Part shown: one piece after another, positions 1 through 64,000 of the stretch
Numbering within the stretch: position 1 is the first letter of the stretch
Layout: each line of letters opens with the position of its first letter
NCBI GenBank assembly: GCA_028687545.1
Contig: JAQTZZ010000006.1
Span: 62,001-126,000 of the forward strand
Reading direction: 5' to 3'
Length of the DNA: 64,000 bases
Source of the DNA: Candidatus Wallbacteria bacterium
Lineage (GTDB): Bacteria > Muiribacteriota > JAQTZZ01
Made by a program: the position numbers and the translations under genes
The notes under the pieces: model-generated
The model's input: only the letters and a program-made list of their open reading frames with translations
Told to the model about the DNA's origin: nothing
The model's database searches: none

Positions 1-270
1 CTGTACAATGACTTGATTTCTCATGAAGTCAGACTCTGGAACAGTCGTTTCGAAAACGGGAACCGGGTTGAAACCAATTCTCTTCTTGGGCAGAACGTCT
101 CGGAAATGACCCTCACTTTTTTTGACAAGAATTTCACCACCAAGGAAGTTCCGAGTTTGAGCGTGACATGGTATACTAGCAGAGAGATATGCTGGGTTGG
201 CATCAAAGTCAAATCAGTGGTCGGCAAGGAGTCCTCGGAAAGCAGCAGGATGATTTCTTTATGGAGGTAG
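1..270 (+). CDS. 3' end of a probable prepilin-like (type II secretion/type IV pilus) protein, partial
   Basis: The reading frame is open from base 1 to the stop at 268-270, so this is the C-terminal ~89 residues of a gene that begins before the window. The piece is rich in alternating beta-type residues and ends in a pattern of several beta strands (about TWYTSREICWVGIKVK). This resembles the C-terminal sheet of minor pseudopilins such as the protein encoded at 44661. No N-terminal prepilin motif can be checked because it lies outside the window, so the family call is weak. The next gene starts 4 bp downstream, which suggests one transcript. Confidence 0.35.
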   Translation: MYNDLISHEVRLWNSRFENGNRVETNSLLGQNVSEMTLTFFDKNFTTKEVPSLSVTWYTSREICWVGIKVKSVVGKESSESSRMISLWR

Positions 271-274
271 GGTC

Positions 275-1789
275 TTGAAACTGAAACAGCTGATCATCAA
301 GATGGTCAAACTGCTGATCCCGATAGCGCTGCTCGCGCTGGCGTTCGCCTTCAAAGGTCAGATCTATTCCTTTTATGGATATTTCGGGAAGCTGCTGCAG
401 AATCCTCAGAACGCTCCTTTTTTTTCCTTTATCCTGCTGGCCCTGATCATCATGAACGGGTTGCAGTTTTATCTGCTTTTCTCCCTGCCGTTCGAACTGA
501 ACGCCGCTCGCGGAGCGATGAAAGTCAAGGGACAGGAGCTCGAGCGCCAGTTGGAGCGTTTAAACAACGAGTTCAGGGATAAAGCGGTAAAATTCACCTC
601 TCTGATGGTGAAAGTTAAGGACATTGCCTCTGCAATCGACAAGGAAACCCTGTTCACCACCATTATCAGTGTGCTGGAAAAAGGCATTGAAGCCGAGGCT
701 GTAGATATTTTTCTGGTCGACGCCAAGAAGCAGGAAGCCTTTCTTGTGCGCAGCAACCACTATCCTCAGGGAGCAGACGTGAAATTCAAGCTGTCCGACG
801 AATCCCTGCTCGCCAAAGCCACCCGGGAAGGACTGTTTGTAATCAGGGATGAAGCCAGGAAAAATGCGCTGCTGGCCGGACTTTTGAACAAGGGTGAAAT
901 TCCGGCTGTGGTCTGCGTTCCCCTTTTCAAGGGCAAAGAGATCGCCGGCGTCATCAATGTAGGGAAACTGAGTGGAAACCGCGAGGATGTCAAGGAAGAA
1001 GAGAAGCTCCTGATCACTACAGTCGGGCGCGTTGCGGCACTTGCAATGGCCAACTCGAATATCTATGAACTGACAAAAGACGAGCTGGTTTCTCAGAAGA
1101 AAATTTCTCAGGACCAGATCGAGGAAAAAAAGAAGATCAAAGATGTTCTTTCGAGATATACATCCCCTGCTGTCATGGAACAGGTGCTGAACCATCCTGA
1201 AATGCTCAAGCTGGGCGGCGAGAAACGCATGGCTACTGTTTTTTTCTCCGATATCCGCAGTTTCACCACCTATTCCGAAAAATATCCTCCTGAACGGGTG
1301 GTGGCGATCCTTAACGAATATTTAACCGCAATGACCGATATCATCATGGACTACAACGGCACCCTGGACAAGTTCGTGGGCGACGAAATCATGGCCATCT
1401 GGGGAGTGCCTGTTCCCCAGAAAGAGCATGCCCACCTGGCAGTGAAAGCTTCCTGGGCCATGCTCCTGAAACTCAAGGAGCTTCAGAAGAGCTGGCAGAA
1501 GAGAGGCGTGGAACCATTCGACATCGGCATCGGCATCAATACAGGCGAGATGATCGCAGGGAACATGGGATCTGAAAAACGAATGGACTATACAGTGATC
1601 GGAGATCATGTGAACTCCGCCTCCAGGATTCAGACACTCACCAGACAATTCAACTGCCACATGCTGATCAGCGAGTACACTTACCAGCTCGTGAAGGAGA
1701 TTGTGGACGCCAAGGCGCTGGGCTATTCGCAGGTCAAAGGCAAGACTCAGAAAATACTTGTTTACATGATAAACGGCGTAAAGCTGTAA
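275..1789 (+). CDS. membrane-anchored GAF-domain class III adenylate cyclase
   Basis: Makes cyclic AMP from ATP at the inner membrane. Two hydrophobic segments lie near residues 10-30 and 48-75. A GAF-type sensor domain follows (about 110-265), then a charged coiled linker and the class III cyclase domain (about 310-490). Both metal-binding aspartates are visible, in FFSDIRSFT (about residue 324) and KFVGDEIMAIWG (about 369). The Lys before FVGDE and the Asp in the DYTVIGDHVNSASR segment are the residues expected for adenine recognition, so ATP is the likely substrate rather than GTP. The N and R of VNSASR match the transition-state residues. The start is a TTG preceded by GGAGG in TGGAGGTAG, 4 bp after the upstream gene. 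The ligand of the GAF domain cannot be told. Its place directly upstream of the flagellar export operon hints at, but does not prove, a link to motility. Confidence 0.9.
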   Translation: MKLKQLIIKMVKLLIPIALLALAFAFKGQIYSFYGYFGKLLQNPQNAPFFSFILLALIIMNGLQFYLLFSLPFELNAARGAMKVKGQELERQLERLNNEFRDKAVKFTSLMVKVKDIASAIDKETLFTTIISVLEKGIEAEAVDIFLVDAKKQEAFLVRSNHYPQGADVKFKLSDESLLAKATREGLFVIRDEARKNALLAGLLNKGEIPAVVCVPLFKGKEIAGVINVGKLSGNREDVKEEEKLLITTVGRVAALAMANSNIYELTKDELVSQKKISQDQIEEKKKIKDVLSRYTSPAVMEQVLNHPEMLKLGGEKRMATVFFSDIRSFTTYSEKYPPERVVAILNEYLTAMTDIIMDYNGTLDKFVGDEIMAIWGVPVPQKEHAHLAVKASWAMLLKLKELQKSWQKRGVEPFDIGIGINTGEMIAGNMGSEKRMDYTVIGDHVNSASRIQTLTRQFNCHMLISEYTYQLVKEIVDAKALGYSQVKGKTQKILVYMINGVKL

Positions 1790-1807
1790 ATTGAATTCAA
1801 TACATCG

Positions 1808-1885
1808 TTCTGTTGCTGCAAGAAGTTAGTAAGTTGGTAGGTTTGTATGTGGGAGATGTTTACGCAACATTGGTTGCTGACTAGT
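1808..1885 (+). repeat. degenerate TWNG-type tandem repeat, copy 1
   Basis: Non-coding gap between the cyclase gene and fliO. It holds a run of 4/8-mers of the form TA.GTT.G (AAGTTAG TAAGTTGG TAGGTTTG) followed by CAACATTGGTTGCTGA. The same combination recurs at about 10020, 11250, 15590 and 47010. No promoter was clearly recognised. Confidence 0.6.
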
Positions 1886-1896
1886 CGGGATTTTTT

Positions 1897-2385
1897 ATGA
1901 TCTGTTCCTTCTTATTTCTGGCCGCCGTTGCTTCCGAAGAACTGTCTCTTTTTACCAGGGAATCCAGGGACAGCATCAATTTCCAGCCCAATCTGAATTT
2001 CGAGGGCATGCTGCTGCGGATTTCCGTTTCCCTGGCTCTGATCATAGGGTTAATCCTGGTTTTCCATTTTTTCCTCTCGCGCAGATCTTATACGCAGGGA
2101 AGCGAAGCCTTCAGGGTGCTGGAGTGTTTCCCGCTCGGACCCAAGCGCATGCTCTATCTGGTGGAGGCATGCGAGCGTCTGCTGATTCTCGGGGTTACGG
2201 ACGAGCAGATCTCGCTGATTACGGAAATCGATAAAGAGCAGCGCGATCTCTGGAAAATAAAATACGAAAAAAAGAGCGTGGATTTTGGAAAACTGATCAA
2301 GGGAAAGCTCTCCAAGCGTCAGGTCACAGTCAATGAACTGCAGAAACAGATTGAAAAACTGCGCAAGATCAATAAAATCAGCTGA
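1897..2385 (+). CDS. fliO: flagellar biosynthesis protein FliO
   Basis: Small bitopic membrane protein that stabilises assembly of the FliP ring in the flagellar export gate. It has a hydrophobic N-terminal stretch that may be a signal or first membrane segment, then a strong membrane segment (about residues 46-65, ISVSLALIIGLILVFHFFL). The cytoplasmic part carries the typical FliO pattern LGPKRMLYLVEACERLLILGVT and ISLI. The C-terminal tail is charged and probably helical. The length of 162 aa suits the family. It is the first gene of the fliO-P-Q-R-flhB-flhA series. The ribosome binding site before the ATG is weak. Confidence 0.88.
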   Translation: MICSFLFLAAVASEELSLFTRESRDSINFQPNLNFEGMLLRISVSLALIIGLILVFHFFLSRRSYTQGSEAFRVLECFPLGPKRMLYLVEACERLLILGVTDEQISLITEIDKEQRDLWKIKYEKKSVDFGKLIKGKLSKRQVTVNELQKQIEKLRKINKIS

Positions 2386-2493
2386 CCGCATTATTTGGTC
2401 TTCCGGTGTTAAGCTGTTTTTATTTTCCCGGAAATCATTTATAATCATTTATGATAACGGTTTCGAATTGATGCGGGCGGGACACAAAAAAAG

Positions 2494-3303
2494 GTGAATC
2501 GAATCAGAATGGTCTCGCTGCGGATTTGCTCAAAAGAAATAGAACGAAAATGGATTCAGCGCACGATTGAACTGATTTTATTATTCCTGCTCTTTTCAAT
2601 CCCGCTTCAGGCGGCTCCCGGACCGATCACAATCCCAAACCTCAACATTCAGATCGGCCAATCCTCGAATCCCAAGGATTTCGGCATCAACCTGCAGCTT
2701 CTGCTGATCCTGACCGTGCTTTCCCTTGCTCCCACCATTCTGGTGATGGTGACATCCTTCACCAGGATCATTATCGTTTTTTCCTTCATGCGGCAGGCCA
2801 TCGGCACTCCGTCGATGCCTTCCAATCAGATTCTGATCAATATGGCTCTGATCCTGACCTTCTATATCATGAATCCGACTTTCACCAAGATCTATCAGGA
2901 AGCCCTGAATCCGTATCTGGAAAACAAGATCACGCAGACTCAGGCTTTGGAAACAGCATTGTCTCCCTTGAAAAAATTCATGTTCAGGCAGACCAGGGAG
3001 AGCGACCTTGAACTCTTTTTAAAAACTGCCGGACAGGACAAACCCAAGAGCGAGTCCGATGTCCCGTTTCATGTGCTGATGTCCGCGTTTGTGCTTTCTG
3101 AAGTCAAGACATCCTTTCAGATGGGAGTAGTGATTTTTGTCCCCTTCCTCGTGATCGACATGGTTGTGGCCAGCACTCTGATGTCGATGGGAATGATCAT
3201 GCTGCCGCCAGTGATGGTCTCGCTGCCTTTCAAAGTGCTGCTTTTCGTGATGGCAGACGGCTGGAGCCTGGTGATCAAATCGCTGGTGGAGAGCTTTGGC
3301 TGA
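2494..3303 (+). CDS. fliP: flagellar export gate protein FliP
   Basis: Core pore subunit of the flagellar type III export gate in the inner membrane. It has an N-terminal signal-like segment, a first membrane region near residues 70-90, and the diagnostic FliP block RIIIVFSFMRQAIGTPSMPS followed by NQILINMALILTFYIMNP. The C-terminal membrane hairpin includes MGMIMLPPVMVSLPFK. At 269 aa it is somewhat longer than average because of the N-terminus. The start used is a GTG after AAAAAAAGG; in-frame ATG codons at 2509 and 2551 are possible alternatives. Its stop overlaps the fliQ start by one base. Confidence 0.95.
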   Translation: MNRIRMVSLRICSKEIERKWIQRTIELILLFLLFSIPLQAAPGPITIPNLNIQIGQSSNPKDFGINLQLLLILTVLSLAPTILVMVTSFTRIIIVFSFMRQAIGTPSMPSNQILINMALILTFYIMNPTFTKIYQEALNPYLENKITQTQALETALSPLKKFMFRQTRESDLELFLKTAGQDKPKSESDVPFHVLMSAFVLSEVKTSFQMGVVIFVPFLVIDMVVASTLMSMGMIMLPPVMVSLPFKVLLFVMADGWSLVIKSLVESFG

Positions 3304-3572
3304 TGGATCAGACTGTTGTGATCTCACTTGCCCGTGATGCTTTGAAGATATCGATTGCCGCTGCCGGACCGATACTGATTCTGGGAGTGCTGGTAGGTCT
3401 GGTGGTGTCGATTCTCCAGACTGCCACATCCATCCAGGAACAGACCCTGACATTTGTGCCTAAAATACTGGCGATTCTTTTCGCGATGGTTTACTTCGGT
3501 CCCAAAATCCTGTCAGACCTGGTGGAATTTACAGTCAAGCTGCTTGGAAATCTTCGGTATTTTGTCGGATGA
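3303..3572 (+). CDS. fliQ: flagellar export gate protein FliQ
   Basis: Small two-membrane-segment subunit (89 aa, the usual size) that packs around FliP and FliR in the export gate. The family pattern is clear: ILGVLVGLVVSILQTATSIQ followed by EQTLTFVPKI and a second hydrophobic segment. The ATG overlaps the fliP stop (TGATG) and its own stop overlaps the fliR start, so translation is probably coupled. Confidence 0.95.
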   Translation: MDQTVVISLARDALKISIAAAGPILILGVLVGLVVSILQTATSIQEQTLTFVPKILAILFAMVYFGPKILSDLVEFTVKLLGNLRYFVG

Positions 3573-4342
3573 GCATGGAAAATGCCGTTTTCAATCAGCT
3601 TTTTCTGTTTTTACTGATCAATGTCCGGATGGGTACATTCATCCAGCTGCTGCCGGTATTCGGCGGACAGACGATCCCCATCCGTTACAAAGCCGGAATG
3701 ACCGCGATCTTCAGTCTGGTCGTACTCCCTTTTGTTGCCCTGCGGGCCATCCCGGGAAACATTGTCGGTTTCGTCCTTCTGCTTTGCAGTGAAATCCTGC
3801 TGGGTATGATGCTGGGAATACTCTGCGCAGTGATTTTTGAGGTTTTTCACGCTGCCGGCAGTTATCTTGGCCTGGAACTCGGTTTCAGCCTGGTGGACGT
3901 GATCGACCCATACAATGCAAACGGTTTCACCGGCATGGACTCCTTCCTGTATTTATTTTCTGTGCTGATCTTTTTTGCGATCAACGGACACCTGATGCTT
4001 GTGGATGCGATTATCCAGAGTTTCAGAACCATTCCCATCGGAGGTTTATCGATATCTCCTGATTTCGGCAGGATATTGATCGAAAATTTCGCCTGGATGT
4101 TCTATTTTTCTTTTCTGATAGTTCTCCCGATCGTGGCTTCCATCCTGATCGTACACATTGCTCTGGGTGTTGTGGCCAAAACCGCACCGAGGGTGCAGGT
4201 GTTCCTGATCTCCTTTCCCCTGAAGATCGGTGTTGGACTGGGACTGCTGATCCTGATTTTTCCTGGTGTGGCGATCCTCATCTCAAAGGTATATCTGAGG
4301 CTTTATCAGGAACTTAACACTGCCCTGAGGCTTTTATCATGA
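3569..4342 (+). CDS. fliR: flagellar export gate protein FliR
   Basis: Integral membrane subunit of the flagellar export gate, 257 aa with about six hydrophobic segments. Recognisable features are the early FLLINVRMGTFIQLLPVFG region and the SYLGLELGFSLVDVIDPYN segment (FliR usually has G..lG...a...dP). It is embedded between fliQ and flhB with 4-bp overlaps (ATGA) at both ends, which fixes the start. The assignment rests on family pattern plus conserved operon order. Confidence 0.94.
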   Translation: MSMENAVFNQLFLFLLINVRMGTFIQLLPVFGGQTIPIRYKAGMTAIFSLVVLPFVALRAIPGNIVGFVLLLCSEILLGMMLGILCAVIFEVFHAAGSYLGLELGFSLVDVIDPYNANGFTGMDSFLYLFSVLIFFAINGHLMLVDAIIQSFRTIPIGGLSISPDFGRILIENFAWMFYFSFLIVLPIVASILIVHIALGVVAKTAPRVQVFLISFPLKIGVGLGLLILIFPGVAILISKVYLRLYQELNTALRLLS

Positions 4343-5571
4343 ACAATATTGTTGAAAAGCGGCCGTCTGCTGCGTTGTATAGAGCCTCTTCAAATTTATT
4401 TGTAGAGGCTCTTATGCCTCGCATCCGACCACTTTTGAACAATATTCCAGTGTTTGAAAAGCGGCCATTTTCTCCCAGCTTTGACTTGCAGTATTTCGCA
4501 GATGATTCTCCGACAGGACTCCGTACTGAAAAGCCTACTGAGCGGCGCATTCGGAAAGCCCGTGAACACGGACAGGTGGCTAAGAGCATCGATTTAAACA
4601 GTGTAGTAGTACTGTTTGCCGGATTCGCGGCTTTGTATTTTTTCGGCCACCAGATGCGGAAAGAGATGCAGGGTTTTCTCACATACTGCCTGGGCGAACT
4701 GGCTTCCCCATTGTCAGGAGGCAAGATCCTGCAGATCGTTACTTACATGATGTTTGTCTTCGGGTATACCCTTGCCCCGATCCTAACAGTTGTCATGATT
4801 TCAGCGGTCGCCATCAATTTCTATCAATCCAGGGGATTTCTATTCACTTTTTATCCATTTGCCTTTGACCCAAGTAGATTCAACCCTGTGGCCGGACTGT
4901 CAAGAATCTTTTCCACCCGTTCCCTGGTGGAAATGGCAAAGGATATTCTTAAGCTCCTGGTAATCGGATATCTGCCGTATCGCACCCTCACCGGTTCGAT
5001 CAAGACCTTCATCATGCTTTCAGGTATGAGTATGGAAATGATCATCTCTGTGATGATGTCGCTGCTGGTGAAAATACTGCTTCAGGTCTTACTGGCCCTT
5101 CTGGTGCTTGCAATCTTCGATTATTATTACCAGCAATATGAGTACGAGAAAAACTTGAAAATGTCTAAATATGATGTGAAACAGGAACACAAGGACATTG
5201 ACGGGGATCCGCAGGTCAGGCATGAACAGCGGAAGCGCGCCCGCAGCATGCTGATGAGGGCTACGCTGAAAGATATACCTTCCTCAGATGTCCTGCTCAC
5301 CAATCCTACACAGCTTGCAGTCGCGCTGAAATATGATCCGGAAAATCCGCGCCACAGCGCTCCATATGTCGTCGCCAAGGGAGCCGGAAAAATTGCAGAG
5401 CGGATCAAGGAAATCGCAGGGGAGTATAATGTACCGATCGTGGAGCGCAAGGAAGTGGCAAGACTGATCTACAAGAACTGTGAAGTGGGCCAGGAAATCC
5501 CTTCGGAACTGTATGTTATTATCTCCGAGATTCTGGCCCAGATCATTCCCATGAAAAGAAGGCGTGATTGA
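4339..5571 (+). CDS. flhB: flagellar export switch protein FlhB with an N-terminal in-frame insertion and NPTQ in place of NPTH
   Basis: Export-gate component that switches substrate specificity from rod/hook to filament proteins. Four membrane segments are followed by a cytoplasmic domain that normally self-cleaves between Asn and Pro of NPTH. Here the site reads NPTQ (about residues 322-325, in LLTNPTQLAVALKYDP), so the histidine is replaced. The family core starts at SFDLQYFADD, then EKPTERRIRKAREHGQVAKS. The first ~50 residues are extra. The ATG at 4339 overlaps the fliR stop. An in-frame TTG at 4435 begins a near-copy of the same start (AACAATATT ... GAAAAGCGGCC), and a perfect 9-bp palindrome lies between them. 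The N-terminal extension therefore looks like an inserted repeat. C-terminal family residues are intact. Confidence 0.93.
   Translation: MNNIVEKRPSAALYRASSNLFVEALMPRIRPLLNNIPVFEKRPFSPSFDLQYFADDSPTGLRTEKPTERRIRKAREHGQVAKSIDLNSVVVLFAGFAALYFFGHQMRKEMQGFLTYCLGELASPLSGGKILQIVTYMMFVFGYTLAPILTVVMISAVAINFYQSRGFLFTFYPFAFDPSRFNPVAGLSRIFSTRSLVEMAKDILKLLVIGYLPYRTLTGSIKTFIMLSGMSMEMIISVMMSLLVKILLQVLLALLVLAIFDYYYQQYEYEKNLKMSKYDVKQEHKDIDGDPQVRHEQRKRARSMLMRATLKDIPSSDVLLTNPTQLAVALKYDPENPRHSAPYVVAKGAGKIAERIKEIAGEYNVPIVERKEVARLIYKNCEVGQEIPSELYVIISEILAQIIPMKRRRD
4381..4412. repeat. palindromic element inside the 5' end of flhB
   Basis: AGAGCCTCT (4381-4389) pairs perfectly with AGAGGCTCT (4404-4412). Inside them CAAAT and ATTTG pair again, giving a stem of about 15 bp with one T-T mismatch and a 2-base loop. 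It is flanked by a near-direct repeat (4341-4364 and 4437-4466). The same 9-bp arms occur in the opposite order at 24805-24837. The offset between the duplicated starts (4339 and 4435) is 96 bp, which keeps the flhB frame. Confidence 0.75.
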
Positions 5572-7667
5572 TGCAGGAACGCAAATTCGAGAACACTTAT
5601 TTAGCCGCATTCCTGCGCAACAGCGACATCCTGATCTCCATCGGCATCGTCTCTATAGTGGTGATGATGATCATTCCATTGCCCTCTTTCCTGCTCGACA
5701 TTCTGATCGCCATGAACATCAGCATTTCCATGGCGATTCTACTGGTTTCTATGTACCTGGGGAATGTACTGGAGTTTTCCGTTTTTCCATCCCTTCTGCT
5801 TCTCATCACTTTATTCAGGCTGGCTCTGAATGTTTCCACCACCCGGTTGATTCTGCTCCAGGGAGTCGCCTTCAACGTCAAAATCGTGCGCGCTTTCGGG
5901 GATTTCGTAGTGGGAGGGAATTATGTGGTCGGAATCGTCATTTTCATCATACTGGTCATTATCCAGTTCATAGTGATTACACGCGGGGCGACCAGAGTGG
6001 CGGAAGTGGCGGCACGGTTCATTCTGGATGCCATGCCAGGCAAGCAGATGAGTGTGGATGCTGAATTGCAGAACGGCCTGATCGATGCAGACCAGGCCAG
6101 GGAAAAGCGCCAGAACATCAAGCGGGAAGCGGATTTTTACGGAGCTATGGATGGAGCATCCAAGTTCGTGCAGGGTGATGCCATTGCCTGCATCCTGATC
6201 ACTGTCGTGAATATCATCGGAGGCTTGATCATAGGAGTGTTTCAGCGGGGTGAGGGCATTGCTCTAGCTGCTCAGACTTATACCCTTTTGACCGTCGGAG
6301 ACGGACTGGTGACAATGATTCCTGCTCTGCTCGTCTCCACTGCCACAGGCTTGATCGTGACCAGGGCTGCATCAGAATCCAATCTGGGCAGGGACCTGAT
6401 CTCACAATTTCTTGTAGAACCCAAGGTCTACTTCATCATCGCCGCTCTTCTTGCTACACTCGGTTTCACACCCGGGTTGCCCACTCTCTCATTCCTGATG
6501 CTGGCTTTGATGGCTGTCTCGCTTGGATTTGCCCTGAAACGCAAGAAAGCCGAAGAGCTCTGGCGCCCGTCCGAGGAAGAGACCGCGAAGATGAATCAGG
6601 AAAAGAAAAAAAAGAGCGAAGATGTTGCAGCTCTTCTGCAGATAGAGCCCCTGGAACTGGAACTGGGTTATGGGCTTGTGCCGCTGTTTGATGTGCAATC
6701 CGGCGGTGATCTGCAGGACAGGGTCCAGACGATCAGGCGCAACACTGCCCTGGAACTCGGATTGATAGTGCCGTCGGTCAGAATCAGGGACAACATCAAT
6801 CTGGAGATGAACGAATATACGATTCAAATCAAGGGATTCGAGGCGGGACGCGGTAAATTGATGCTGAAGCAGTATCTGGTGATGGGTCTCAAAGAATCAG
6901 GCAATCTGATCGAGGGGACTGAAATCAAGGAACCGATTTCCGGATCCCGGGCAGTCTGGGTGAATGAGGAGAATCGTGAAAAAGCCGAACAGGAAGGGTA
7001 TACTGTCCTGGATGTGCCGGCCATACTTACCATTCACCTGACCGAGGTCATCAGGCACTTTGCTTTTCAGATCCTGGGTCAGGAAGAATTGAAGGATATT
7101 CTAAAGAATCTGGAGAAAAATTATCCGTCTCTGATAGAAGAAGTCAGGAAGACCAAGGCCTATGAGCAGGGAGTGCTCTTGAAAGTGCTTCAGAATCTCC
7201 TCCGTGAGGGCATCTCGATCCGTAACATGGTCTTGATACTCGAAGGAATCATGGAGCGCTGCAAGTCGTCGGCAACTTTGTTTGCAGGGGAACTGACCGA
7301 GCTCTGCCGGATCAGGATGGCTCCGCTGATCACCCAGAAATTCGCCCGTGACGGATTGGTGCATGTAATCACGCTCGATCCGGAACTCGAGGAACTTTTC
7401 CGGAATAGCCTCCAGGGACCGGACGAATCAGACCAGCACATAGCGTTAGACAGCGGGACTATGAAAAAAATCCGTTCTTCCATGGATAAACTGTTCGGAA
7501 GTCTGAGCGAGAAAAAGATTTCGCCCTGCATCATTCTGACTTCGCCGGACCTGCGGAAGATGGTGAAGGATTTGTTCGACAGGCTTGCCCCTGGAATCGT
7601 AGTCCTGTCTACTTTGGAACTGCAGCCGAATATTGAAGTCAACACTCTGGGGATGATCGAAATATGA
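5571..7667 (+). CDS. flhA: flagellar export ring protein FlhA
   Basis: Large export-gate subunit that uses the proton gradient and docks export substrates. An N-terminal membrane half with about eight segments (residues 20-320) is followed by a soluble C-terminal domain. The conserved FHIPEP-family loop is present: FRLALNVSTTRLILL, GDFVVGGNYVVG, ARFILDAMPGKQMSVDAEL, and the QNIKREADFYGAMDGASKFV segment. Total length is 699 aa, the normal size. The ATG at 5571 overlaps the flhB stop (TGATG); a TTG one codon upstream is also in frame but less likely. The stop overlaps the flhG ATG. Confidence 0.97.
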   Translation: MQERKFENTYLAAFLRNSDILISIGIVSIVVMMIIPLPSFLLDILIAMNISISMAILLVSMYLGNVLEFSVFPSLLLLITLFRLALNVSTTRLILLQGVAFNVKIVRAFGDFVVGGNYVVGIVIFIILVIIQFIVITRGATRVAEVAARFILDAMPGKQMSVDAELQNGLIDADQAREKRQNIKREADFYGAMDGASKFVQGDAIACILITVVNIIGGLIIGVFQRGEGIALAAQTYTLLTVGDGLVTMIPALLVSTATGLIVTRAASESNLGRDLISQFLVEPKVYFIIAALLATLGFTPGLPTLSFLMLALMAVSLGFALKRKKAEELWRPSEEETAKMNQEKKKKSEDVAALLQIEPLELELGYGLVPLFDVQSGGDLQDRVQTIRRNTALELGLIVPSVRIRDNINLEMNEYTIQIKGFEAGRGKLMLKQYLVMGLKESGNLIEGTEIKEPISGSRAVWVNEENREKAEQEGYTVLDVPAILTIHLTEVIRHFAFQILGQEELKDILKNLEKNYPSLIEEVRKTKAYEQGVLLKVLQNLLREGISIRNMVLILEGIMERCKSSATLFAGELTELCRIRMAPLITQKFARDGLVHVITLDPELEELFRNSLQGPDESDQHIALDSGTMKKIRSSMDKLFGSLSEKKISPCIILTSPDLRKMVKDLFDRLAPGIVVLSTLELQPNIEVNTLGMIEI

Positions 7668-8593
7668 AAGACCAGGCGAGCGGATTGAGGGTGATGATGG
7701 CAAAGAAAACCAGGGAGCGCGAGCTCAAGGAGAGAGCCACCCTGCTGCAGAGCCTGATCGACAGCGCGGGTGAAATGCCTCCTCCCAGGCTCAGGCAGAT
7801 ACTGGCTGTCACATCCGGGAAGGGCGGGGTGGGAAAGAGCACCATCAGCGCCAACCTGGGGCTGTATTTTTCGTCCAGAGGGCTGGAAACGATCCTGATG
7901 GACGCTGACTTAGGCCTTGCAAACATAGACGTGATCCTGGGGGTGAAGCCTTCAGGCACTCTGCTGCAGGTGATCAGGGGGCAAAAGAGTCTCAAAGAGA
8001 TCATTCAGCCCGGCCCCATGGGATTGAAATTGATTTCCGGAGCTTCCGGGATTGCCGACCTTGCCAATCTGAGCGAAACCGAGCGGCGCAACCTGATCGG
8101 GGAAATCGCCTCGCTGCAGTATGAGGGAGAGATTTTATTGATCGATACCGGAGCCGGTCTTTCTCAGAATGTGCTGGGATTCCTTACTCTGGCCGACCAG
8201 GTGGTGCTGATCGTGACCGATGAACCGGCTTCGATCGCTGACAGCTATGGTGTGGTCAAAGCCTTGAGCCAGGCCAATTATCAGGGTAAAATCACTGTGA
8301 TCATGAATCGGATCCGGATCGAAAAGCATGGCAGAATGCTTTTCCACAAACTCTGCGCCACAGCAAAGAAATTTCTGAAGAAGGATCTGAAGCTGGCCGG
8401 CATCATACTTGATGAACCACTGGTTCGGGAATCCACTCAGAAGATGCAGCCTTTTTACATTCTGAGCCCGGCTGCAGAAGTCACGAGAAACCTGCGCGGG
8501 ATTGGTGAAGTAGTACTGGGAGCTTCAGAATACAAACCCGATGCAGGGCACAGTATTCTGAAGCGGTTGAGCAGTTTTTTTTCGATTAGATGA
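7664..8593 (+). CDS. flhG: flagellum placement ATPase FlhG (YlxH/MinD family)
   Basis: MinD/ParA-type ATPase that controls flagellar number and position with FlhF. The N-terminus carries DQASGLRVMM, matching the DQAxxLR activator motif by which FlhG stimulates the FlhF GTPase. A deviant Walker A, GKGGVGKST, lies at about residue 50, with DADLGLANIDVILG and the IDTGAG segment after it. At 309 aa it fits the family. The ATG overlaps the flhA stop. Here flhG precedes flhF, whereas flhF-flhG is the commoner order. The C-terminal end may provide the membrane-binding helix. Confidence 0.93.
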   Translation: MKDQASGLRVMMAKKTRERELKERATLLQSLIDSAGEMPPPRLRQILAVTSGKGGVGKSTISANLGLYFSSRGLETILMDADLGLANIDVILGVKPSGTLLQVIRGQKSLKEIIQPGPMGLKLISGASGIADLANLSETERRNLIGEIASLQYEGEILLIDTGAGLSQNVLGFLTLADQVVLIVTDEPASIADSYGVVKALSQANYQGKITVIMNRIRIEKHGRMLFHKLCATAKKFLKKDLKLAGIILDEPLVRESTQKMQPFYILSPAAEVTRNLRGIGEVVLGASEYKPDAGHSILKRLSSFFSIR

Positions 8594-8620
8594 AATTTTG
8601 AAAAGGGAGTAGTAAAATTA

Positions 8621-8686
8621 ATGAAAACCCAGGTTTTTTATCCTGAAAGATCAAACAGCTCTCCAGAAGCTGTGACGGCAAATTAA
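8621..8686 (+). CDS. possible 21-residue upstream peptide coupled to flhF
   Basis: The flhG-flhF gap holds a short ORF starting with ATG after AAAAGGGAGT, a fair ribosome binding site. It encodes MKTQVFYPERSNSSPEAV plus three residues and stops at TAA, which overlaps the flhF ATG by one base (TAATG). This could be a leader peptide that couples translation to flhF, or a decayed extra flhF start, since its beginning resembles that of some FlhF proteins. There is no independent support. Confidence 0.3.
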   Translation: MKTQVFYPERSNSSPEAVTAN

Positions 8687-9996
8687 TGAACGAATCGAAT
8701 CACCAGACGTTTTCCGCACCTACATATAGTGAAGCTCAACTTAAGGCTAGTCTTGCCTTCAATTGCCGGATCAAGGTGATCGGAAGGCGCGAGGTCAAAA
8801 AAGGTGGATTTTTCGGTTTTTTCAGGAGGCGGGAAATCGAGATCACTGTGACCCCGGAGAAGCCCGTCGAACCGACCAAGCCTGAATCCAGCAGAGTAAA
8901 ATCCGAAAAAGAGAAACCTGTGATTGTATGTCAAGCCCCACCTGATCTGGAGAACATAAAAAAAATTCTCAAGCTGGTCGATAAGGGCAGGAAAAATTCT
9001 GAACCCAAACCTGAAATCAAAGAAAAACCGGATGCATTGCTGAAGGAACCCCACAGCAAATCCGAGGCTCTGGAAGGAATCGGCGATCAAGTCAGCAGTA
9101 TCAAGAAAAAATTGGATGACCTTCAGAACAGCGTATTGGCTCCGGAAAATCCGGAAAGCAGGTTCGGCCTTGATACTTTACCGCTTGAAGTGCGTCAGCT
9201 GGGTGAAAAACTGACCCTGCACCGGGTGAAACCTGAGAAAGTCCAGAAAATCTGTGCCAATATCGCTGAAACCCTGAAAAAAAGGGGAAACAGCTTCAGC
9301 TGGTCGCTTTCAGAACTGTTCAAAGAAGAACTGCAGAATCTTGTCAGCATCAAAAACTTTGAATTGTACCAGGGGCAGTGCCAGGTGATCTCCCTGATCG
9401 GTCCCACCGGGACAGGCAAAACCTCGACAATCGCCAAAATGGCCGCCAAGTGGAAACTTTCACATGAAAATCTGAAGATTGTTTTCATTACGCTGGACAC
9501 ATACCGCATTGGTGCGACAGAGCAGCTTTTAAAGCACGGGGAGATTCTCGGAATTCCAGTGGAGGTTATCGATTGCGACCTTCCGGAACGCGAGAAGATG
9601 ACCAAGGAAAAAGTGCGGAAATACTGCCAGGATGGCTATAACCTGATTTTCATCGATACTCCAGGCAGAAGCCCGAATGACCCTCATGAAATCACCAGCA
9701 TGTGCGAAGAGCTCGCAATTCCGGAACTGAGCAATTTCCTGGTTCTCACTGCCGGCTCCAAGGAAGCTGACCAGGAGAATATTTTAAAGAAATTCAGCCG
9801 CGCCAATCCCAAGGGCTGCATCATCACCAAGCTTGATGAAACCAAAAAATTCGGATTTCTGATTAATCTGAGCGAAGCCTTTCGGACTATTCCGATCTAT
9901 TGTCTCACGAACGGGCAGGAAATCCATAAAGACCTTGTTTTTCCCTCACATAATAATCTTACCGGCCTGTTTCTCTCGGAAAAGGATGATGAGTAA
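8686..9996 (+). CDS. flhF: flagellar SRP-like GTPase FlhF
   Basis: SRP-family GTPase that marks the site of flagellar assembly. The N-terminal B-domain region (FSAPTYSEAQLKA then REVKKGGFFGFFRRREIEIT) matches FlhF. A long charged, low-complexity linker follows (about residues 55-160), then the NG domain. The P-loop GPTGTGKTS is at about residue 239. DTYRIGATEQL, DTPGRSP (usually DTAGR) and TKLDETKKFG follow in the expected order. Start coupling to the short upstream ORF is possible. The last gene of the flagellar series ends near a repeat at 10028-10110. Confidence 0.95.
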   Translation: MNESNHQTFSAPTYSEAQLKASLAFNCRIKVIGRREVKKGGFFGFFRRREIEITVTPEKPVEPTKPESSRVKSEKEKPVIVCQAPPDLENIKKILKLVDKGRKNSEPKPEIKEKPDALLKEPHSKSEALEGIGDQVSSIKKKLDDLQNSVLAPENPESRFGLDTLPLEVRQLGEKLTLHRVKPEKVQKICANIAETLKKRGNSFSWSLSELFKEELQNLVSIKNFELYQGQCQVISLIGPTGTGKTSTIAKMAAKWKLSHENLKIVFITLDTYRIGATEQLLKHGEILGIPVEVIDCDLPEREKMTKEKVRKYCQDGYNLIFIDTPGRSPNDPHEITSMCEELAIPELSNFLVLTAGSKEADQENILKKFSRANPKGCIITKLDETKKFGFLINLSEAFRTIPIYCLTNGQEIHKDLVFPSHNNLTGLFLSEKDDE

Positions 9997-10027
9997 GCTG
10001 TGTTCTGATAAACTCCAAGAAGTCGGT

Positions 10028-10110
10028 ATGTTAGTAGGTTGGTAAGTTTGTATGTTGGGAAAAGCTATTTTTCAGCATACTAACCTACAAACCTGCCAAC
10101 TTACTAACAT
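10028..10110. repeat. TWNG-type repeat arranged as a large inverted repeat, copy 2
   Basis: A left arm of 8-mers (TATGTTAG TAGGTTGG TAAGTTTG TATGTTGG) and a right arm of complementary units (CATACTAA CCTACAAA CCTGCCAA CTTACTAA CAT) flank a short AT-rich loop. They could form an imperfect stem of about 30 bp between the convergent flhF and transcarbamylase genes. It may also serve as a bidirectional transcription stop. Confidence 0.6.
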
Positions 10111-10149
10111 CATGCAGTGCAGAATTGGTTGTTGCAACGTTCGCTGTTG

Positions 10150-11202
10150 CTAAGGACGCCCTCCCATGGTCAACGCCATCACAGCCTTTGCCGTATGGAT
10201 CCGGTTTTCCGCTTCGTCGATCACGATTGAATGCTCACCGTCGATCACGCTGTCCACCACTTCTTTGCCGCGATCCGCCGGCAGAGCGTGCATGTAGACT
10301 GATTGCTTATCAGTGATGCCCATCAATTTCTCGTCACAGATCCAGTGCTTGTATTTTTCCAGATTGGCTTTCATGACTTTTTTGCCGTCGTCAGTGGACA
10401 GGTGTTTGATGCGGGACTGACCAGGAGGAACTTCGACTCCCAGGAATCCTCCCCAGTTCTTAGGGATCACTATATGAGCGCCGCGGAATCCTTCTTCCAT
10501 GTTGTCTACAAATTTAATGCTTCCGCCGTGTTTTTCAGCGTTTTTTTTGGCTTTTTCCACTATTTCCGGGATAAAGGGGAATTCTTTTGGCCCTGCTACT
10601 ACGACATCCATGCCATAGCGCGGGAAGAGCAGGATCTGGCTCTGCGGTACAGACAGGGGTTTGGCGTGGCTGGTGGCATAAGCCCAGGAAATGCAGATTT
10701 TCAGCCCTTTGAGGTTTTTTCCGAACTTCTCCTGGATCGTGAGCAGGTCTGCCAGGGACTGCATCGGGTGATACCAGTCGTCCTGGAGGCTCAAGATCGG
10801 AATCTGGGAATATTTGGCCAGTTCGCGCAAGTAATTATTGCCGAGCTCGTTCTTCTCACCGTATCCGAAAAAGCAGTTGCGGCAGGCGATGGCGTGACCC
10901 ATCCGGGACAGCACTTCGGCGGTATCCTTCGCTGATTCGCCATGAGACAGCTGCATCTTGTCCGGTGTCAGGTCGTGGGCGTGCCCGCCGAGCTGGGTGA
11001 TGCCGGCCTCCATCGAGTTCCTGGTCCTGGTGGACTGCTCGAAGAACATCATGAAAACCGTCTTGTCCTGCAGCAGGCGATGCTGCTCTCCCAATGCGAA
11101 TTTCAGCTTCAGGTAACTGGAAGCCTCCAGCATTGTATCAACTTCTTCTCTGGTGAATTCGTCAGTGTCGATGAAATGTTTGCCCCTGAAATTTGTGTTC
11201 AT
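10150..11202 (-). CDS. knotted transcarbamylase of the YgeW type (substrate unknown)
   Basis: Member of the aspartate/ornithine carbamoyltransferase superfamily, which transfers a carbamoyl group to an amine. The carbamoyl-phosphate motif is STRTR (in EQSTRTRNSMEAG). HPMQSLADL matches the HPxQ motif. The stretch WAYATSHAKPLSVPQSQ followed by RYGMDV and MEEGFRGAHIVIPKNWG resembles the E. coli YgeW family, a knotted transcarbamylase with no settled substrate. The usual HCLP motif reads HALPADRG, so the Cys is Ala. The ATG at 11202 is chosen because AGGAGG lies just upstream; a longer ORF reaches 11259 without such a site. At 350 aa it is slightly short for YgeW. It stands alone between repeat-bearing gaps. 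Confidence 0.75.
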   Translation of the reverse strand: MNTNFRGKHFIDTDEFTREEVDTMLEASSYLKLKFALGEQHRLLQDKTVFMMFFEQSTRTRNSMEAGITQLGGHAHDLTPDKMQLSHGESAKDTAEVLSRMGHAIACRNCFFGYGEKNELGNNYLRELAKYSQIPILSLQDDWYHPMQSLADLLTIQEKFGKNLKGLKICISWAYATSHAKPLSVPQSQILLFPRYGMDVVVAGPKEFPFIPEIVEKAKKNAEKHGGSIKFVDNMEEGFRGAHIVIPKNWGGFLGVEVPPGQSRIKHLSTDDGKKVMKANLEKYKHWICDEKLMGITDKQSVYMHALPADRGKEVVDSVIDGEHSIVIDEAENRIHTAKAVMALTMGGRP

Positions 11203-11244
11203 CAGTCCTCCTGAAATAAAATATTGCCGGCCGATTTGCAGTAT

Positions 11245-11287
11245 TCTTCCACATACCAACTTACTAACATACTAACTTACCAACATC
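11245..11287. repeat. TWNG-type repeat, copy 3
   Basis: Upstream of the transcarbamylase gene, four units of the type CATACCAA CTTACTAA CATACTAA CTTACCAA are followed by CGTGCCGTGAACAAG. That last stretch resembles the sequence after the copy at 47010. The rest of the 160-bp gap shows no clear motif. Confidence 0.6.
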
Positions 11288-11362
11288 GTGCCGTGAACAA
11301 GCAGGCAACTAAGTATCATTGCATTACTATTTTAAATCGTTTCCGGCTAATGCACAAGTGGA

Positions 11363-12091
11363 TTAGAGTTTGACATCCGGCAGTTTCCAGGCTTTCCGGT
11401 ACTTCTGATAGGCTTCCACCGGCATCTGCACGAGGAGCGGTGATCTGGACCGGTCGAGCCAGCGCATCAGGTCGAGCATGTCATATTCGCACATGGCTGT
11501 GCAGCCTGAGGTGGATTTGTCGGAACCCCGCCAGATGTGGATGAAGATCAGGCTTCCCATCTGCGGGATTCGCAATGGATTGTGATTGACTACAAACAGC
11601 CATTTGTAGAGGATATCATCCCTTCTCATTGTTTCGAAGGATTTCCAGGTGACTCCCTGCGGAAGCCCAGCGGTATCGATTATCTGGTTATAATACTGCG
11701 ATTCAGGGTCATCTATGCCCAGAATGCTTGGTAAAGTGTGGACGTATTTATACGCTGTCTGAAACGGAGGAGCCGGCGCATATCCCATGCAGTCGCCGAT
11801 GGAAAAGATCCCTGCCGGAGCCCTGCCGTCTCCTTCCCGCTTTTCGGGTCCTGGAAGATTGGCGGGATGCAGCCCGAGCCCCCAGCCCAGCCCGCTTCTC
11901 CCGAGCGTGACAGGGATGTCTCCCCTGTATTCGGTCCAGTGCGAGCCTTTGTCAAACAGGAACATCCTTCCATGGATTTCGCTCCAGTCGCGGCTGAGGA
12001 CCAGGATCACCTGTCTGCAGCCAGGGTCAAGCGGAGCTGCTGTGGCAGCGCAGAGACAAAATGTGAGCAGAGAGCAGAGCATGAGTTTCAT
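11363..12091 (-). CDS. L,D-transpeptidase (YkuD-type) family exported protein
   Basis: Probably a periplasmic enzyme that crosslinks or modifies peptidoglycan through a catalytic cysteine. The signal peptide is MKLMLCSLLTFCLCAATAA. The catalytic region FIHIWRGSDKSTSGCTAMC has the His, Gly and Cys pattern of the L,D-transpeptidase/YafK-like family (H...SxGCxxM). A longer ORF begins at 12139, but the ATG at 12091 has GAGGTG at a good distance and starts directly on a signal peptide. The 242 aa length fits the family. The exact reaction is uncertain because members can also be amidase-like. Confidence 0.8.
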   Translation of the reverse strand: MKLMLCSLLTFCLCAATAAPLDPGCRQVILVLSRDWSEIHGRMFLFDKGSHWTEYRGDIPVTLGRSGLGWGLGLHPANLPGPEKREGDGRAPAGIFSIGDCMGYAPAPPFQTAYKYVHTLPSILGIDDPESQYYNQIIDTAGLPQGVTWKSFETMRRDDILYKWLFVVNHNPLRIPQMGSLIFIHIWRGSDKSTSGCTAMCEYDMLDLMRWLDRSRSPLLVQMPVEAYQKYRKAWKLPDVKL

Positions 12092-12169
12092 GGCACACCT
12101 CTGACAAGTTTTAGAATCAGGATACAGCAGAATTAGCAAAGTGGAAATCCATTTTATACAAGTGAGATG

Positions 12170-12244
12170 GGGCGGACACAGGGGTCCGCCCTTACAGAAA
12201 TTTCATTCTATCATTCTATAAGGGTTGACCCGTGTGTCAACCCT
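12170..12244. repeat. two adjacent hairpins between divergent transcription units
   Basis: GGGCGGAC (12170-12177) pairs with GTCCGCCC (12184-12191). AGGGTTGAC (12221-12229) pairs perfectly with GTCAACCCT (12236-12244). They lie in the gap after the YhaN-like gene and before the L,D-transpeptidase (both on the minus strand). No long T-run follows on the minus strand, so a terminator role is only possible, not shown. Confidence 0.5.
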
Positions 12245-12254
12245 GTTTTCTGAT

Positions 12255-14375
12255 TTATTGATTCAATTCAACTATGTTTCCGTCAGGCGCGAGCTTTTTG
12301 TAGATGTCCAGCAGATACCTGTGGCAGGAGAAGAAGAACACCTGGTTTTTGCGGGAGATTTCCAGCAGGATTTCCAGGGCTGCTTCAGCCCTTTTCTCGT
12401 CAAAGACTGCCCAGGCTTCGTCAATGAACAGGGGCAGGTCCATGGATTTGTCGTTTTCCAGGCCTGGCGGGGAAGTGAGATAAGCAGCTGAGAGCGCGAA
12501 ATAAAGCTGTGCAAAGGTGCCTGTGCTCAGGATGGATAGATTCAAGCTTTTTCCAAGCTTATCCATTATCAGGAAATCCTCCTGTGTCTTGACTATGGAA
12601 TTGTATTTCCCGGCTGTGATTTTTTCTAAAAACCTGCCTGCAATGTCCAGTGTAGCAGGCTGCATTTTATCTTCCATCTTTTTTTTGATTGTCTGCACAA
12701 AATAGAGAGCGATCCTGAGGCTGCCGTATTCATTAAGCTGCAAAGCCAGCCTGCTTCTGGCAGTTTCCAGTTCCTGACTGAGAATTTCGGGGTCCTGGCC
12801 TGAATTGTCTCTGATCCTGAGATTCAGGTCAGTGATTTTGGCTGTCAAAGCCTGGATTTTATCGCGTGTTTCCTGCTCCAGAGTGTCTGTATTTTTTACC
12901 TCAGGCAGGGTGGAAAGCTGCAGTTCAATCAATTGCAGGTTATGCCGCAGTTCGTGCTGTTTGCCTGTGATGTTCTGAAGTTCTGCAATGATTTTTAAAT
13001 AAAGTTCGCTTTCCGCTGGAATGAAAGAGGGCATGGAAAACTCAGGAATTCTGTCCCTGATGCGATCAATGAGGATTTGGATCTCCAGGATTTCCTGATC
13101 ATGGATGATCTCTTTATGTTCTTCCCTGCGCAGGATTTCTAGAGCACTGGAATGTTCTTCAGGAAGTTTGTTCAGGCAAATGATTTCCCTGTATTCTAGC
13201 TCAGTCGATTCCAGCCTGGCTTGAATTTTCTCGAATTTCTCCTGAATAGTTACAAGCTGCCTGGCAGAATCCAGGTTTTTCTCAGCTTCCCTGGCTCCGG
13301 AAACCGACTGCCGCCAGGCTGCGAAACAGAAAGCGGAAAGGAGCAGCGCCAGCAGCCAGTAGCTTGCTCCGGACAGGACAAACAGAGCGATCAGCAAAGG
13401 AGGGATAATCAGATAAAGAAATTTAAACAGATTTTGATGACTCAGCTTGAATTCTTTACGCAGAAGGGATTGCGACATCAGGTCTGATTCTTCCTGGAGA
13501 AGTTGAGATTCCTGGATCAGTTTTTCCCGTTCGCCGTAAAGCCTGGTCAGTTTTTCCTTTAATCCGAAGGCACCTGTCAGAATCGGTTTTTTTTCCGCTA
13601 AACCGCTGAGGCGGTATGAAAGCGATGCCAGAAGCTCCGGATTCAGATCCCATTCCTTGAGTTCAGCCTGAATCTTCGCGTGATCTTCCACAAGTTTTTT
13701 TCTCAGACTGGATAATTTCTGCTCTGTGCTGATTTTCTGGAGCAGTTCCTCCAGCTTTGTTTTCTCTGCGCAGAGAGTGTTCAATTCCTGTGTAAGAGGC
13801 TTGAGCTGAGCTGATTTCAATCTCTGCAGTTCTAATTTCTGTTCCAGATTATTAACCACAGATCGCGAAACATCCATAGGCTTTTTCTGGGAACGGTCAG
13901 TGTGCAGAGCTTCCAGCCTGCAGCTCAGTTCTTTCTCCACTTGACCCAGATTGACACCTCTGGAACCTGAAAGAAGGCTGTAAAAAGGGTGGACAGGGTC
14001 GTTTTTAAGGGTCTCAATGCTGGAAAGGGTCAGGCTGAAAATATTAAAATATTTCCGTTCGTCCCAGTCGAATATCCCGCTAAGGCTTTTCGGTTCGGTT
14101 TTTTTTCCGGATCTTACAATTCTCTGGATTTCGCCTGCTTCTTCCAGATTCATCTCGCCGCTGCACCCATCCAGATCATCTTTCAGAGCTGAGAGAGGCG
14201 AATTTTTTGTGATGCCCTTTTTGCCTTTATAAAAAAAGAAGAAACGGAAAAAATTGAACAGGCTGGTCTTGCCTGCCTCATTCTCGCCAAAAATAAAGTT
14301 GAATCCTCTGGAAAACAGGAATTCCTTATCTGACAATGGCCTGAAATTTCCGATAAAAGCCCGTTTAATCTTCAT
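12255..14375 (-). CDS. SbcC/YhaN-like AAA ATPase
   Basis: Large SMC/RecN/SbcC-style ATPase, probably working with the nuclease encoded just upstream in DNA end processing or repair. Walker A is FGENEAGKTS near residue 33. Long coiled-coil stretches occupy the middle (about 170-560), with a short hydrophobic pair inside (about 330-355, LIIPPLLIALFVLSGASYWL). That hairpin also occurs in YhaN-type proteins. An ABC-type signature LSTGTFAQLYFALSAAY precedes Walker B (LPLFIDEAWAVFDEKR). The ATG lies inside the end of the upstream gene (11-bp overlap), so the two are cotranslated. The membrane-like hairpin separates it from ordinary SbcC. Confidence 0.85.
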   Translation of the reverse strand: MKIKRAFIGNFRPLSDKEFLFSRGFNFIFGENEAGKTSLFNFFRFFFFYKGKKGITKNSPLSALKDDLDGCSGEMNLEEAGEIQRIVRSGKKTEPKSLSGIFDWDERKYFNIFSLTLSSIETLKNDPVHPFYSLLSGSRGVNLGQVEKELSCRLEALHTDRSQKKPMDVSRSVVNNLEQKLELQRLKSAQLKPLTQELNTLCAEKTKLEELLQKISTEQKLSSLRKKLVEDHAKIQAELKEWDLNPELLASLSYRLSGLAEKKPILTGAFGLKEKLTRLYGEREKLIQESQLLQEESDLMSQSLLRKEFKLSHQNLFKFLYLIIPPLLIALFVLSGASYWLLALLLSAFCFAAWRQSVSGAREAEKNLDSARQLVTIQEKFEKIQARLESTELEYREIICLNKLPEEHSSALEILRREEHKEIIHDQEILEIQILIDRIRDRIPEFSMPSFIPAESELYLKIIAELQNITGKQHELRHNLQLIELQLSTLPEVKNTDTLEQETRDKIQALTAKITDLNLRIRDNSGQDPEILSQELETARSRLALQLNEYGSLRIALYFVQTIKKKMEDKMQPATLDIAGRFLEKITAGKYNSIVKTQEDFLIMDKLGKSLNLSILSTGTFAQLYFALSAAYLTSPPGLENDKSMDLPLFIDEAWAVFDEKRAEAALEILLEISRKNQVFFFSCHRYLLDIYKKLAPDGNIVELNQ

Positions 14376-15510
14376 GGAACAATAGTTCAGTCGCCAGTTT
14401 TTCAGCTTCCTGTGTCAGTTTCGGCCAGTCAGGGGTTTGACCGCATTCAGAATAAAGAGACTGAATCTCGTTCCTGACAGATTGAAACGACGGCAGGTCG
14501 GAATGTCCGTCACAAATCTCTGAAAGCAGTGTTTGAATCTGATCTTCCAGAGGGGTGAGAAATTCCCTGGGATGATTTATTTCGAGATCATAGAAGTAGT
14601 TTTTCCCGTCAGAAGTCAGAAAATCCGGAGGGATTTGGACTCCTGCCGGCAATGTGAGGCGCAGCTTGCAGAGCCTGACAGAAGCCAGCCCGATTACAGA
14701 GCTCTTTTCGATCAGTTCCGGAAGTTGTGAAAGGTCGTCCAAAGTTGCAGTTATTTCCAGCCATTCTGCATCTGCGGTGGCTATGAAACGGGCATCGATT
14801 TTCCTGTTTTCATCGATTTCCACGAGATAACACCCGCACAGTCCGGAATATTTGGACTTTTTTCCCTGCGGAGTTCCAGGATAGAGGATCACACGGTTCC
14901 GCTCGTTATAAACCATTGTTTTTTGATGGATGTGTCCAAGGCACCAGATGTCTACCGGCAGCTCCAGCAGCCTTTTCCTGGTGGTCGGTGCATAATTGTA
15001 TTCAGGAGAGATTTCTGTCAGGTTACAATGTATCAGTCCGATCCTGAGAAAGACGTCTCCCTGGATCTTTTCGGGAAAGCCTGTGGTCAGATCTGATTCG
15101 ATGTTTTTCTGCGGATGTGAGATTCCAGTGATCGCGATTTTACCGAAAACGCTGTCCAGTTCTACAGTGCTGAAGCGTTCGGAAAACAAGTGCACATTGG
15201 GAGGCAGCTTGAAGTCCCAGGGCAGTGGATCATGGTTTCCGCAGGCGATGAAGACCGGCGGAGCCTCAGCCAGGAGCTTCCCATATTTAAGCGGGATCAG
15301 CTGTGAATACTGGACATCTTCAAAGACATCGCCTGCAATCAGGATGAAATCAACCTGCTCGGATCTGGCGAGCTCAAAGATATTTCTGATGGAATTGAAT
15401 GATGCGGAAAGAAGTTTCTCCTGCAGGGCTGAGTCCGATCTGCCGATGCCTGTGAAAGGATAACCGATGTGCCAGTCAGCGGTGTGGATGAAGCGTATGG
15501 CTTTTTTCAT
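14365..15510 (-). CDS. SbcD/YhaO-like metallophosphoesterase
   Basis: Calcineurin-type metal-dependent nuclease. Motifs run in order: HTADWHIG (residue 9 on), AGDVFED, ACGNHD and LGHIHQK, plus YPGTPQGK, as in Mre11/SbcD proteins. The C-terminal third is less conserved and likely contacts the ATPase partner. Its 381 aa length is usual. It forms a two-gene unit with the SbcC/YhaN-like gene, with overlapping ends. Confidence 0.87.
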   Translation of the reverse strand: MKKAIRFIHTADWHIGYPFTGIGRSDSALQEKLLSASFNSIRNIFELARSEQVDFILIAGDVFEDVQYSQLIPLKYGKLLAEAPPVFIACGNHDPLPWDFKLPPNVHLFSERFSTVELDSVFGKIAITGISHPQKNIESDLTTGFPEKIQGDVFLRIGLIHCNLTEISPEYNYAPTTRKRLLELPVDIWCLGHIHQKTMVYNERNRVILYPGTPQGKKSKYSGLCGCYLVEIDENRKIDARFIATADAEWLEITATLDDLSQLPELIEKSSVIGLASVRLCKLRLTLPAGVQIPPDFLTSDGKNYFYDLEINHPREFLTPLEDQIQTLLSEICDGHSDLPSFQSVRNEIQSLYSECGQTPDWPKLTQEAEKLATELLFHED

Positions 15511-15590
15511 ACAACTAATCGCTTAAGCTCCTTTTCAGGTTAGTATGTTAATATTACATGCAGCTTACAGTACAACATTTGATTGCTGAT

Positions 15591-15658
15591 GGAAGTTTGT
15601 ATGTACGGAAAAATTCTGCAACATACCAACATACTAACTTACTAACCTACTAACTTCC
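15591..15658. repeat. TWNG-type repeat with inverted arm, copy 4
   Basis: Five 8-bp units (ACATACCA ACATACTA ACTTACTA ACCTACTA ACTTCC) on the right face a short complementary arm, GGAAGTTTGTATGT, on the left. A nearby stretch GTACAACATTTGATTGCTGA matches the flank of copy 1. The full gap 15511-15770 holds this repeat plus a separate hairpin. Confidence 0.6.
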
Positions 15659-15732
15659 AATGTTGAATAAGTAATGATTTGGAAATCGTTCAATATACCC
15701 CACTCCGTTCTAAAGGACTTCGGGGGTTAAGC

Positions 15733-15769
15733 GGCTGTAAAATTTTCACTTTGTTCAAATTTAACAGCC
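15733..15769 (-). terminator. hairpin just after the oligopeptide ATPase gene
   Basis: GGCTGT plus AAATTT pairs with AAATTT plus ACAGCC with one mismatch. It lies directly beyond the stop of the gene at 15771-16754. There is no strong T-run, so termination is plausible but unproven. Confidence 0.4.
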
Positions 15770-15770
15770 A

Positions 15771-16754
15771 CTAAATGTAATGGCACGCAGTCCAGTGCTC
15801 AGGTGAAATTTCTTTGAGTGCTGGAATGGTTTCTGCGCATTCCGGCTGGCAGGCCGGGCAGCGGGTGCGGAATCCGCAACCTGACGGCTTGGCAAGAGGG
15901 GAAGGCACATCACCGCCCAGCACCGGTTTTTCCCTGTTCTTCTTCCTGGGGTCCGGTATCGGCACTGCAGCCAGCAGAGCTTGTGAATAAGGGTGTTTGG
16001 GCCTGTTGTACACATCTTCTGCCGGACCGATTTCCACGATATTTCCAAGATACATTACTGCAATGCGGTGTGAGATATGCTTGACCACAGAAAGATCGTG
16101 GGCTATGAAAATATAGCTCAAACCAAACTCTTCCTGCAGATCCTGCATCAGATTGATCACCTGTGCCTGCACCGAAACGTCCAGGGCAGAGACAGGTTCG
16201 TCGGCGATGATCAGGCTGGGGTTTGTGGAGAGGGCTCTGGCGATCCCGATTCTTTGCCTCTGTCCGCCGGAAAATTCATGCGGATATCTGAAGGCATGCT
16301 CAGGCGAGAGTCCGACTTTTTCAAGCAGCCAGGTTACTTTATCGAGGCTGGATTTGAAATTGATTTTTTGAGGATGCACCTGCATCGGTTCTTCGATGAT
16401 GTTCCCGACTGTAAGCCTGGGATTGAGAGAGGAATAAGGGTCCTGAAAGATCATCTGGATTGAGGCTCTGTAAGGTCGCAGTTCAGCTCTGCTAAGATGT
16501 GCGAGTTCAACTTCGCCTTTGTCCGGATCATGGAACAGGATACTGCCGTCTGTCGGTTGATTAAGCCTGATGATAGTCCGCCCTACAGTAGTCTTGCCGC
16601 AGCCTGATTCCCCGACCAGTCCGAGCGTTTCCCCCTGATTCACTGAAAAGCTCACTCCGTCCACAGCCTTGACGGTTGCCACGACATGCCTGAAAACTCC
16701 GCCGAGTACCGGGAAGTACATTTTCAGATCTTTGATTTCCAGCAGTTTATTCAA
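15771..16754 (-). CDS. oligopeptide ABC transporter ATPase, OppF/DppF type
   Basis: Second nucleotide-binding subunit of the transporter. Walker A is GESGCGKTT, the signature SGGQRQRIGIARALS, and Walker B LIIADEPVSALDVS. The C-terminal oligopeptide extension has the cysteine-rich block GCGFRTRCPACQPEC, typical of OppD/DppD-class ATPases. It ends the operon and overlaps the preceding ATPase gene by 4 bp. E. coli YejF carries both ATPase halves in one protein; here they are separate genes. Confidence 0.92.
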   Translation of the reverse strand: MNKLLEIKDLKMYFPVLGGVFRHVVATVKAVDGVSFSVNQGETLGLVGESGCGKTTVGRTIIRLNQPTDGSILFHDPDKGEVELAHLSRAELRPYRASIQMIFQDPYSSLNPRLTVGNIIEEPMQVHPQKINFKSSLDKVTWLLEKVGLSPEHAFRYPHEFSGGQRQRIGIARALSTNPSLIIADEPVSALDVSVQAQVINLMQDLQEEFGLSYIFIAHDLSVVKHISHRIAVMYLGNIVEIGPAEDVYNRPKHPYSQALLAAVPIPDPRKKNREKPVLGGDVPSPLAKPSGCGFRTRCPACQPECAETIPALKEISPEHWTACHYI

Positions 16755-17734
16755 ACCTTGCTCCTATACAAATGACATCTCACCTGATGCCCGGGTTTTA
16801 TCTCAATCAGGTCAGGGATCTTTTTTTCGCAGGGTCCGAATTTATCCTTGCAGCGGGTAGAAAAACTGCACCCTGCAGGTAGATTCATGATATCAGGTAC
16901 GTTGCCCGGAATGGCGTTAAGGCGCTTTTTTTTAGATTCCAGGGATGGGATCGATTCCATCAACCCCCTTGTATAAGGGTGGAAGGGCTCGGCAAAAAGT
17001 GTTTCAGTGTCTGCGATTTCCTGGATTTTTCCGCAGTACATGACTGCAATCCTGTGGCTGGTTTCAGCGATCACTGAGAGATTGTGGGTAATCAAAATGA
17101 TCGCTGATTCAGGCCGCTGGTTTTTGAGGCGCACCATCAGGTCCAGGATTTGAGCCTGAATGGTGACATCCAGTGCTGTGGTGGGCTCGTCAGCAATCAG
17201 GAGATATGGATTGCAGGCCAGTGCCATGGCAATCATCACCCGCTGGCGCATGCCGCCTGAAAACTGGTGCGGGTAATCATCGAGCCTTTTCCCTGCGTCC
17301 GGAATTCCCACCAGCTCGAGCATCTGGGTAGCCAGGATTCTTGCTTCCTGAGGAGTCTTCTTCTGATGCAGAATGATCGGCTCCATCACCTGCATGCCTA
17401 TCGAAAAAACCGGATTCAGCGAAGTCATGGGTTCCTGGAAAATCATGGCAATCTCATTACCGCGAACTGCCCGTACTTCTTCCCAGGAAAGTTTCAGGAG
17501 GTCCCGCCCGCGGAAAACGATTTCTCCTCCGGCGATCCTGCCTGGAGGGTCAGGAATCAGACGAAGTATTGAGAGAGATGTCTGGGATTTGCCTGAGCCA
17601 GACTCACCTACAATGCCGAGGATTTCGCCCTGGTAGAGGTCGAATGAAACATCATCAACTGCTTTGGCGATTCCATCAGGGATGTAAAAATAGGTTTTCA
17701 GATTCCTGACCTTAAGCAGTTCCTTTCTCTCCAA
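16751..17734 (-). CDS. oligopeptide ABC transporter ATPase, OppD/DppD type
   Basis: First nucleotide-binding subunit. Walker A is GESGSGKSQ, the Q-loop segment [11 protein letters not shown], signature [15 protein letters not shown], Walker [17 protein letters not shown]-terminal Cys block, [15 protein letters not shown], follows. At 327 aa it is normal length. It lies 10 bp downstream of the permease gene and overlaps the OppF-type gene by 4 bp. Confidence 0.92.
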
Positions 17735-17744
17735 AATTCCTCCG

Positions 17745-18947
17745 TTATCTCAGGCGGGAGTAAATCCGCGGATCAAATGCCTCGCGGATCGCTTCGCCGA
17801 TAAATGTAACCAGCATCAGTGTCAAAAAAAGAGCTGAAACAGGAGCCAGCCCGAGCCACCAGCAGTTGAGAGCTCTTGATCCCTGCCCGAGCAGTTCTCC
17901 CCAGCTGGGCGTGGGTTGCGGCAGGCCGAAACCAAGAAAATCGAGCGAGACAAGGGAGCTGATGGCTCCGACTATGGTAAACGGCAGGAAAGCAATCACT
18001 GGTGTAAGCGCGTTGGGCAGGATGTGGCGGAAGATGATCAGCCGGTCGGATAAGCCGATGGCAACAGCTGCCAGCACATAATCCTTTGACTTTTCTCGCA
18101 GAAACTCACCCCGGATATAATAGCTCACTCCCATCCAGCTGAAGAAGGTCAGAATGAAGATCAGAAGGAAAAAGCTGGGGATGACGATAGAGCTGACGAT
18201 CATAACCGTATACAGAAATGGCAGTCCTGACCAGATCTCGATGAGCCTGACTCCGAAGAAATCGATTTTTTTTCCGTAATAGCCGAGAAATGCACCGACT
18301 GCGATGCCGATGATATAGCTGATCAGAGTCAAAATCAGTGCGAAGGACATGGAAATTCTGAAGCCATACACCAGTCTGGCAAAGACATCCCTTCCCCGGT
18401 CGTCAGTACCAAAAAAATGAATATTGTCCGGATGGGTGGGCGGATTGGAGACAAGCTCATCCAGCAGGTTTTCATTGGGGCTGTAGGGATAAATCGGCAG
18501 GATCAACCAGTTTCCTTCATTCTGGGTGGAAAAAAGCTTCTTCAGCAGCCTGTAATTCTGAGAGTATTTTTTCTGTTCTTCGTATTTCTCATATTTCAAT
18601 TTCAGGGCATCAAGTTCAGGTTTCAGCCTGGCCTGCTCTTCCTCCGGATTTGAGTCGTATTTGTCCCTCAGCGCCGTATAAGCCTTGCGTGCTTCAGTGT
18701 CAAGCCTGATGATCTCCTTTTTCAGGGGGATTGTCCTGAATATCGGGAAGTAATAACTGCCGTCGTATTTTACGATCAGGGCATTGCCGTTGATGAAATA
18801 CTCCGAAAAAAAGGAGAGAAAATAAAGACCTGTGATGATCAGAAACGAATAATAACCCCGCCTGAGAGTCTTGAATTTTCTGATCCGTTTGACAAGCAGC
18901 GGAGAAAAAAAAGTCAGCAGAATTTTTTCAGTATAGGTAATCTTCAT
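17745..18947 (-). CDS. yejE: peptide ABC transporter permease, YejE/OppC type
   Basis: Inner-membrane permease. The first membrane segment (about residues 30-50) is followed by a charged, coiled segment of about 120 residues (55-190) before FFGTDDRGRDVFARLVYGFR, the standard OppC opening. The EAA-type coupling loop lies in the segment ending RHILPNALTPVIAFLP, and DFLGFGLPQPTPSWGELL is typical of this class. The long insert resembles YejE of the microcin C uptake system, so the yej name is used tentatively. It overlaps the upstream permease gene by 4 bp. Confidence 0.85.
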   Translation of the reverse strand: MKITYTEKILLTFFSPLLVKRIRKFKTLRRGYYSFLIITGLYFLSFFSEYFINGNALIVKYDGSYYFPIFRTIPLKKEIIRLDTEARKAYTALRDKYDSNPEEEQARLKPELDALKLKYEKYEEQKKYSQNYRLLKKLFSTQNEGNWLILPIYPYSPNENLLDELVSNPPTHPDNIHFFGTDDRGRDVFARLVYGFRISMSFALILTLISYIIGIAVGAFLGYYGKKIDFFGVRLIEIWSGLPFLYTVMIVSSIVIPSFFLLIFILTFFSWMGVSYYIRGEFLREKSKDYVLAAVAIGLSDRLIIFRHILPNALTPVIAFLPFTIVGAISSLVSLDFLGFGLPQPTPSWGELLGQGSRALNCWWLGLAPVSALFLTLMLVTFIGEAIREAFDPRIYSRLR

Positions 18948-19981
18948 TCCAGCCTGATCCTCGGGTCGATCACACAGTAAAGAAAATCAGAGAGAATATT
19001 GCCGAGCAGCCTCAGAATCGATGAAATGACCAGGATGCCAAGCGTAACCGGGTAATCCCTGGCGATCAGGGATTCATAGCCGAGCAGTCCGAAGCCGTTG
19101 ATGTTGAAGATTTTTTCGATCAGGTACGATCCGGCCAGGACCAGGGAAAAAGCTCCGCCGAAACCTGTGGCAATGGGAATCAGGGAATTCCGGAAGGCAT
19201 GCTTGAAGATCACCACTTTTTCAGACAGGCCTTTGGCATAGGCAGTGCGCACATAATCCATGCCAAGGTTTTCCATCAGCGAGTTTTTCATCAGGATGGT
19301 CATTGAGGCGAACGATCCCAGCATATAGGCAAATACCGGCAGCACCAGGTGCCAGACCGTGTCTTTGCACTGCGCAAAAAAAGACAGGGTTTCATAGCCC
19401 TGAGAGTGAATCCCGCCGAGCGGGAATAGATTCCAGAACGAGCCTCCTCCAAAAAGCACCAGCAGAACAATGCCTGCGACCCATCCGGGAACTGAATAGC
19501 CGATGAACACGAGAGCGGAACTCAGAATATCGAAAGACGAGCCGTGCTTGATGGCTTTATATACACCGAGTGGAATGCAGATCATATATGAAAGCAGGAA
19601 TCCGGTAATCCCGAAACGGATCGAAATCGGGAAGCGCTCCACGATTACAGACCAGACCGGTTGCGCATAAGTATCCGAATCTCCCATGTCAAGCAGGCAC
19701 AGGTTTTTGAGCCAGATCAGGTAGGCCAGCCAGAAGGGCTTGTCGAATCCATAGATTTTCTTGAGTTTCTCGACCATTTCATCAGAGACCTGGCTGTTGC
19801 CTTTGTTGTCAGTGGCTGCAGTAGAGCCGGCTTCTCCCTGGGCCTGCATCTGCTGGTAACGGATGATCGCCATTTCCACAGGACCGCCAGGCACAAAGCG
19901 CATCACTGTAAAACAGAGAAAAGTGATCCCGATGAAAGTCGGAATCACCATCATGAGTCTGCGGATGAAATAAGTCAGCAT
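18944..19981 (-). CDS. yejB: peptide ABC transporter permease, YejB/OppB type
   Basis: Inner-membrane permease with the standard OppB opening (YFIRRLMMVIPTFIGITFLC) and a PGGPVE motif. A ~35-residue polar loop follows (about 40-75), as in YejB. The EAA-type loop is in the AKGLSEKVVIFKHAFRNSL region. At 345 aa it is normal. It pairs with the downstream YejE-type permease and upstream binding protein. Confidence 0.87.
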   Translation of the reverse strand: MLTYFIRRLMMVIPTFIGITFLCFTVMRFVPGGPVEMAIIRYQQMQAQGEAGSTAATDNKGNSQVSDEMVEKLKKIYGFDKPFWLAYLIWLKNLCLLDMGDSDTYAQPVWSVIVERFPISIRFGITGFLLSYMICIPLGVYKAIKHGSSFDILSSALVFIGYSVPGWVAGIVLLVLFGGGSFWNLFPLGGIHSQGYETLSFFAQCKDTVWHLVLPVFAYMLGSFASMTILMKNSLMENLGMDYVRTAYAKGLSEKVVIFKHAFRNSLIPIATGFGGAFSLVLAGSYLIEKIFNINGFGLLGYESLIARDYPVTLGILVISSILRLLGNILSDFLYCVIDPRIRLE

Positions 19982-19995
19982 CTTAGACCTGTCAG

Positions 19996-21885
19996 TTACT
20001 GTATTTTAAAATCCTTGGAAAATTTTTCCCAGTATTTTACTTCTTCGGGGAGGGCAGGCAGTGATTTCTGGTCTTTCATTGCATCCTGAAGGGCTTTGTC
20101 CTTGTCAGGGTCAAACCACCAGTAGAAGAGAGCCGAAGTATAGTCGTTGAAACGTGAAAGAACCGGTTCCGGAGTGCCGAAGCGATTCCAGAAGAGGAGC
20201 CTGGAATTATCAGAGTACCAGTTCAGAGCCAGGATATACTGGTTTGTGATGATCCCGTCCAGTTCCTGCAGAAGTTTTGTCCGGTTGTCAAGATCAAATT
20301 CCTTGTTGTACAGTTCGCAGATTTCATCGACACGCTGGTTTTTGAATCCATAGATGTTCGAGGTGTTCTTCTGGTCAGCCCACTTGCTGTGATATGCGCT
20401 TTCCGGATTCGGGAAAAGAGTACCTGAGTAATTGACTTCCGCGATTTTAAAATTACGCTCTCCCATATCTTTGATATGGGCAGGCCAGGTGACCTGTCTC
20501 AGATTGAGCTTGATGCCGACTGCTTTGAGGTCTTCCTGGAGTATGGTCTGGATTCTGGTGTCATCGGAATAGATGTCTAGGTCCAGTTCGAATACTTTGC
20601 CGTCTTTGACCATGTAGCCGTCATTGTTCAGGCTTTCCTGCTTCCAGCCTGCCGCCTCCAGCAGCTCGATCGCCTTTTCCCGGTTGAAGCGGATTTTAGG
20701 ATTGCCGGGATTTTCATAACGGGTATTTGGAAACAATGAATCTTTGAGTTTGTATTCCTTGAAAAAGAGTTTTTCATTGAGTTTTTCCCTGTTGTAGAGG
20801 TAGTATAAGGCCTGCCTGACTCTGATATCGCTGAAAGGTTCAGTCCTCATATTGTAGGCGAGTCCGCCTGAACCTTCGGGTTTCTGATTGAAGACGCGCT
20901 GCCTGACAATCCAGTTGTTTTTAATCGCAGCAATCTTGTCGGGCGTGAAATCCTCGAACCAGTCCAGGGCTTTGTTTATATAAAGGAAATCCAGTTCGCC
21001 TTTCTTGAATTTTTCCTTGATCAGAGTGTCGTCCTTAAAGAAGAAGAATTTGATCTGATCAAAATTGCAGGTGCCGAGATTCACAGGCAGGGAGACTCCC
21101 CACCATTCAGGGTTCCGTTCCAGCACAATGAACTCGTTGGTACGGCTTTCCTTGTATTTATAAGGGCCTGAACCGAGCATCATTTTGTCCTGGAATTTGG
21201 TCATATAGTCTTTCACTGTCATTTCACCGATGATATGCTGCGGAAGCACGTTCATCAGCGCAGCGGACAGAAAGAGCCTCCATTCCAGTTCTTTTGTTTT
21301 AACCATTAGAATTTCCCGGGAGAAGGCTACCGGGCGCTCGAACTTGTTATAGTATTCATTGATGAACGGATCTTCGATGTCAGGGCTGGTTTCCAGATCC
21401 CAGGTCGCCACATAGTCATAGGCGGTGACAGGAGTTTTGTCCTGCCAGCGGGCCCTCTGATCGATGTGAAAAAAGAATGTCTTTTTATCGGGTCCGATCG
21501 ACCATTTATCTGCCAGGGCCGGTGTGTATTTCGAAGTCACCTGATCGAGGCTCAGCAGGGTCTCATAAACCAGTCCTCCCATCAAGGTGTTGAAAGTAGT
21601 GGCTGAATTTTTACCTTCAGTCCTCAATGTTGGAGGATAGCCAGTCAGGCCCCAGCTGAAAGTTCCGCCCTTTTTTGCCTTGGGGTCTCCGATGGAAGTG
21701 GCTTTGTCGTTGGTTTCCCAGGTGATTGATGCGATCAACTGAGCTACTTCAGTAGAATTCAGCGTGATTTTCGTTTCACCTGTACCTGCAGGCTGGGGGC
21801 CGTATTTTTTAGACAACTCCTCTTCGGTAGCGGCAGCGAGTGAGAATGTGAAGATGCAAAGAAGCAACAGCAGCATTTTTTTCAT
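19996..21885 (-). CDS. yejA: peptide-binding protein of a Yej-type ABC transporter (SBP family 5)
   Basis: Periplasmic solute-binding protein that captures a peptide or related solute. A signal peptide (MKKMLLLLLCIFTFSLAAA) is followed by a family 5 body of normal length (629 aa): KKGGTFSWGLTGYPPTLR, ADKWSIGPDKKTFFFHI, GSGPYKYKES. YWWFDPDK near the C-terminus resembles YejA rather than OppA. Substrate cannot be read from sequence; YejA relatives bind microcin C-like or short peptides. A ribosome site (GAGGT) and a good promoter lie upstream, so this is the first gene of the operon. Confidence 0.87.
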   Translation of the reverse strand: MKKMLLLLLCIFTFSLAAATEEELSKKYGPQPAGTGETKITLNSTEVAQLIASITWETNDKATSIGDPKAKKGGTFSWGLTGYPPTLRTEGKNSATTFNTLMGGLVYETLLSLDQVTSKYTPALADKWSIGPDKKTFFFHIDQRARWQDKTPVTAYDYVATWDLETSPDIEDPFINEYYNKFERPVAFSREILMVKTKELEWRLFLSAALMNVLPQHIIGEMTVKDYMTKFQDKMMLGSGPYKYKESRTNEFIVLERNPEWWGVSLPVNLGTCNFDQIKFFFFKDDTLIKEKFKKGELDFLYINKALDWFEDFTPDKIAAIKNNWIVRQRVFNQKPEGSGGLAYNMRTEPFSDIRVRQALYYLYNREKLNEKLFFKEYKLKDSLFPNTRYENPGNPKIRFNREKAIELLEAAGWKQESLNNDGYMVKDGKVFELDLDIYSDDTRIQTILQEDLKAVGIKLNLRQVTWPAHIKDMGERNFKIAEVNYSGTLFPNPESAYHSKWADQKNTSNIYGFKNQRVDEICELYNKEFDLDNRTKLLQELDGIITNQYILALNWYSDNSRLLFWNRFGTPEPVLSRFNDYTSALFYWWFDPDKDKALQDAMKDQKSLPALPEEVKYWEKFSKDFKIQ

Positions 21886-21924
21886 GATTACCTCGATTCG
21901 GTATGATTGGATCCATCAGGCAAC

Positions 21925-21953
21925 ATTATATTTTTTTTAAGGCAGATAGACAA
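21925..21953 (-). promoter_or_regulatory. sigma-70-type promoter of the yej-type operon
   Basis: On the minus strand, TTGTCT (21948-21953) and TATAAT (21925-21930) are separated by exactly 17 bp, and the A-run is in the spacer. The start codon of the binding-protein gene is about 40 bp downstream. Confidence 0.65.
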
Positions 21954-22012
21954 GTAATATGTGTATTGGAAACGATAATCAATAGAATTGCTCATCACTT
22001 ATTTTTTTTCCT

Positions 22013-22585
22013 CTACCATCCGTGAATCTGCCTGAGTGCTTCATAAGCTACAATGGCCGCGGACGAGGAAAGATTGAGAGAACGGATTTCCCCAGGCATC
22101 GGGATCGTGATTGTGCGGTCCAGGTTGTCGACCAGAAAATCTGCTGGAAGTCCTGCGCTTTCCTTGCCGAAAACCAGGAAGTCTCCTTTGCGGTAGCAGA
22201 CTTTTGTATAGCTGATTTTTCCTTTGGTGCTGACCAGGTAGAAGCAGTCTCTGGAAAATTTCAGCCAGAGTTCGTCCAGGGATTCCAGATGGTACAAGTC
22301 CACCTTGGGCCAGTAATCGAGGCCTGCCCGCTTCAGATGCCTGTCTTCCAGCTTGAAACCGAGCTTTCCGACTAAAAACAAGGACGACCCGGTGGCTGCG
22401 CAGAGGCGGGCTACATTTCCCGCATTGGGTGGGATTTCCGGCTCGAACAGGACGATGTTGAGCTGGTTTTCCCGGACGAAATTCGTTAGATCGCAATTGA
22501 TTTTTATCATGACAATGTCTTTGTCGGGGCGAACGGCTTTTTTCGTAAGAGTGAACTGCCGTTCACCCTTGCAAAGATCATACAT
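22013..22585 (-). CDS. trmL: tRNA (cytidine(34)-2'-O)-methyltransferase TrmL
   Basis: SPOUT-class methyltransferase that modifies the wobble base of leucine tRNAs. The three SPOUT motifs are visible: EPEIPPNAGNVARLCAATG, FGKESAGLP and IPMPGEIRSLNLSSSAAIV. The ATG at 22585 overlaps the end of the racemase gene, suggesting coupling. It gives about 25 extra N-terminal residues compared with typical TrmL. An in-frame ATG at 22510 (MIKINCDL) would match the usual start better but lacks a clear ribosome binding site. Confidence 0.9.
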   Translation of the reverse strand: MYDLCKGERQFTLTKKAVRPDKDIVMIKINCDLTNFVRENQLNIVLFEPEIPPNAGNVARLCAATGSSLFLVGKLGFKLEDRHLKRAGLDYWPKVDLYHLESLDELWLKFSRDCFYLVSTKGKISYTKVCYRKGDFLVFGKESAGLPADFLVDNLDRTITIPMPGEIRSLNLSSSAAIVAYEALRQIHGW

Positions 22586-23642
22586 ATACTTTTTTTATAT
22601 ACGGCGAAGTCATTAATGCCAGCAGACTGCCGTAATTCGGGTAAAATTCCAGAAAATCCCCGACCTTGTACCGGTTTTTCCGGCCTCTGATTTCCAGGAT
22701 CAGATGATCTGACGATCCGCCCAGCACTGAGACGAGTGAGTCTGCAGGCATCATCCCGTCCGGCTTCAGATCCTGTCTTCCTGCAGCGACAATCGCCCTC
22801 CTGATGATTCCGCGTTCAGGAAATTCTTCAGTTTCGCCGAAGGCGTTCTGACCCCGGTCACCGATCGGCACCGAGGGTTTGTCGCGATATTCCACGATCT
22901 CACCTTTAAAAACGAAAGTGTCCTGTGTGGTTCCCGGATAAGGTGAGCGGTCGATCACATTCCTGCCAAGGGCGATTGCTTCCCCGACCCTGAAATTGTT
23001 GATTCCCGCAGGCATTTTACCGGACTGCAGAAGTGGCAGAGCGCTGGAATTTCCTCCTGAAACGAAAGGAAGTTTCAGCTTGAATTTTCGCTCAACCTGA
23101 TGCTTCAAATTCAGCAGTTGTCCCATGTTTTCGGGCGTAGGAATCACACCTCCGAAACAGGCGGCATTGGTTCCGAGGCCGATGATCCTGAGATTTTTGA
23201 ATAATACAGCTTCAGCGATCAGTTCGAAAAGTTTGTCAGGCAGCACTCCTTCCCGCAGATCGCCTAGATCGACCATAATAACTGTTTCATGCACACGGTC
23301 AAATTCTCTGGCTGCTCTGTCCAGTGCTTTTAAGGTGGAGATCTCGGAATTGAGGGATAAATCGCAGAGCGTGACCACATCCCTGGCTTCGGACTGGGAC
23401 GAGAGGCGTAGAAGCATCAGAGGCAGTCCAGTGTTGAGTTCCTTCAATTTAATAATGTTCTCGATCCTGGAATCAGCGAGGCCGGCGACTCCTCCGTCCA
23501 GAAAACTCTTCACAATTCGAGGATCAGCGCAGAAGACTTTGGTCACGCCATATAGTGTGACTCCATATCTTCGGCAGATGGAGGAAACTGTGCTGACATT
23601 CTGCCTGATTTTATCGAGATTGATTTCAAGATAACTTCCCAC
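22578..23642 (-). CDS. ornithine/alanine racemase-family PLP enzyme (Orr-like)
   Basis: Fold-type III pyridoxal-phosphate enzyme. The PLP lysine is K35 in LYGVTKVFCA. Other Orr-like landmarks are MVDLGDLREGV, GLGTNAACFGGVIPT, SGGNSSALPLL, NNFRVGEAIALGR and KPSVPIGDRGQNAFGE. These fit clostridial ornithine racemase better than ordinary alanine racemase. The 354 aa length matches. The substrate (ornithine, lysine or alanine) is inferred. It overlaps trmL by 8 bp. Confidence 0.8.
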   Translation of the reverse strand: MGSYLEINLDKIRQNVSTVSSICRRYGVTLYGVTKVFCADPRIVKSFLDGGVAGLADSRIENIIKLKELNTGLPLMLLRLSSQSEARDVVTLCDLSLNSEISTLKALDRAAREFDRVHETVIMVDLGDLREGVLPDKLFELIAEAVLFKNLRIIGLGTNAACFGGVIPTPENMGQLLNLKHQVERKFKLKLPFVSGGNSSALPLLQSGKMPAGINNFRVGEAIALGRNVIDRSPYPGTTQDTFVFKGEIVEYRDKPSVPIGDRGQNAFGETEEFPERGIIRRAIVAAGRQDLKPDGMMPADSLVSVLGGSSDHLILEIRGRKNRYKVGDFLEFYPNYGSLLALMTSPYIKKVYV

Positions 23643-23690
23643 TGTTTTCTCCGGATGATTTTTGGATATTATACCAGAATCTACAGTTGA

Positions 23691-23740
23691 GACCTGCCAT
23701 TGTTGAGGTGCGCTATGGCGCGCCTTTACAATGGCAGGTC
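23691..23740. repeat. 50-bp hairpin upstream of the racemase gene
   Basis: GACCTGCCATTGT (23691-23703) pairs perfectly with ACAATGGCAGGTC (23728-23740). Inside, AGGTGCGC and GCGCGCCT pair with one mismatch around a TATG loop. It is a REP-like single palindrome between the racemase gene and the tRNA cluster. No function is evident. Confidence 0.6.
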
Positions 23741-23779
23741 ATGGCACGTCTCTATAAATTTATCTGAGAAGGAAAATAA

Positions 23780-23809
23780 TTGACAAATTCATCTAATTGA
23801 CATTAAACT
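23780..23809 (+). promoter_or_regulatory. probable promoter of the tRNA cluster
   Basis: TTGACA (23780-23785), 18-bp spacing, then TAAACT (23804-23809), about 17 bp before the first tRNA. A second TTGACA occurs at 23797-23802 with a weaker partner. Confidence 0.5.
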
Positions 23810-23826
23810 ATAACCCGCAATATTTC

Positions 23827-23912
23827 GGAGGGATGTCCGAATGGCTAAGGGGCCGGACTTGAAATCCGGTAAGGCGAAAGCCATCAGGGTTCGAATCCCT
23901 GTCCCTCCGCCA
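23827..23912 (+). tRNA. tRNA-Ser (anticodon UGA)
   Basis: GGAGGGA at the 5' end pairs with TCCCTCC; encoded GCCA end. Anticodon arm CCGGA-CTTGAAA-TCCGG gives TGA. A short variable arm is present, as in class II tRNA. Confidence 0.93.
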
Positions 23913-23913
23913 A

Positions 23914-24034
23914 CCAGTTTGTGAAATAGCCCGGCTGCGTCGTTGCCCTCGTCCTGCGCGGCTCAACGTACGTCAAGTACGCCTCGCCTTGCGCGGACTC
24001 GGGCGCCTATCATCCGAGCTATTTGACAAACTGG
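23914..24034. repeat. palindromic spacer element A1 between tRNA genes
   Basis: Terminal inverted repeats CCAGTTTGTGAAATAGC and GCTATTTGACAAACTGG (one mismatch) enclose a core containing CTGCGTCGTTGCCCTCGTC, CAACGTAC, GTACGCCTCGCC and ACTCGGGCGCC. The core is itself an imperfect palindrome centred on GTAC-GTCAA-GTAC. It matches element A2 in the core but not in the outer arms. Confidence 0.7.
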
Positions 24035-24069
24035 AGGATCCCAAGAGTGGATTTTCGGAGAAAAAAAAC

Positions 24070-24159
24070 GGAGAGGTACCCAAGTGGTCGAAGGGGTCGG
24101 TTTGCTAAACCGATAGGGTCTAAACAGCCGCGAGGGTTCAAATCCCTCCCTCTCCGCCA
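24070..24159 (+). tRNA. tRNA-Ser (anticodon GCU)
   Basis: 5' GGAGAGG pairs with CCTCTCC; encoded CCA. Anticodon arm TCGGT-TTGCTAA-ACCGA gives GCT, reading AGC/AGU. The extended variable arm is typical of serine tRNA. Confidence 0.94.
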
Positions 24160-24170
24160 AAAATATTGGA

Positions 24171-24247
24171 GCACCCGTAGCTTAGTTGGATAGAGCGTTG
24201 GCCTGCGGAGCCAAAGGTCGGTGGTTCGAGCCCACTCGGGTGCGCCA
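24171..24247 (+). tRNA. tRNA-Arg (anticodon GCG)
   Basis: 77 nt including CCA. Acceptor GCACCCG pairs with CGGGTGC. Anticodon arm TTGGC-CTGCGGA-GCCAA gives GCG, reading CGC (and CGU by wobble). Most bacteria read these codons with an ACG anticodon modified to inosine, so the G at position 34 is unusual. Confidence 0.9.
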
Positions 24248-24254
24248 TCCAATC

Positions 24255-24374
24255 GGCGTGTGAAAAATGCATTTCTGCGTCGTTGCCCTCGTCCTGCGCG
24301 GCTCAACGTACCTTTAAGTACGCCTCGCCTTGCGCGAACTCGGGCGCCTAGCATAAATACATTTTTGACACGCC
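24255..24374. repeat. palindromic spacer element A2 between tRNA genes
   Basis: Same core as element A1, with outer arms GGCGTGTGAAAAATGCATTT and AAATACATTTTTGACACGCC (two mismatches in 20). The arms differ from those of A1 but are again self-complementary. Confidence 0.7.
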
Positions 24375-24398
24375 TGGTTAGATTTTTCGCAATGATAC

Positions 24399-24489
24399 GG
24401 AGAGATGGCTGAGCTGGTCTAAGGCACTCGACTCGAAATCGAGAGTACGCTGAAACGTACCGTGGGTTCAAATCCCACTCTCTCCGCCA
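24399..24489 (+). tRNA. tRNA-Ser (anticodon CGA)
   Basis: 5' GGAGAGA pairs with TCTCTCC; encoded CCA. Anticodon arm CTCGA-CTCGAAA-TCGAG gives CGA, reading UCG. A long variable arm (AGTACGCTGAAACGTAC) is present. Confidence 0.94.
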
Positions 24490-24610
24490 TCTATAGCTGT
24501 TAGTAAATACGAGTGTAACGAGTATTTACTTACAGATATTGATCCCCGAAGTCCTGTCGCAGACAGGGCTGAGCGGGATAGCTGTTATAGCTGCAGGAAA
24601 TGAAATATAC
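24490..24610. repeat. spacer element B1 after tRNA-Ser(CGA)
   Basis: Starts with CTATAGCTGTTAGTAAATAC, a hairpin AGTAAATAC ... GTATTTACT, then GATATTGATCCCCGAAGTCC and a small stem CCTGTC-GCA-GACAGG. Nearly the same sequence follows the next tRNA at 24700. Confidence 0.65.
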
Positions 24611-24699
24611 GGAGAGGTGTCCGAGCGGTCTAAGGAGCACGCCTGGAGAGCGTGTGGATGTCAAAAGTCCCGTGGGTTCAAATCCCACCCTCTCCGCCA
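24611..24699 (+). tRNA. tRNA-Ser (anticodon GGA)
   Basis: 5' GGAGAGG pairs with CCTCTCC; encoded CCA. Anticodon arm CACGC-CTGGAGA-GCGTG gives GGA, reading UCC/UCU. It shares its T-arm and downstream spacer with tRNA-Ser(CGA). Confidence 0.94.
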
Positions 24700-24837
24700 T
24701 CTATAGCTGTTAGTAAATACGAGTGTACGAGTATTTACTTACAGATATTGATCCCCGGAGTCCTGTCGCAGACAGGACGTCCCAAATCCTGCGGCTTTGG
24801 GATGAGAGGCTCTAACAATAGTAATTGAAGAGCCTCT
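24700..24837. repeat. spacer element B2 plus three consecutive hairpins
   Basis: The first ~70 bp duplicate element B1. Three stems follow in a row: GTCCTGTC-GCA-GACAGGAC (24760-24778), TCCCAAA ... TTTGGGA (24780-24802), and AGAGGCTCT ... AGAGCCTCT (24805-24813 with 24829-24837). The last has the same arms as the palindrome inside flhB, in reverse order. They may end the tRNA transcript, but no T-run is seen. Confidence 0.6.
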
Positions 24838-24884
24838 ACATAGCGGGGTCTATACCTATTTGGCGGTTTTCGGGAAAAGAAAAA

Positions 24885-26774
24885 ATGGCAGATAATACCC
24901 CAGACATCAAAAAATTTATCGAAAACATCTCCTTTGAGAAATTGGAAGAAAAAATTCAGGAGATCCATTCTGCATTATCCTTTGAACAACAATACAAATT
25001 GATCAGGGACCTGATCGATCAGTTCGGCTCACAGCACTGGATTTATCGCAGAAAAGCCTCTCTCGCACTTACCACAATCAGAAAGAATGTTCTTAAACCT
25101 TTGATCAGCGCAATCACCACCACCGAGAATCTGGACATTATTTATTGGTCGATCAGAACGATGGTGGCTGTAGAAGATTTCGAGATTCTGGAAGTTTTCA
25201 CCAGATTTATCCAGACTGGGAATCAGAAGGTGCGGTTTTACACCATCCTGAATCTCCCACAGATCAAGAATCCCCTTAAACTCGAAATTCTGATCAAGGC
25301 TCTTTCCGATCCTGTCTGGAATCACAGAAAATTTGCTGCTGATGGTATTATGCAGATGGGGATGAATGCAGTTAAAATCTTGAATCAATATTACAAAGAT
25401 TCTCCTTTTGAGCAGAAATACTGGATCCTGAAATGCCTGGGAACGATTCTTGGGGATAAAGGGATCGAACCATTCCGGAAATTCATGGAAAAAGGGGACC
25501 GCGATTCCAAGTATTTTTCCATGACCGCACTGGCTGCGACTAGAGAGGAAAAAGCGATACCACTTTTACTCAGAAACCTGGATGATGCTGATCTGTATAC
25601 CAGGATTCAGGCTGCAGCTTATCTTGAGAGTTTCGGAGAGAAGGCAATCCCGTTTCTGGAGGAAGTTTCAGCCTATAATCTGAAACCGGAGACAAAGCAG
25701 ATTCTATGCAAGATCATCGCCAGAATCCTGCACGATGAAGCTGTGCCTTTGTTCCGGAAAATGCTTGGTAAACTGCGTTCCGACTCCCCGCGCGAGGAGA
25801 AGATACTGATTGTGGAAGCTCTCGGGGAAACCGGATCCAGAGAAGGAGTAAAACTTCTGCTTGAATTACTGGCAGATGACAGCTGGCTGGTCAAAATAGA
25901 GGTGGTCAGGGCAGCAGGATTTATTGCCAATCTGATTCCCGAAGAGACAGTGTCGTTACTGTCAGCATATTTTGCTGCAGAGAACGAGGAAATCTGTCCC
26001 TGGATACTCAAGATCGCCGAAGAAGCGGCGCTGCCGTTCCTGGAAATATATCAGAATTACTACAAAGTACGCAGCCAGGCTATCAGATTGAACATCATCC
26101 AGTCCATTTCACAGCTCCCGCAATCCAGGTTCAGCAACAGATTGCAGGAACTGCTGTTATCTGCTCTGGCCGATCCATACTGGCCCATCCGCCAGAAGAG
26201 CAGTGAAATTCTGATCAACCTGGGTTCGATGGTGATCTTTCCTCTGCTGGAACTGGCTGCAAAGAAGAAGGACCGGGACACTTGCTACTGGGCGCAGCTG
26301 ACACTTCAGAGAATCAACCCTGAGGGCAACAGGGCATTGACCAATTTTTTACGGGAGAATGGTTTGAAGGATCTGGTGGAACTTTCCCAACCAGCCGCAT
26401 CCGAAACCAAGCGGGATTCCCTTGCTGAAATGAAATCCGTAGCTGATACCGGACCAGTGCAGCCGGGAGTGCCTGGACCGATTCTTCCTGAATCAGGGAT
26501 GATGGATTCCAGCCAGTTTGACGGCACTTCCAGCACCAGCTTTGGATCCACGTATACTGATCGCCAGGTCCGTCAATTTCTGCACGATCTTGAGTATTCT
26601 GATTTCGAGGAAGTGCGGCTCATGTCGCTGCAGAGTCTAAGCAAAATCAAACTGGACAAAAAGCATCTGAAAAGTATCAAGAAAGTCGTCAAAAAAATCT
26701 ATTCCACTGCGACACCGGAAATGAAACGATCTCTGGATGAAGCGATCAATGTGATATTTCCGCCGAATCAGTGA
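24885..26774 (+). CDS. HEAT-repeat protein, function unknown
   Basis: Soluble protein of about 629 aa built from alpha-helical HEAT/PBS-lyase-like repeats. Recurrent units resemble A-LG-I-D--A-P-L---L-D-------R--AA--L, for example AIPLLLRNLDDADLYTRIQA and GVKLLLELLADDSWLVKIEV. A proline/serine-rich linker (about 530-565) precedes a final helical segment. There are no enzymatic motifs; such proteins are usually scaffolds. An ORF extends upstream to 24825, but those codons lie in the palindrome, so the ATG at 24885 (MADNTPDIKK) is preferred; the preceding sequence AAAAGAAAAA is a poor ribosome site. A terminator follows. Confidence 0.75.
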   Translation: MADNTPDIKKFIENISFEKLEEKIQEIHSALSFEQQYKLIRDLIDQFGSQHWIYRRKASLALTTIRKNVLKPLISAITTTENLDIIYWSIRTMVAVEDFEILEVFTRFIQTGNQKVRFYTILNLPQIKNPLKLEILIKALSDPVWNHRKFAADGIMQMGMNAVKILNQYYKDSPFEQKYWILKCLGTILGDKGIEPFRKFMEKGDRDSKYFSMTALAATREEKAIPLLLRNLDDADLYTRIQAAAYLESFGEKAIPFLEEVSAYNLKPETKQILCKIIARILHDEAVPLFRKMLGKLRSDSPREEKILIVEALGETGSREGVKLLLELLADDSWLVKIEVVRAAGFIANLIPEETVSLLSAYFAAENEEICPWILKIAEEAALPFLEIYQNYYKVRSQAIRLNIIQSISQLPQSRFSNRLQELLLSALADPYWPIRQKSSEILINLGSMVIFPLLELAAKKKDRDTCYWAQLTLQRINPEGNRALTNFLRENGLKDLVELSQPAASETKRDSLAEMKSVADTGPVQPGVPGPILPESGMMDSSQFDGTSSTSFGSTYTDRQVRQFLHDLEYSDFEEVRLMSLQSLSKIKLDKKHLKSIKKVVKKIYSTATPEMKRSLDEAINVIFPPNQ

Positions 26775-26791
26775 ATTCCAAAAGTTTGAAT

Positions 26792-26823
26792 AAAAAAAGT
26801 CCTGCTTTGGCAGGACTTTTCTT
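26792..26823. terminator. bidirectional intrinsic terminator
   Basis: AAAAAAAGTCCTGC-TTTG-GCAGGACTTTTCTT: a 7-8 bp GC-rich stem with a T-run on each strand, between the convergent HEAT-protein and xerD genes. Confidence 0.9.
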
Positions 26824-26840
26824 GGTGATTTGATTCTAAC

Positions 26841-27737
26841 TTAAGCTCTGGGATGTGTTTTGCTGTATACGTACCTCAAGCCCTTGCGGGTGAGGTGAGT
26901 ATAAATCTGGGTGGTGGTGATGTCGCTGTGCCCGAGCATTTCCTGCACTGAACGCAAGTCAGCATTGTTTTCCAGCAGATGGGTGGCGAAAGAATGGCGC
27001 AGTACATGTGGAGTGATGTTTTTCTGGATGTTGGCGCGTTCCGAGTATTTCTTGATCAGCTTCCAAAAACCCTGTCGGGTCATCCGCCGTCCCTGGCAGT
27101 TCAGGAAAAGCGCTTTGGGGTCGCGGTTCTTGTCGATCAGGGGGAAGGAGAGCGTTAAATAGCGTTTGAGAAAATGGATCGAGGTTTTTCCAACCGGGAC
27201 GATCCGTTCCTTATTGCCTTTACCCATGATCTTGACGAATTTTTCCTTTAGATTGACGGAATCATTATCCAGGCCCACGAGTTCGGATACGCGCATTCCG
27301 GTGGCATAAAGCAATTCCAGCATGGCTTTGTCGCGCAACTCATATTTCCGTCTCACCCGGGGCTGCTTCAACAACAATTCCACTTCCTCCACAGTCAGGA
27401 AGGAAGGCAGCCTGCGCTCGACTCTTGGAGTTTCCACTTCGCGGCTGATATCTTTTTCCAGCTGCTTTTCCTGGATCAAGAATTTGTAAAATGAACGGAT
27501 CGTGGTGATTGTACGGGTGATTGTAGTGGATTTTCTGCCCATATCGCGCAGGTGGGCGATGTAGTTTTCCAGATCGTCCCGGCTGATGTCATGAACAATG
27601 TGCTTCTTGAACTGCTCATTCATGAACTTGTCGAAATTTACCAGATCCCTGCTGTAACTCAGCTGGGAATTTGTAGCCAGCCCTTTTTCTATTGAGATGA
27701 AATTCAGATACTGCTCGATCGCTGTTTTAGTTTCCAT
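26841..27737 (-). CDS. xerD: tyrosine recombinase XerD/XerC
   Basis: Site-specific recombinase likely resolving chromosome dimers at dif. N-terminal SAM-like domain (residues 1-90), then the catalytic domain. Catalytic residues: Arg in YATGMRVSEL, Lys in GKGNKER, HVLRHSFATHLL, the His of LGHSDITTTQIYTH, and the nucleophile Tyr at about residue 279. At 298 aa it is the standard Xer length. XerC and XerD cannot be separated with confidence here; a single Xer is also possible. No adjacent mobile element genes are visible, so a housekeeping role is favoured over an integrase. Confidence 0.9.
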   Translation of the reverse strand: METKTAIEQYLNFISIEKGLATNSQLSYSRDLVNFDKFMNEQFKKHIVHDISRDDLENYIAHLRDMGRKSTTITRTITTIRSFYKFLIQEKQLEKDISREVETPRVERRLPSFLTVEEVELLLKQPRVRRKYELRDKAMLELLYATGMRVSELVGLDNDSVNLKEKFVKIMGKGNKERIVPVGKTSIHFLKRYLTLSFPLIDKNRDPKALFLNCQGRRMTRQGFWKLIKKYSERANIQKNITPHVLRHSFATHLLENNADLRSVQEMLGHSDITTTQIYTHLTRKGLRYVYSKTHPRA

Positions 27738-27795
27738 GTTAGCTCCCTTCGTTTTAGTAATTCCTGTAATTCGTCAATTGTTCGACCCTAGGTGA

Positions 27796-27824
27796 ATTGT
27801 ACAAATACTACCATAAATTGTCAA
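27796..27824 (-). promoter_or_regulatory. sigma-70-type promoter of xerD
   Basis: Perfect TTGACA (27819-27824 on the minus strand), 17-bp spacing, TACAAT (27796-27801). It lies about 60 bp before the xerD ATG, downstream of the tgt stop. Confidence 0.75.
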
Positions 27825-27839
27825 GCTGAAATAACTGGG

Positions 27840-27870
27840 AAACAGGAAATTTACGTAAATAATCCTGTTT
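27840..27870 (-). terminator. possible terminator after tgt
   Basis: AAACAGGA pairs with TCCTGTTT, with an inner palindrome ATTTACGTAAAT, immediately after the tgt stop. There is no extended T-run, so efficiency is doubtful. Confidence 0.45.
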
Positions 27871-27872
27871 GT

Positions 27873-30081
<2,209 letters not shown>

Positions 30082-30082
30082 G

Positions 30083-30676
30083 TCAGGAAATCCGTTTCAG
30101 CATAGAATTGTAAGCCTGGAGGCTGAGCGGAGAAATCCTGCGCCCTTCATCCAGCAGATAGCGTAGTTTATATTTTAGCACTTGCACAGACCAAATTAAA
30201 AGGCGTTCCTTTGAAGGCCTGGTGCTGCTTATTTCCCGGCGGAGGAGCAGGGCTTCCTTGAAGCTGCGGGTTTTTTCGCAGAAATCCGCGATCAGAAGGA
30301 TCTGCTGCAGCCGGCTCATCCCTCTGCAGCCTGTAGTGTGAAAAAAGATGGCTTTGTAGATGGCTCTGTCGAAACAGAAATTAGCGGCGACATGACGGGC
30401 GCCCAGCGGGCCATGGCTCAAAAGCGCACCCTTTTTCCATCTTTCGATGTCTCTGCCATCTTCAATGGCTGAAAATTTCTTAATTAATCTTTCCGGAAAA
30501 TCCCTGGCTATATCATGAGCCAGGCCGGCAAAACAAGCCTTTTCGAGCAGAATGGTTCCAAACGGTGCGGCTAGAGCTGCTGCCATTTCAGCGCATCCTT
30601 CAGAATGCAGCATCCGCTCTGGAGTGAGCAGCACTTTCAGCTCAGAGCGAAGTTCTTCAGTCTTCAAAATATTCAA
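30083..30676 (-). CDS. yqeK: HD-domain phosphohydrolase YqeK
   Basis: YqeK family HD hydrolase; characterised members split Ap4A symmetrically. Metal-binding pattern: LHSEG, GLAHDIARD (the HD), LSHGPLGA, HTTG, LLIADFCE. At 197 aa it fits. It sits between obgE and LCP in a block where yqeK usually neighbours nadD. It overlaps the end of obgE by 20 bp. Confidence 0.88.
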   Translation of the reverse strand: MNILKTEELRSELKVLLTPERMLHSEGCAEMAAALAAPFGTILLEKACFAGLAHDIARDFPERLIKKFSAIEDGRDIERWKKGALLSHGPLGARHVAANFCFDRAIYKAIFFHTTGCRGMSRLQQILLIADFCEKTRSFKEALLLRREISSTRPSKERLLIWSVQVLKYKLRYLLDEGRRISPLSLQAYNSMLKRIS

Positions 30677-31913
30677 ATCCGAATTTTCCGATGTTTACAG
30701 TCTCTCCCGGTTTGATCCCGAGCTCCTTCAGCTGAGAGATCACGCCCTTTTCCACCAGAAAGTTGTAAAACCATTCCATGGCGAATTTGTTTTGAAAATC
30801 GATGCGGATTGCCACCCGTTCGATCTTGGACCCCTTGATCACAAACACCTTCCCGTTCTTGAAAACTTTGAGAGGAGTCTCATTTTCTTCAAGTCTGTAA
30901 ACCTTGTATTCCTGTTCTTCAACCGGTTCGGTAATCTCGGACAGTCTGGTGGAAAGAAAATACAGCAGCTCTTTCAGTCCCTTCTTAGCTACAGCGGAAA
31001 TTCTGAAGCAGGGCCAGCCGTTCTTTTTGCAGAATTTTTCCAGTTTGACAAGCTGTTTTTCGTCGGGTGCCAGGTCCAGTTTGCTGATTGCAACCGCCTG
31101 GGATTTCTTCAGAAGTTCCGGCTTGTAATATTCGAGCTCGCTCAGGATGATTTTAAGACGCGTCACCAGGTCTGGCTCGCTCCCGTCGATGAGGTGCAGG
31201 ATGACTCTCGTGCGTTCCACGTGCCGCAGGAAGCGGTCTCCCAGCCCATGTCCATCGTGGGCTCCTTCAATCAATCCCGGGATATCTGCCACAGTGAAGC
31301 TTGAATCTTCCAGTTTGACTACGCCCAGGTTCGGTACGAGCGTAGTGAAGGGATAGTCGGCCACCTTGGCCTTGCAGTTTGAAATCGCATTGATCAGGGT
31401 GGATTTTCCGGCGTTCGGGAATCCGACAATGCCTACATCTGCCAGAAGCTTGAGTTCCAGCCTGATCCAGAAACCTGCACCAGGTTCCCCTTTTTCGGAA
31501 AATCTGGGCGCCCTGCGGCTGTCAGAAAGGAATCTGGCGTTTCCCCTTCCTCCTCTTCCACCTTTCGCAAGCAACTGCACCTGGCCGTCTGTCACAAGAT
31601 CCGCCAGTAGTTCGCCCTGCTCGCTGAATACTGTTGTACCGGCCGGGACGATGATCGTCATGTCTTCAGCGCTTTTTCCGGTTTTGTTGGAGCCTTTGCC
31701 GTGTGCGCCGTTTTTCGCTGTATAGTGTATCTGATAATGCAGGTCAATCAGTGTTTTAAGGTGGCGGGAGGCTTTCAGATGGATGCTTCCTCCGTCACCG
31801 CCGTCACCGCCGTCAGGCCCGCCGCGGGGGACGCATTTTTCCCTGCGGAATGATACGCAGCCGTTTCCGCCTGTGCCTGCCTGCAAATGGACTTTTACTT
31901 CATCTATGAACAT
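30657..31913 (-). CDS. obgE: GTPase ObgE/CgtA with C-terminal OCT domain
   Basis: Essential GTPase in 50S ribosome assembly and stress control. Glycine-rich Obg fold at residues 1-158 (GGNGCVSFRREKCVPRGGPD, GGDGGDGGS). The G domain has GFPNAGKST, DIPGLIEGAHDGHGLG and ISKLDL where NKxD is usual. The C-terminal OCT domain is about residues 335-418. GAGGTACC precedes the ATG. SKLD instead of NKLD is a mild departure. Lies between nadD and yqeK. Confidence 0.97.
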   Translation of the reverse strand: MFIDEVKVHLQAGTGGNGCVSFRREKCVPRGGPDGGDGGDGGSIHLKASRHLKTLIDLHYQIHYTAKNGAHGKGSNKTGKSAEDMTIIVPAGTTVFSEQGELLADLVTDGQVQLLAKGGRGGRGNARFLSDSRRAPRFSEKGEPGAGFWIRLELKLLADVGIVGFPNAGKSTLINAISNCKAKVADYPFTTLVPNLGVVKLEDSSFTVADIPGLIEGAHDGHGLGDRFLRHVERTRVILHLIDGSEPDLVTRLKIILSELEYYKPELLKKSQAVAISKLDLAPDEKQLVKLEKFCKKNGWPCFRISAVAKKGLKELLYFLSTRLSEITEPVEEQEYKVYRLEENETPLKVFKNGKVFVIKGSKIERVAIRIDFQNKFAMEWFYNFLVEKGVISQLKELGIKPGETVNIGKFGFEYFED

Positions 31914-31943
31914 GGTACCTCTTGCTAAATATTTTGTAGAGCC

Positions 31944-32492
31944 TTATATATACAAACCATTTTTTTTAATGTACTTCAGGGTTTCTGCGGGGACCATTCT
32001 TGTTACAGGTTCACCGTTTTTTAATTTTTTCCTGATCTGTGTAGAGGAAACAGGACAGGAAAAAGGGAGCACAGGATATTGTTCTGCAGAGCGTTTCCCT
32101 CTGGAGATCAGCACGATCTGGCACAGTTTTTCGAGCTCCTGAAAACGATGCCAGCGCTTGAACTGTGAAAGATTGTCAGTGCCAGCCAGCAGGTAAAACT
32201 TCCCTCCCGGGAAGATTTTGTGGAGATGCACGAGCGTGTCATAGGTATAGCTTTTTCCAGGATGCTGAAGCTCGAAATCGGACAGAAAAAAAGTGTCTTC
32301 TTTTCTCAATGCAAGTGCCAGCATCACAAATCTATGCCGGATATCAGCAGGAAGAGTCGATTTCAGCGGATTCTGATAGGCAGGAATGAAAAGAATACGA
32401 TCAAGAGCCAGTTTTTTTTGGGCTTTTCTGGCCAGCAGCAAATGACCCCTGTGGACAGGGTCAAAACTGCCTCCCAGCACGCCAATTTTCAT
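31944..32492 (-). CDS. nadD: nicotinate-nucleotide adenylyltransferase
   Basis: Joins nicotinate mononucleotide with ATP in NAD synthesis. It has the nucleotidyl-transferase motif GGSFDPVHRGH at residues 7-17 and the second motif SSTQIRKKL near the end. At 182 aa it is slightly short but complete. It lies between rpmA and obgE, 12 bp after rpmA. In many genomes nadD follows obgE, so the order is rearranged. Confidence 0.95.
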   Translation of the reverse strand: MKIGVLGGSFDPVHRGHLLLARKAQKKLALDRILFIPAYQNPLKSTLPADIRHRFVMLALALRKEDTFFLSDFELQHPGKSYTYDTLVHLHKIFPGGKFYLLAGTDNLSQFKRWHRFQELEKLCQIVLISRGKRSAEQYPVLPFSCPVSSTQIRKKLKNGEPVTRMVPAETLKYIKKNGLYI

Positions 32493-32504
32493 TCACCAGG
32501 TGAA

Positions 32505-32765
32505 TTATGCATCCTTGGGGAGCACATGGACATAGCGCCTGCCGTCCCGTTTGGCCTGGTACTTGACGATTCCATCAATCTTGGCGAACAGGGTGTAGTC
32601 TCCGCCGCATCCTACATTGGTGCCTGCGAAGAAATTGGTGCCCTTCTGTCTGACCAGGATGGAACCGGCTGTAACAAGCTGTCCGGCAAAACGCTTGGGT
32701 CCTAAATACTTTGGATGGCTGTCGCGACCGTTGCCTGAACTGCCGACGCCTTTCTTATGAGCCAT
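32505..32765 (-). CDS. rpmA: 50S ribosomal protein L27
   Basis: 86 aa; starts directly [20 protein letters not shown], with no N-terminal extension of the type LxLQFFA that Firmicutes remove with Prp. Its ATG lies inside the end of prp (11-bp overlap, ATGGCTCATAA). L27 reaches the peptidyl-transferase centre through this free N-terminus. Confidence 0.98.
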
Positions 32766-33093
32766 TTGATCCTCCTTCTATTATCCTGAGATAATCTCCG
32801 TAATTCCTGCCGATCTCCCTTAAACCCAGTATCAGGCTGTCAAAGAGAAGGTCGGCTTTCAATCTTTCCGCTTCAGATAAATCCGCCTGAGGCATTGTGA
32901 TTGACAGGGAGTTGTTTTTCTTCCCCTCGACCACGACAGGTTCCAGGCTCAACAGTTCCCGCAGGCTGTTCAGGTATGTGAACACCAGCGCTGAAACCGC
33001 TGAACAGACTATATCCAAACCCTTGCCGGCAAACCCGGCATGTCCTTTTACAAGCACTAGATGGTTTTCCCGCTCGGTTTTCACCGTAATCAA
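32755..33093 (-). CDS. prp: ribosomal-processing cysteine protease Prp
   Basis: Small cysteine protease that in Firmicutes cleaves the N-terminal extension of L27. Catalytic His18 (VKGHAGFAG) and Cys30 ([11 protein letters not shown]) have the same spacing as in the S. aureus enzyme. At 112 aa it is normal. It sits between rplU and rpmA as usual. The L27 encoded next to it lacks the extension, so the substrate here may differ (see findings). Confidence 0.9.
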
Positions 33094-33113
33094 TGCTTGG
33101 ACCTCTCACAGGA

Positions 33114-33425
33114 TCAGGCGATGATTTTCTCCACCATGATTCTGCTCAGGCTGTGGCGGAATCCCCTTTTCACATGGGAGTCCTTTCTGCGGCGGTACTT
33201 GAAGGAAGTGACCTTCCTGTCCTTGAAGTTCTTCACGATTTTTCCCACAACCTTGGTTTTTTCAAGGTATGGTGTGCCGAACTCCAGCTTGCCGTCCCTG
33301 TTGACCATCAGGACGCGGTCGAGCTCGATCTTCTCTTCCGCTTCGTAAGGCTGCAGGTCAACGTCGAACCACTTGCCTTCCTCGACCTTGTACTGCTTGT
33401 TTCCACACTCTACTATAGCGTACAT
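33114..33425 (-). CDS. rplU: 50S ribosomal protein L21
   Basis: MYAIVECGNKQYKVEEG is the canonical L21 start; KYRRRKDSHVKRGFRH is typical of the C-terminal RNA-binding part. The ATG at 33425 has AAGGAGG at the right distance; an ORF extends to 33476 but is not supported. First gene of the rplU-prp-rpmA-nadD-obgE-yqeK series. Confidence 0.97.
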   Translation of the reverse strand: MYAIVECGNKQYKVEEGKWFDVDLQPYEAEEKIELDRVLMVNRDGKLEFGTPYLEKTKVVGKIVKNFKDRKVTSFKYRRRKDSHVKRGFRHSLSRIMVEKIIA

Positions 33426-33478
33426 ACACGCCTCCTTATATAATGAAAAAACGGTATTTCCCACGCGGGTAAGCAAAA

Positions 33479-33507
33479 GACTAAAGGATGGAGCTCAGTA
33501 TTGTCAA
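33479..33507 (-). promoter_or_regulatory. promoter of the rplU operon
   Basis: Perfect TTGACA (33502-33507), 17-bp spacer, TTAGTC (33479-33484; weak -10). The -35 abuts the T-run of the preceding terminator. About 50 bp of leader precede rplU and could hold an L21 autoregulatory structure (CCCGCGTGGG hairpin). Confidence 0.55.
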
Positions 33508-33543
33508 GAAAAAACGTGGGACCGGGCTGCCGGTCAGCCGGTC
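33507..33543 (-). terminator. intrinsic terminator after the HEAT-protein gene
   Basis: On the minus strand GACCGGCTG pairs with CAGCCCGGTC (one bulged base), followed by CCACGTTTTTTC. It is placed right after the stop of the HEAT-protein gene at 33548. Confidence 0.75.
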
Positions 33544-33547
33544 ATGA

Positions 33548-34663
33548 TTACTTTTGAATTCTGGCAAGGCCCTTGAGCGCGAAGTATCTGAGCACAGGGT
33601 GATCGGTCTTTGCGATTTCTAAAAGCACACGCGTATATTCTTTCCTCGGGAAATTCAGCATATCCACCAGGGCCTGGCGCTTCTGGTGAAAATCCCCGTT
33701 TTTCGCCTGCTGGATCAGCTTCTCATGTTCAGTCTTAGGAAGTTCAGGCACTTTCTCAGACAATTCCTGCGCCCTGTCGATCAGGTGCTTTTCAGTCACC
33801 TTTTTTTCCAGGATTTTCAGTTCATCCACCTGGGCATCCTTGATCATGGCTGAAATGGTATTCAGATTTTTTACCGACAGTTCACGCAGGGTATCGTTGA
33901 TCCGTTTGCGCAGGCTCTCGGTCTTGGCCTTGCGCAGGAGCTCGATCAGGCAGAAGCGGATTTCATCGTCTGCGATTTTGGTCTGGGAGAGAAAATAGAG
34001 CACGCTTTCCAGCTGCCAGGTTTCGTTCGAACACAGCATGGACTTGATGGTGGTTAGTATATCCATTTCTTTATAATCTACAAGCGCTTTGGCCACGTTG
34101 ATCTTGACCCTGGGGCTTTCATCCTTGAGCAGGGGTATGATCAGCGGATAGATTTTCACAGTGTTCATGGCCGAAAGAGCTTCCACGGTATTGGCGCGGA
34201 TCCGGGAATCATTATGACGCAGGAAATCTTTCAGGGACGGAATTTCATTCATTCCGCCCAGCAGTCCCAGCCCTTTGACGATGGTGGCGATCACATAGTT
34301 GTTTTTTTCATTTTTCAGCCGTTCTCTCAGATCAGGGAGGTATTCTTTCCTGTCATTGATTGTGAGATTCTGGATTGCCTTGATCCTTTTCCAGGGATCA
34401 TCGGAAACAAGCAGATTGACGATGGAATTCCGATCCAGGTTTCCCTTCCCATGGTCCAGACTGGATGGCTCGATCCGGAATTTATCCTTGAGAATTTCAA
34501 TGCCTTTGCGGGCCAGATAGTATAATTCGCTGGAAGTTCTTTCGCAGGTGAATTTTTCCAGATCCCTGATCGAGGCGATGTCGCCGTTTTTAATCAGATC
34601 CTTGAGTGCATTTCTCTGCGCCTGGGGGTTTTTCGAATTGAGTTCAGTTTGTTCCGCTGCCAT
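33548..34663 (-). CDS. HEAT-repeat protein, function unknown
   Basis: 371-aa soluble helical-repeat protein. Units such as LPDLRERLKNEKNNYVIATI and IPSLKDFLRHNDSRIRANTV show HEAT spacing. There is no signal peptide or catalytic motif. The start overlaps ftsB by 20 bp, so it belongs to the dciA-remB-gyrB-gyrA-ftsB transcript. It is similar in style to the protein at 24885 but shorter; whether they are paralogues needs alignment. Confidence 0.7.
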   Translation of the reverse strand: MAAEQTELNSKNPQAQRNALKDLIKNGDIASIRDLEKFTCERTSSELYYLARKGIEILKDKFRIEPSSLDHGKGNLDRNSIVNLLVSDDPWKRIKAIQNLTINDRKEYLPDLRERLKNEKNNYVIATIVKGLGLLGGMNEIPSLKDFLRHNDSRIRANTVEALSAMNTVKIYPLIIPLLKDESPRVKINVAKALVDYKEMDILTTIKSMLCSNETWQLESVLYFLSQTKIADDEIRFCLIELLRKAKTESLRKRINDTLRELSVKNLNTISAMIKDAQVDELKILEKKVTEKHLIDRAQELSEKVPELPKTEHEKLIQQAKNGDFHQKRQALVDMLNFPRKEYTRVLLEIAKTDHPVLRYFALKGLARIQK

Positions 34664-35018
34664 CAGGTACCTTTTCCTTCTGATCCACGATCCGGATCAC
34701 TTTTTCACCTTTTTTGATGAGTTTGAGCTTTTCCCTCGCCAGTCTCTCCACGCCCTCATCAGTTTTAATTTCGGCAATTTTCTTCTCCAGTTCAATTATT
34801 TTTTCGCGCAGAACCTGATTTTCCTCGATTTTTTTCTGGACCATGGCTTGATTGGCCTTGATTTCATCGAATCTGTTTTTGAACAGGATGCAGACGGCCA
34901 GGATAAAAATTATGCCGAAAAGCACTATGATTTTCTGTGTGAGCACGATCCGGATTTTTCTGGATTCCTGGGGAGATTTTCCTGGCGTCAGGGAAAAATC
35001 CTTGAATTTCATAATCAT
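34644..35018 (-). CDS. ftsB: FtsB/DivIC-type septum formation protein
   Basis: Bitopic division protein: a short basic cytoplasmic N-terminus, one membrane helix (about residues 28-47), a coiled coil (50-90), then the family segment DEGVERLAREKLKLIKKGE. It scaffolds FtsL/FtsQ in the divisome. At 124 aa it is typical. FtsB and DivIC cannot be told apart by sequence alone. It starts 10 bp after gyrA. Confidence 0.85.
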   Translation of the reverse strand: MIMKFKDFSLTPGKSPQESRKIRIVLTQKIIVLFGIIFILAVCILFKNRFDEIKANQAMVQKKIEENQVLREKIIELEKKIAEIKTDEGVERLAREKLKLIKKGEKVIRIVDQKEKVPDGSGTN

Positions 35019-35028
35019 TCAAGAACTC

Positions 35029-37530
35029 TCACTCGGAATCGCCGATATCTGGTTCGTCGTCCTTTTCCAGAGTACTGGTGGTGATGCTTTCGTCAGCTGA
35101 GATTTTCTCGACAGCCACCAGTTCGTCCTGAGGATTGAGCCTGATCAGGCGCACACCCTGTGTAGTCCGTCCGATCAGGGAGATGTCCCCTGCCTTGCAG
35201 CGCACGATCATACCCTGCATAGTGATCAGAATCAGTTCATCCCCATCAGTGACTTCGCAGAGGGAAACAACGCGTCCTGTCTTTGGAGTGATGCGGATGG
35301 TCTTGATGCCTGAGCCGCCTCGGCCTTGAGCTCTGTATTCACTGATCAGTGTGCGCTTGCCGCAGCCCTTCACGGTGGCAACAAGCAGGCTGGCGCTTTC
35401 ATTTTTGACGATGTCGGCGTTGACCACTTCATCGTCACCTTTCAGTCTGATCGCCCTGACTCCGGCTGCCTGACGTCCCATGGACCTGACATCCTTTTCA
35501 TTGAAACGGATGGATTGTCCGTTGCGGGTGACCACGATCACTTCGTTCTGTCCGCTGGTCAGATTGACGCTGACAAGTTCATCCGTATCCTGAAGAGAGA
35601 TGGCAGCCACACCATGGCGGCGCAGATTGACGAAGGCGGAGAGCGGGGTTTTCTTGACCTTGCCCTTCTTAGTGATCATCAGTATGAAAAAGGGATCTGT
35701 GAAATTTTTTGCCGGGATGAGGGTGGCGATCCGCTCGTCTTTCTCCAGATTGAGATAATTAACGATAGCCTTGCCTCTTGCGATTCTGCTGGCTTCCTCG
35801 AGCTGGTATACTTTCATTGCCCTGAGTTTTCCACGGTTGGAAAAGTACAGCAGATAATCCTTGGTGTTGGCAACGAAAATGTCCCTGATTGAGTCCTCAT
35901 CCTTCATTTTGCCGCCTGTCACACCTTTGCCCCCCCTGTTCTGGGTGCGGTAAATTTCCAGGGCCTGGCGCTTGATATAGTCGTCCCGGGTCACAGTGAT
36001 CACCATTGGCTCGTCCTTGATCAGGTCTTCTTCTTCGAACGAGGCTTCGGACATTTCCATCCGCACAACTTCCGTCTTACGCTTGTCTCCATATTTGGAA
36101 TCGATTTCTTCCAGATCCTGGACTATGATTTCGTCGACCAGTTTAGCATCTGCCAGAATCGCTTTGAATCGTTCGATCATCTTGAGCAGTTCCTGATATT
36201 CACTCACCAGTTTTTCACGCTCAAGTCCAGTCAGCCTCTGCAGGCGCATGTCAAGGATGGCCTGAGACTGGAGCTCCGAGAATCCGAATTTCTTCGAAAG
36301 CTTTTCACGGGCTATTTCAGCGGTCTCTGAAGCTTTGATCAGCGCGATGATGGCATCGATGTGGTCCAGAGCCTTGACCAGGCCTTCCACTATGTGCAGA
36401 CGTTTTTCGGCCTTGCTGAGCTCGAATTTTGTCCTGCGTGTGATCACTTCCCGCCTGTGGCCGATGTAATTGACCAGAAGAGATTTCAGATTAAGGAGCT
36501 GTGGTACATTGTCCACCAGTGCGACCAGGTTGAAATTGAAGTTGGTCTGCAGAGGAGTGTTCTTGTACAACCTGTTTATGATCACATCCGTATTTTCTTC
36601 TTTTCTGACTTCAAGTACGATCCGCACTCCTTCCCGGTTGGATTCGTCGCGCAGATCAGTCACACCTTCGAGTTTCTTGAGCTTGATCAGTTCAACAATC
36701 TTTTCCACCAGGGTGGATTTGTTGCACTGATATGGAACATCCTTGATTACCACCAGATTGCGCTTTTTACTGTCTTCCAGTTCGATTCTGGAACGGATGG
36801 TGACGCTTCCACGCCCAGTGCGGTAGACATCTTCAATGCTGCGGTTGACAAGGATTGCAGCGCCTGTGGGAAAATCAGGACCCTTGATGTATTTTAAAAG
36901 ATCGATCACTTCAGTCTTTTCGAATCCGTTTTTAAGCAGGTGCAGAGTAGCCTGGCAGACCTCATGCAGGTTGTGCGGAGGAATGTTGGTAGCCATGCCG
37001 ACAGCGATTCCGGCAGCTCCGTTGATCAGGAGGTTGGGGATCCTGGCCGGCAGTACTACAGGTTCCTGTTCGGACTCATCAAAATTAGGACGGAAATTGA
37101 CGGTTTCCTTTTCGATGTCGCAAAGCATTTCCATCGCCAGCTTGTCCATCCTGACTTCTGTGTAACGCATCGCAGCTGCGGAGTCCCCATCCAGCGATCC
37201 AAAGTTACCGTGCCCGTCCACCAGCGGGTAGCGGAGGGAAAATTCCTGAGCCATGCGCACCATTGCCTCGTAAACCGAGCTGTCGCCATGTGGATGATAT
37301 TTACCGAGCACGTCGCCGACGACCCTGGCGGATTTGCGATAGGCTTTGCCTGGCTGCATCCCGTTTTCGTTCATGGCAAAAAGGATTCTTCTCTGGACCG
37401 GTTTAAGACCGTCCCTGACATCGGGCAGGGCACGGGAGACGATTACGCTCATCGCGTAGTCGATATAGGCGGACTTGATTTCCTCTTCAATCTGGACTGG
37501 AATAATGTGGGTGTTTTTCAGCTCGTCCAT
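35029..37530 (-). CDS. gyrA: DNA gyrase subunit A
   Basis: Breakage-rejoining subunit of gyrase. The catalytic tyrosine is Tyr123 in [10 protein letters not shown]. The quinolone-pocket segment is [15 protein letters not shown], with Ser84 and Glu88, the susceptible-type residues of this lineage. The C-terminal wrapping domain carries a GyrA box, [11 protein letters not shown] (canonical QRRGGKG; the first Arg is Asn). At 833 aa it is normal. It follows gyrB by 24 bp. Confidence 0.98.
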
Positions 37531-37554
37531 GTCAGCTCCTTAGAAATAATGTAT

Positions 37555-39677
<2,123 letters not shown>

Positions 39678-39688
<11 letters not shown>

Positions 39689-40154
39689 TCAAGTATCGCT
39701 CATACAGCCAGGCATTGCCCAGATATGACTTGAAATTCTTCCTCAATTCGTTGCTTTCAATATCCGAGAGCAGTGCGTTGATTTCATCCAGGATTTCTCC
39801 TGTTAAAGGATGCCCAGCCTGGTATTCCAGCCAGGAATCTCTTTGCTCGGCCTGAGAGTCATTCAGCCTGCAGATTTTGAAATGGATGTCTGTTACAGTT
39901 TCAGCACCCAGTTCCCTGTTGAAGGCTTCGATCAGGTTCTTTTTCATCTGCTTGAGATGGTAAAGATAAAGATTATTCTCGCCGGCCAGGGTAATTACCC
40001 CCTCACTGAAATTTACGATGCGGAAATCATTCTGAAAGGTGGCTCCGATCGTCTGCCAGACGGCCGTGATTCTGGCCGCCAGGAAGAAGCCTTCCAGGCG
40101 CCTGTTTTCTTTAAATGTTTTAGCAAGCATCTCCGATATATTTTGCATGGCCAT
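39678..40154 (-). CDS. dciA: DciA-like helicase loader (DUF721)
   Basis: DUF721/DciA family protein, thought to load the replicative helicase DnaB in bacteria without DnaC. Pattern: AVWQTIGATFQNDFRIVNFSEGVITLAGENNLYLYHLKQMKKNLIEA contains the family W-x-vvG ... g.L.v...s.aw...L..., split over residues 33-75. An extra C-terminal region (about 85-155) is longer than in most. The start could be 40154 or 40148. Next to gyrB, the common location. Confidence 0.75.
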
Positions 40155-40230
40155 AATATAGTAACAGAGAGTCAAGGAAAAACAAAGAATTATTTATGGT
40201 TTATTTTGAAACCGGACCGCTTAAATCTTA

Positions 40231-40335
40231 GTGGACCGTTACATTTGAATTTACCAACTGTCAGTTTCCGGAAACGCTTCTGCTACAGGCGTTTGTAGGA
40301 AAGCATTATTATGAAATTCAAATGATACGGACCAC
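40231..40335. mobile_element. miniature inverted-repeat element, 105 bp
   Basis: Terminal repeats at 40231-40252 (GTGGACCGTTACATTTGAATTT, split here as 12+10) and 40314-40335 match when reverse-complemented, with 3 mismatches in 22. The interior is about 60 bp with no ORF. Confidence 0.55.
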
Positions 40336-40345
40336 TAGTGGTTCA

Positions 40346-40604
40346 CCACACTTAAATTTATGATTTCAGCCGGAGTGCCGGAGATTCGGATGCAAGGCGC
40401 GGTGAGGAAGAAAATGTGGTGCATTTTCGACGAACCGCAACGCAGCAGACGGATCGCCGCCACCCGGCAGTCAGCGAGTAATGAAACATGATATCGGCCA
40501 GCTTCTTTGTCGCGGCTGTCGCGGCAACCAGCCCAGGTTGCCTTGTCGCCGCTTTGCGAATCTGTCTCGATCTCATGTTTCTGAAACCACAAATTTAAGT
40601 GTGG
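40346..40604. mobile_element. MITE-like element, 259 bp, flanked by a 12-bp direct repeat
   Basis: Ends: CCACACTTAAATTT at 40346-40359 and AAATTTAAGTGTGG at 40591-40604, a perfect 14-bp inverted repeat that extends to 24 bp with 2 mismatches. CGGACCACTAGT occurs at 40328-40339 and again at 40605-40616, as expected of a target-site duplication (6 bp separate the left copy from the end). The interior holds two imperfect hairpins; one, with GCAAGGCGCGG ... CCGCAACGCAGC, resembles the core of the tRNA-spacer elements A1/A2. No transposase is encoded. Confidence 0.65.
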
Positions 40605-40628
40605 CGGACCACTAGTCAGTCCGGATTT

Positions 40629-40841
40629 TCAAATTACCTGCTGATGCTGATATTTTTCCTTAACATAGCGGTAAAAAAATTTACCGTGCGATTCTGCATT
40701 CAAAAGATTCTCGTATTCCCGTTTCGGAACATCGTAGTACTGGACGATCGAGCCGTCGCTCATTTCGACTTCCAGGACTTTGTTCTCATTGTCATAGCCG
40801 ACAGATTTAAGCTGCGAAGACTGTACTTTTTTCCGTTCCAT
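40629..40841 (-). CDS. KTSC-domain protein
   Basis: 70-aa protein of the KTSC family: SSQLKSVGYDNENKVLEV, then GSIVQYYDVPKREYENLL and GKFFYRYVKEKY. Function of this domain is not established; it is often found alone or fused to nucleic-acid-related proteins. It is 74 bp downstream of the hydrolase gene. Confidence 0.8.
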   Translation of the reverse strand: MERKKVQSSQLKSVGYDNENKVLEVEMSDGSIVQYYDVPKREYENLLNAESHGKFFYRYVKEKYQHQQVI

Positions 40842-40915
40842 GCATTTACCTCAACTTTCCATTGAGCCTCTTGTAAAATTTCAGTTTCACGATTCGCTTC
40901 AGCATAAATGATATT

Positions 40916-41548
40916 TTACCGATCTCCTTTTATCCCCACCAGAAATGGATTGTGTTGTTTTTCATGCAGGATCTTGGTTTGAGGGCCGTGACCAGGGTAG
41001 ACCAGAGTCAGATCTGGCAGAGTGAAAAGCTTCTTCTGTATGCTGCGGATCAGAGCTTTGTAATCACCACCCGGCAGGTCTGTGCGACCGATCGATTCGG
41101 CAAACAGGGTATCCCCTGAAATCACGAAGCCGGAACCTGCAAAACTGAGTCCACCCGGTGTATGTCCCGGTGTGTGGATTACTCTGAGACCTGCAAATTC
41201 TTCTCCATCTTCGAGGAATCGGTCGATATCCAGCACGATCGGTTTAGACAGAAAAGAAGAAAAATTCAGCTCGGGATCTGTAAACCATTTCTGTTCATGC
41301 ACTCCGGCCACAAGGGATGCCCCGGTCTTTTCAACCAGCTCCCCGGCGCCGGTTAGATGGTCATAATGTCCATGGGTGAAGAGGATGTGAAGGAGCTTCC
41401 AGTCATTCTCAGAGCAGAATTCCAGGATCGGATCCGCCAGGGCAGGATCAACGGCGATCAGTTCGTTGCCGTCACCGATCTGCAGCAGATAGCAGTTAGT
41501 GGAAATATCTCCCAGTGTGAAGGTTTTGACGAGCCTGGTCATCCTCAA
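40916..41548 (-). CDS. metallo-beta-lactamase-fold hydrolase (glyoxalase II-like)
   Basis: MBL-fold hydrolase of about 210 aa. Metal motif THGHYDHLTGAGEL, then HTPGHTPGG, GDTLF and YPGHGPQT supply the remaining ligands. It resembles small hydroxyacylglutathione-hydrolase-like proteins, whose thioester substrates vary. Its ATG overlaps the hpt stop (4 bp). Confidence 0.88.
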   Translation of the reverse strand: MRMTRLVKTFTLGDISTNCYLLQIGDGNELIAVDPALADPILEFCSENDWKLLHILFTHGHYDHLTGAGELVEKTGASLVAGVHEQKWFTDPELNFSSFLSKPIVLDIDRFLEDGEEFAGLRVIHTPGHTPGGLSFAGSGFVISGDTLFAESIGRTDLPGGDYKALIRSIQKKLFTLPDLTLVYPGHGPQTKILHEKQHNPFLVGIKGDR

Positions 41549-42075
41549 CCTTCAGTCATGACGCCGATAAAAGGAAGCTGGCGGTAATGCTGGGCATAGT
41601 CGAGTCCGTAGCCGACCACGAATTCCTGTCCGACTTCAAAAGCCCAGAAATCCGGGCGGATATCCACCTTGCGGGCAACCGGTTTGTTGAGAAATGTGCA
41701 TACCTTGAGTTCCGCCGGCTCCCTGGTTCCAAGAAATTTAAGGATGTGATTAAGGGTCAATCCTGTATCCACGATGTCTTCGACGATCAAGACATGCTGA
41801 TTTTTAATGCTCTTTTGAAGATCTTTCAGCACCCGGACTTCCCCGCTGGTCTCAGTTTCATCTCCATAACTTGAAACCACCATGAAGTCAACTGTCAGCG
41901 GCATGCTTAATTCCCGGATCAGGTCCGCGAGGAACATGAAAGCGCCTTTGAGTATGCAGACCATCAGGATCTCCTGGTCTCCATAGTAAGCATTGATTTC
42001 TGAGGCCAGCGCTTTAATGCGTTGTGAGATTTCTTCCTTAGAAATCCTGACTTTGATGGAATCAGGTTGGAACAT
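41545..42075 (-). CDS. hpt: hypoxanthine phosphoribosyltransferase
   Basis: Purine salvage enzyme. The PRPP-binding motif is VLIVEDIVDTGLTL; other landmarks are LKGAFMFLADLIREL and VDFMVVSSYGDET. 176 aa from the ATG at 42075, chosen because GGAGGTACC sits just upstream; a longer ORF reaches 42183 but runs through the promoter region. Confidence 0.93.
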   Translation of the reverse strand: MFQPDSIKVRISKEEISQRIKALASEINAYYGDQEILMVCILKGAFMFLADLIRELSMPLTVDFMVVSSYGDETETSGEVRVLKDLQKSIKNQHVLIVEDIVDTGLTLNHILKFLGTREPAELKVCTFLNKPVARKVDIRPDFWAFEVGQEFVVGYGLDYAQHYRQLPFIGVMTEG

Positions 42076-42110
42076 GGTACCTCCGTGGGACAATGACAGA
42101 TTGTCTCCCC

Positions 42111-42139
42111 AAGATATAGCGTTAGCAAGCATTTTACAA
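42111..42139 (-). promoter_or_regulatory. probable promoter of hpt
   Basis: Minus strand TTGTAA (42134-42139), 17-bp spacing, TATCTT (42111-42116), about 36 bp from the hpt start. Confidence 0.5.
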
Positions 42140-42219
42140 GGGGCATTACTAAAAACTTTTGGATTGAATCTGTTGCAGTGCAATTTTCAGGTTAAAGTTA
42201 AGTTTTGCAAATGCCCCTT
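42138..42219. repeat. inverted repeat between divergent hpt and maf
   Basis: AAGGGGCATT (42138-42147) and AATGCCCCTT (42210-42219) pair perfectly across about 62 bp. They overlap the hpt -35 on one side. It might be a regulatory pair of sites or ends of a small element. Confidence 0.5.
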
Positions 42220-42253
42220 TGTTTTGTCACCTGGCTTCAGGTAAAATTAGTTA

Positions 42254-42862
42254 GTGAGAAAATTTTCCGGAGAAATAATTCTGGCCTCCTCGTCGTCGAG
42301 GAGACGCGAACTGCTGCGCGAACTCGGGCTGAAATTCAGAATCATGGTGCCTGAGATCGACGAAGGGAGCGAGGAATTTTATCCAGGACTTACGCAGAAG
42401 CTGGCTTCAAAAAAAGCCCTGGCCGTTGCTTCCCGGGTTGCTCCGGGCAATCTGGTGATCGCGGCTGACACGCTGGTGGTGCAGGGCCGAGTCATTTTCG
42501 GAAAACCGAAGGATCGTGATGATGCCCGCAGGATGCTCCTGGAATTGAGCGGGAAGAAACACGAAGTATTTACCGGTCTCTGCCTCCTGGTTTCAGGCAC
42601 TGCCGAATGTCTTTCTGCCGAAGAACGCACTGTGGTGAGCTTCAGAACCCTTTCGGCCGCTGAAATCGAAGCATACCTTGATACTGGGGAACCATTTGAC
42701 AAGGCTGGAGCTTACGGCATCCAGGGAATCGGCCGTCTTCTCGTCGAGAGGGTCGAAGGTTGTTTTTTCAATGTGGTTGGATTGCCGATAGGAAGATTGA
42801 ATGATTTTTTTCAGGAACTTGGTTTAAATCTTCTGGAAATGCAGTCTGAGGGTATTTATTAG
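42254..42862 (+). CDS. maf: Maf-family nucleoside triphosphate pyrophosphatase
   Basis: House-cleaning hydrolase of modified nucleotides. ILASSSSRRRELLRELGLKF is the signature start; ADTLVV, GKPKDRDDARRML and DKAGAYGIQGIG follow in order, as does CFFNVVGLPIGRL. The start is a GTG. At 202 aa it is typical. The next gene begins 1 bp after the stop. Confidence 0.94.
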   Translation: MRKFSGEIILASSSSRRRELLRELGLKFRIMVPEIDEGSEEFYPGLTQKLASKKALAVASRVAPGNLVIAADTLVVQGRVIFGKPKDRDDARRMLLELSGKKHEVFTGLCLLVSGTAECLSAEERTVVSFRTLSAAEIEAYLDTGEPFDKAGAYGIQGIGRLLVERVEGCFFNVVGLPIGRLNDFFQELGLNLLEMQSEGIY

Positions 42863-42863
42863 A

Positions 42864-43280
42864 ATGGACATGCTTCAAATGACCCATCTGATTGATTACC
42901 TGGCTGTGGCAGTGGCAATTACAATAATCCTGATTTTCCTGCTGCTTGCGACCAGAATGTACCGTAAGCGGACTTGCGCTAAATTCTACACCAATGTCCG
43001 CGGCCGTGTAGTGATCAAGGGCAAGGTCGATTACAGCGGAGTCCAGATCACATTCGGCAAGCTCAGGAACAAAGACAGCGTAAAGGTAACCCCGCTGCTT
43101 TCAAAATCAGGAGAAATCATGAGAATCACCACTGATAAAAAGGGAAACTTCAGTTTTGAAGGAAGTCCTTCGGGGGTACACTGGATTGTGGCAGAGGCAA
43201 AAGGGTGCAAAACCGTGCTCAAAGCGGTTCGACTTGAAACCAGCGAGGAAAATCTGATCCCTGACATTGTCCTGAAATGA
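42864..43280 (+). CDS. membrane-anchored protein with a carboxypeptidase-regulatory-like beta domain
   Basis: 138 aa. One N-terminal membrane helix (about residues 11-31, LAVAVAITIILIFLLLATR) and an extracytoplasmic beta-sandwich of the CarboxypepD_reg type (GRVVIKGKVDYSGVQITFG ... TTDKKGNFSFEGSPSGVHWI). No catalytic residues. It precedes the minor-pilin genes and is probably cotranscribed with maf. Function unknown. Confidence 0.6.
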   Translation: MDMLQMTHLIDYLAVAVAITIILIFLLLATRMYRKRTCAKFYTNVRGRVVIKGKVDYSGVQITFGKLRNKDSVKVTPLLSKSGEIMRITTDKKGNFSFEGSPSGVHWIVAEAKGCKTVLKAVRLETSEENLIPDIVLK

Positions 43281-43328
43281 AACTACTGCAGTTTACGGAG
43301 GTATTAATAAGTTGGAAAGGAGTCTGAA

Positions 43329-44009
43329 ATGAATCATAAAGCAGTGACGATGATCGAATTTGTTCTGGCTGTGGCGGTGGTTGGAGCTTCGCTGGTCCCA
43401 ATCACCGGAAGCATGCTTTCATATTTCAAGAGGGTCAAGACCATTGAAGGCTCCCTTGGTTTCACGAATCGGGCTCAGGCGGTCCTGAATGCCCTGCTCG
43501 ATGATGTCAGTTTTGAGGTAGTTTATACACTTATGAAAGAAAAAGGCGGCGGGCATTGCGAGAATGTGATCGACCTTCAGGACAGAGCCTTCGCGTTGAT
43601 CACGGATCTGACAGATAAAAAATTGGTGAATCGTGACGGTAAGCAGATCTGTCCGCAAGATAATTCAGGACAGGAAAACACCCCTGAAGGGTTGTGGCGG
43701 GTGAGCGGCAATGGCACCTATTTCCGTTCGAACAAGGTCGATTACTACTTCACGTTGAAAATTACCAATATACCCCTGCAGTTTCACTGGAAACAGTATA
43801 AAACCAATGAAAACCACAATGAGGTCATCGGCTGGGAGATCAAACCGGCTGGAGTCGAACCCAATGTTCAGACTCTTGATGTGAACGACATCAAGAGGGA
43901 CATGTTTGTACAGCTGATTCTTTATGTGAAGTGGAAGGAATATGACCGTGACATGGAATATTCGTTCGTCACGTTCAAGGCCAATCTGGACAATTCCAAC
44001 GACAAGTAG
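43329..44009 (+). CDS. type IV pilus/type II secretion minor pilin-like protein (first of three)
   Basis: 226 aa with a class III prepilin signal: MNHKAVTMIEFVLAVAVVG, cleaved before V with Ala rather than Gly at -1, and Glu at +5. A hydrophobic helix follows, then a globular domain with a possible disulfide (HCENV ... KQICPQ). Similar in general shape to PilV/GspI-type minor pilins but not assignable. RBS AAGGAG is present. It is 8 bp before the next gene. Confidence 0.75.
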   Translation: MNHKAVTMIEFVLAVAVVGASLVPITGSMLSYFKRVKTIEGSLGFTNRAQAVLNALLDDVSFEVVYTLMKEKGGGHCENVIDLQDRAFALITDLTDKKLVNRDGKQICPQDNSGQENTPEGLWRVSGNGTYFRSNKVDYYFTLKITNIPLQFHWKQYKTNENHNEVIGWEIKPAGVEPNVQTLDVNDIKRDMFVQLILYVKWKEYDRDMEYSFVTFKANLDNSNDK

Positions 44010-44017
44010 GAGGAGAT

Positions 44018-44656
44018 ATGAATCGGAAGGGTATCGCGCTTGCTGTGGCAATGATTTTCATCTTCGTGGCCTTCGGCCTGATCCTTTTCATCTCCCAGCT
44101 CAACCGTTCCAATACGATTGACCAGGTGGTAGTCAGGGAAAATTACAGGGCCATCTATTTGGCCAAGGGAGCTATCCAGATGGCCATGCTGAAGACCAGG
44201 CAATTTCCCGAGGAACTGAGAGATGCCTGCTGTTTTTTTGACGCAAAGGGAACCATTGAAAACATGTCTGAAGCTTCGGGAGGGCTGGCGTCGGCTCCGG
44301 ATCGCCTGACCGTTCTCGGACTCAGAAATCCGGATGTCCCAGGCGACTGGATTCATGAAGGTGAATTTATCCGCGAACTGCAGATGAAGATGTTTAAAGG
44401 GGCAACTGCCGGCTGGAGCATGACCGAAGGTCTTACCTGCGACGGCCCGTTTACAGGCCAGTTTTTTGTGACTGAGTTGAGATTCATCACCAGGCGCTCA
44501 GGCAACCGTAATGATGCTGTGAAGATCAAGGTCTGGGCCAGAGAAGACAGCGGCAAGACGGTGGGTGAAGTCATGAGAAGCCGCGATCCGGTTCAGTTGC
44601 GTGAAGGCTTGAAAATTGAGGAAGTTCACGAAATTATACTTAAATATGGAGGATGA
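44018..44656 (+). CDS. PilX/GspK-like minor pilin (second of three)
   Basis: 212 aa. The N-terminus MNRKGIALAVAMIFIFVAFG has RKG before a hydrophobic helix but lacks the +5 Glu, as in PilX and GspK, which cap pilus tips. The globular part is unassigned. RBS AGGAGG precedes the ATG. It overlaps no neighbour and ends 4 bp before the third pilin start. Confidence 0.7.
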   Translation: MNRKGIALAVAMIFIFVAFGLILFISQLNRSNTIDQVVVRENYRAIYLAKGAIQMAMLKTRQFPEELRDACCFFDAKGTIENMSEASGGLASAPDRLTVLGLRNPDVPGDWIHEGEFIRELQMKMFKGATAGWSMTEGLTCDGPFTGQFFVTELRFITRRSGNRNDAVKIKVWAREDSGKTVGEVMRSRDPVQLREGLKIEEVHEIILKYGG

Positions 44657-44660
44657 TGAG

Positions 44661-45518
44661 ATGAACAGGCGGGGCATGTCTCTTGTGGAAATGATGATGG
44701 CCGTATTGCTTTGCGGCTTTTTCTTTGCTGCTTTATATCGTCTGCAGGCGTCCATGAACCGCACTACCGAGTTTGTCCGCTGGAAGACGCAATCCCAGGA
44801 TACAATCCGCAGATTTTATAAGGATTACCTGATTCCTGATATTAATAAAGCCACCTATCCGAGCACGATTGATGCGGATATGACTACGGTTCCAGATCCG
44901 ACAAATGCGATGAAATTACAATATCTAAAGGGTGGGGCGATTGACCCCAATGATCCCAATACCTCGATCATCAAGTTCGATTCCCTCTCAGACGGACAGA
45001 TCCTGATGAAATGGCAGATCAGCCACCCGGGAGTTACGGTTGATCTGGCTCAAGATCAGGGACAGAATGATTCAGATCCCTCCTTTGCTGCAGTTTGCGA
45101 AATAGTGGCCTATAAGAGATCTCCTTATGACACCAAAAGGCGGAATGTGATAGTGTATCGCCGTACCACTACTGATTCAACCATCATCAAGCCGGTCAAC
45201 GACAAAGTGATGGTGGAAAATGTGGAATACATCAAAATGTCCCACAGTCCCCGCTACAAACCCGCAGAAATCATCGCCATGAATGTTCTGCCCAACTCCA
45301 TCACGCCAAACAACCCGATGGGAGTTCCGATGGATCCCAGCGACCCTGATTACTTTCACACCTGGAACAATTCCGGCTCGATCAACATTGAAATCGGCCT
45401 GATCCAGGATGTAAGGGTCACTGTTCTTTTGACTGGCGGACCGCATAGATTCACAACCCAGGAAAAAGTATCAATCAAAACTAATGTGGAAATTATTCCT
45501 ACTGCTGGTTTTAATTAG
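44661..45518 (+). CDS. PilW/GspJ-like minor pilin (third of three)
   Basis: 285 aa from the ATG at 44661, which has GGAGGATG upstream. An upstream in-frame ATG at 44616 is less likely because it lacks a prepilin start. Prepilin motif: MNRRGMSLVEMMMAV, cleavage after Gly, Glu at +5. The globular domain is beta-rich and ends in repeated strands (VRVTVLLTGGPHRF, VSIKTNVEII), similar in style to the partial protein at 1-270. The next gene starts within it (35-bp overlap). Confidence 0.75.
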   Translation: MNRRGMSLVEMMMAVLLCGFFFAALYRLQASMNRTTEFVRWKTQSQDTIRRFYKDYLIPDINKATYPSTIDADMTTVPDPTNAMKLQYLKGGAIDPNDPNTSIIKFDSLSDGQILMKWQISHPGVTVDLAQDQGQNDSDPSFAAVCEIVAYKRSPYDTKRRNVIVYRRTTTDSTIIKPVNDKVMVENVEYIKMSHSPRYKPAEIIAMNVLPNSITPNNPMGVPMDPSDPDYFHTWNNSGSINIEIGLIQDVRVTVLLTGGPHRFTTQEKVSIKTNVEIIPTAGFN

Positions 45519-46059
45519 CGCTTGTCTCACTCCCTCCCATGCCGACTGGAGACGGATGATAGGTGCCAAAGTGCCGGTTTTCGAACATACCGACGCTTTC
45601 GGCAATAAATTCAATTTCAGCTCATGTCTCGGACGGATCATCATTGTTTCACTGGGCGACAAGAGATCCAGAATCGAGGATTCATTCTGGAGCAGCTGGG
45701 AGAATCTGTATCAATTGCCTGGCGGAACCTTATTCGTGAATGTTTACTTTCCGGGTGGGCTTTCCCCGGCAGTACCAAGGGGAGAAGTGGTTCACAGAAT
45801 CCGCAGGAGCATCAATGAACGCACCGCGGAAGTGATCGCAACAGCGCCTGCTGAGCGGAAAAAATTTCTGCAGGATCTGGAAATTCACTGGGTTATCGAC
45901 TGGGACCGGGATATCTGTGGAAGCTACTATGCTCCCAGGCATGAGATTATTTTATTTCTGGTCGATAGGAAGGGAAAAATCAGAGACTATTACCTGAAGT
46001 CCGAATGCAGGCTGGATGATTTTCTGGGAAATGTCAAAAAGGTGGAAAGTGAGAAATAG
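45484..46059 (+). CDS. probable lipoprotein with a thioredoxin/AhpC-like fold lacking CxxC
   Basis: 191 aa. The N-terminus MWKLFLLLVLISAC has a lipobox (ISAC, Cys14), so lipidation is likely. The body has AhpC/TSA-like strands (VFEHTDAFGNKFNFSSCLGR, then LFLVDRKGKIRDYY) but no CxxC or peroxidatic pattern, so redox activity is doubtful. It overlaps the third pilin gene and the next gene, suggesting a role in the pilus cluster. Function unknown. Confidence 0.55.
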   Translation: MWKLFLLLVLISACLTPSHADWRRMIGAKVPVFEHTDAFGNKFNFSSCLGRIIIVSLGDKRSRIEDSFWSSWENLYQLPGGTLFVNVYFPGGLSPAVPRGEVVHRIRRSINERTAEVIATAPAERKKFLQDLEIHWVIDWDRDICGSYYAPRHEIILFLVDRKGKIRDYYLKSECRLDDFLGNVKKVESEK

Positions 46060-47005
46060 CACGATCGTCCTGTTGCTGATCATCGCCGTGGGGGCCATGG
46101 CTGAAGATGATGTTTATTCCGCACTGCAGTGCCGGAAGGCGATTCTCGTCAATCCTGATGTTTACGCGAGGATGAATGATAATGAGAAAGAAATCCTGTA
46201 TGCAAACGGTTTTGAGGCACTCTGCCGGATGAAGGTCCGGCCTGCGGATGATGATTACTCAGTTCTGGCGGGATATTATCACACTCATGAGAAAGACCTC
46301 GGATTCCAGATGGGCGGCGACAAGGCGGAATGCCTGAAAAAAATGTTCGACTTCGGACAGAGAAAAAAACCTGCACCTGTGGTAAAACCCAAACAAAATT
46401 CTACTGTTTCAGGTCTTTCCGGCCTGGTGAGAATCCCGGGCGCAACTCTCAAGGAAGCTGATACCGGCAGCCTGACCACCGGTTGCAGGATCCTGCAGCA
46501 CAGATGGGACAATGGGCGGGGTTATCAAACATTTTTTCCGGTGGGGATCAGTTTCGACCGCAGTGAAATCTCCTTCTCTGAGAACAAGACCAGCTACAGA
46601 TCCGGCAGCCTGACCCGTTGTTCGAGCGGGGAAGGCCTGGCTTTGAAATACATTCCAGCGCCTGGAATGTTCATGACTTACGAAGGCTATTTTCCCAACA
46701 GCGACCAGTTCCTCAGAGAGCGGAATCTGACTTCGGGGTATCAACATGATTTTGAATGGGGAAGGGCGATTGTTGCCTGGAACAGAGTCGATGACCCGCT
46801 GGACTGGGAGACTGACTTTCAGTCAGGGATTCAATACAGCATCGACGAATATCTTTCTCTGATCAGCGAATGGCATCGGAATGCCAATGATTTCCTGCTC
46901 GGGCTGTCCTTCCGGAAAACCGCTGGAGGGACTCTGGCAATAGAACGCAGCTTTGAGACCCGAGTGCAGAGTCTGATGTTTTCCTGGGAAATCCCGTTCA
47001 GGTAA
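46049..47005 (+). CDS. exported protein with a beta-rich, YjbH/outer-membrane-like C-terminal domain
   Basis: About 318 aa from the GTG at 46049, with AAGGTGG ahead; an ATG at 46016 is also in frame. A signal peptide (NSTIVLLLIIAVGAMAE) is followed by a helical part and a region starting GLSGLVRIPGATLKEADTG, reminiscent of the YjbH opening (G.i..P.a....G.l). Alternating strands follow to the end (SLMFSWEIPFR). It may be an outer-membrane or surface-associated protein of the pilus cluster. Unrecognised otherwise. Confidence 0.5.
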   Translation: MRNSTIVLLLIIAVGAMAEDDVYSALQCRKAILVNPDVYARMNDNEKEILYANGFEALCRMKVRPADDDYSVLAGYYHTHEKDLGFQMGGDKAECLKKMFDFGQRKKPAPVVKPKQNSTVSGLSGLVRIPGATLKEADTGSLTTGCRILQHRWDNGRGYQTFFPVGISFDRSEISFSENKTSYRSGSLTRCSSGEGLALKYIPAPGMFMTYEGYFPNSDQFLRERNLTSGYQHDFEWGRAIVAWNRVDDPLDWETDFQSGIQYSIDEYLSLISEWHRNANDFLLGLSFRKTAGGTLAIERSFETRVQSLMFSWEIPFR

Positions 47006-47008
47006 AAT

Positions 47009-47052
47009 TCCAACTTACAAACTTAAAAACTTCTTGCCGTTAACAAGGGATT
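47009..47052. repeat. TWNG-type repeat, copy 5 (degenerate)
   Basis: CCAACTTACAAACTTAAAAACTTC followed by TTGCCGTTAACAAGG, similar to the flank of copy 3. Confidence 0.45.
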
Positions 47053-47082
47053 ATTGGAATATTGTTTCAATTTATTGATAGA

Positions 47083-47159
47083 TGGTGGGCGATACTGGAA
47101 TTGAACCAGCGACCTCTGGCATGTGAGGCCAGCGCTCTAACCAACTGAGCCAATCGCCC
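47083..47159 (-). tRNA. tRNA-Val (anticodon CAC)
   Basis: 77 nt with encoded CCA. Acceptor GGGCGAT pairs with ATCGCCC. Anticodon arm CTGGC-CTCACAT-GCCAG gives CAC, reading GUG. Confidence 0.94.
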
Positions 47160-47169
47160 ACTTGTTTTC

Positions 47170-47198
47170 ATGATATTTTCTATCCAATCCATTGTCAA
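47170..47198 (-). promoter_or_regulatory. promoter of tRNA-Val
   Basis: Minus strand TTGACA (47193-47198), 17-bp spacer, TATCAT (47170-47175), about 10 bp before the mature 5' end. Confidence 0.75.
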
Positions 47199-47358
47199 TA
47201 TTTTTTTCGATGCAGCTGACATGCTCTGTTTTTGAGTTGTTCTGATTTATAATGCTGTTTAGATTGTAAAACCCTGATTATGGGTTATATGTTATAGAGC
47301 ATGGAGCCTTTGATAAGGTTTACAGTTTTACGGGGTAGTTCAGTAATTAATTGAGAGG

Positions 47359-50277
47359 ATGACTTATATGAAAAATTTCTTCCTGGGCCTGCAGATCAAG
47401 CTCAACAAACTTACTGAAGAGAAATTTACACTCCCTATAGACGATTTTCTACGCCATGCTTTTATCTGCGGCTCTACCGGCGCCGGAAAGACGGTGATCG
47501 GCAAGATACTGGTGGAAGAGGCGGCAAAAAACGGTGTCTCTTCGATCCTGCTCGATCTCAAGGGCGACATTTCCTCAATGGCGATTCCATTCATCAATCT
47601 GATGCCTGATGAGGTGATTCCCTGGTTCCCGGTCGGGAAATCCGAGGAAGAGAAGCAGGAGGAATCGCGGGAATTCATCAACAATTATAAACAGAAACTG
47701 AAATTTTTCGGGATGGCGCAGGATTCGCTAAAGGAGTTCCGCCGCCAGAGTACTTTTTACATTTACACACCCCGGTCCCGCAAAGGTGACAAATTCAGCA
47801 TCTCAGAACTTTATTCCGGACCCGAAGACATCGAGAATTATTTCAGACAGGAGCCTGAGATAGTTGCGGGCATGATCCAGAATATGGCCCTGTCGGTCCT
47901 GAGCAGGATTTATCCGGACGCAGACCCCAGGCACATGATGATCGAAAATTCCTTTCTGGAAGAGATCATCAAGCATCTCTGGCTCGAAAAATCAAAATTG
48001 GAAGGGACAGCAGGCATCGAACGACTGATCGACGCGATTAAAACTCCTCCCTTTGAGAGAATCGGAAAACTCAAACTTGATGAGTATTTTCCAGAGGAAA
48101 AAAGGATGGATCTGGTGCGGAAACTCAATTCGCTGCTGCTGGGATCGCAGCGATGCTGGTTCGAGGGAAAGGCAATCTCGCAGATTGTGAAAGATGTTTA
48201 TGAAAGCAAGGAAACCAAGGTAGTAATCTTCAACCTGACTGAGCTGGATTCTTTCGCTGATAAAAGTCTGGTAGTTTCGCAGCTGGCTTACAGTATTTAC
48301 AATACATACCGGCGCACCCATTCCGATGAACTCCGGCTGCTGATTTACTTGGACGAGATTGGTGGAAGTGACAACAATGCCTTTTTTCCGCCTGAACCTT
48401 TCTACAACATTGCGAAACCTGCCTTGAATCTGCTCCTGCGTCAGGGAAGAGCTTTCGGAGTCGGAATGGTGCTGTCTACCCAGAATCCCGGGGACATCGA
48501 TTACAAGGGCCTGACCAATTGCCACTCCTGGTTCATCGGGCGGCTTCAGACGAGCGAAGACCGGCAAAAGGCCATGGAAGGCATTTCCCGTGCTGAAATG
48601 AAAATCGAAAAAGCCGAGGATTTTATCAGGGATGCCAAAGAAGGGTCGTTCCTCGTGCGCACTCGTTCAGGCAAAGTCCATCAGTTCATGGAACGCTGGC
48701 TTTACAGCATCCACAAGATAATGAGCGATGAGGAACTGGAGAATCTGAAGAAGGAGATGCAGCGGAAGCAGGAATATCTCCAGGCTTATCAGCTGTTCAA
48801 GGACGGCAGCATCGACGAAGCCATCAGCGTCTTCAGGGAATTGATCAGCAAGAATCCGACAGATCCAGGGAATTATTTCGATCTGGCGGAAGCGCTGAAA
48901 AAGAACGGGCGCGGAGCGGAAGCTCTTTCAACGCTCAGGATGGCTGAAACAGCGGGAATTTCCAATGAAACACTTTCGGTCAAGATTGGAGAGCTTCTCA
49001 ATGCTGAAAAAAAATACGATGAAGCCCGTGATTATTTTCTGAAAACCCTGGATCTGAACCCGGGCAACGATATCGCCCATTATTACCTGGGGTGTATTTT
49101 CCATCACTACCGCGATTACGATAAGGCACTGCATCATATCGCGATGGCCTGCAAGAATAATTATCAGCAGGACAGTTACTGGTATCAGAAAGCGTGGCTT
49201 ACATATGAGCGGGGTTCATACAACGAAGCCCTGAACTCCATTGAAGCCGCCCTGAATATAGTTCCTAACTCTGAAGAATATTATCTGTTCAAGGCACTTG
49301 TGTTTTATCGTCTGGGGAAAAAGGAAGAGACTGAGAAAATTTTACCTCAGAATATTTGCGAGAAGCCTTTGTATCATTATATCCGCGCCCTGCTTGAACT
49401 GGAACGCGGGAAGAAGACCGAAGCTGAAGCAGATCTTGCAGCAGCGCTCAAACAGGACCCCGGGTTTGTTCCAGCCCTGTTTGAGGCTGCCAGGATCAGT
49501 TTCGAGAACAAGGCTTATATCGAGTCCATCCAGATGCTCAACAAGGCGCTGGAACAGGAACCATATGAACCGGAATACTGGTATTATACCGCTAGAATCC
49601 TGAAGGAAGTGCGGCAGCCGGCCAAAGGACTGACCTGCCTGGAGAAAGCCCTCAAAGTCAAGGAAGACTATCGATTTTACTTCCTGCAGGGTGAGCTTCT
49701 GGAAATGCTCAACAAGAAACCTGATGCTTTTGCCAGTTTCGGAAAATCAATGGAATTTAATAAGAAGTACCTGCCTGCAACATTGCATCAGATTGAAATT
49801 TCCCTGTCTGATGACCCTCAGAAAGCCCTTGAACTATGCAAGAATGCTCTCAAGGGAGAATATGCGGAGAATCCTGATTTGTATCTGCTTAAAGCCAAAG
49901 CCCTGCTGGCGCTTAACTATACCAGGGAAGCCCATCAGAGCATCGACGAAAATCTGAAGATCAATTCCAAAGATGCAGAAGTCTGGATGTTCAAGGCCAG
50001 TATTTTTAAGAAGGAAGCCAACTGGCAGAAAATGATTGATCTTTATCAGGAAAACATCAAGACATTCGGCGATCAACCGCGCTTTTATCTTGGAATCCTC
50101 GAAGCCATGATCAGCGCCGGGAAGACCGATGATGCGGTTTCCTTCTGCGACAAGGCCCTGGAAGTATTCCCGGAAGACCTGGAGCTGTGGGAGGCCCTTT
50201 GCGGGATTTATCTGAAGCTGAAAGACGAGGATAAGGCGAATTACTGCAGAAGAATGATCTCTCAGTTGAAAGGATGA
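47359..50277 (+). CDS. HerA-type ATPase fused to a long TPR array
   Basis: 972 aa. The N-terminal ~450 residues form a HerA/FtsK-superfamily motor: Walker A FICGSTGAGKT (residues 36-46), LLDLKGD, Walker B LRLLIYLDEIGG (about 335), and the post-Walker B sensor VLSTQNPGDIDYKGL with an arginine-bearing FIGRLQTSEDRQKA. From about 470 to the end it has about a dozen TPR units (for example NYFDLAEALKKNGRGAEALS, AHYYLGCIFHHYRDYDKALH). There are no membrane segments, no relaxase or T4SS genes nearby. Start is ATG at 47359 or 47368. The cellular role is unknown; HerA relatives translocate DNA, and TPRs bind proteins. Confidence 0.8.
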   Translation: MTYMKNFFLGLQIKLNKLTEEKFTLPIDDFLRHAFICGSTGAGKTVIGKILVEEAAKNGVSSILLDLKGDISSMAIPFINLMPDEVIPWFPVGKSEEEKQEESREFINNYKQKLKFFGMAQDSLKEFRRQSTFYIYTPRSRKGDKFSISELYSGPEDIENYFRQEPEIVAGMIQNMALSVLSRIYPDADPRHMMIENSFLEEIIKHLWLEKSKLEGTAGIERLIDAIKTPPFERIGKLKLDEYFPEEKRMDLVRKLNSLLLGSQRCWFEGKAISQIVKDVYESKETKVVIFNLTELDSFADKSLVVSQLAYSIYNTYRRTHSDELRLLIYLDEIGGSDNNAFFPPEPFYNIAKPALNLLLRQGRAFGVGMVLSTQNPGDIDYKGLTNCHSWFIGRLQTSEDRQKAMEGISRAEMKIEKAEDFIRDAKEGSFLVRTRSGKVHQFMERWLYSIHKIMSDEELENLKKEMQRKQEYLQAYQLFKDGSIDEAISVFRELISKNPTDPGNYFDLAEALKKNGRGAEALSTLRMAETAGISNETLSVKIGELLNAEKKYDEARDYFLKTLDLNPGNDIAHYYLGCIFHHYRDYDKALHHIAMACKNNYQQDSYWYQKAWLTYERGSYNEALNSIEAALNIVPNSEEYYLFKALVFYRLGKKEETEKILPQNICEKPLYHYIRALLELERGKKTEAEADLAAALKQDPGFVPALFEAARISFENKAYIESIQMLNKALEQEPYEPEYWYYTARILKEVRQPAKGLTCLEKALKVKEDYRFYFLQGELLEMLNKKPDAFASFGKSMEFNKKYLPATLHQIEISLSDDPQKALELCKNALKGEYAENPDLYLLKAKALLALNYTREAHQSIDENLKINSKDAEVWMFKASIFKKEANWQKMIDLYQENIKTFGDQPRFYLGILEAMISAGKTDDAVSFCDKALEVFPEDLELWEALCGIYLKLKDEDKANYCRRMISQLKG

Positions 50278-50822
50278 GCCAATTGAGGTGCTGCCAGATG
50301 ATTAAATTCACAAATGTTGTTTTGATGATCATGGTTTTTTCAATCCATGCGAACGCAGAAGACAGGCAGAAGGCCTTGATCCTGCCGAAAATCCCGCTGA
50401 GTTACGCCTTTGCAGCTGCACATGGCGCAATCAAGGCAGAGGTAGATCCGGAAAAGATCACACTGGAAATGCAGGGCAAAAAACCGGTCTGGAAATTTAA
50501 TTACGGGATCAATGGAACTCTCAGGCAGGTCCTGGTGGACGGAGTCTCCGGCCGTGTGATAAAAAAAATCCGGCTTCAGGAAAAATCCGCACCTTTACGC
50601 AGGATCAGAAAACTGCCCTCCACAGTGGACGACACCGACAAAGTGCTGGCTGCAGCAAAAGCGCTGCGGGGTGATGATGGTCCGGCTCTGGGACTTTCGC
50701 TGGTGTCAGAGCAGAAAATCCTGTTCTGGTTGGTGGATTTCGAATCCGGAGAAGTGAAGCTGGACGGTGAAACCCTGAAGCTTTCTGAAGCCGGGACCAG
50801 CGAAGTCGAAGAGGGCCTGTAA
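50274..50822 (+). CDS. exported PepSY-like protein
   Basis: 182 aa with a signal peptide (MIKFTNVVLMIMVFSIHANA after an upstream M). The body has the PepSY-type pattern WKFNYGINGTLRQVLVDGVS then GRVIKKI, and a weaker second copy near the end (LFWLVDFESGEVKLDGE). PepSY domains often restrain proteases. The ATG overlaps the HerA-TPR stop by 4 bp, which links the two in one transcript. Confidence 0.6.
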   Translation: MSQLRCCQMIKFTNVVLMIMVFSIHANAEDRQKALILPKIPLSYAFAAAHGAIKAEVDPEKITLEMQGKKPVWKFNYGINGTLRQVLVDGVSGRVIKKIRLQEKSAPLRRIRKLPSTVDDTDKVLAAAKALRGDDGPALGLSLVSEQKILFWLVDFESGEVKLDGETLKLSEAGTSEVEEGL

Positions 50823-50842
50823 TCTGTCCGTAAGATAAAGGT

Positions 50843-52033
50843 TCAGAATTTCACGTTCAGCGTCAGGTTTCCGCTGTTTTCACTGCGGCGGGTGCCGTCG
50901 TTTGTACGTTCCAGTTCGTGCAGGCAGTCCAGGGAAATTTCCGGGCCGGTTGTGAGTTTATAAGCTACTCTGAATCCGTTTTCAGTGATTCGCCCGTCTG
51001 GATTGGCTCCCAGATCGTCCATGGCTAAGAAATCTCTAAGTCGGCAGCCTGAAAAGACAGACCCTGTAAATTCATTGATCAGAAGACCCAAGTTTAATTT
51101 CCATTCACTGTTATAGCATGTTTCAAAGTCGAAATCCTTGTGTATTTCATTGTCGAAATTAAGATTGAGTGACAGGTTCAGCCGGCTGGAAAAATCATGC
51201 GCTACCATCCACTGCGTGCTTTCCAGGATGTAACTGCTGTCATAAGCCTGGGAGACTAATTTGCGACAGCCGGTCATCTGTTCGCTGACAGCCAGTGAGT
51301 AAGTTTCCCTGAGATATTCGAAATCGAATCCTGACAGGATTTCATGATACCCTGAACCGCAGCCTGGATGGGCTTCACGTTGCAAAAGACCGGTCTTCCA
51401 TTCGAAATTCAGGTAGCGGAGCAGCTCGTTCCTGTAATTGTATTCCAGGCCCAGGTCGCTGAAATCCAGGCTGCTCGACACTTTGTTCCGCTCGACTCTG
51501 CTTGAGAGAAGCAGATTGTTGCTGATCCGTTCTCCGTGGCAATGCGTAACAACAAACTCACAGCTTTGCAGGGAATAGTCCTGGCTGAGCAGATTGAATT
51601 TCAGATAGTCGTTGAGATCCAGAGCATAATCCAGAGAGATTGTGCCGTCCTTGATCTCCCGGGACAGATTGAAGCCGAAACTCCGGTTAAGATAGTCCGG
51701 AAGAACCGGGAATTTGTGGCTGGAAAACCGGATGCTGCTTCCGATTCTGAACGGCCGGGAGGAAAATCCTGTTTCCAGGTCGATGCCGGCTTCGTCATAG
51801 TCCTGGCTGAGAAAACCCTGCAGTCCATAAGTCAGGTCGATGTTCCGGCTGAGGCCTTCCCAGCCGGTCAGGGACAGATCCTTGGCCAGGTCATCAATCT
51901 TGAACTCGGAACTGCCATTGGCGTGGTCGAATCTGCTGGACAGCCCGATCTCCAAGTCCAGACAGAATCCTGACCCGCTCCAAAGCAAAAATAACAGCAA
52001 AAACACAAATTGAGCCAGAAATTTCACCGGCAA
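50843..52033 (-). CDS. outer-membrane beta-barrel protein, function unknown
   Basis: 396 aa. A signal peptide (MPVKFLAQFVFLLLFLLWSG) precedes many alternating amphipathic strands (ISLDYALDLNDYLKFNLLSQ is an example). It ends NLTLNVKF, a C-terminal phenylalanine as used for insertion by the BAM complex. Cys residues occur in pairs. No known transporter motif. Last gene of the pcm-FecR-helical protein operon. Confidence 0.7.
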   Translation of the reverse strand: MPVKFLAQFVFLLLFLLWSGSGFCLDLEIGLSSRFDHANGSSEFKIDDLAKDLSLTGWEGLSRNIDLTYGLQGFLSQDYDEAGIDLETGFSSRPFRIGSSIRFSSHKFPVLPDYLNRSFGFNLSREIKDGTISLDYALDLNDYLKFNLLSQDYSLQSCEFVVTHCHGERISNNLLLSSRVERNKVSSSLDFSDLGLEYNYRNELLRYLNFEWKTGLLQREAHPGCGSGYHEILSGFDFEYLRETYSLAVSEQMTGCRKLVSQAYDSSYILESTQWMVAHDFSSRLNLSLNLNFDNEIHKDFDFETCYNSEWKLNLGLLINEFTGSVFSGCRLRDFLAMDDLGANPDGRITENGFRVAYKLTTGPEISLDCLHELERTNDGTRRSENSGNLTLNVKF

Positions 52034-52045
52034 TTTACCTCTATC

Positions 52046-53191
52046 TTATTTTTCGGCTGATTTACGGAGAATTGTTAGGATGGAGTTCGCTTCAACTATA
52101 TTTCCGGACCTGATCATCTTCCTGGCGCTTTCGAACTGCTGATCTATCACTTCCTCATCCGCATCAGAAAGTTCCTTTTGGGACAGGAGCCTCTTGACAT
52201 CTGCAAACTCTGCGATCACCGCGGTTTTGTCTGGGGCAGGTTTTTTCCCTTCTCCGGCAGAGAGATCGGCTGCTTTCTTTCGAAGCTGCACAAGAAACTC
52301 ACGGACTTTCCTGATTTTCTGCTGATCGAGCTTTCCACCTTTGCCGGATCTGGTTTCCTGGATCTGCTGCATGAATTTCTGAACCACAGGGTTGCCTTCC
52401 AGATTGACGGTTTTTTTCAGGAACGTAAGCTCCTGTTCCATATTGCTGAGATCCCCGCTTTTACCCATTTCCTCGCTCTGTTCCTCCAACCCCTGCAGTT
52501 TGACCAGAGCACTTTTCATCAGGTTTCTGACTTCGCCCAGATTTTTCTTGATGATCATCGGATCGTCGGACTGCAGCAGCTTGAGAGCCTGGCCATAATC
52601 TGCCGCAGCATTCTGCGGAGCCGAGCGGGCGAGAAACTTAAGCTGCAGCCTGAGTTTCATTACCAGCAGTTTATCAGGGGGTAATTTGGAGCGCAGTCCT
52701 TTTCCGGGAATGACGGCGTTTTTCAGCTTGTCTGCCAGCGGGTTGCTCTTTCCAGAGTTGCCGCGATTCATAGCCTGCGCTTTGATAGCATTCTGGAGAT
52801 TTTTCCTGTTTCCCACAGAAGATTTACCATTGTTCTGTGCTGAAGGTTTTTTAGCGTTGCGTTCAGCGGCCCGATACAGGTCAAACAGCCGGTTTTTATC
52901 CTGAGTATAGGTCTTCGCATTCTCTTTGATCGCGGACTCGTTTCCGGATTTAAGAGCATCCAGTAACGCCTGGGCGTTTTTCCTGAATTTTTCGCGTAAT
53001 CCTTGAAATTGCTGATTTACCTGCAGATCCGGATAGAGATCTGCATCCACACGATCCTTATCCAGATCTTTACTGACCAGGTTTTCCAGTGCCTGGATTT
53101 TCTGCGGAGTCAGTTCGACAGCTTGAATCATGGTGGAAACCGACAGGACAAGGAGAATTGCTGCAGGCAGGAATTTAAACATGAATCTCAT
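52046..53191 (-). CDS. exported helical (coiled-coil) protein, function unknown
   Basis: 381 aa with a signal peptide (FKFLPAAILLVLSVSTMIQA). The rest is almost entirely charged amphipathic helix rich in Lys, Gln and Leu with several coiled-coil stretches. No catalytic motif. The start overlaps the FecR gene stop by 4 bp (ATGA). Likely periplasmic; it might bridge the FecR-domain protein and the outer-membrane barrel encoded beside it, but that is inference. Confidence 0.65.
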   Translation of the reverse strand: MRFMFKFLPAAILLVLSVSTMIQAVELTPQKIQALENLVSKDLDKDRVDADLYPDLQVNQQFQGLREKFRKNAQALLDALKSGNESAIKENAKTYTQDKNRLFDLYRAAERNAKKPSAQNNGKSSVGNRKNLQNAIKAQAMNRGNSGKSNPLADKLKNAVIPGKGLRSKLPPDKLLVMKLRLQLKFLARSAPQNAAADYGQALKLLQSDDPMIIKKNLGEVRNLMKSALVKLQGLEEQSEEMGKSGDLSNMEQELTFLKKTVNLEGNPVVQKFMQQIQETRSGKGGKLDQQKIRKVREFLVQLRKKAADLSAGEGKKPAPDKTAVIAEFADVKRLLSQKELSDADEEVIDQQFESARKMIRSGNIVEANSILTILRKSAEK

Positions 53192-53898
53192 TGATTCTCC
53201 AAGGCCTGCTCCAGGCTGTCGATTTCTACGAGAAGATTCCGGGTAGCCTTCAAAAGATTACCGGATCTGATTTTTTCAAAATCCTTGAATTTCCGATTCT
53301 GGATTTTCATTCTGACTTTCCACGGCATGAGGGGTGCCCGGTTTTTCTGGATCATTGTTCCCTGCGACGGTTGAAGCCTGAGTGGAGTCGCTGAGAATTT
53401 CGGGTCCTTGCTTTTCACTTCGACTTCCCCGTCCAGCACGTTGATTTCAGTGGCATCCTCATCCATGGCGTCAACAGTGAATTCGGTACCGCGGACTCCG
53501 CAGACGGAATTAGGCGTATTTATCGTGAGTGAATCTTCGGTTTTTTTAGCTTTTGCCCAGAGTATTCCTGTGATTATTTCGATCACTGAACATTTTTCCT
53601 CTGTATTTCGATCAGGGGGAATCAGGAATTCAGTCAGTTCCTTGATTCTGCAGACCGAAGAATTGGCCAGTTTTACGGTGGCGCGGCTGTCCTCACCTGT
53701 TTTCAGCGAATCGCCCGGTGCCAGAGTCTGTCCCACTTCAGCCGTGTCCCAGGCAGTTCCATCCTTTTCCTTGACTGAAACGAGTCCCTCAATGAAAAAA
53801 ATCCTGCTGACTGATTCGATCTCCAGTTCGTCGGTATCGAGTTCAGTTGCCAAAGCCTGATGGCAAAGCCAGAACAGTAGAAGCAGAGTGATTGTCAT
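53188..53898 (-). CDS. FecR-domain exported protein
   Basis: 236 aa. A signal peptide (MTITLLLLFWLCHQALA) is followed by the FecR domain: GQTLAPGDSLKTGEDSRATV, then TINTPNSVCGVRGTEFTV, which is the hallmark VRGTEF motif. It lacks the cytoplasmic anti-sigma part of TonB-linked FecR, so it is a stand-alone, periplasmic or surface FecR protein. The stop and start overlap the neighbours by 4 bp on both sides. Confidence 0.85.
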   Translation of the reverse strand: MTITLLLLFWLCHQALATELDTDELEIESVSRIFFIEGLVSVKEKDGTAWDTAEVGQTLAPGDSLKTGEDSRATVKLANSSVCRIKELTEFLIPPDRNTEEKCSVIEIITGILWAKAKKTEDSLTINTPNSVCGVRGTEFTVDAMDEDATEINVLDGEVEVKSKDPKFSATPLRLQPSQGTMIQKNRAPLMPWKVRMKIQNRKFKDFEKIRSGNLLKATRNLLVEIDSLEQALENQ

Positions 53899-54527
53899 GC
53901 GGAAGCCTTTTCTCTGATTTTTCCTGTCATTGGAACAAAAACCACATCCTCAATTTTTTCAATCAATAATTTATCCCTGTTTCTGGTTATTTTCAAGAGT
54001 TCCTGATGCCAGATTCCTGCATCCACCGGAGCGACCATAATTCCACCCGGCCGTAAGAGTCCGGTCAATTCAGCCGGAATCACAGGCAGGGCGCAGGTCA
54101 CTATGATTCTGTCGTATTGGGTTGAATCAGCAAGCAGAAAAGCGTCCCCGGACAGACAGACCACATTCGAAAGTCCCAGTTTGGTAAAAAGGGCTTGAGC
54201 CTGCTGCTGGAGGGGAGGAATGATTTCCACTGTCACCAGATTTCGGCAGAGCTTAGCCAGAATCGCAGCCTGATAACCAGAACCTGTGCCGATTTCCAGT
54301 ACCTCTTCAGAACCTGTCAATTCAAGGCGGTCAGTCATCAGAATTACAACAGATGGCTGTGAGATCGTCTGCCCGTGGCCGATCGGCAGAGCCCGATCTT
54401 CGTAAGCGAAGTGTTTCTGTTCCGGAGGCACGAACATGGCCCGGTCGGTCAATTCGAGCGCTTTAATCACGGAGTGGGAAAATCCGCCGCCGGAAAGCTT
54501 CCGGCATAGTCTCTGGTTGGAATCCAT
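53895..54527 (-). CDS. pcm: protein-L-isoaspartate O-methyltransferase
   Basis: Repairs isoaspartyl damage in proteins using S-adenosylmethionine. SAM-binding motif VLEIGTGSGYQAAILAKL, then IVTCALPVIPAELTGLLRPG. ALPIGHGQTISQPSVVILM is the usual pcm substrate-side segment. At 210 aa it is standard. First gene of a tightly overlapping four-gene operon. Confidence 0.94.
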   Translation of the reverse strand: MDSNQRLCRKLSGGGFSHSVIKALELTDRAMFVPPEQKHFAYEDRALPIGHGQTISQPSVVILMTDRLELTGSEEVLEIGTGSGYQAAILAKLCRNLVTVEIIPPLQQQAQALFTKLGLSNVVCLSGDAFLLADSTQYDRIIVTCALPVIPAELTGLLRPGGIMVAPVDAGIWHQELLKITRNRDKLLIEKIEDVVFVPMTGKIREKASA

Positions 54528-54572
54528 GCTCTCAAGTATAACATGAAGCGGGACTTTAAACAGACGAGGTAA

Positions 54573-55634
54573 ATGTGTTACAATGGTCGCATGAACCGAG
54601 AAATATATTCAGACCAATCTGAATCCTGGATCTGGGAGCAAGCCTGGAAGTGGCGTGAATCACTGGAATGGGCATCCGAATATGTCGCCGACACTCTGGG
54701 AGGGATTCCCAAGGTCAGGAATTTAACGATTCATCCTTTTGAAGGCGGCAGCCTGCCTTTTTTTCCTGAGGGCGAGCGCAAGCTCTATGCCATGCACTTG
54801 AAAAGCCGGAATCTCTGGTTTGTGCTTTCCGACGAAGGGAAGAATCTTCCCAGGGAGGAAGGTCTTGAATTAGTAGAAATTATGGGTAAAGCCTGGCTGG
54901 CAAGCTTTTCGGAAAACATGGGCACTGAAATCCGGGGAGCATATCATAAATTTCAATTCAAAAACAGTTATCAGGGGGTAGCGGATCAGCTTCTTTCGGA
55001 AACCCTCAGGGAACGGCGGAAATTCTTTTTTTCCCATTTTTCTCTGCAGGGATTGACTTTCATGGCGCTGATTCCGGAATTATGGGGTTTGACAGCTGAA
55101 ATTGAAAATCCTGACCAAAAAAATGGTCGTGAATCGCAGTTCGAAATTCCTTCCATGTTGAATGGAATTGTGGCTCCAGGCGAGTTCCGCATTTCAGGCT
55201 CGGCCGAGCTGTCCTCAACCTGGTTTTCCAGCAGCCTGGCTGTCGTATTCCAGGCACCGGTTTCACGCCTGTTCGGACTGGGTCTTTTTGCAGTGGATGA
55301 GGTCCAGTGGTACGACAGGAATCTTTTTTATGGGTTGAATCCAGGAATTTGGTTCGCTCTCGACCAGATGAGGAGATCGTGCCGGGAAGGTGAAACTATC
55401 AGGGTCTCGGTCTTCGGCGGGGCAAATATTTTGATCCATCCGGATGAAAAATACAGTTCCGGCTTTAACAATTGGCAGTATTTTGATAAAATAAAAAATT
55501 GCTTCAAAATTGAACTGAGTTTTGAAGAAATCGGAGGGAACGCCAGCAGCAGAGTGTTGGTTTCGCCTTCAGAAAACCGGATCGAGCTGACCGACAGTCT
55601 GGGAAACAGAAAAAACTATGCTTTCCCGGTTTAG
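54573..55634 (+). CDS. protein of unknown function
   Basis: 353 aa, soluble, Trp-rich, with no signal peptide and no motif I recognise. The start could be ATG 54573 (GAGG upstream) or ATG 54591. The C-terminal part (about 260-353) is beta-rich. It precedes a small membrane protein and fliA. It may relate to flagella only by position. Confidence 0.5.
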   Translation: MCYNGRMNREIYSDQSESWIWEQAWKWRESLEWASEYVADTLGGIPKVRNLTIHPFEGGSLPFFPEGERKLYAMHLKSRNLWFVLSDEGKNLPREEGLELVEIMGKAWLASFSENMGTEIRGAYHKFQFKNSYQGVADQLLSETLRERRKFFFSHFSLQGLTFMALIPELWGLTAEIENPDQKNGRESQFEIPSMLNGIVAPGEFRISGSAELSSTWFSSSLAVVFQAPVSRLFGLGLFAVDEVQWYDRNLFYGLNPGIWFALDQMRRSCREGETIRVSVFGGANILIHPDEKYSSGFNNWQYFDKIKNCFKIELSFEEIGGNASSRVLVSPSENRIELTDSLGNRKNYAFPV

Positions 55635-55914
55635 CTGGAAATTAGCGAGTTTCATTGGTGTTATACTGTCGGCGGTCGTGTTGGTTTTCGCTGGTTTAAA
55701 GAACGGGTATGTTGTAGGAATCGAAAAAGCCTTGATCGGATTGGCCGGAGGTTTTGTTTTTGGCGGCGGGCTGGGAGAAATCCTCTGCCTTTTATTTCCG
55801 GAACTGAAGATGGAACAAGGCGAGGATAAGGAAAGAACAGATTTCATCTTTCCTGAACTCGATCCGGATGAAAAAAGTGTGAACAAAGAAAATGAGTGTA
55901 AAATCAGTCGATAA
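55618..55914 (+). CDS. small membrane protein of unknown function
   Basis: 98 aa with two hydrophobic segments (about residues 9-27 and 34-58, the latter glycine-rich) and an acidic C-terminal tail. Overlaps both the preceding unknown gene and fliA, which supports it being translated. Confidence 0.55.
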   Translation: MLSRFSWKLASFIGVILSAVVLVFAGLKNGYVVGIEKALIGLAGGFVFGGGLGEILCLLFPELKMEQGEDKERTDFIFPELDPDEKSVNKENECKISR

Positions 55915-56749
55915 GGGGTTTTCAACGGTAAGAACAGCAGCTGAACCTTCATTATCATCGCTTGTTTCCGGTAAACGAGGGGGAATCGTGTCTGAAGAAG
56001 AACTGAAACTTTGGAATGACTATAAGGAAAACCAAAACCCAAAGGCCAGGGAGCGGTTGATAGTCAAATATACCCCTTTCGTCAAGCTGATCGCAGGCAG
56101 AATGGCGATGAACCTTCCCAAGAACATTGAAGAAGGGGATCTGATGAGTTACGGCATGCTCGGCTTGATCGATGCAGTTGAAAAGTTTTCCCTGGATAAG
56201 AACGTCAAGTTCGAAACGTACGCCCAGCTGAGGATCAATGGTGCCATCCTGGATGAATTGCGCAATCTGGACTGGGCTCCCAGATCCCTTCGCCAGAAGA
56301 TGCGCGTACTGGAAAAAATCACAGATGACCTTTCACAGAAACTCGGGCGTACTCCGAATGATGAAGAGATTGCCCGGGAAATGAACATCCCTCTTGAAGA
56401 ATTATATAAATTGTATAATGAAACAAAGAAATCCCTTTTGCTTTCACTGAATGAAATATACGAGGACGAGGAATCCAGCTCGTCCAGACTCGATTTCATC
56501 AGCGACAACGGGCGCAACTCTCCACAGGAACTCCTGGAAAGCCAGGAACTCAAGGATATGCTTGCCAATGCTCTGGAAGAACTTTCAGAGCGTGAGAAGC
56601 TTGTTGTCACGCTGTATTATTACGAAGAATTGACCTTGAAAGAAATCGCCCAGATCCTCGGAGTTACGGATTCCAGGGTTTCACAACTTCATACAAAGGC
56701 TATTCTAAGGTTGCGCGGCAAGCTGGGGAAAATGCGGAAATCTGATTAG
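55892..56749 (+). CDS. fliA: flagellar sigma factor FliA (sigma-28, WhiG class)
   Basis: Directs RNA polymerase to late flagellar and chemotaxis genes. Region 2: GDLMSYGMLGLIDAVEKF and FETYAQLRINGAILDELRNL. Region 3 includes GRTPNDEEIAREM; region 4: LTLKEIAQILGVTDSRVSQL. The N-terminus is ~35 residues longer than in typical FliA; an in-frame GTG at 55988 (SEEELKLWN) is a possible alternative start. It precedes fapA. Confidence 0.93.
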   Translation: MSVKSVDKGFSTVRTAAEPSLSSLVSGKRGGIVSEEELKLWNDYKENQNPKARERLIVKYTPFVKLIAGRMAMNLPKNIEEGDLMSYGMLGLIDAVEKFSLDKNVKFETYAQLRINGAILDELRNLDWAPRSLRQKMRVLEKITDDLSQKLGRTPNDEEIAREMNIPLEELYKLYNETKKSLLLSLNEIYEDEESSSSRLDFISDNGRNSPQELLESQELKDMLANALEELSEREKLVVTLYYYEELTLKEIAQILGVTDSRVSQLHTKAILRLRGKLGKMRKSD

Positions 56750-56765
56750 CAACAAGGAGATGGGG

Positions 56766-58601
56766 ATGACAAATCAATTGATTATGGAAGCCCCTTCAAT
56801 CGAAGAATGCCTGAAAAAAGCTTGTGTTGAGCTTAAATGTCAGAAAGAAGATCTTGATTTCGAAGTTCTGGCTGAAGGCAAGAAAGGTCTCTTCGGCCTG
56901 GTCAGCCAGAATTTCAAGCTGCGTGTCCTGCTTAAAAAAACTCTATTGAGTGACGAAGAAAAAATCGACAAAGTACTGGATGATGTACAGAAACTGGCTG
57001 TGGAAATCAACGGTTATTGCGACATCAGACGCGAAAATGACGGTATTTTTCTGATAATCACCCCTCCCCGGGGAAAGGGCTCCAGGATCACCCTGGATCA
57101 GGCTGCGAAATTTGTGGAAGAGTATGGAATCGTGAATGTGGATTTTGACGCGATTTCTGAAGCTGTTAACCGTTCAGACGAGAAACCTGTCAGAATCGCG
57201 GAATTCGACCCGGCTGTATACAAAGACGGAGAAGCGCAGCTGATTCTAAGCAAAGACCTGATGACTATGGAGTTGATCCTTGTATCCCCGAAGGGCGGCA
57301 ATCCGGTGTCATTCGAACAGGTCATGGATTTGATCCGGGAGAACGGCGTCAAAGTCAAGCTCAAGGAGAATGAAATTAAAGAGGCCATTTCAGGCAATAT
57401 ATACAACAAGGCGATTGTGATTGCTGAAGGCACACCCCCGAAGAACGGGTCTGATGCCAGGATCGAGTATAAATTCAAGCCCAAAAAGGATAAGCTTGCA
57501 CCCTCTCTGCGTGATGACGGCGGAGTCGATTTCAAGAAACTCAACCTGATCGATAATATCGTCAAAGGCGAGAAAATCGGAGAGAAGATCGCAGCAACTC
57601 CCGGTGAACCCGGCCAGAACCTGCTCGGTGAACTGGTAAACGCGATACCAGGCAGGGATATCATGCTGATTCCAGGTAAAAATGTTGTGCTTGGCGCTGA
57701 CGGATTGACGCTGATCGCTATGATCGACGGGCAGGTCTGCTTTAAAAAAAACGTGCTCAACGTGATGCCGGTATTAACTGTGGCCGGGGATGTGGACTAT
57801 GCCAGCGGAGATCTTGATTTTGCAGGGAATGTGGTTGTCAAGGAAAACATCCTCGACGGTTTTACGGTGAGTTCCAAGGGTGACATTGATGTCGGCAAGA
57901 CTATCGGTGCAAGCTATGTCGAAGCTACCGGAGATATCGTCGTCATGGGGGGAATACTCGGCAAAGACAAGGGCGAAATCAAGTGCGGAGGCAGCCTGTT
58001 CGCAAAGTTCATAGAGAACTGCAGTATCGAGGCCAAGGAAGAGGTGATTGTGGAGCGTGCGATTATGCACAGCAGGGTAAAAGCCAAGCGTGTAATAGTC
58101 ACCAGTTCAAAAGGGCTGATCGTAGGAGGCGAAATCCAGGCTGAGGACGAAGTGGAGGCAACTGCGATCGGTTCGACCATGGCCACCAAAACCTCGATCA
58201 TACTCGGTACCAGCAGGGAGCTGCTGCAGCGCATGGCGGATCTGGATAAAGCCTGCAAGGAGACTGTGGCCAATCTTACCAAAGTCAATCAGGCTGTCGG
58301 CATGATTCAAAAACTCAAGGAACGTTCCGGCGAACTGAACGAGGAGAATCAGAACAAGCTTAACAAGACACTGGCCATCAAAAAACAGCTCGATGTCACC
58401 ATGAAGGAACAGGACGAGAGCAAAACCAAGCTGGATGAACAGCTCGAGTCCGCCAGAGGCGGGAAGATCAAAGTCCAGAAAGTCATATATCCCGGGGTAA
58501 CCGTCACTATCGGTAAAAGTGTACTCCAGGTCAAGGAGGAGATCAAATCCGCCTGCCTGGTATATGAGGAAGGCTACGTGAAAATCAAACCTTATGCCTA
58601 A
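56766..58601 (+). CDS. fapA: FapA/DUF342 polymer-forming protein with an N-terminal Jag-like domain
   Basis: 611 aa. N-terminal Jag_N-type region (residues 1-55, LIMEAPSIEECLKKACVELK then GKKGLFGL). The DUF342 body follows (about 90-520, including GEKIGEKIAATPGEPGQNLL and repeated beta-helix strands such as GDIVVMGGILGKDKGEIKCG), then a C-terminal coiled coil. The family is a polar/flagellar-linked scaffold in Vibrio and often follows the flagellar sigma gene. The ATG at 56766 has AAGGAG 7 bases upstream; 56760 is also in frame but too close to that site. Confidence 0.88.
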   Translation: MTNQLIMEAPSIEECLKKACVELKCQKEDLDFEVLAEGKKGLFGLVSQNFKLRVLLKKTLLSDEEKIDKVLDDVQKLAVEINGYCDIRRENDGIFLIITPPRGKGSRITLDQAAKFVEEYGIVNVDFDAISEAVNRSDEKPVRIAEFDPAVYKDGEAQLILSKDLMTMELILVSPKGGNPVSFEQVMDLIRENGVKVKLKENEIKEAISGNIYNKAIVIAEGTPPKNGSDARIEYKFKPKKDKLAPSLRDDGGVDFKKLNLIDNIVKGEKIGEKIAATPGEPGQNLLGELVNAIPGRDIMLIPGKNVVLGADGLTLIAMIDGQVCFKKNVLNVMPVLTVAGDVDYASGDLDFAGNVVVKENILDGFTVSSKGDIDVGKTIGASYVEATGDIVVMGGILGKDKGEIKCGGSLFAKFIENCSIEAKEEVIVERAIMHSRVKAKRVIVTSSKGLIVGGEIQAEDEVEATAIGSTMATKTSIILGTSRELLQRMADLDKACKETVANLTKVNQAVGMIQKLKERSGELNEENQNKLNKTLAIKKQLDVTMKEQDESKTKLDEQLESARGGKIKVQKVIYPGVTVTIGKSVLQVKEEIKSACLVYEEGYVKIKPYA

Positions 58602-59655
58602 AGTTTTTCTGATTTTTCTGATTAGCTTTTTTCAGTTTCCGCTTCATGCGGAGAGCAACGGGTTTCAAGTTGCCAGGGGGTTAAATTATTACTGCCTGAA
58701 AAATCAGAAATTCGACGGACCCCTTGTAATACATATCCTGATGATGGATTTATCTAATCCTCAACGAAAAATCAAGATCGTTCTGGCAGGAGACAAATCC
58801 AACGAAAGGAATACTCTCACCGCGATCTGCAGGAGCGCCAAGCCACTGGCAGCCGTCAACGGCACTTATTTCGGCAAGGAAACAGGGACCCTCGGGATTC
58901 TGATGAGCAACAGGGAACTTCTAAGCGTCCCTCTCAAGAGCCGGACCGCCTTCGGAATCACGGCCGACCGCAGGGAAATCTGGGGCAATCCTGTCTTCAA
59001 GGGGATGGTGGAATTCCGTGAGAGCGGCCGCTCATACTCACTGGATGGGATCAATCAATGCACCAGCCGCAGCCAACTGGTCCTTTACACGCACGATTTC
59101 GGCACTTTTACCCCTGTACAGCCGGGATGCAGGGAGTTTGTGATCCTGCGGGACACAGTGTTCGGCCTGGGTGAGGGCGGCAGCCTGATCCCGCCGGGAG
59201 GATATGTGCTTGGGGCATATGGCGACTATGCAGAGTCCCTCAAGTCAGTGAGCCTGCTGGAACACGTCAAAGTGATGAGCGGGCTTGACTATAGATGGTC
59301 TTTCGCCGAATATGCCATCGGCGGCGGGCCAAGGCTTCTGCGGGACGGCAAGCTATGTCCCTTCGAGGACCGGGAGCAGTTCCAGAACGACATTCTGGTC
59401 GGACGCGCCCCCAGGACTGCGCTGGGCACCATCGACAACAAGATCGTGATGGTGGTGATAGACGGGAGGCAGCCTGACTACAGCATCGGAGTCACTCTGG
59501 AAGAACTGGCCGAAATCATGCTGAATCTCGGCTGCAAGAATGCCCTGAATCTGGACGGGGGAGGTTCAGCCACGATAGTCGTCAACAATCAGCTTATGAA
59601 TCGTCCCTCTGACGGCCGCGAGCGTCCGATCAACAACGCTTTGTTACTTTATTAG
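58594..59655 (+). CDS. exported phosphodiester glycosidase-family protein (NAGPA domain)
   Basis: 353 aa with a signal peptide. The NAGPA/DUF2233 pattern is clear: LAAVNGTYFGKETGTLGILM, AIGGGPRLLRDGK, PRTALGTIDNKIVMVVIDGR and ALNLDGGGSATIVVN. Members remove sugar or phosphate caps from envelope or capsule polymers; the substrate here is unknown. It overlaps fapA by 8 bp. Could be tied to envelope glycopolymers also handled by the LCP protein at 28918, but that is inference. Confidence 0.85.
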   Translation: MPKVFLIFLISFFQFPLHAESNGFQVARGLNYYCLKNQKFDGPLVIHILMMDLSNPQRKIKIVLAGDKSNERNTLTAICRSAKPLAAVNGTYFGKETGTLGILMSNRELLSVPLKSRTAFGITADRREIWGNPVFKGMVEFRESGRSYSLDGINQCTSRSQLVLYTHDFGTFTPVQPGCREFVILRDTVFGLGEGGSLIPPGGYVLGAYGDYAESLKSVSLLEHVKVMSGLDYRWSFAEYAIGGGPRLLRDGKLCPFEDREQFQNDILVGRAPRTALGTIDNKIVMVVIDGRQPDYSIGVTLEELAEIMLNLGCKNALNLDGGGSATIVVNNQLMNRPSDGRERPINNALLLY

Positions 59656-59696
59656 AATTTCTCTACCATAGTTGAAGTCAATGTAAAAACAGTGAT

Positions 59697-59725
59697 ACTA
59701 TTAATGCATCGAATGCAATAATAGT
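59697..59725. promoter_or_regulatory. palindrome upstream of the AAA/DUF4143 gene
   Basis: ACTATTA-A-TGCAT-CGA-ATGCA-A-TAATAGT, a 29-bp near-perfect dyad 10 bp before the GTG start. It may be an operator; it could also act as a hairpin in the 5' leader. Confidence 0.5.
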
Positions 59726-59734
59726 GAGGTTAAC

Positions 59735-61033
59735 GTGATTCAAAGAGAACTAATGGAAACTATTGCCCCTTATCTCGAACGGCCGGAATTTCTGGCTGTC
59801 ATTGGTCCGCGCCAGGCCGGAAAAACCACTTTGCTGGAAATGCTTAGAAACCATCTCGTTGAAAAGCACGGAATACCGTTTGAAATGACCGGCTTTGTCA
59901 CCTTCGAAAACCGTAAACACTTAGTCCAGTTTGAATCAGATCCGGTATCCTTTGTGCGCTCGTTTGTGCCCGGGGAACGCACAGGCACCTTCTACCTCAT
60001 GATTGACGAGTTCCAATACGCTGAGAATGGCGGACAGAAACTGAAGCTTGTTTACGATACACAGAAACAGATCAAGGTGATCGTAACCGGGTCTTCGTCG
60101 CTCGAAATAGCAGCAACCGGCAGGCACATGACGGGCCGCATGCTGTATTTCATGCTCTACCAGTTCGGCTTCAGCGAGTTCCTTAAAACCCGGGACAACA
60201 GGCTTCACGAAATCTACCTGGAAAACAACCGGAAGATTCTGGAGCTGCTCCTGAAAGACAGGCGGCCTGAATTTGAGAACGGCTGTGATCTTTTCAGGGA
60301 CGAATTTATCACTCGTTTTGAAGAATATTCCGTATTCGGGGGATATCCGGCAGTGGTGCTCGCTGATACTGACGATATCCGCGCCAAGATCTTGGAGGAT
60401 ATCTTCAACGGCTATATCATGAAAGACGTTAAAGGACTCCTGGAACTGGCCACAGACAGGAACCTGCTTCTGCTTGCGAAACTCCTGGCCACCCAGACCG
60501 GGAACATTGTCGTTTACAAAAACCTTGGCCAGGCTGCCTCACTGGACAGCCGCAATCTCAAGAAACACCTCTCGCTGCTCGAACAAACCTTCATTGTACG
60601 GGAAGTAAAACCTTTCTTCAGGAACAGGCAGAGCGAACTCTGCAAGAATCCGAAGTATTATTTTATCGACCAGGGGTTCAGGAACTGCCTGCTCGGAAAT
60701 TTTTCGACTCCTGATCAGAGGACTGACGCAGGAGTACTGGTCGAAAATACGGTTTTTACAAGATTGAACAATCTGCTCGGCAGCATGGAACGGCTTAATT
60801 TCTGGCGGACCAAGGCTGGCGCTGAAGTCGATTTCGTGATCAGCAGGGGAGAAAAAATCATACCTGTCGAAGTAAAGTACTCCGATTTTAAAAGCCCGCA
60901 GATCACACGGAGCCTGTCCAGTTTCATCGATACTTTTTCGCCTGGGATCGCCTGCGTGCTCACAAAAAACTTCATTGGAAGCATGAAAAGAAATGGCACT
61001 GCAGTATTTTTCTTTCCAGTGTATTACCTTTAG
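59735..61033 (+). CDS. AAA ATPase with DUF4143 domain
   Basis: 432 aa. P-loop VIGPRQAGKTTLLEM, Walker B FYLMIDEFQYAE, sensor VIVTGSSSLEIAATGRHM. The C-terminal DUF4143 half includes NLKKHLSLLEQTFIVREVKP and FWRTKAGAEVDFVISRGEKI. The pattern EVDF-16-EVKYSD resembles a PD-(D/E)xK nuclease-like fold, common in this family. Function is unknown. The start is GTG with GAGGT ahead. Such genes are often accessory and laterally moved. Confidence 0.88.
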   Translation: MIQRELMETIAPYLERPEFLAVIGPRQAGKTTLLEMLRNHLVEKHGIPFEMTGFVTFENRKHLVQFESDPVSFVRSFVPGERTGTFYLMIDEFQYAENGGQKLKLVYDTQKQIKVIVTGSSSLEIAATGRHMTGRMLYFMLYQFGFSEFLKTRDNRLHEIYLENNRKILELLLKDRRPEFENGCDLFRDEFITRFEEYSVFGGYPAVVLADTDDIRAKILEDIFNGYIMKDVKGLLELATDRNLLLLAKLLATQTGNIVVYKNLGQAASLDSRNLKKHLSLLEQTFIVREVKPFFRNRQSELCKNPKYYFIDQGFRNCLLGNFSTPDQRTDAGVLVENTVFTRLNNLLGSMERLNFWRTKAGAEVDFVISRGEKIIPVEVKYSDFKSPQITRSLSSFIDTFSPGIACVLTKNFIGSMKRNGTAVFFFPVYYL

Positions 61034-61197
61034 GCATGTTTCTCAGGAAATTGTACTACCATCTGGCAGGTTACACTTTTGTGGAAGGGATGACAGCGTT
61101 TGCCCTGCCATTTCACCTGAAATAGTTGTCAACCATTTCGGAAAACATTACAATTATTCATAAAGTTTTACAGCTTCCAAAAAAAGGTGGTGTACCA
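61034..61197. other. leader region before the GNAT gene
   Basis: The 164-bp gap has a 29-codon ORF (61036-61125) without a ribosome site and no clear promoter. The ORF at 61126 is treated as an upstream extension of the GNAT gene, not a separate gene. Confidence 0.4.
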
Positions 61198-62376
61198 ATG
61201 ATTCCCAGTTTCAGGAGAAAAGTCCGGATCGGGGACCAGGAGTTCCTGATCGCCACAGCCAGAAAACGCGATGTCAAGGCGATCCAGGAACTGTATAACG
61301 AGGTTTACGAGGGCAATTTCACGCTGCCTGAAATCATCCAGCGCAAAAAGATGGAAAAAATCATGTATGACGAAAGCCATCTCTGGATACTGGCAGTGCA
61401 AAACAAGAGGATCTGCGCCTCATACATCTTTGCCATCGAGCTGGAGAAGAAAATCGGCAAGCTTTATGCTGCAGTCGTGCACCCGGATTTCCGGGGAAAC
61501 GACCTGATGGTGAAAATGATCACTTGCACAAAAAAATATCTGGAAAAAGAGATGAACATCTATCTGGATACTGTCTACGCCACTTTCCGCACTGTGTCGC
61601 TCGCTCCGCGCAAAGTGCTGTCAGACATGGGATTCAAGAGCCTGGGCATCTTCCCCAACGTGCACAGGGTGGACGAGGAAGAAACGCACGGGCTGCAGGC
61701 CTGGATCTCCGAAGAAGCAGTCAGGAACCGCAAGAAACCGCCATTTCTGCTGCCTGAGATGATCCCGATCTACGATGTTGTGCGCCAGGAGATGGGGCTT
61801 GAAGAAGCCATAATCTGCGACGAACATAAGGAACGTGAGCTCAAGTTCGACAAAATACTGCAGGGTGAGATCGTGAAAAAGACTTTCCTTGCTTTGAAGA
61901 AAAAAGGGGGCCTGTTTTTCGACTTTTTCCCGCTGCATGAACCTAACTACTGTTTCGAGAATTCTGCCGAATCGATCAAAGTATTCATGTATGTAGAAGA
62001 AAAGGACGGGCATTCATGCGTTACCGGAATCCAGGCCAGGCAGAAGGACGATCTGGCCAGGATCCTGAAAGGTGTGATCAGCACCGGTGCCACTCTCAGA
62101 ATGGACTACATCGAATTACTGGTATCAGGGTATGACATCAAGCAGCAGAAATCTTCGCTGGACGCCGGGTTCCTCCCTTGCGCCTATTATCCGGCTTTTG
62201 ACCTTGCCGATGGAGAGAGGCTGGATTTCATAGTCTGCGCCTATTCTTCGCGTGAGCTGAATTTCTCCAATGTGAAACTTTTCGAGACAGACAGGCAGTT
62301 CATTGACGCCTATCTGCAAAACACCCCCTATAAAAATATACTGCCCAAAATTTACTGCGAGAAGCGGAAAAAATAA
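61198..62376 (+). CDS. GNAT-family N-acyltransferase, two-part protein
   Basis: 392 aa from ATG 61198, with AAAGGTGG at a good distance. An N-terminal GNAT domain (about 1-160) is recognisable from IATARKRDVKAIQELYNEVY, LYAAVVHPDFRGNDLMVKMI and the FRTVSLAPRKVLSDMGFKSLG segment. The C-terminal 200 residues have no known motif. The partner genes luxE and luxC make a fatty-acyl substrate plausible. Autoinducer synthase-like or FeeM-like activity cannot be decided from sequence. Confidence 0.7.
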   Translation: MIPSFRRKVRIGDQEFLIATARKRDVKAIQELYNEVYEGNFTLPEIIQRKKMEKIMYDESHLWILAVQNKRICASYIFAIELEKKIGKLYAAVVHPDFRGNDLMVKMITCTKKYLEKEMNIYLDTVYATFRTVSLAPRKVLSDMGFKSLGIFPNVHRVDEEETHGLQAWISEEAVRNRKKPPFLLPEMIPIYDVVRQEMGLEEAIICDEHKERELKFDKILQGEIVKKTFLALKKKGGLFFDFFPLHEPNYCFENSAESIKVFMYVEEKDGHSCVTGIQARQKDDLARILKGVISTGATLRMDYIELLVSGYDIKQQKSSLDAGFLPCAYYPAFDLADGERLDFIVCAYSSRELNFSNVKLFETDRQFIDAYLQNTPYKNILPKIYCEKRKK

Positions 62377-62408
62377 TTACAGGCATTAGAAAAGACTATT
62401 TAGGAGTC

Positions 62409-63533
62409 ATGATGGATAAAATGGACATCCTGATCGAGAAACACGCTCCTTATGAAACAGGAAAACCTGCGCAAAAGGCTTTTTATGATGCGCTCAATGA
62501 ATGTTTTGATTTTCATTATTCCAGGAACGATCTTTTCCGCAAAAATGCGGATTTCTTCGGAAAAAAGTGCCCCAGAAGCGATGCAGATCTTCCCGCTTAT
62601 CCTTATCTTTTCGTGGATCTTTTCAAATCCAGGCGGATGTGCAGTGTCAAAGCCCGCGAGATCAGGATCAGGTTATCCTCGTCAGGCACAGGCGGGAGGA
62701 AGAGCTATCATTACCTTGACGGGATCAGCCTTTCCCGGATAAAACGCATCGTGGCCAAGACTTTCGATGACCACGGACTGGTGTCTGACAAGCGCTGCAA
62801 CTACCTCTGCTTCACCTATGACCCGAAGGTGGCTAAAGATGTCGGCACTGCCTTTTCCGACAAGCTGCTGACCGGGTTGACTCCCCGGGCTTCAGTATAT
62901 TACAGCCTGAAATTCAACGATAAATCCGGAGAGTTTGAGTTCAACGAGCAGGAATGCGTGGAACTTCTGAAAAAATACCAGAAATCCGGCCTTCCCCTCC
63001 GTATCCTGGGTTTTCCCGCTTACCTCTGGAAAGTACTTACTTCCCATCATGGTGATTTTTCGTTTCCAGCCGACAGTTTCGTGATTACCGGAGGCGGCTG
63101 GAAGCTGCATACCGGCGAGGAAGTACCCAAGCAGGTCTTCAAAGGCATGATCGGGAAAAAGCTCGGCATTGCTCCTGACCATATTGTCGACACATATGGG
63201 ATGGTGGAACACGGGATTCCTTACATTGACTGCCGGGAGGGAAATTTCCACGTGCCGATCTATGCCAGGGTTCTGGCACGCGAACCGTTGAGCCTTTCCG
63301 TCATGCCATACGGCGGGGAAGGCATCGCCCAGCTCGTTTCGCCTTACATGCACTCCTTCCCGGCTGTCTCACTGCTTTCTACCGACCGGATCAGCATGGG
63401 TGAAGGCTGTGCCTGCGGCAGAAAAACACCTTTTTTCAATATTCTGGGCCGCGGCGGGGTGAAAAAGCATAAAGGCTGTGCGATCAATGCCGCTGAACTG
63501 CTGGCCAGGCAGGAAGGGAGACGTCATGCCTGA
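62409..63533 (+). CDS. luxE: LuxE-family acyl-protein synthetase
   Basis: 374 aa. LuxE activates fatty acids with ATP to an acyl-enzyme in bioluminescent bacteria; relatives occur widely. ATP-site pattern IRIRLSSSGTGGRKS, then FVITGGGWKLHTGEEV and DTYGMVEHGIPYIDC. A Cys occurs in CREGNFHVP and the CACGRKTPFF segment. The ATG at 62409 (or 62412) is 33 bp after the GNAT gene. It overlaps the luxC start. Confidence 0.85.
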   Translation: MMDKMDILIEKHAPYETGKPAQKAFYDALNECFDFHYSRNDLFRKNADFFGKKCPRSDADLPAYPYLFVDLFKSRRMCSVKAREIRIRLSSSGTGGRKSYHYLDGISLSRIKRIVAKTFDDHGLVSDKRCNYLCFTYDPKVAKDVGTAFSDKLLTGLTPRASVYYSLKFNDKSGEFEFNEQECVELLKKYQKSGLPLRILGFPAYLWKVLTSHHGDFSFPADSFVITGGGWKLHTGEEVPKQVFKGMIGKKLGIAPDHIVDTYGMVEHGIPYIDCREGNFHVPIYARVLAREPLSLSVMPYGGEGIAQLVSPYMHSFPAVSLLSTDRISMGEGCACGRKTPFFNILGRGGVKKHKGCAINAAELLARQEGRRHA

Positions 63534-64000
63534 ACTGATTAAAAATCTCCGCCAGCGGCAGAAGCTTCTGGCAGGGCTGTCACTTGAGAAAATTGCCGGA
63601 GTCCTGGAAAAACTCTCCGCTCATTTCGCCAAAAAATCAGTGCGGAAAGAGCTTCTGAAAAAACTGCCCGGGATCACAGGATTTTCCGTTGAAATGTGCG
63701 AAGCAGGGCTGCAGGTTCTCTCTGAAATTCTGTCCAGAGAGATGATTTTAGCCCGTGTCAATGGTGAATTCGGCAATCTCCGCCTGCTGGATGAATTCGT
63801 CAGAACAGGAGCCACCGGACTACTGCAAAAAGCCAGGCCGCTGGGAGTGATTCTGCATATCGCGCCTGGCAATGTTTTCCTTGGGATCGCTGACAGTATC
63901 GTAATGGCTCTGATCACAAAAAACGCTTCGCTGATCAAGCTTTCTTCGCGAGATACTTTTTTTCCCCGCTATTTTGCAGCTGCTTTGAAATCAGTCGACG
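63526..64000 (+). CDS. luxC: LuxC-family acyl-CoA/acyl-ACP reductase, partial
   Basis: First ~158 residues; the gene continues beyond the window. ARPLGVILHIAPGNVFLGIA and ITKNASLIKLSSRDTFFP are the LuxC/aldehyde dehydrogenase-like NAD(P)-binding features. Starts with ATG overlapping the luxE stop. With LuxE it would reduce an activated fatty acid to an aldehyde. No luxAB is present in the window. Confidence 0.85.
   Translation, partial: MPELIKNLRQRQKLLAGLSLEKIAGVLEKLSAHFAKKSVRKELLKKLPGITGFSVEMCEAGLQVLSEILSREMILARVNGEFGNLRLLDEFVRTGATGLLQKARPLGVILHIAPGNVFLGIADSIVMALITKNASLIKLSSRDTFFPRYFAAALKSVD

Follow-up and report, generated by a model that had tools for sequence, protein, structure and literature searches.

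A HerA-superfamily ATPase without a HAS barrel carries a TPR array at its C-terminus in Candidatus Wallbacteria

A gene in a 64,000-nucleotide stretch of the Candidatus Wallbacteria chromosome (referred to below as the window) encodes a protein of 972 amino acids in which a HerA/FtsK-type ATPase, residues 1-462, is followed directly by a TPR array that extends from about residue 469 to residue 972. Relatives of the motor are widespread, chromosomal and present in single copy, with a usual tail other than TPR, so that the novelty is a tail swap in a widespread, unnamed and HAS-less branch of the HerA superfamily and does not amount to evidence for a new system. The coordinates of the gene, its domains and motifs and the nearest neighbouring features are given in Table 1.

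Table 1. Coordinates in the window of the ATPase-TPR gene, its parts and adjacent features.
Feature	Position	Strand	Evidence
Whole gene, HAS-less HerA/YjgR-type ATPase plus TPR array, 972 aa	47359..50277	+	ORF, Pfam, six other Wallbacteria genomes
ATPase domain, residues 1-462	47359..48744	+	Pfam DUF87 above cut-off; AF2; PDB fold matches
Walker A, GSTGAGKT, residues 38-45	47470..47493	+	G38, T40, G41, G43, K44 and T45 invariant in 62 homologues
DLKGD motif, residues 66-70, common to YjgR	47554..47568	+	D66, K68, G69 and D70 invariant; aligned with DVKGD of YjgR 11kk
Insert of mainly helical structure, residues ~96-283, lying between Walker A and Walker B where HerA has its helix bundle	47644..48207	+	AF2 secondary structure; HerA layout (PMC9960219)
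Walker B acidic pair, D332 E333	48352..48357	+	Invariant in 62 homologues
RQGRAFG motif, residues 361-367, with invariant R364; counterpart of HerA REGRKYG	48439..48459	+	Alignment to PDB HerA chains
STQNPGDIDY motif, residues 373-382 (QNP in YjgR, QRP in HerA)	48475..48504	+	Homologue and PDB alignments
TPR array, residues 469-972, ~14 units by length, 8 clear	48763..50274	+	Pfam TPR models; signature scan against shuffles; dN/dS
PepSY-like exported protein ORF, 4-nt overlap	50274..50822	+	Pfam PepSY E=2.8e-4, under curated cut-off; 1 of 40 phylum genomes
tRNA-Val(cac), between the ATPase-TPR gene and the upstream pseudopilin cluster	47083..47159	-	ARAGORN

The reading frame contained no internal stops, and the gap of about 350 bp to the next upstream ORF held the tRNA-Val gene on the opposite strand. 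A search for the fusion in other genomes, as proposed with the original prediction, found it in six further Wallbacteria genomes, and in total 7 of the 40 phylum genomes, from 3 of the 8 families, carried it as a single-copy gene of 972-987 aa without internal stops. All seven share the junction between ATPase and TPR. Comparisons within a genus represented by four genomes gave dN/dS values of 0.046-0.080 in the ATPase part and 0.049-0.103 in the TPR part, where one additional pair was saturated, and both halves of the fusion are thus under purifying selection. The unbroken joining of a HerA-superfamily ATPase to a TPR array, as originally predicted, was accordingly borne out by the intact ORF and by the succession of HerA and TPR matches in Pfam.

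Pfam assigned the ATPase only to broad HerA domain families. The DUF87/HerA central domain matched residues 25-310 with 39.6 bits (cut-off 23.2) and HerA_C matched residues 18-76 with 34.1 bits (cut-off 22), the best stretch of the latter being positions 8-66 of the 502 profile positions. The key residues of the Walker A, Walker B, RxGR and QNP motifs were invariant or nearly so across 62 homologues, and the putative sensor and Arg roles of the motifs are plausible. An AF2 model built from the 62-row alignment (mean pLDDT 93.7, pTM 0.92) showed a soluble domain of the RecA-like type in which no membrane segment was obvious. The top PDB fold matches of the model were all HerA proteins, with Sulfolobus HerA as the best (E=1.5e-13), followed by SIR2-HerA, Thermococcus HerA-NurA, Deinococcus HerA and DUF4297-HerA, and dsDNA-bound HerA-NurA and DUF4297-HerA complexes were among these top matches.

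Proteins of the HerA type are ring-shaped ATPases through which dsDNA is threaded, and three parts make up HerA itself, namely the HAS barrel, the RecA-like core and a bundle of helices (PMC9960219; PMC11291478). The HAS barrel is the docking site both for NurA (PMC9960219) and for DUF4297 (PMC11291478). The present protein was first described as a complete HerA-like motor, which was true of Walker A, Walker B and the RecA-like core but not of the barrel. Only about 31 residues, forming one beta hairpin in the AF2 model, precede the Walker A strand and the HAS barrel is therefore absent; Walker A begins at residue 38, compared with positions near 140-170 in the HerA chains of the PDB, and none of the separate upstream ORFs supplies a barrel. 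The protein is consequently not a canonical HerA. It shares the RecA-like core and the helical insert with Sulfolobus HerA (4d2i) and Deinococcus HerA (7wrw), which gave the best fold matches, but it differs from them in the missing barrel, in having QNP for QRP and in residing in a genome without NurA.

The nearest anatomy is that of YjgR (HerA_C, PF05872; PDB 11kk, an entry with six chains), which also has no HAS barrel, has Walker A near the N-terminus and shares the KGD after strand 2, the DE of Walker B and the QNP motif. YjgR is however a protein of ~500 aa without a TPR tail, and its profile of ~500 residues was matched partially, over residues 18-76, and not over its full length. The alignment to 11kk was made up of two short blocks, and in the tree YjgR and the Wallbacterial ATPase were separated by very long branches. 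No paper on a HerA-TPR fusion or on the function of YjgR was found in the literature that was searched.

In the C-terminal half, for which a domain search had been suggested, tandem 34-residue repeats passed the Pfam TPR cut-offs, and many TPR families matched between about residues 470 and 950 (TPR_19, E=1.4e-36 and 125 bits; TPR_16, 100 bits). The 504 residues divided by 34 give about 14 units, and 8 units fitted at least 6 of the 8 TPR signature positions, compared with 1.5 on average in shuffled sequences; with these counts the earlier figure of ~12 units is in range. Between phylum families the TPR halves were only 17-21% identical, compared with 41-46% for the ATPase, and for this reason one conserved TPR partner is not indicated. 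The TPR half scored 48.9-68.6 bits against the other fusions outside G001, the closest relative, and at most 40.9 bits against TPR paralogues of the host genome, in searches whose settings differed. In the tree a single branch (87/78; 94% of bootstrap trees) set all TPR-bearing rows apart from the rest. These results fit a single fusion event followed by fast divergence of the TPR half.

Relatives of the ATPase were found at no fewer than 585 candidate loci in the genome collection, and the treed members span at least 15 phyla, with one archaeal record included. In the broad sample 35 of 382 genomes matched at E<=1e-25, of which 7 were Wallbacteria and 3 (G067, G166 and G302) were both partial and distant matches. 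The remaining 25 among ~340 non-Wallbacterial genomes correspond to a frequency of 7% in the broad bacterial sample. Most members form an unnamed family of ~800 aa (alignments A2 and A5), which shares with the Wallbacterial protein a full-length ATPase (mostly 27-34% identity), the motifs and the position of the junction, but where Wallbacteria have TPR this family has a beta plus coiled-coil module (A6). This other C-terminal module followed the junction in 75 of the 78 loci from outside Wallbacteria, and two of the three exceptions are cut off at the end of their contig. Its AF2 model (mean pLDDT 90.3) shows a beta domain together with a long, antiparallel coiled coil, and a PDB fold search with it gave zero matches at E<=0.001. 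Cultured bacteria with an ~800-aa homologue include Desulfoprunum benzoelyticum and Arcobacter caeni. The module also contains a Gly-rich stretch, GTTxLGALLGRK (L042:8335-9342; A6).

Some relatives have neither tail. The nearest relative outside the phylum (G070) is extended at the N-terminus and lacks a C-terminal module; its placement and the root of the tree are uncertain, because branches are very long with the two YjgR-like outgroups used. The G070 ATPase gene is followed at a distance of 127 bp by a gene for a 246-aa protein (L040:1639-2379, minus strand), in which an N-terminal HTH and a PD..EVK pattern resembling a PD-(D/E)XK nuclease core were recognised by eye. This protein had no Pfam or PADLOC matches and no homologue beside other family members. 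Two distant relatives with a Ser-rich insert, G166 (L166:2285-5011, minus strand) and G302 (L167:2424-5363, plus strand), have an apparent C-terminal winged helix instead of TPR as read from the sequence.

Across 93 loci no neighbour was constant; what recurred was limited to clusters of a generic kind, such as kinases and ABC transporters, and to synteny within lineages (leuS in families f4 and f6), and a closely spaced co-directional neighbour was missing in 27 of the 63 loci with both neighbours. The suggestion that the fusion could be part of a new system found no support, since there was no conserved partner gene. In G001 the upstream gene order was that of the window and there was no co-directional downstream gene. 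The coupling to a PepSY-like exported protein was confirmed as a 4-nt ATGA overlap for the longest ORF, but this arrangement is private to the host genome, and an internal ATG at 50298, which would give a more typical signal peptide, is the likelier start. Since none of the other genomes among the 40 searched in the phylum had the gene, a partnership with the PepSY-like protein was rejected. In the f4 genus a SpoIID-like gene is located upstream of the ATPase gene. Three consecutive pseudopilin-like genes lie upstream in the window (43329-45518, plus strand) in an order that is kept in G001, and elsewhere in the window four tRNA-Ser genes and one tRNA-Arg gene are clustered (23827-24699, plus strand).

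The reported lack of a nearby NurA gene could be extended to the whole host genome (97% complete), in which NurA (PF09376) was absent, whereas the same profile was found in 7 of 14 control genomes; pairing with NurA was consequently rejected. A second HerA-like protein, of 592 aa, is encoded in the host genome (G000:C29; L001:982-2760, minus strand), and in it a long N-terminal region precedes Walker A. Its gene overlaps an upstream ORF of 332 aa and the two look like a two-gene HerA pair.

The reading we favour, in which our confidence is evenly divided, is that the protein is a single-copy chromosomal HerA/FtsK ring ATPase, probably a dsDNA translocase, with a TPR array that docks partners. 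Six subunits would assemble into a ring, and ATP would be hydrolysed at the subunit junctions while the ring draws a polymer, for which double-stranded DNA is the likeliest candidate, through its central pore. The six TPR superhelices may dock one or more cytosolic proteins and thereby bring the motor to a site or cargo, so that the docking task of the HAS barrel in known HerA complexes would have moved to the C-terminal TPR. Given the loss of the barrel used for docking and the presence of TPR repeats at the C-terminus, recruitment of partners has probably shifted to that end, and the original idea of a partner recruited by the TPR part appears sensible in this light. DNA is the likeliest substrate because of the HerA fold and of weak hints of DNA association, seen by eye, in distant relatives (the winged helix of G166 and G302, and the HTH and PD-(D/E)XK-like neighbour of G070); ssDNA, RNA or unfolded polypeptide might serve instead. 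A cellular role, presumably in DNA maintenance, is favoured over defence or transfer because the gene is single copy, chromosomal, under purifying selection and nearly absent from mobile elements. The searches gave 2 weak matches in 72,556 plasmid records, 0 matches in 50,697 phage records and 5 relatives in 2.9 million viral contigs.

It is unlikely, though less so than the other alternatives, that the protein is an envelope-linked or protein-remodelling ATPase whose ring acts on polypeptide or at the inner membrane and whose TPR array serves to bind proteins of envelope assembly. In each of the three Wallbacterial families there are members with a gene for an exported-looking protein directly downstream, and this gene differs each time: PepSY in the host, a BON-domain protein that overlaps the 3' end of the ATPase gene in G006, and in the f4 genus a TPR protein of 1.7 kaa, 37-81 bp downstream in 4 of 4 genomes (L036:711-6053, minus strand; L035, L037 and L038, the L038 copy being cut by the contig end). 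The superfamily also includes VirD4-type and secretion ATPases, and TraD and VirB4 models were among the weak matches. The pattern of exported neighbours is however near background, given that ~30-55% of neighbouring ORFs look exported in a crude signal-peptide scan, and it does not extend to G001. The soluble model without an obvious membrane segment and the fold matches to HerA DNA motors also argue against this reading.

Still less probable is a role in anti-phage defence, for which the ATPase would bring in an effector through its TPR part in the manner of Sir2-HerA or DUF4297-HerA. TPR and HerA domains each occur in defence proteins, which counts for this explanation, and the PADLOC HerA and mad8 models gave weak matches of 43 bits each. 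The DUF4297-HerA and Sir2-HerA complexes likewise combine a HerA-type ring ATPase with a protein partner, but that partner is encoded by a separate gene, and here neither the barrel on which known effectors dock nor such a gene is present. The PADLOC scan of eight window neighbours gave one match (55892-56749, plus strand), which was partial and more than 5 kb away; no effector model was found among the adjacent genes, and neighbours vary between loci. The matching gene encodes a 285-aa protein that scored 48.6 bits against the PADLOC model of MzaA, in the C-terminal portion of that model. The single copy, the strong constraint on both halves, the scarcity on plasmids, phages and viral contigs and the separate HerA-like protein at C29 with its long N-terminal region all speak against defence, and the original mention of mobile or defence systems thus found no sign in its favour.

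A component of a mobile or conjugative element, such as a coupling protein or helicase, is very improbable: TraD/VirD4 and VirB4 are in the same superfamily, but there were essentially no matches to mobile or viral records, an origin from which was rejected, and the neighbourhood common to the window and G001 is chromosomal, with genes for gyrase, dciA and maf. That two separate genes were joined by an artefact of assembly or gene calling, or by a frameshift, which was named at the outset as fatal to the prediction, has a practically negligible chance of being the explanation: nothing was found in its favour, the junction recurs in seven intact copies with no internal stops, and both halves have a dN/dS of about 0.05-0.10.

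We tentatively raise the possibility, which is more doubtful than the translocase reading itself, that the ~800-aa family and the TPR form of Wallbacteria together make up a single, so far undescribed class of chromosomal ring motors, whose docking function has passed from the N-terminal HAS barrel to an exchangeable C-terminal module, and which would constitute a general DNA-maintenance machine with clade-specific adaptors. The ATPase has no curated family in NCBIfam and no close relative in the PDB, yet it occurs in ~7% of a broad bacterial sample, while the TPR fusion itself was found solely in Candidatus Wallbacteria, one poorly known phylum. With its fixed junction, this natural tail swap provides a clean route to the role of the tail in a HerA-type motor.
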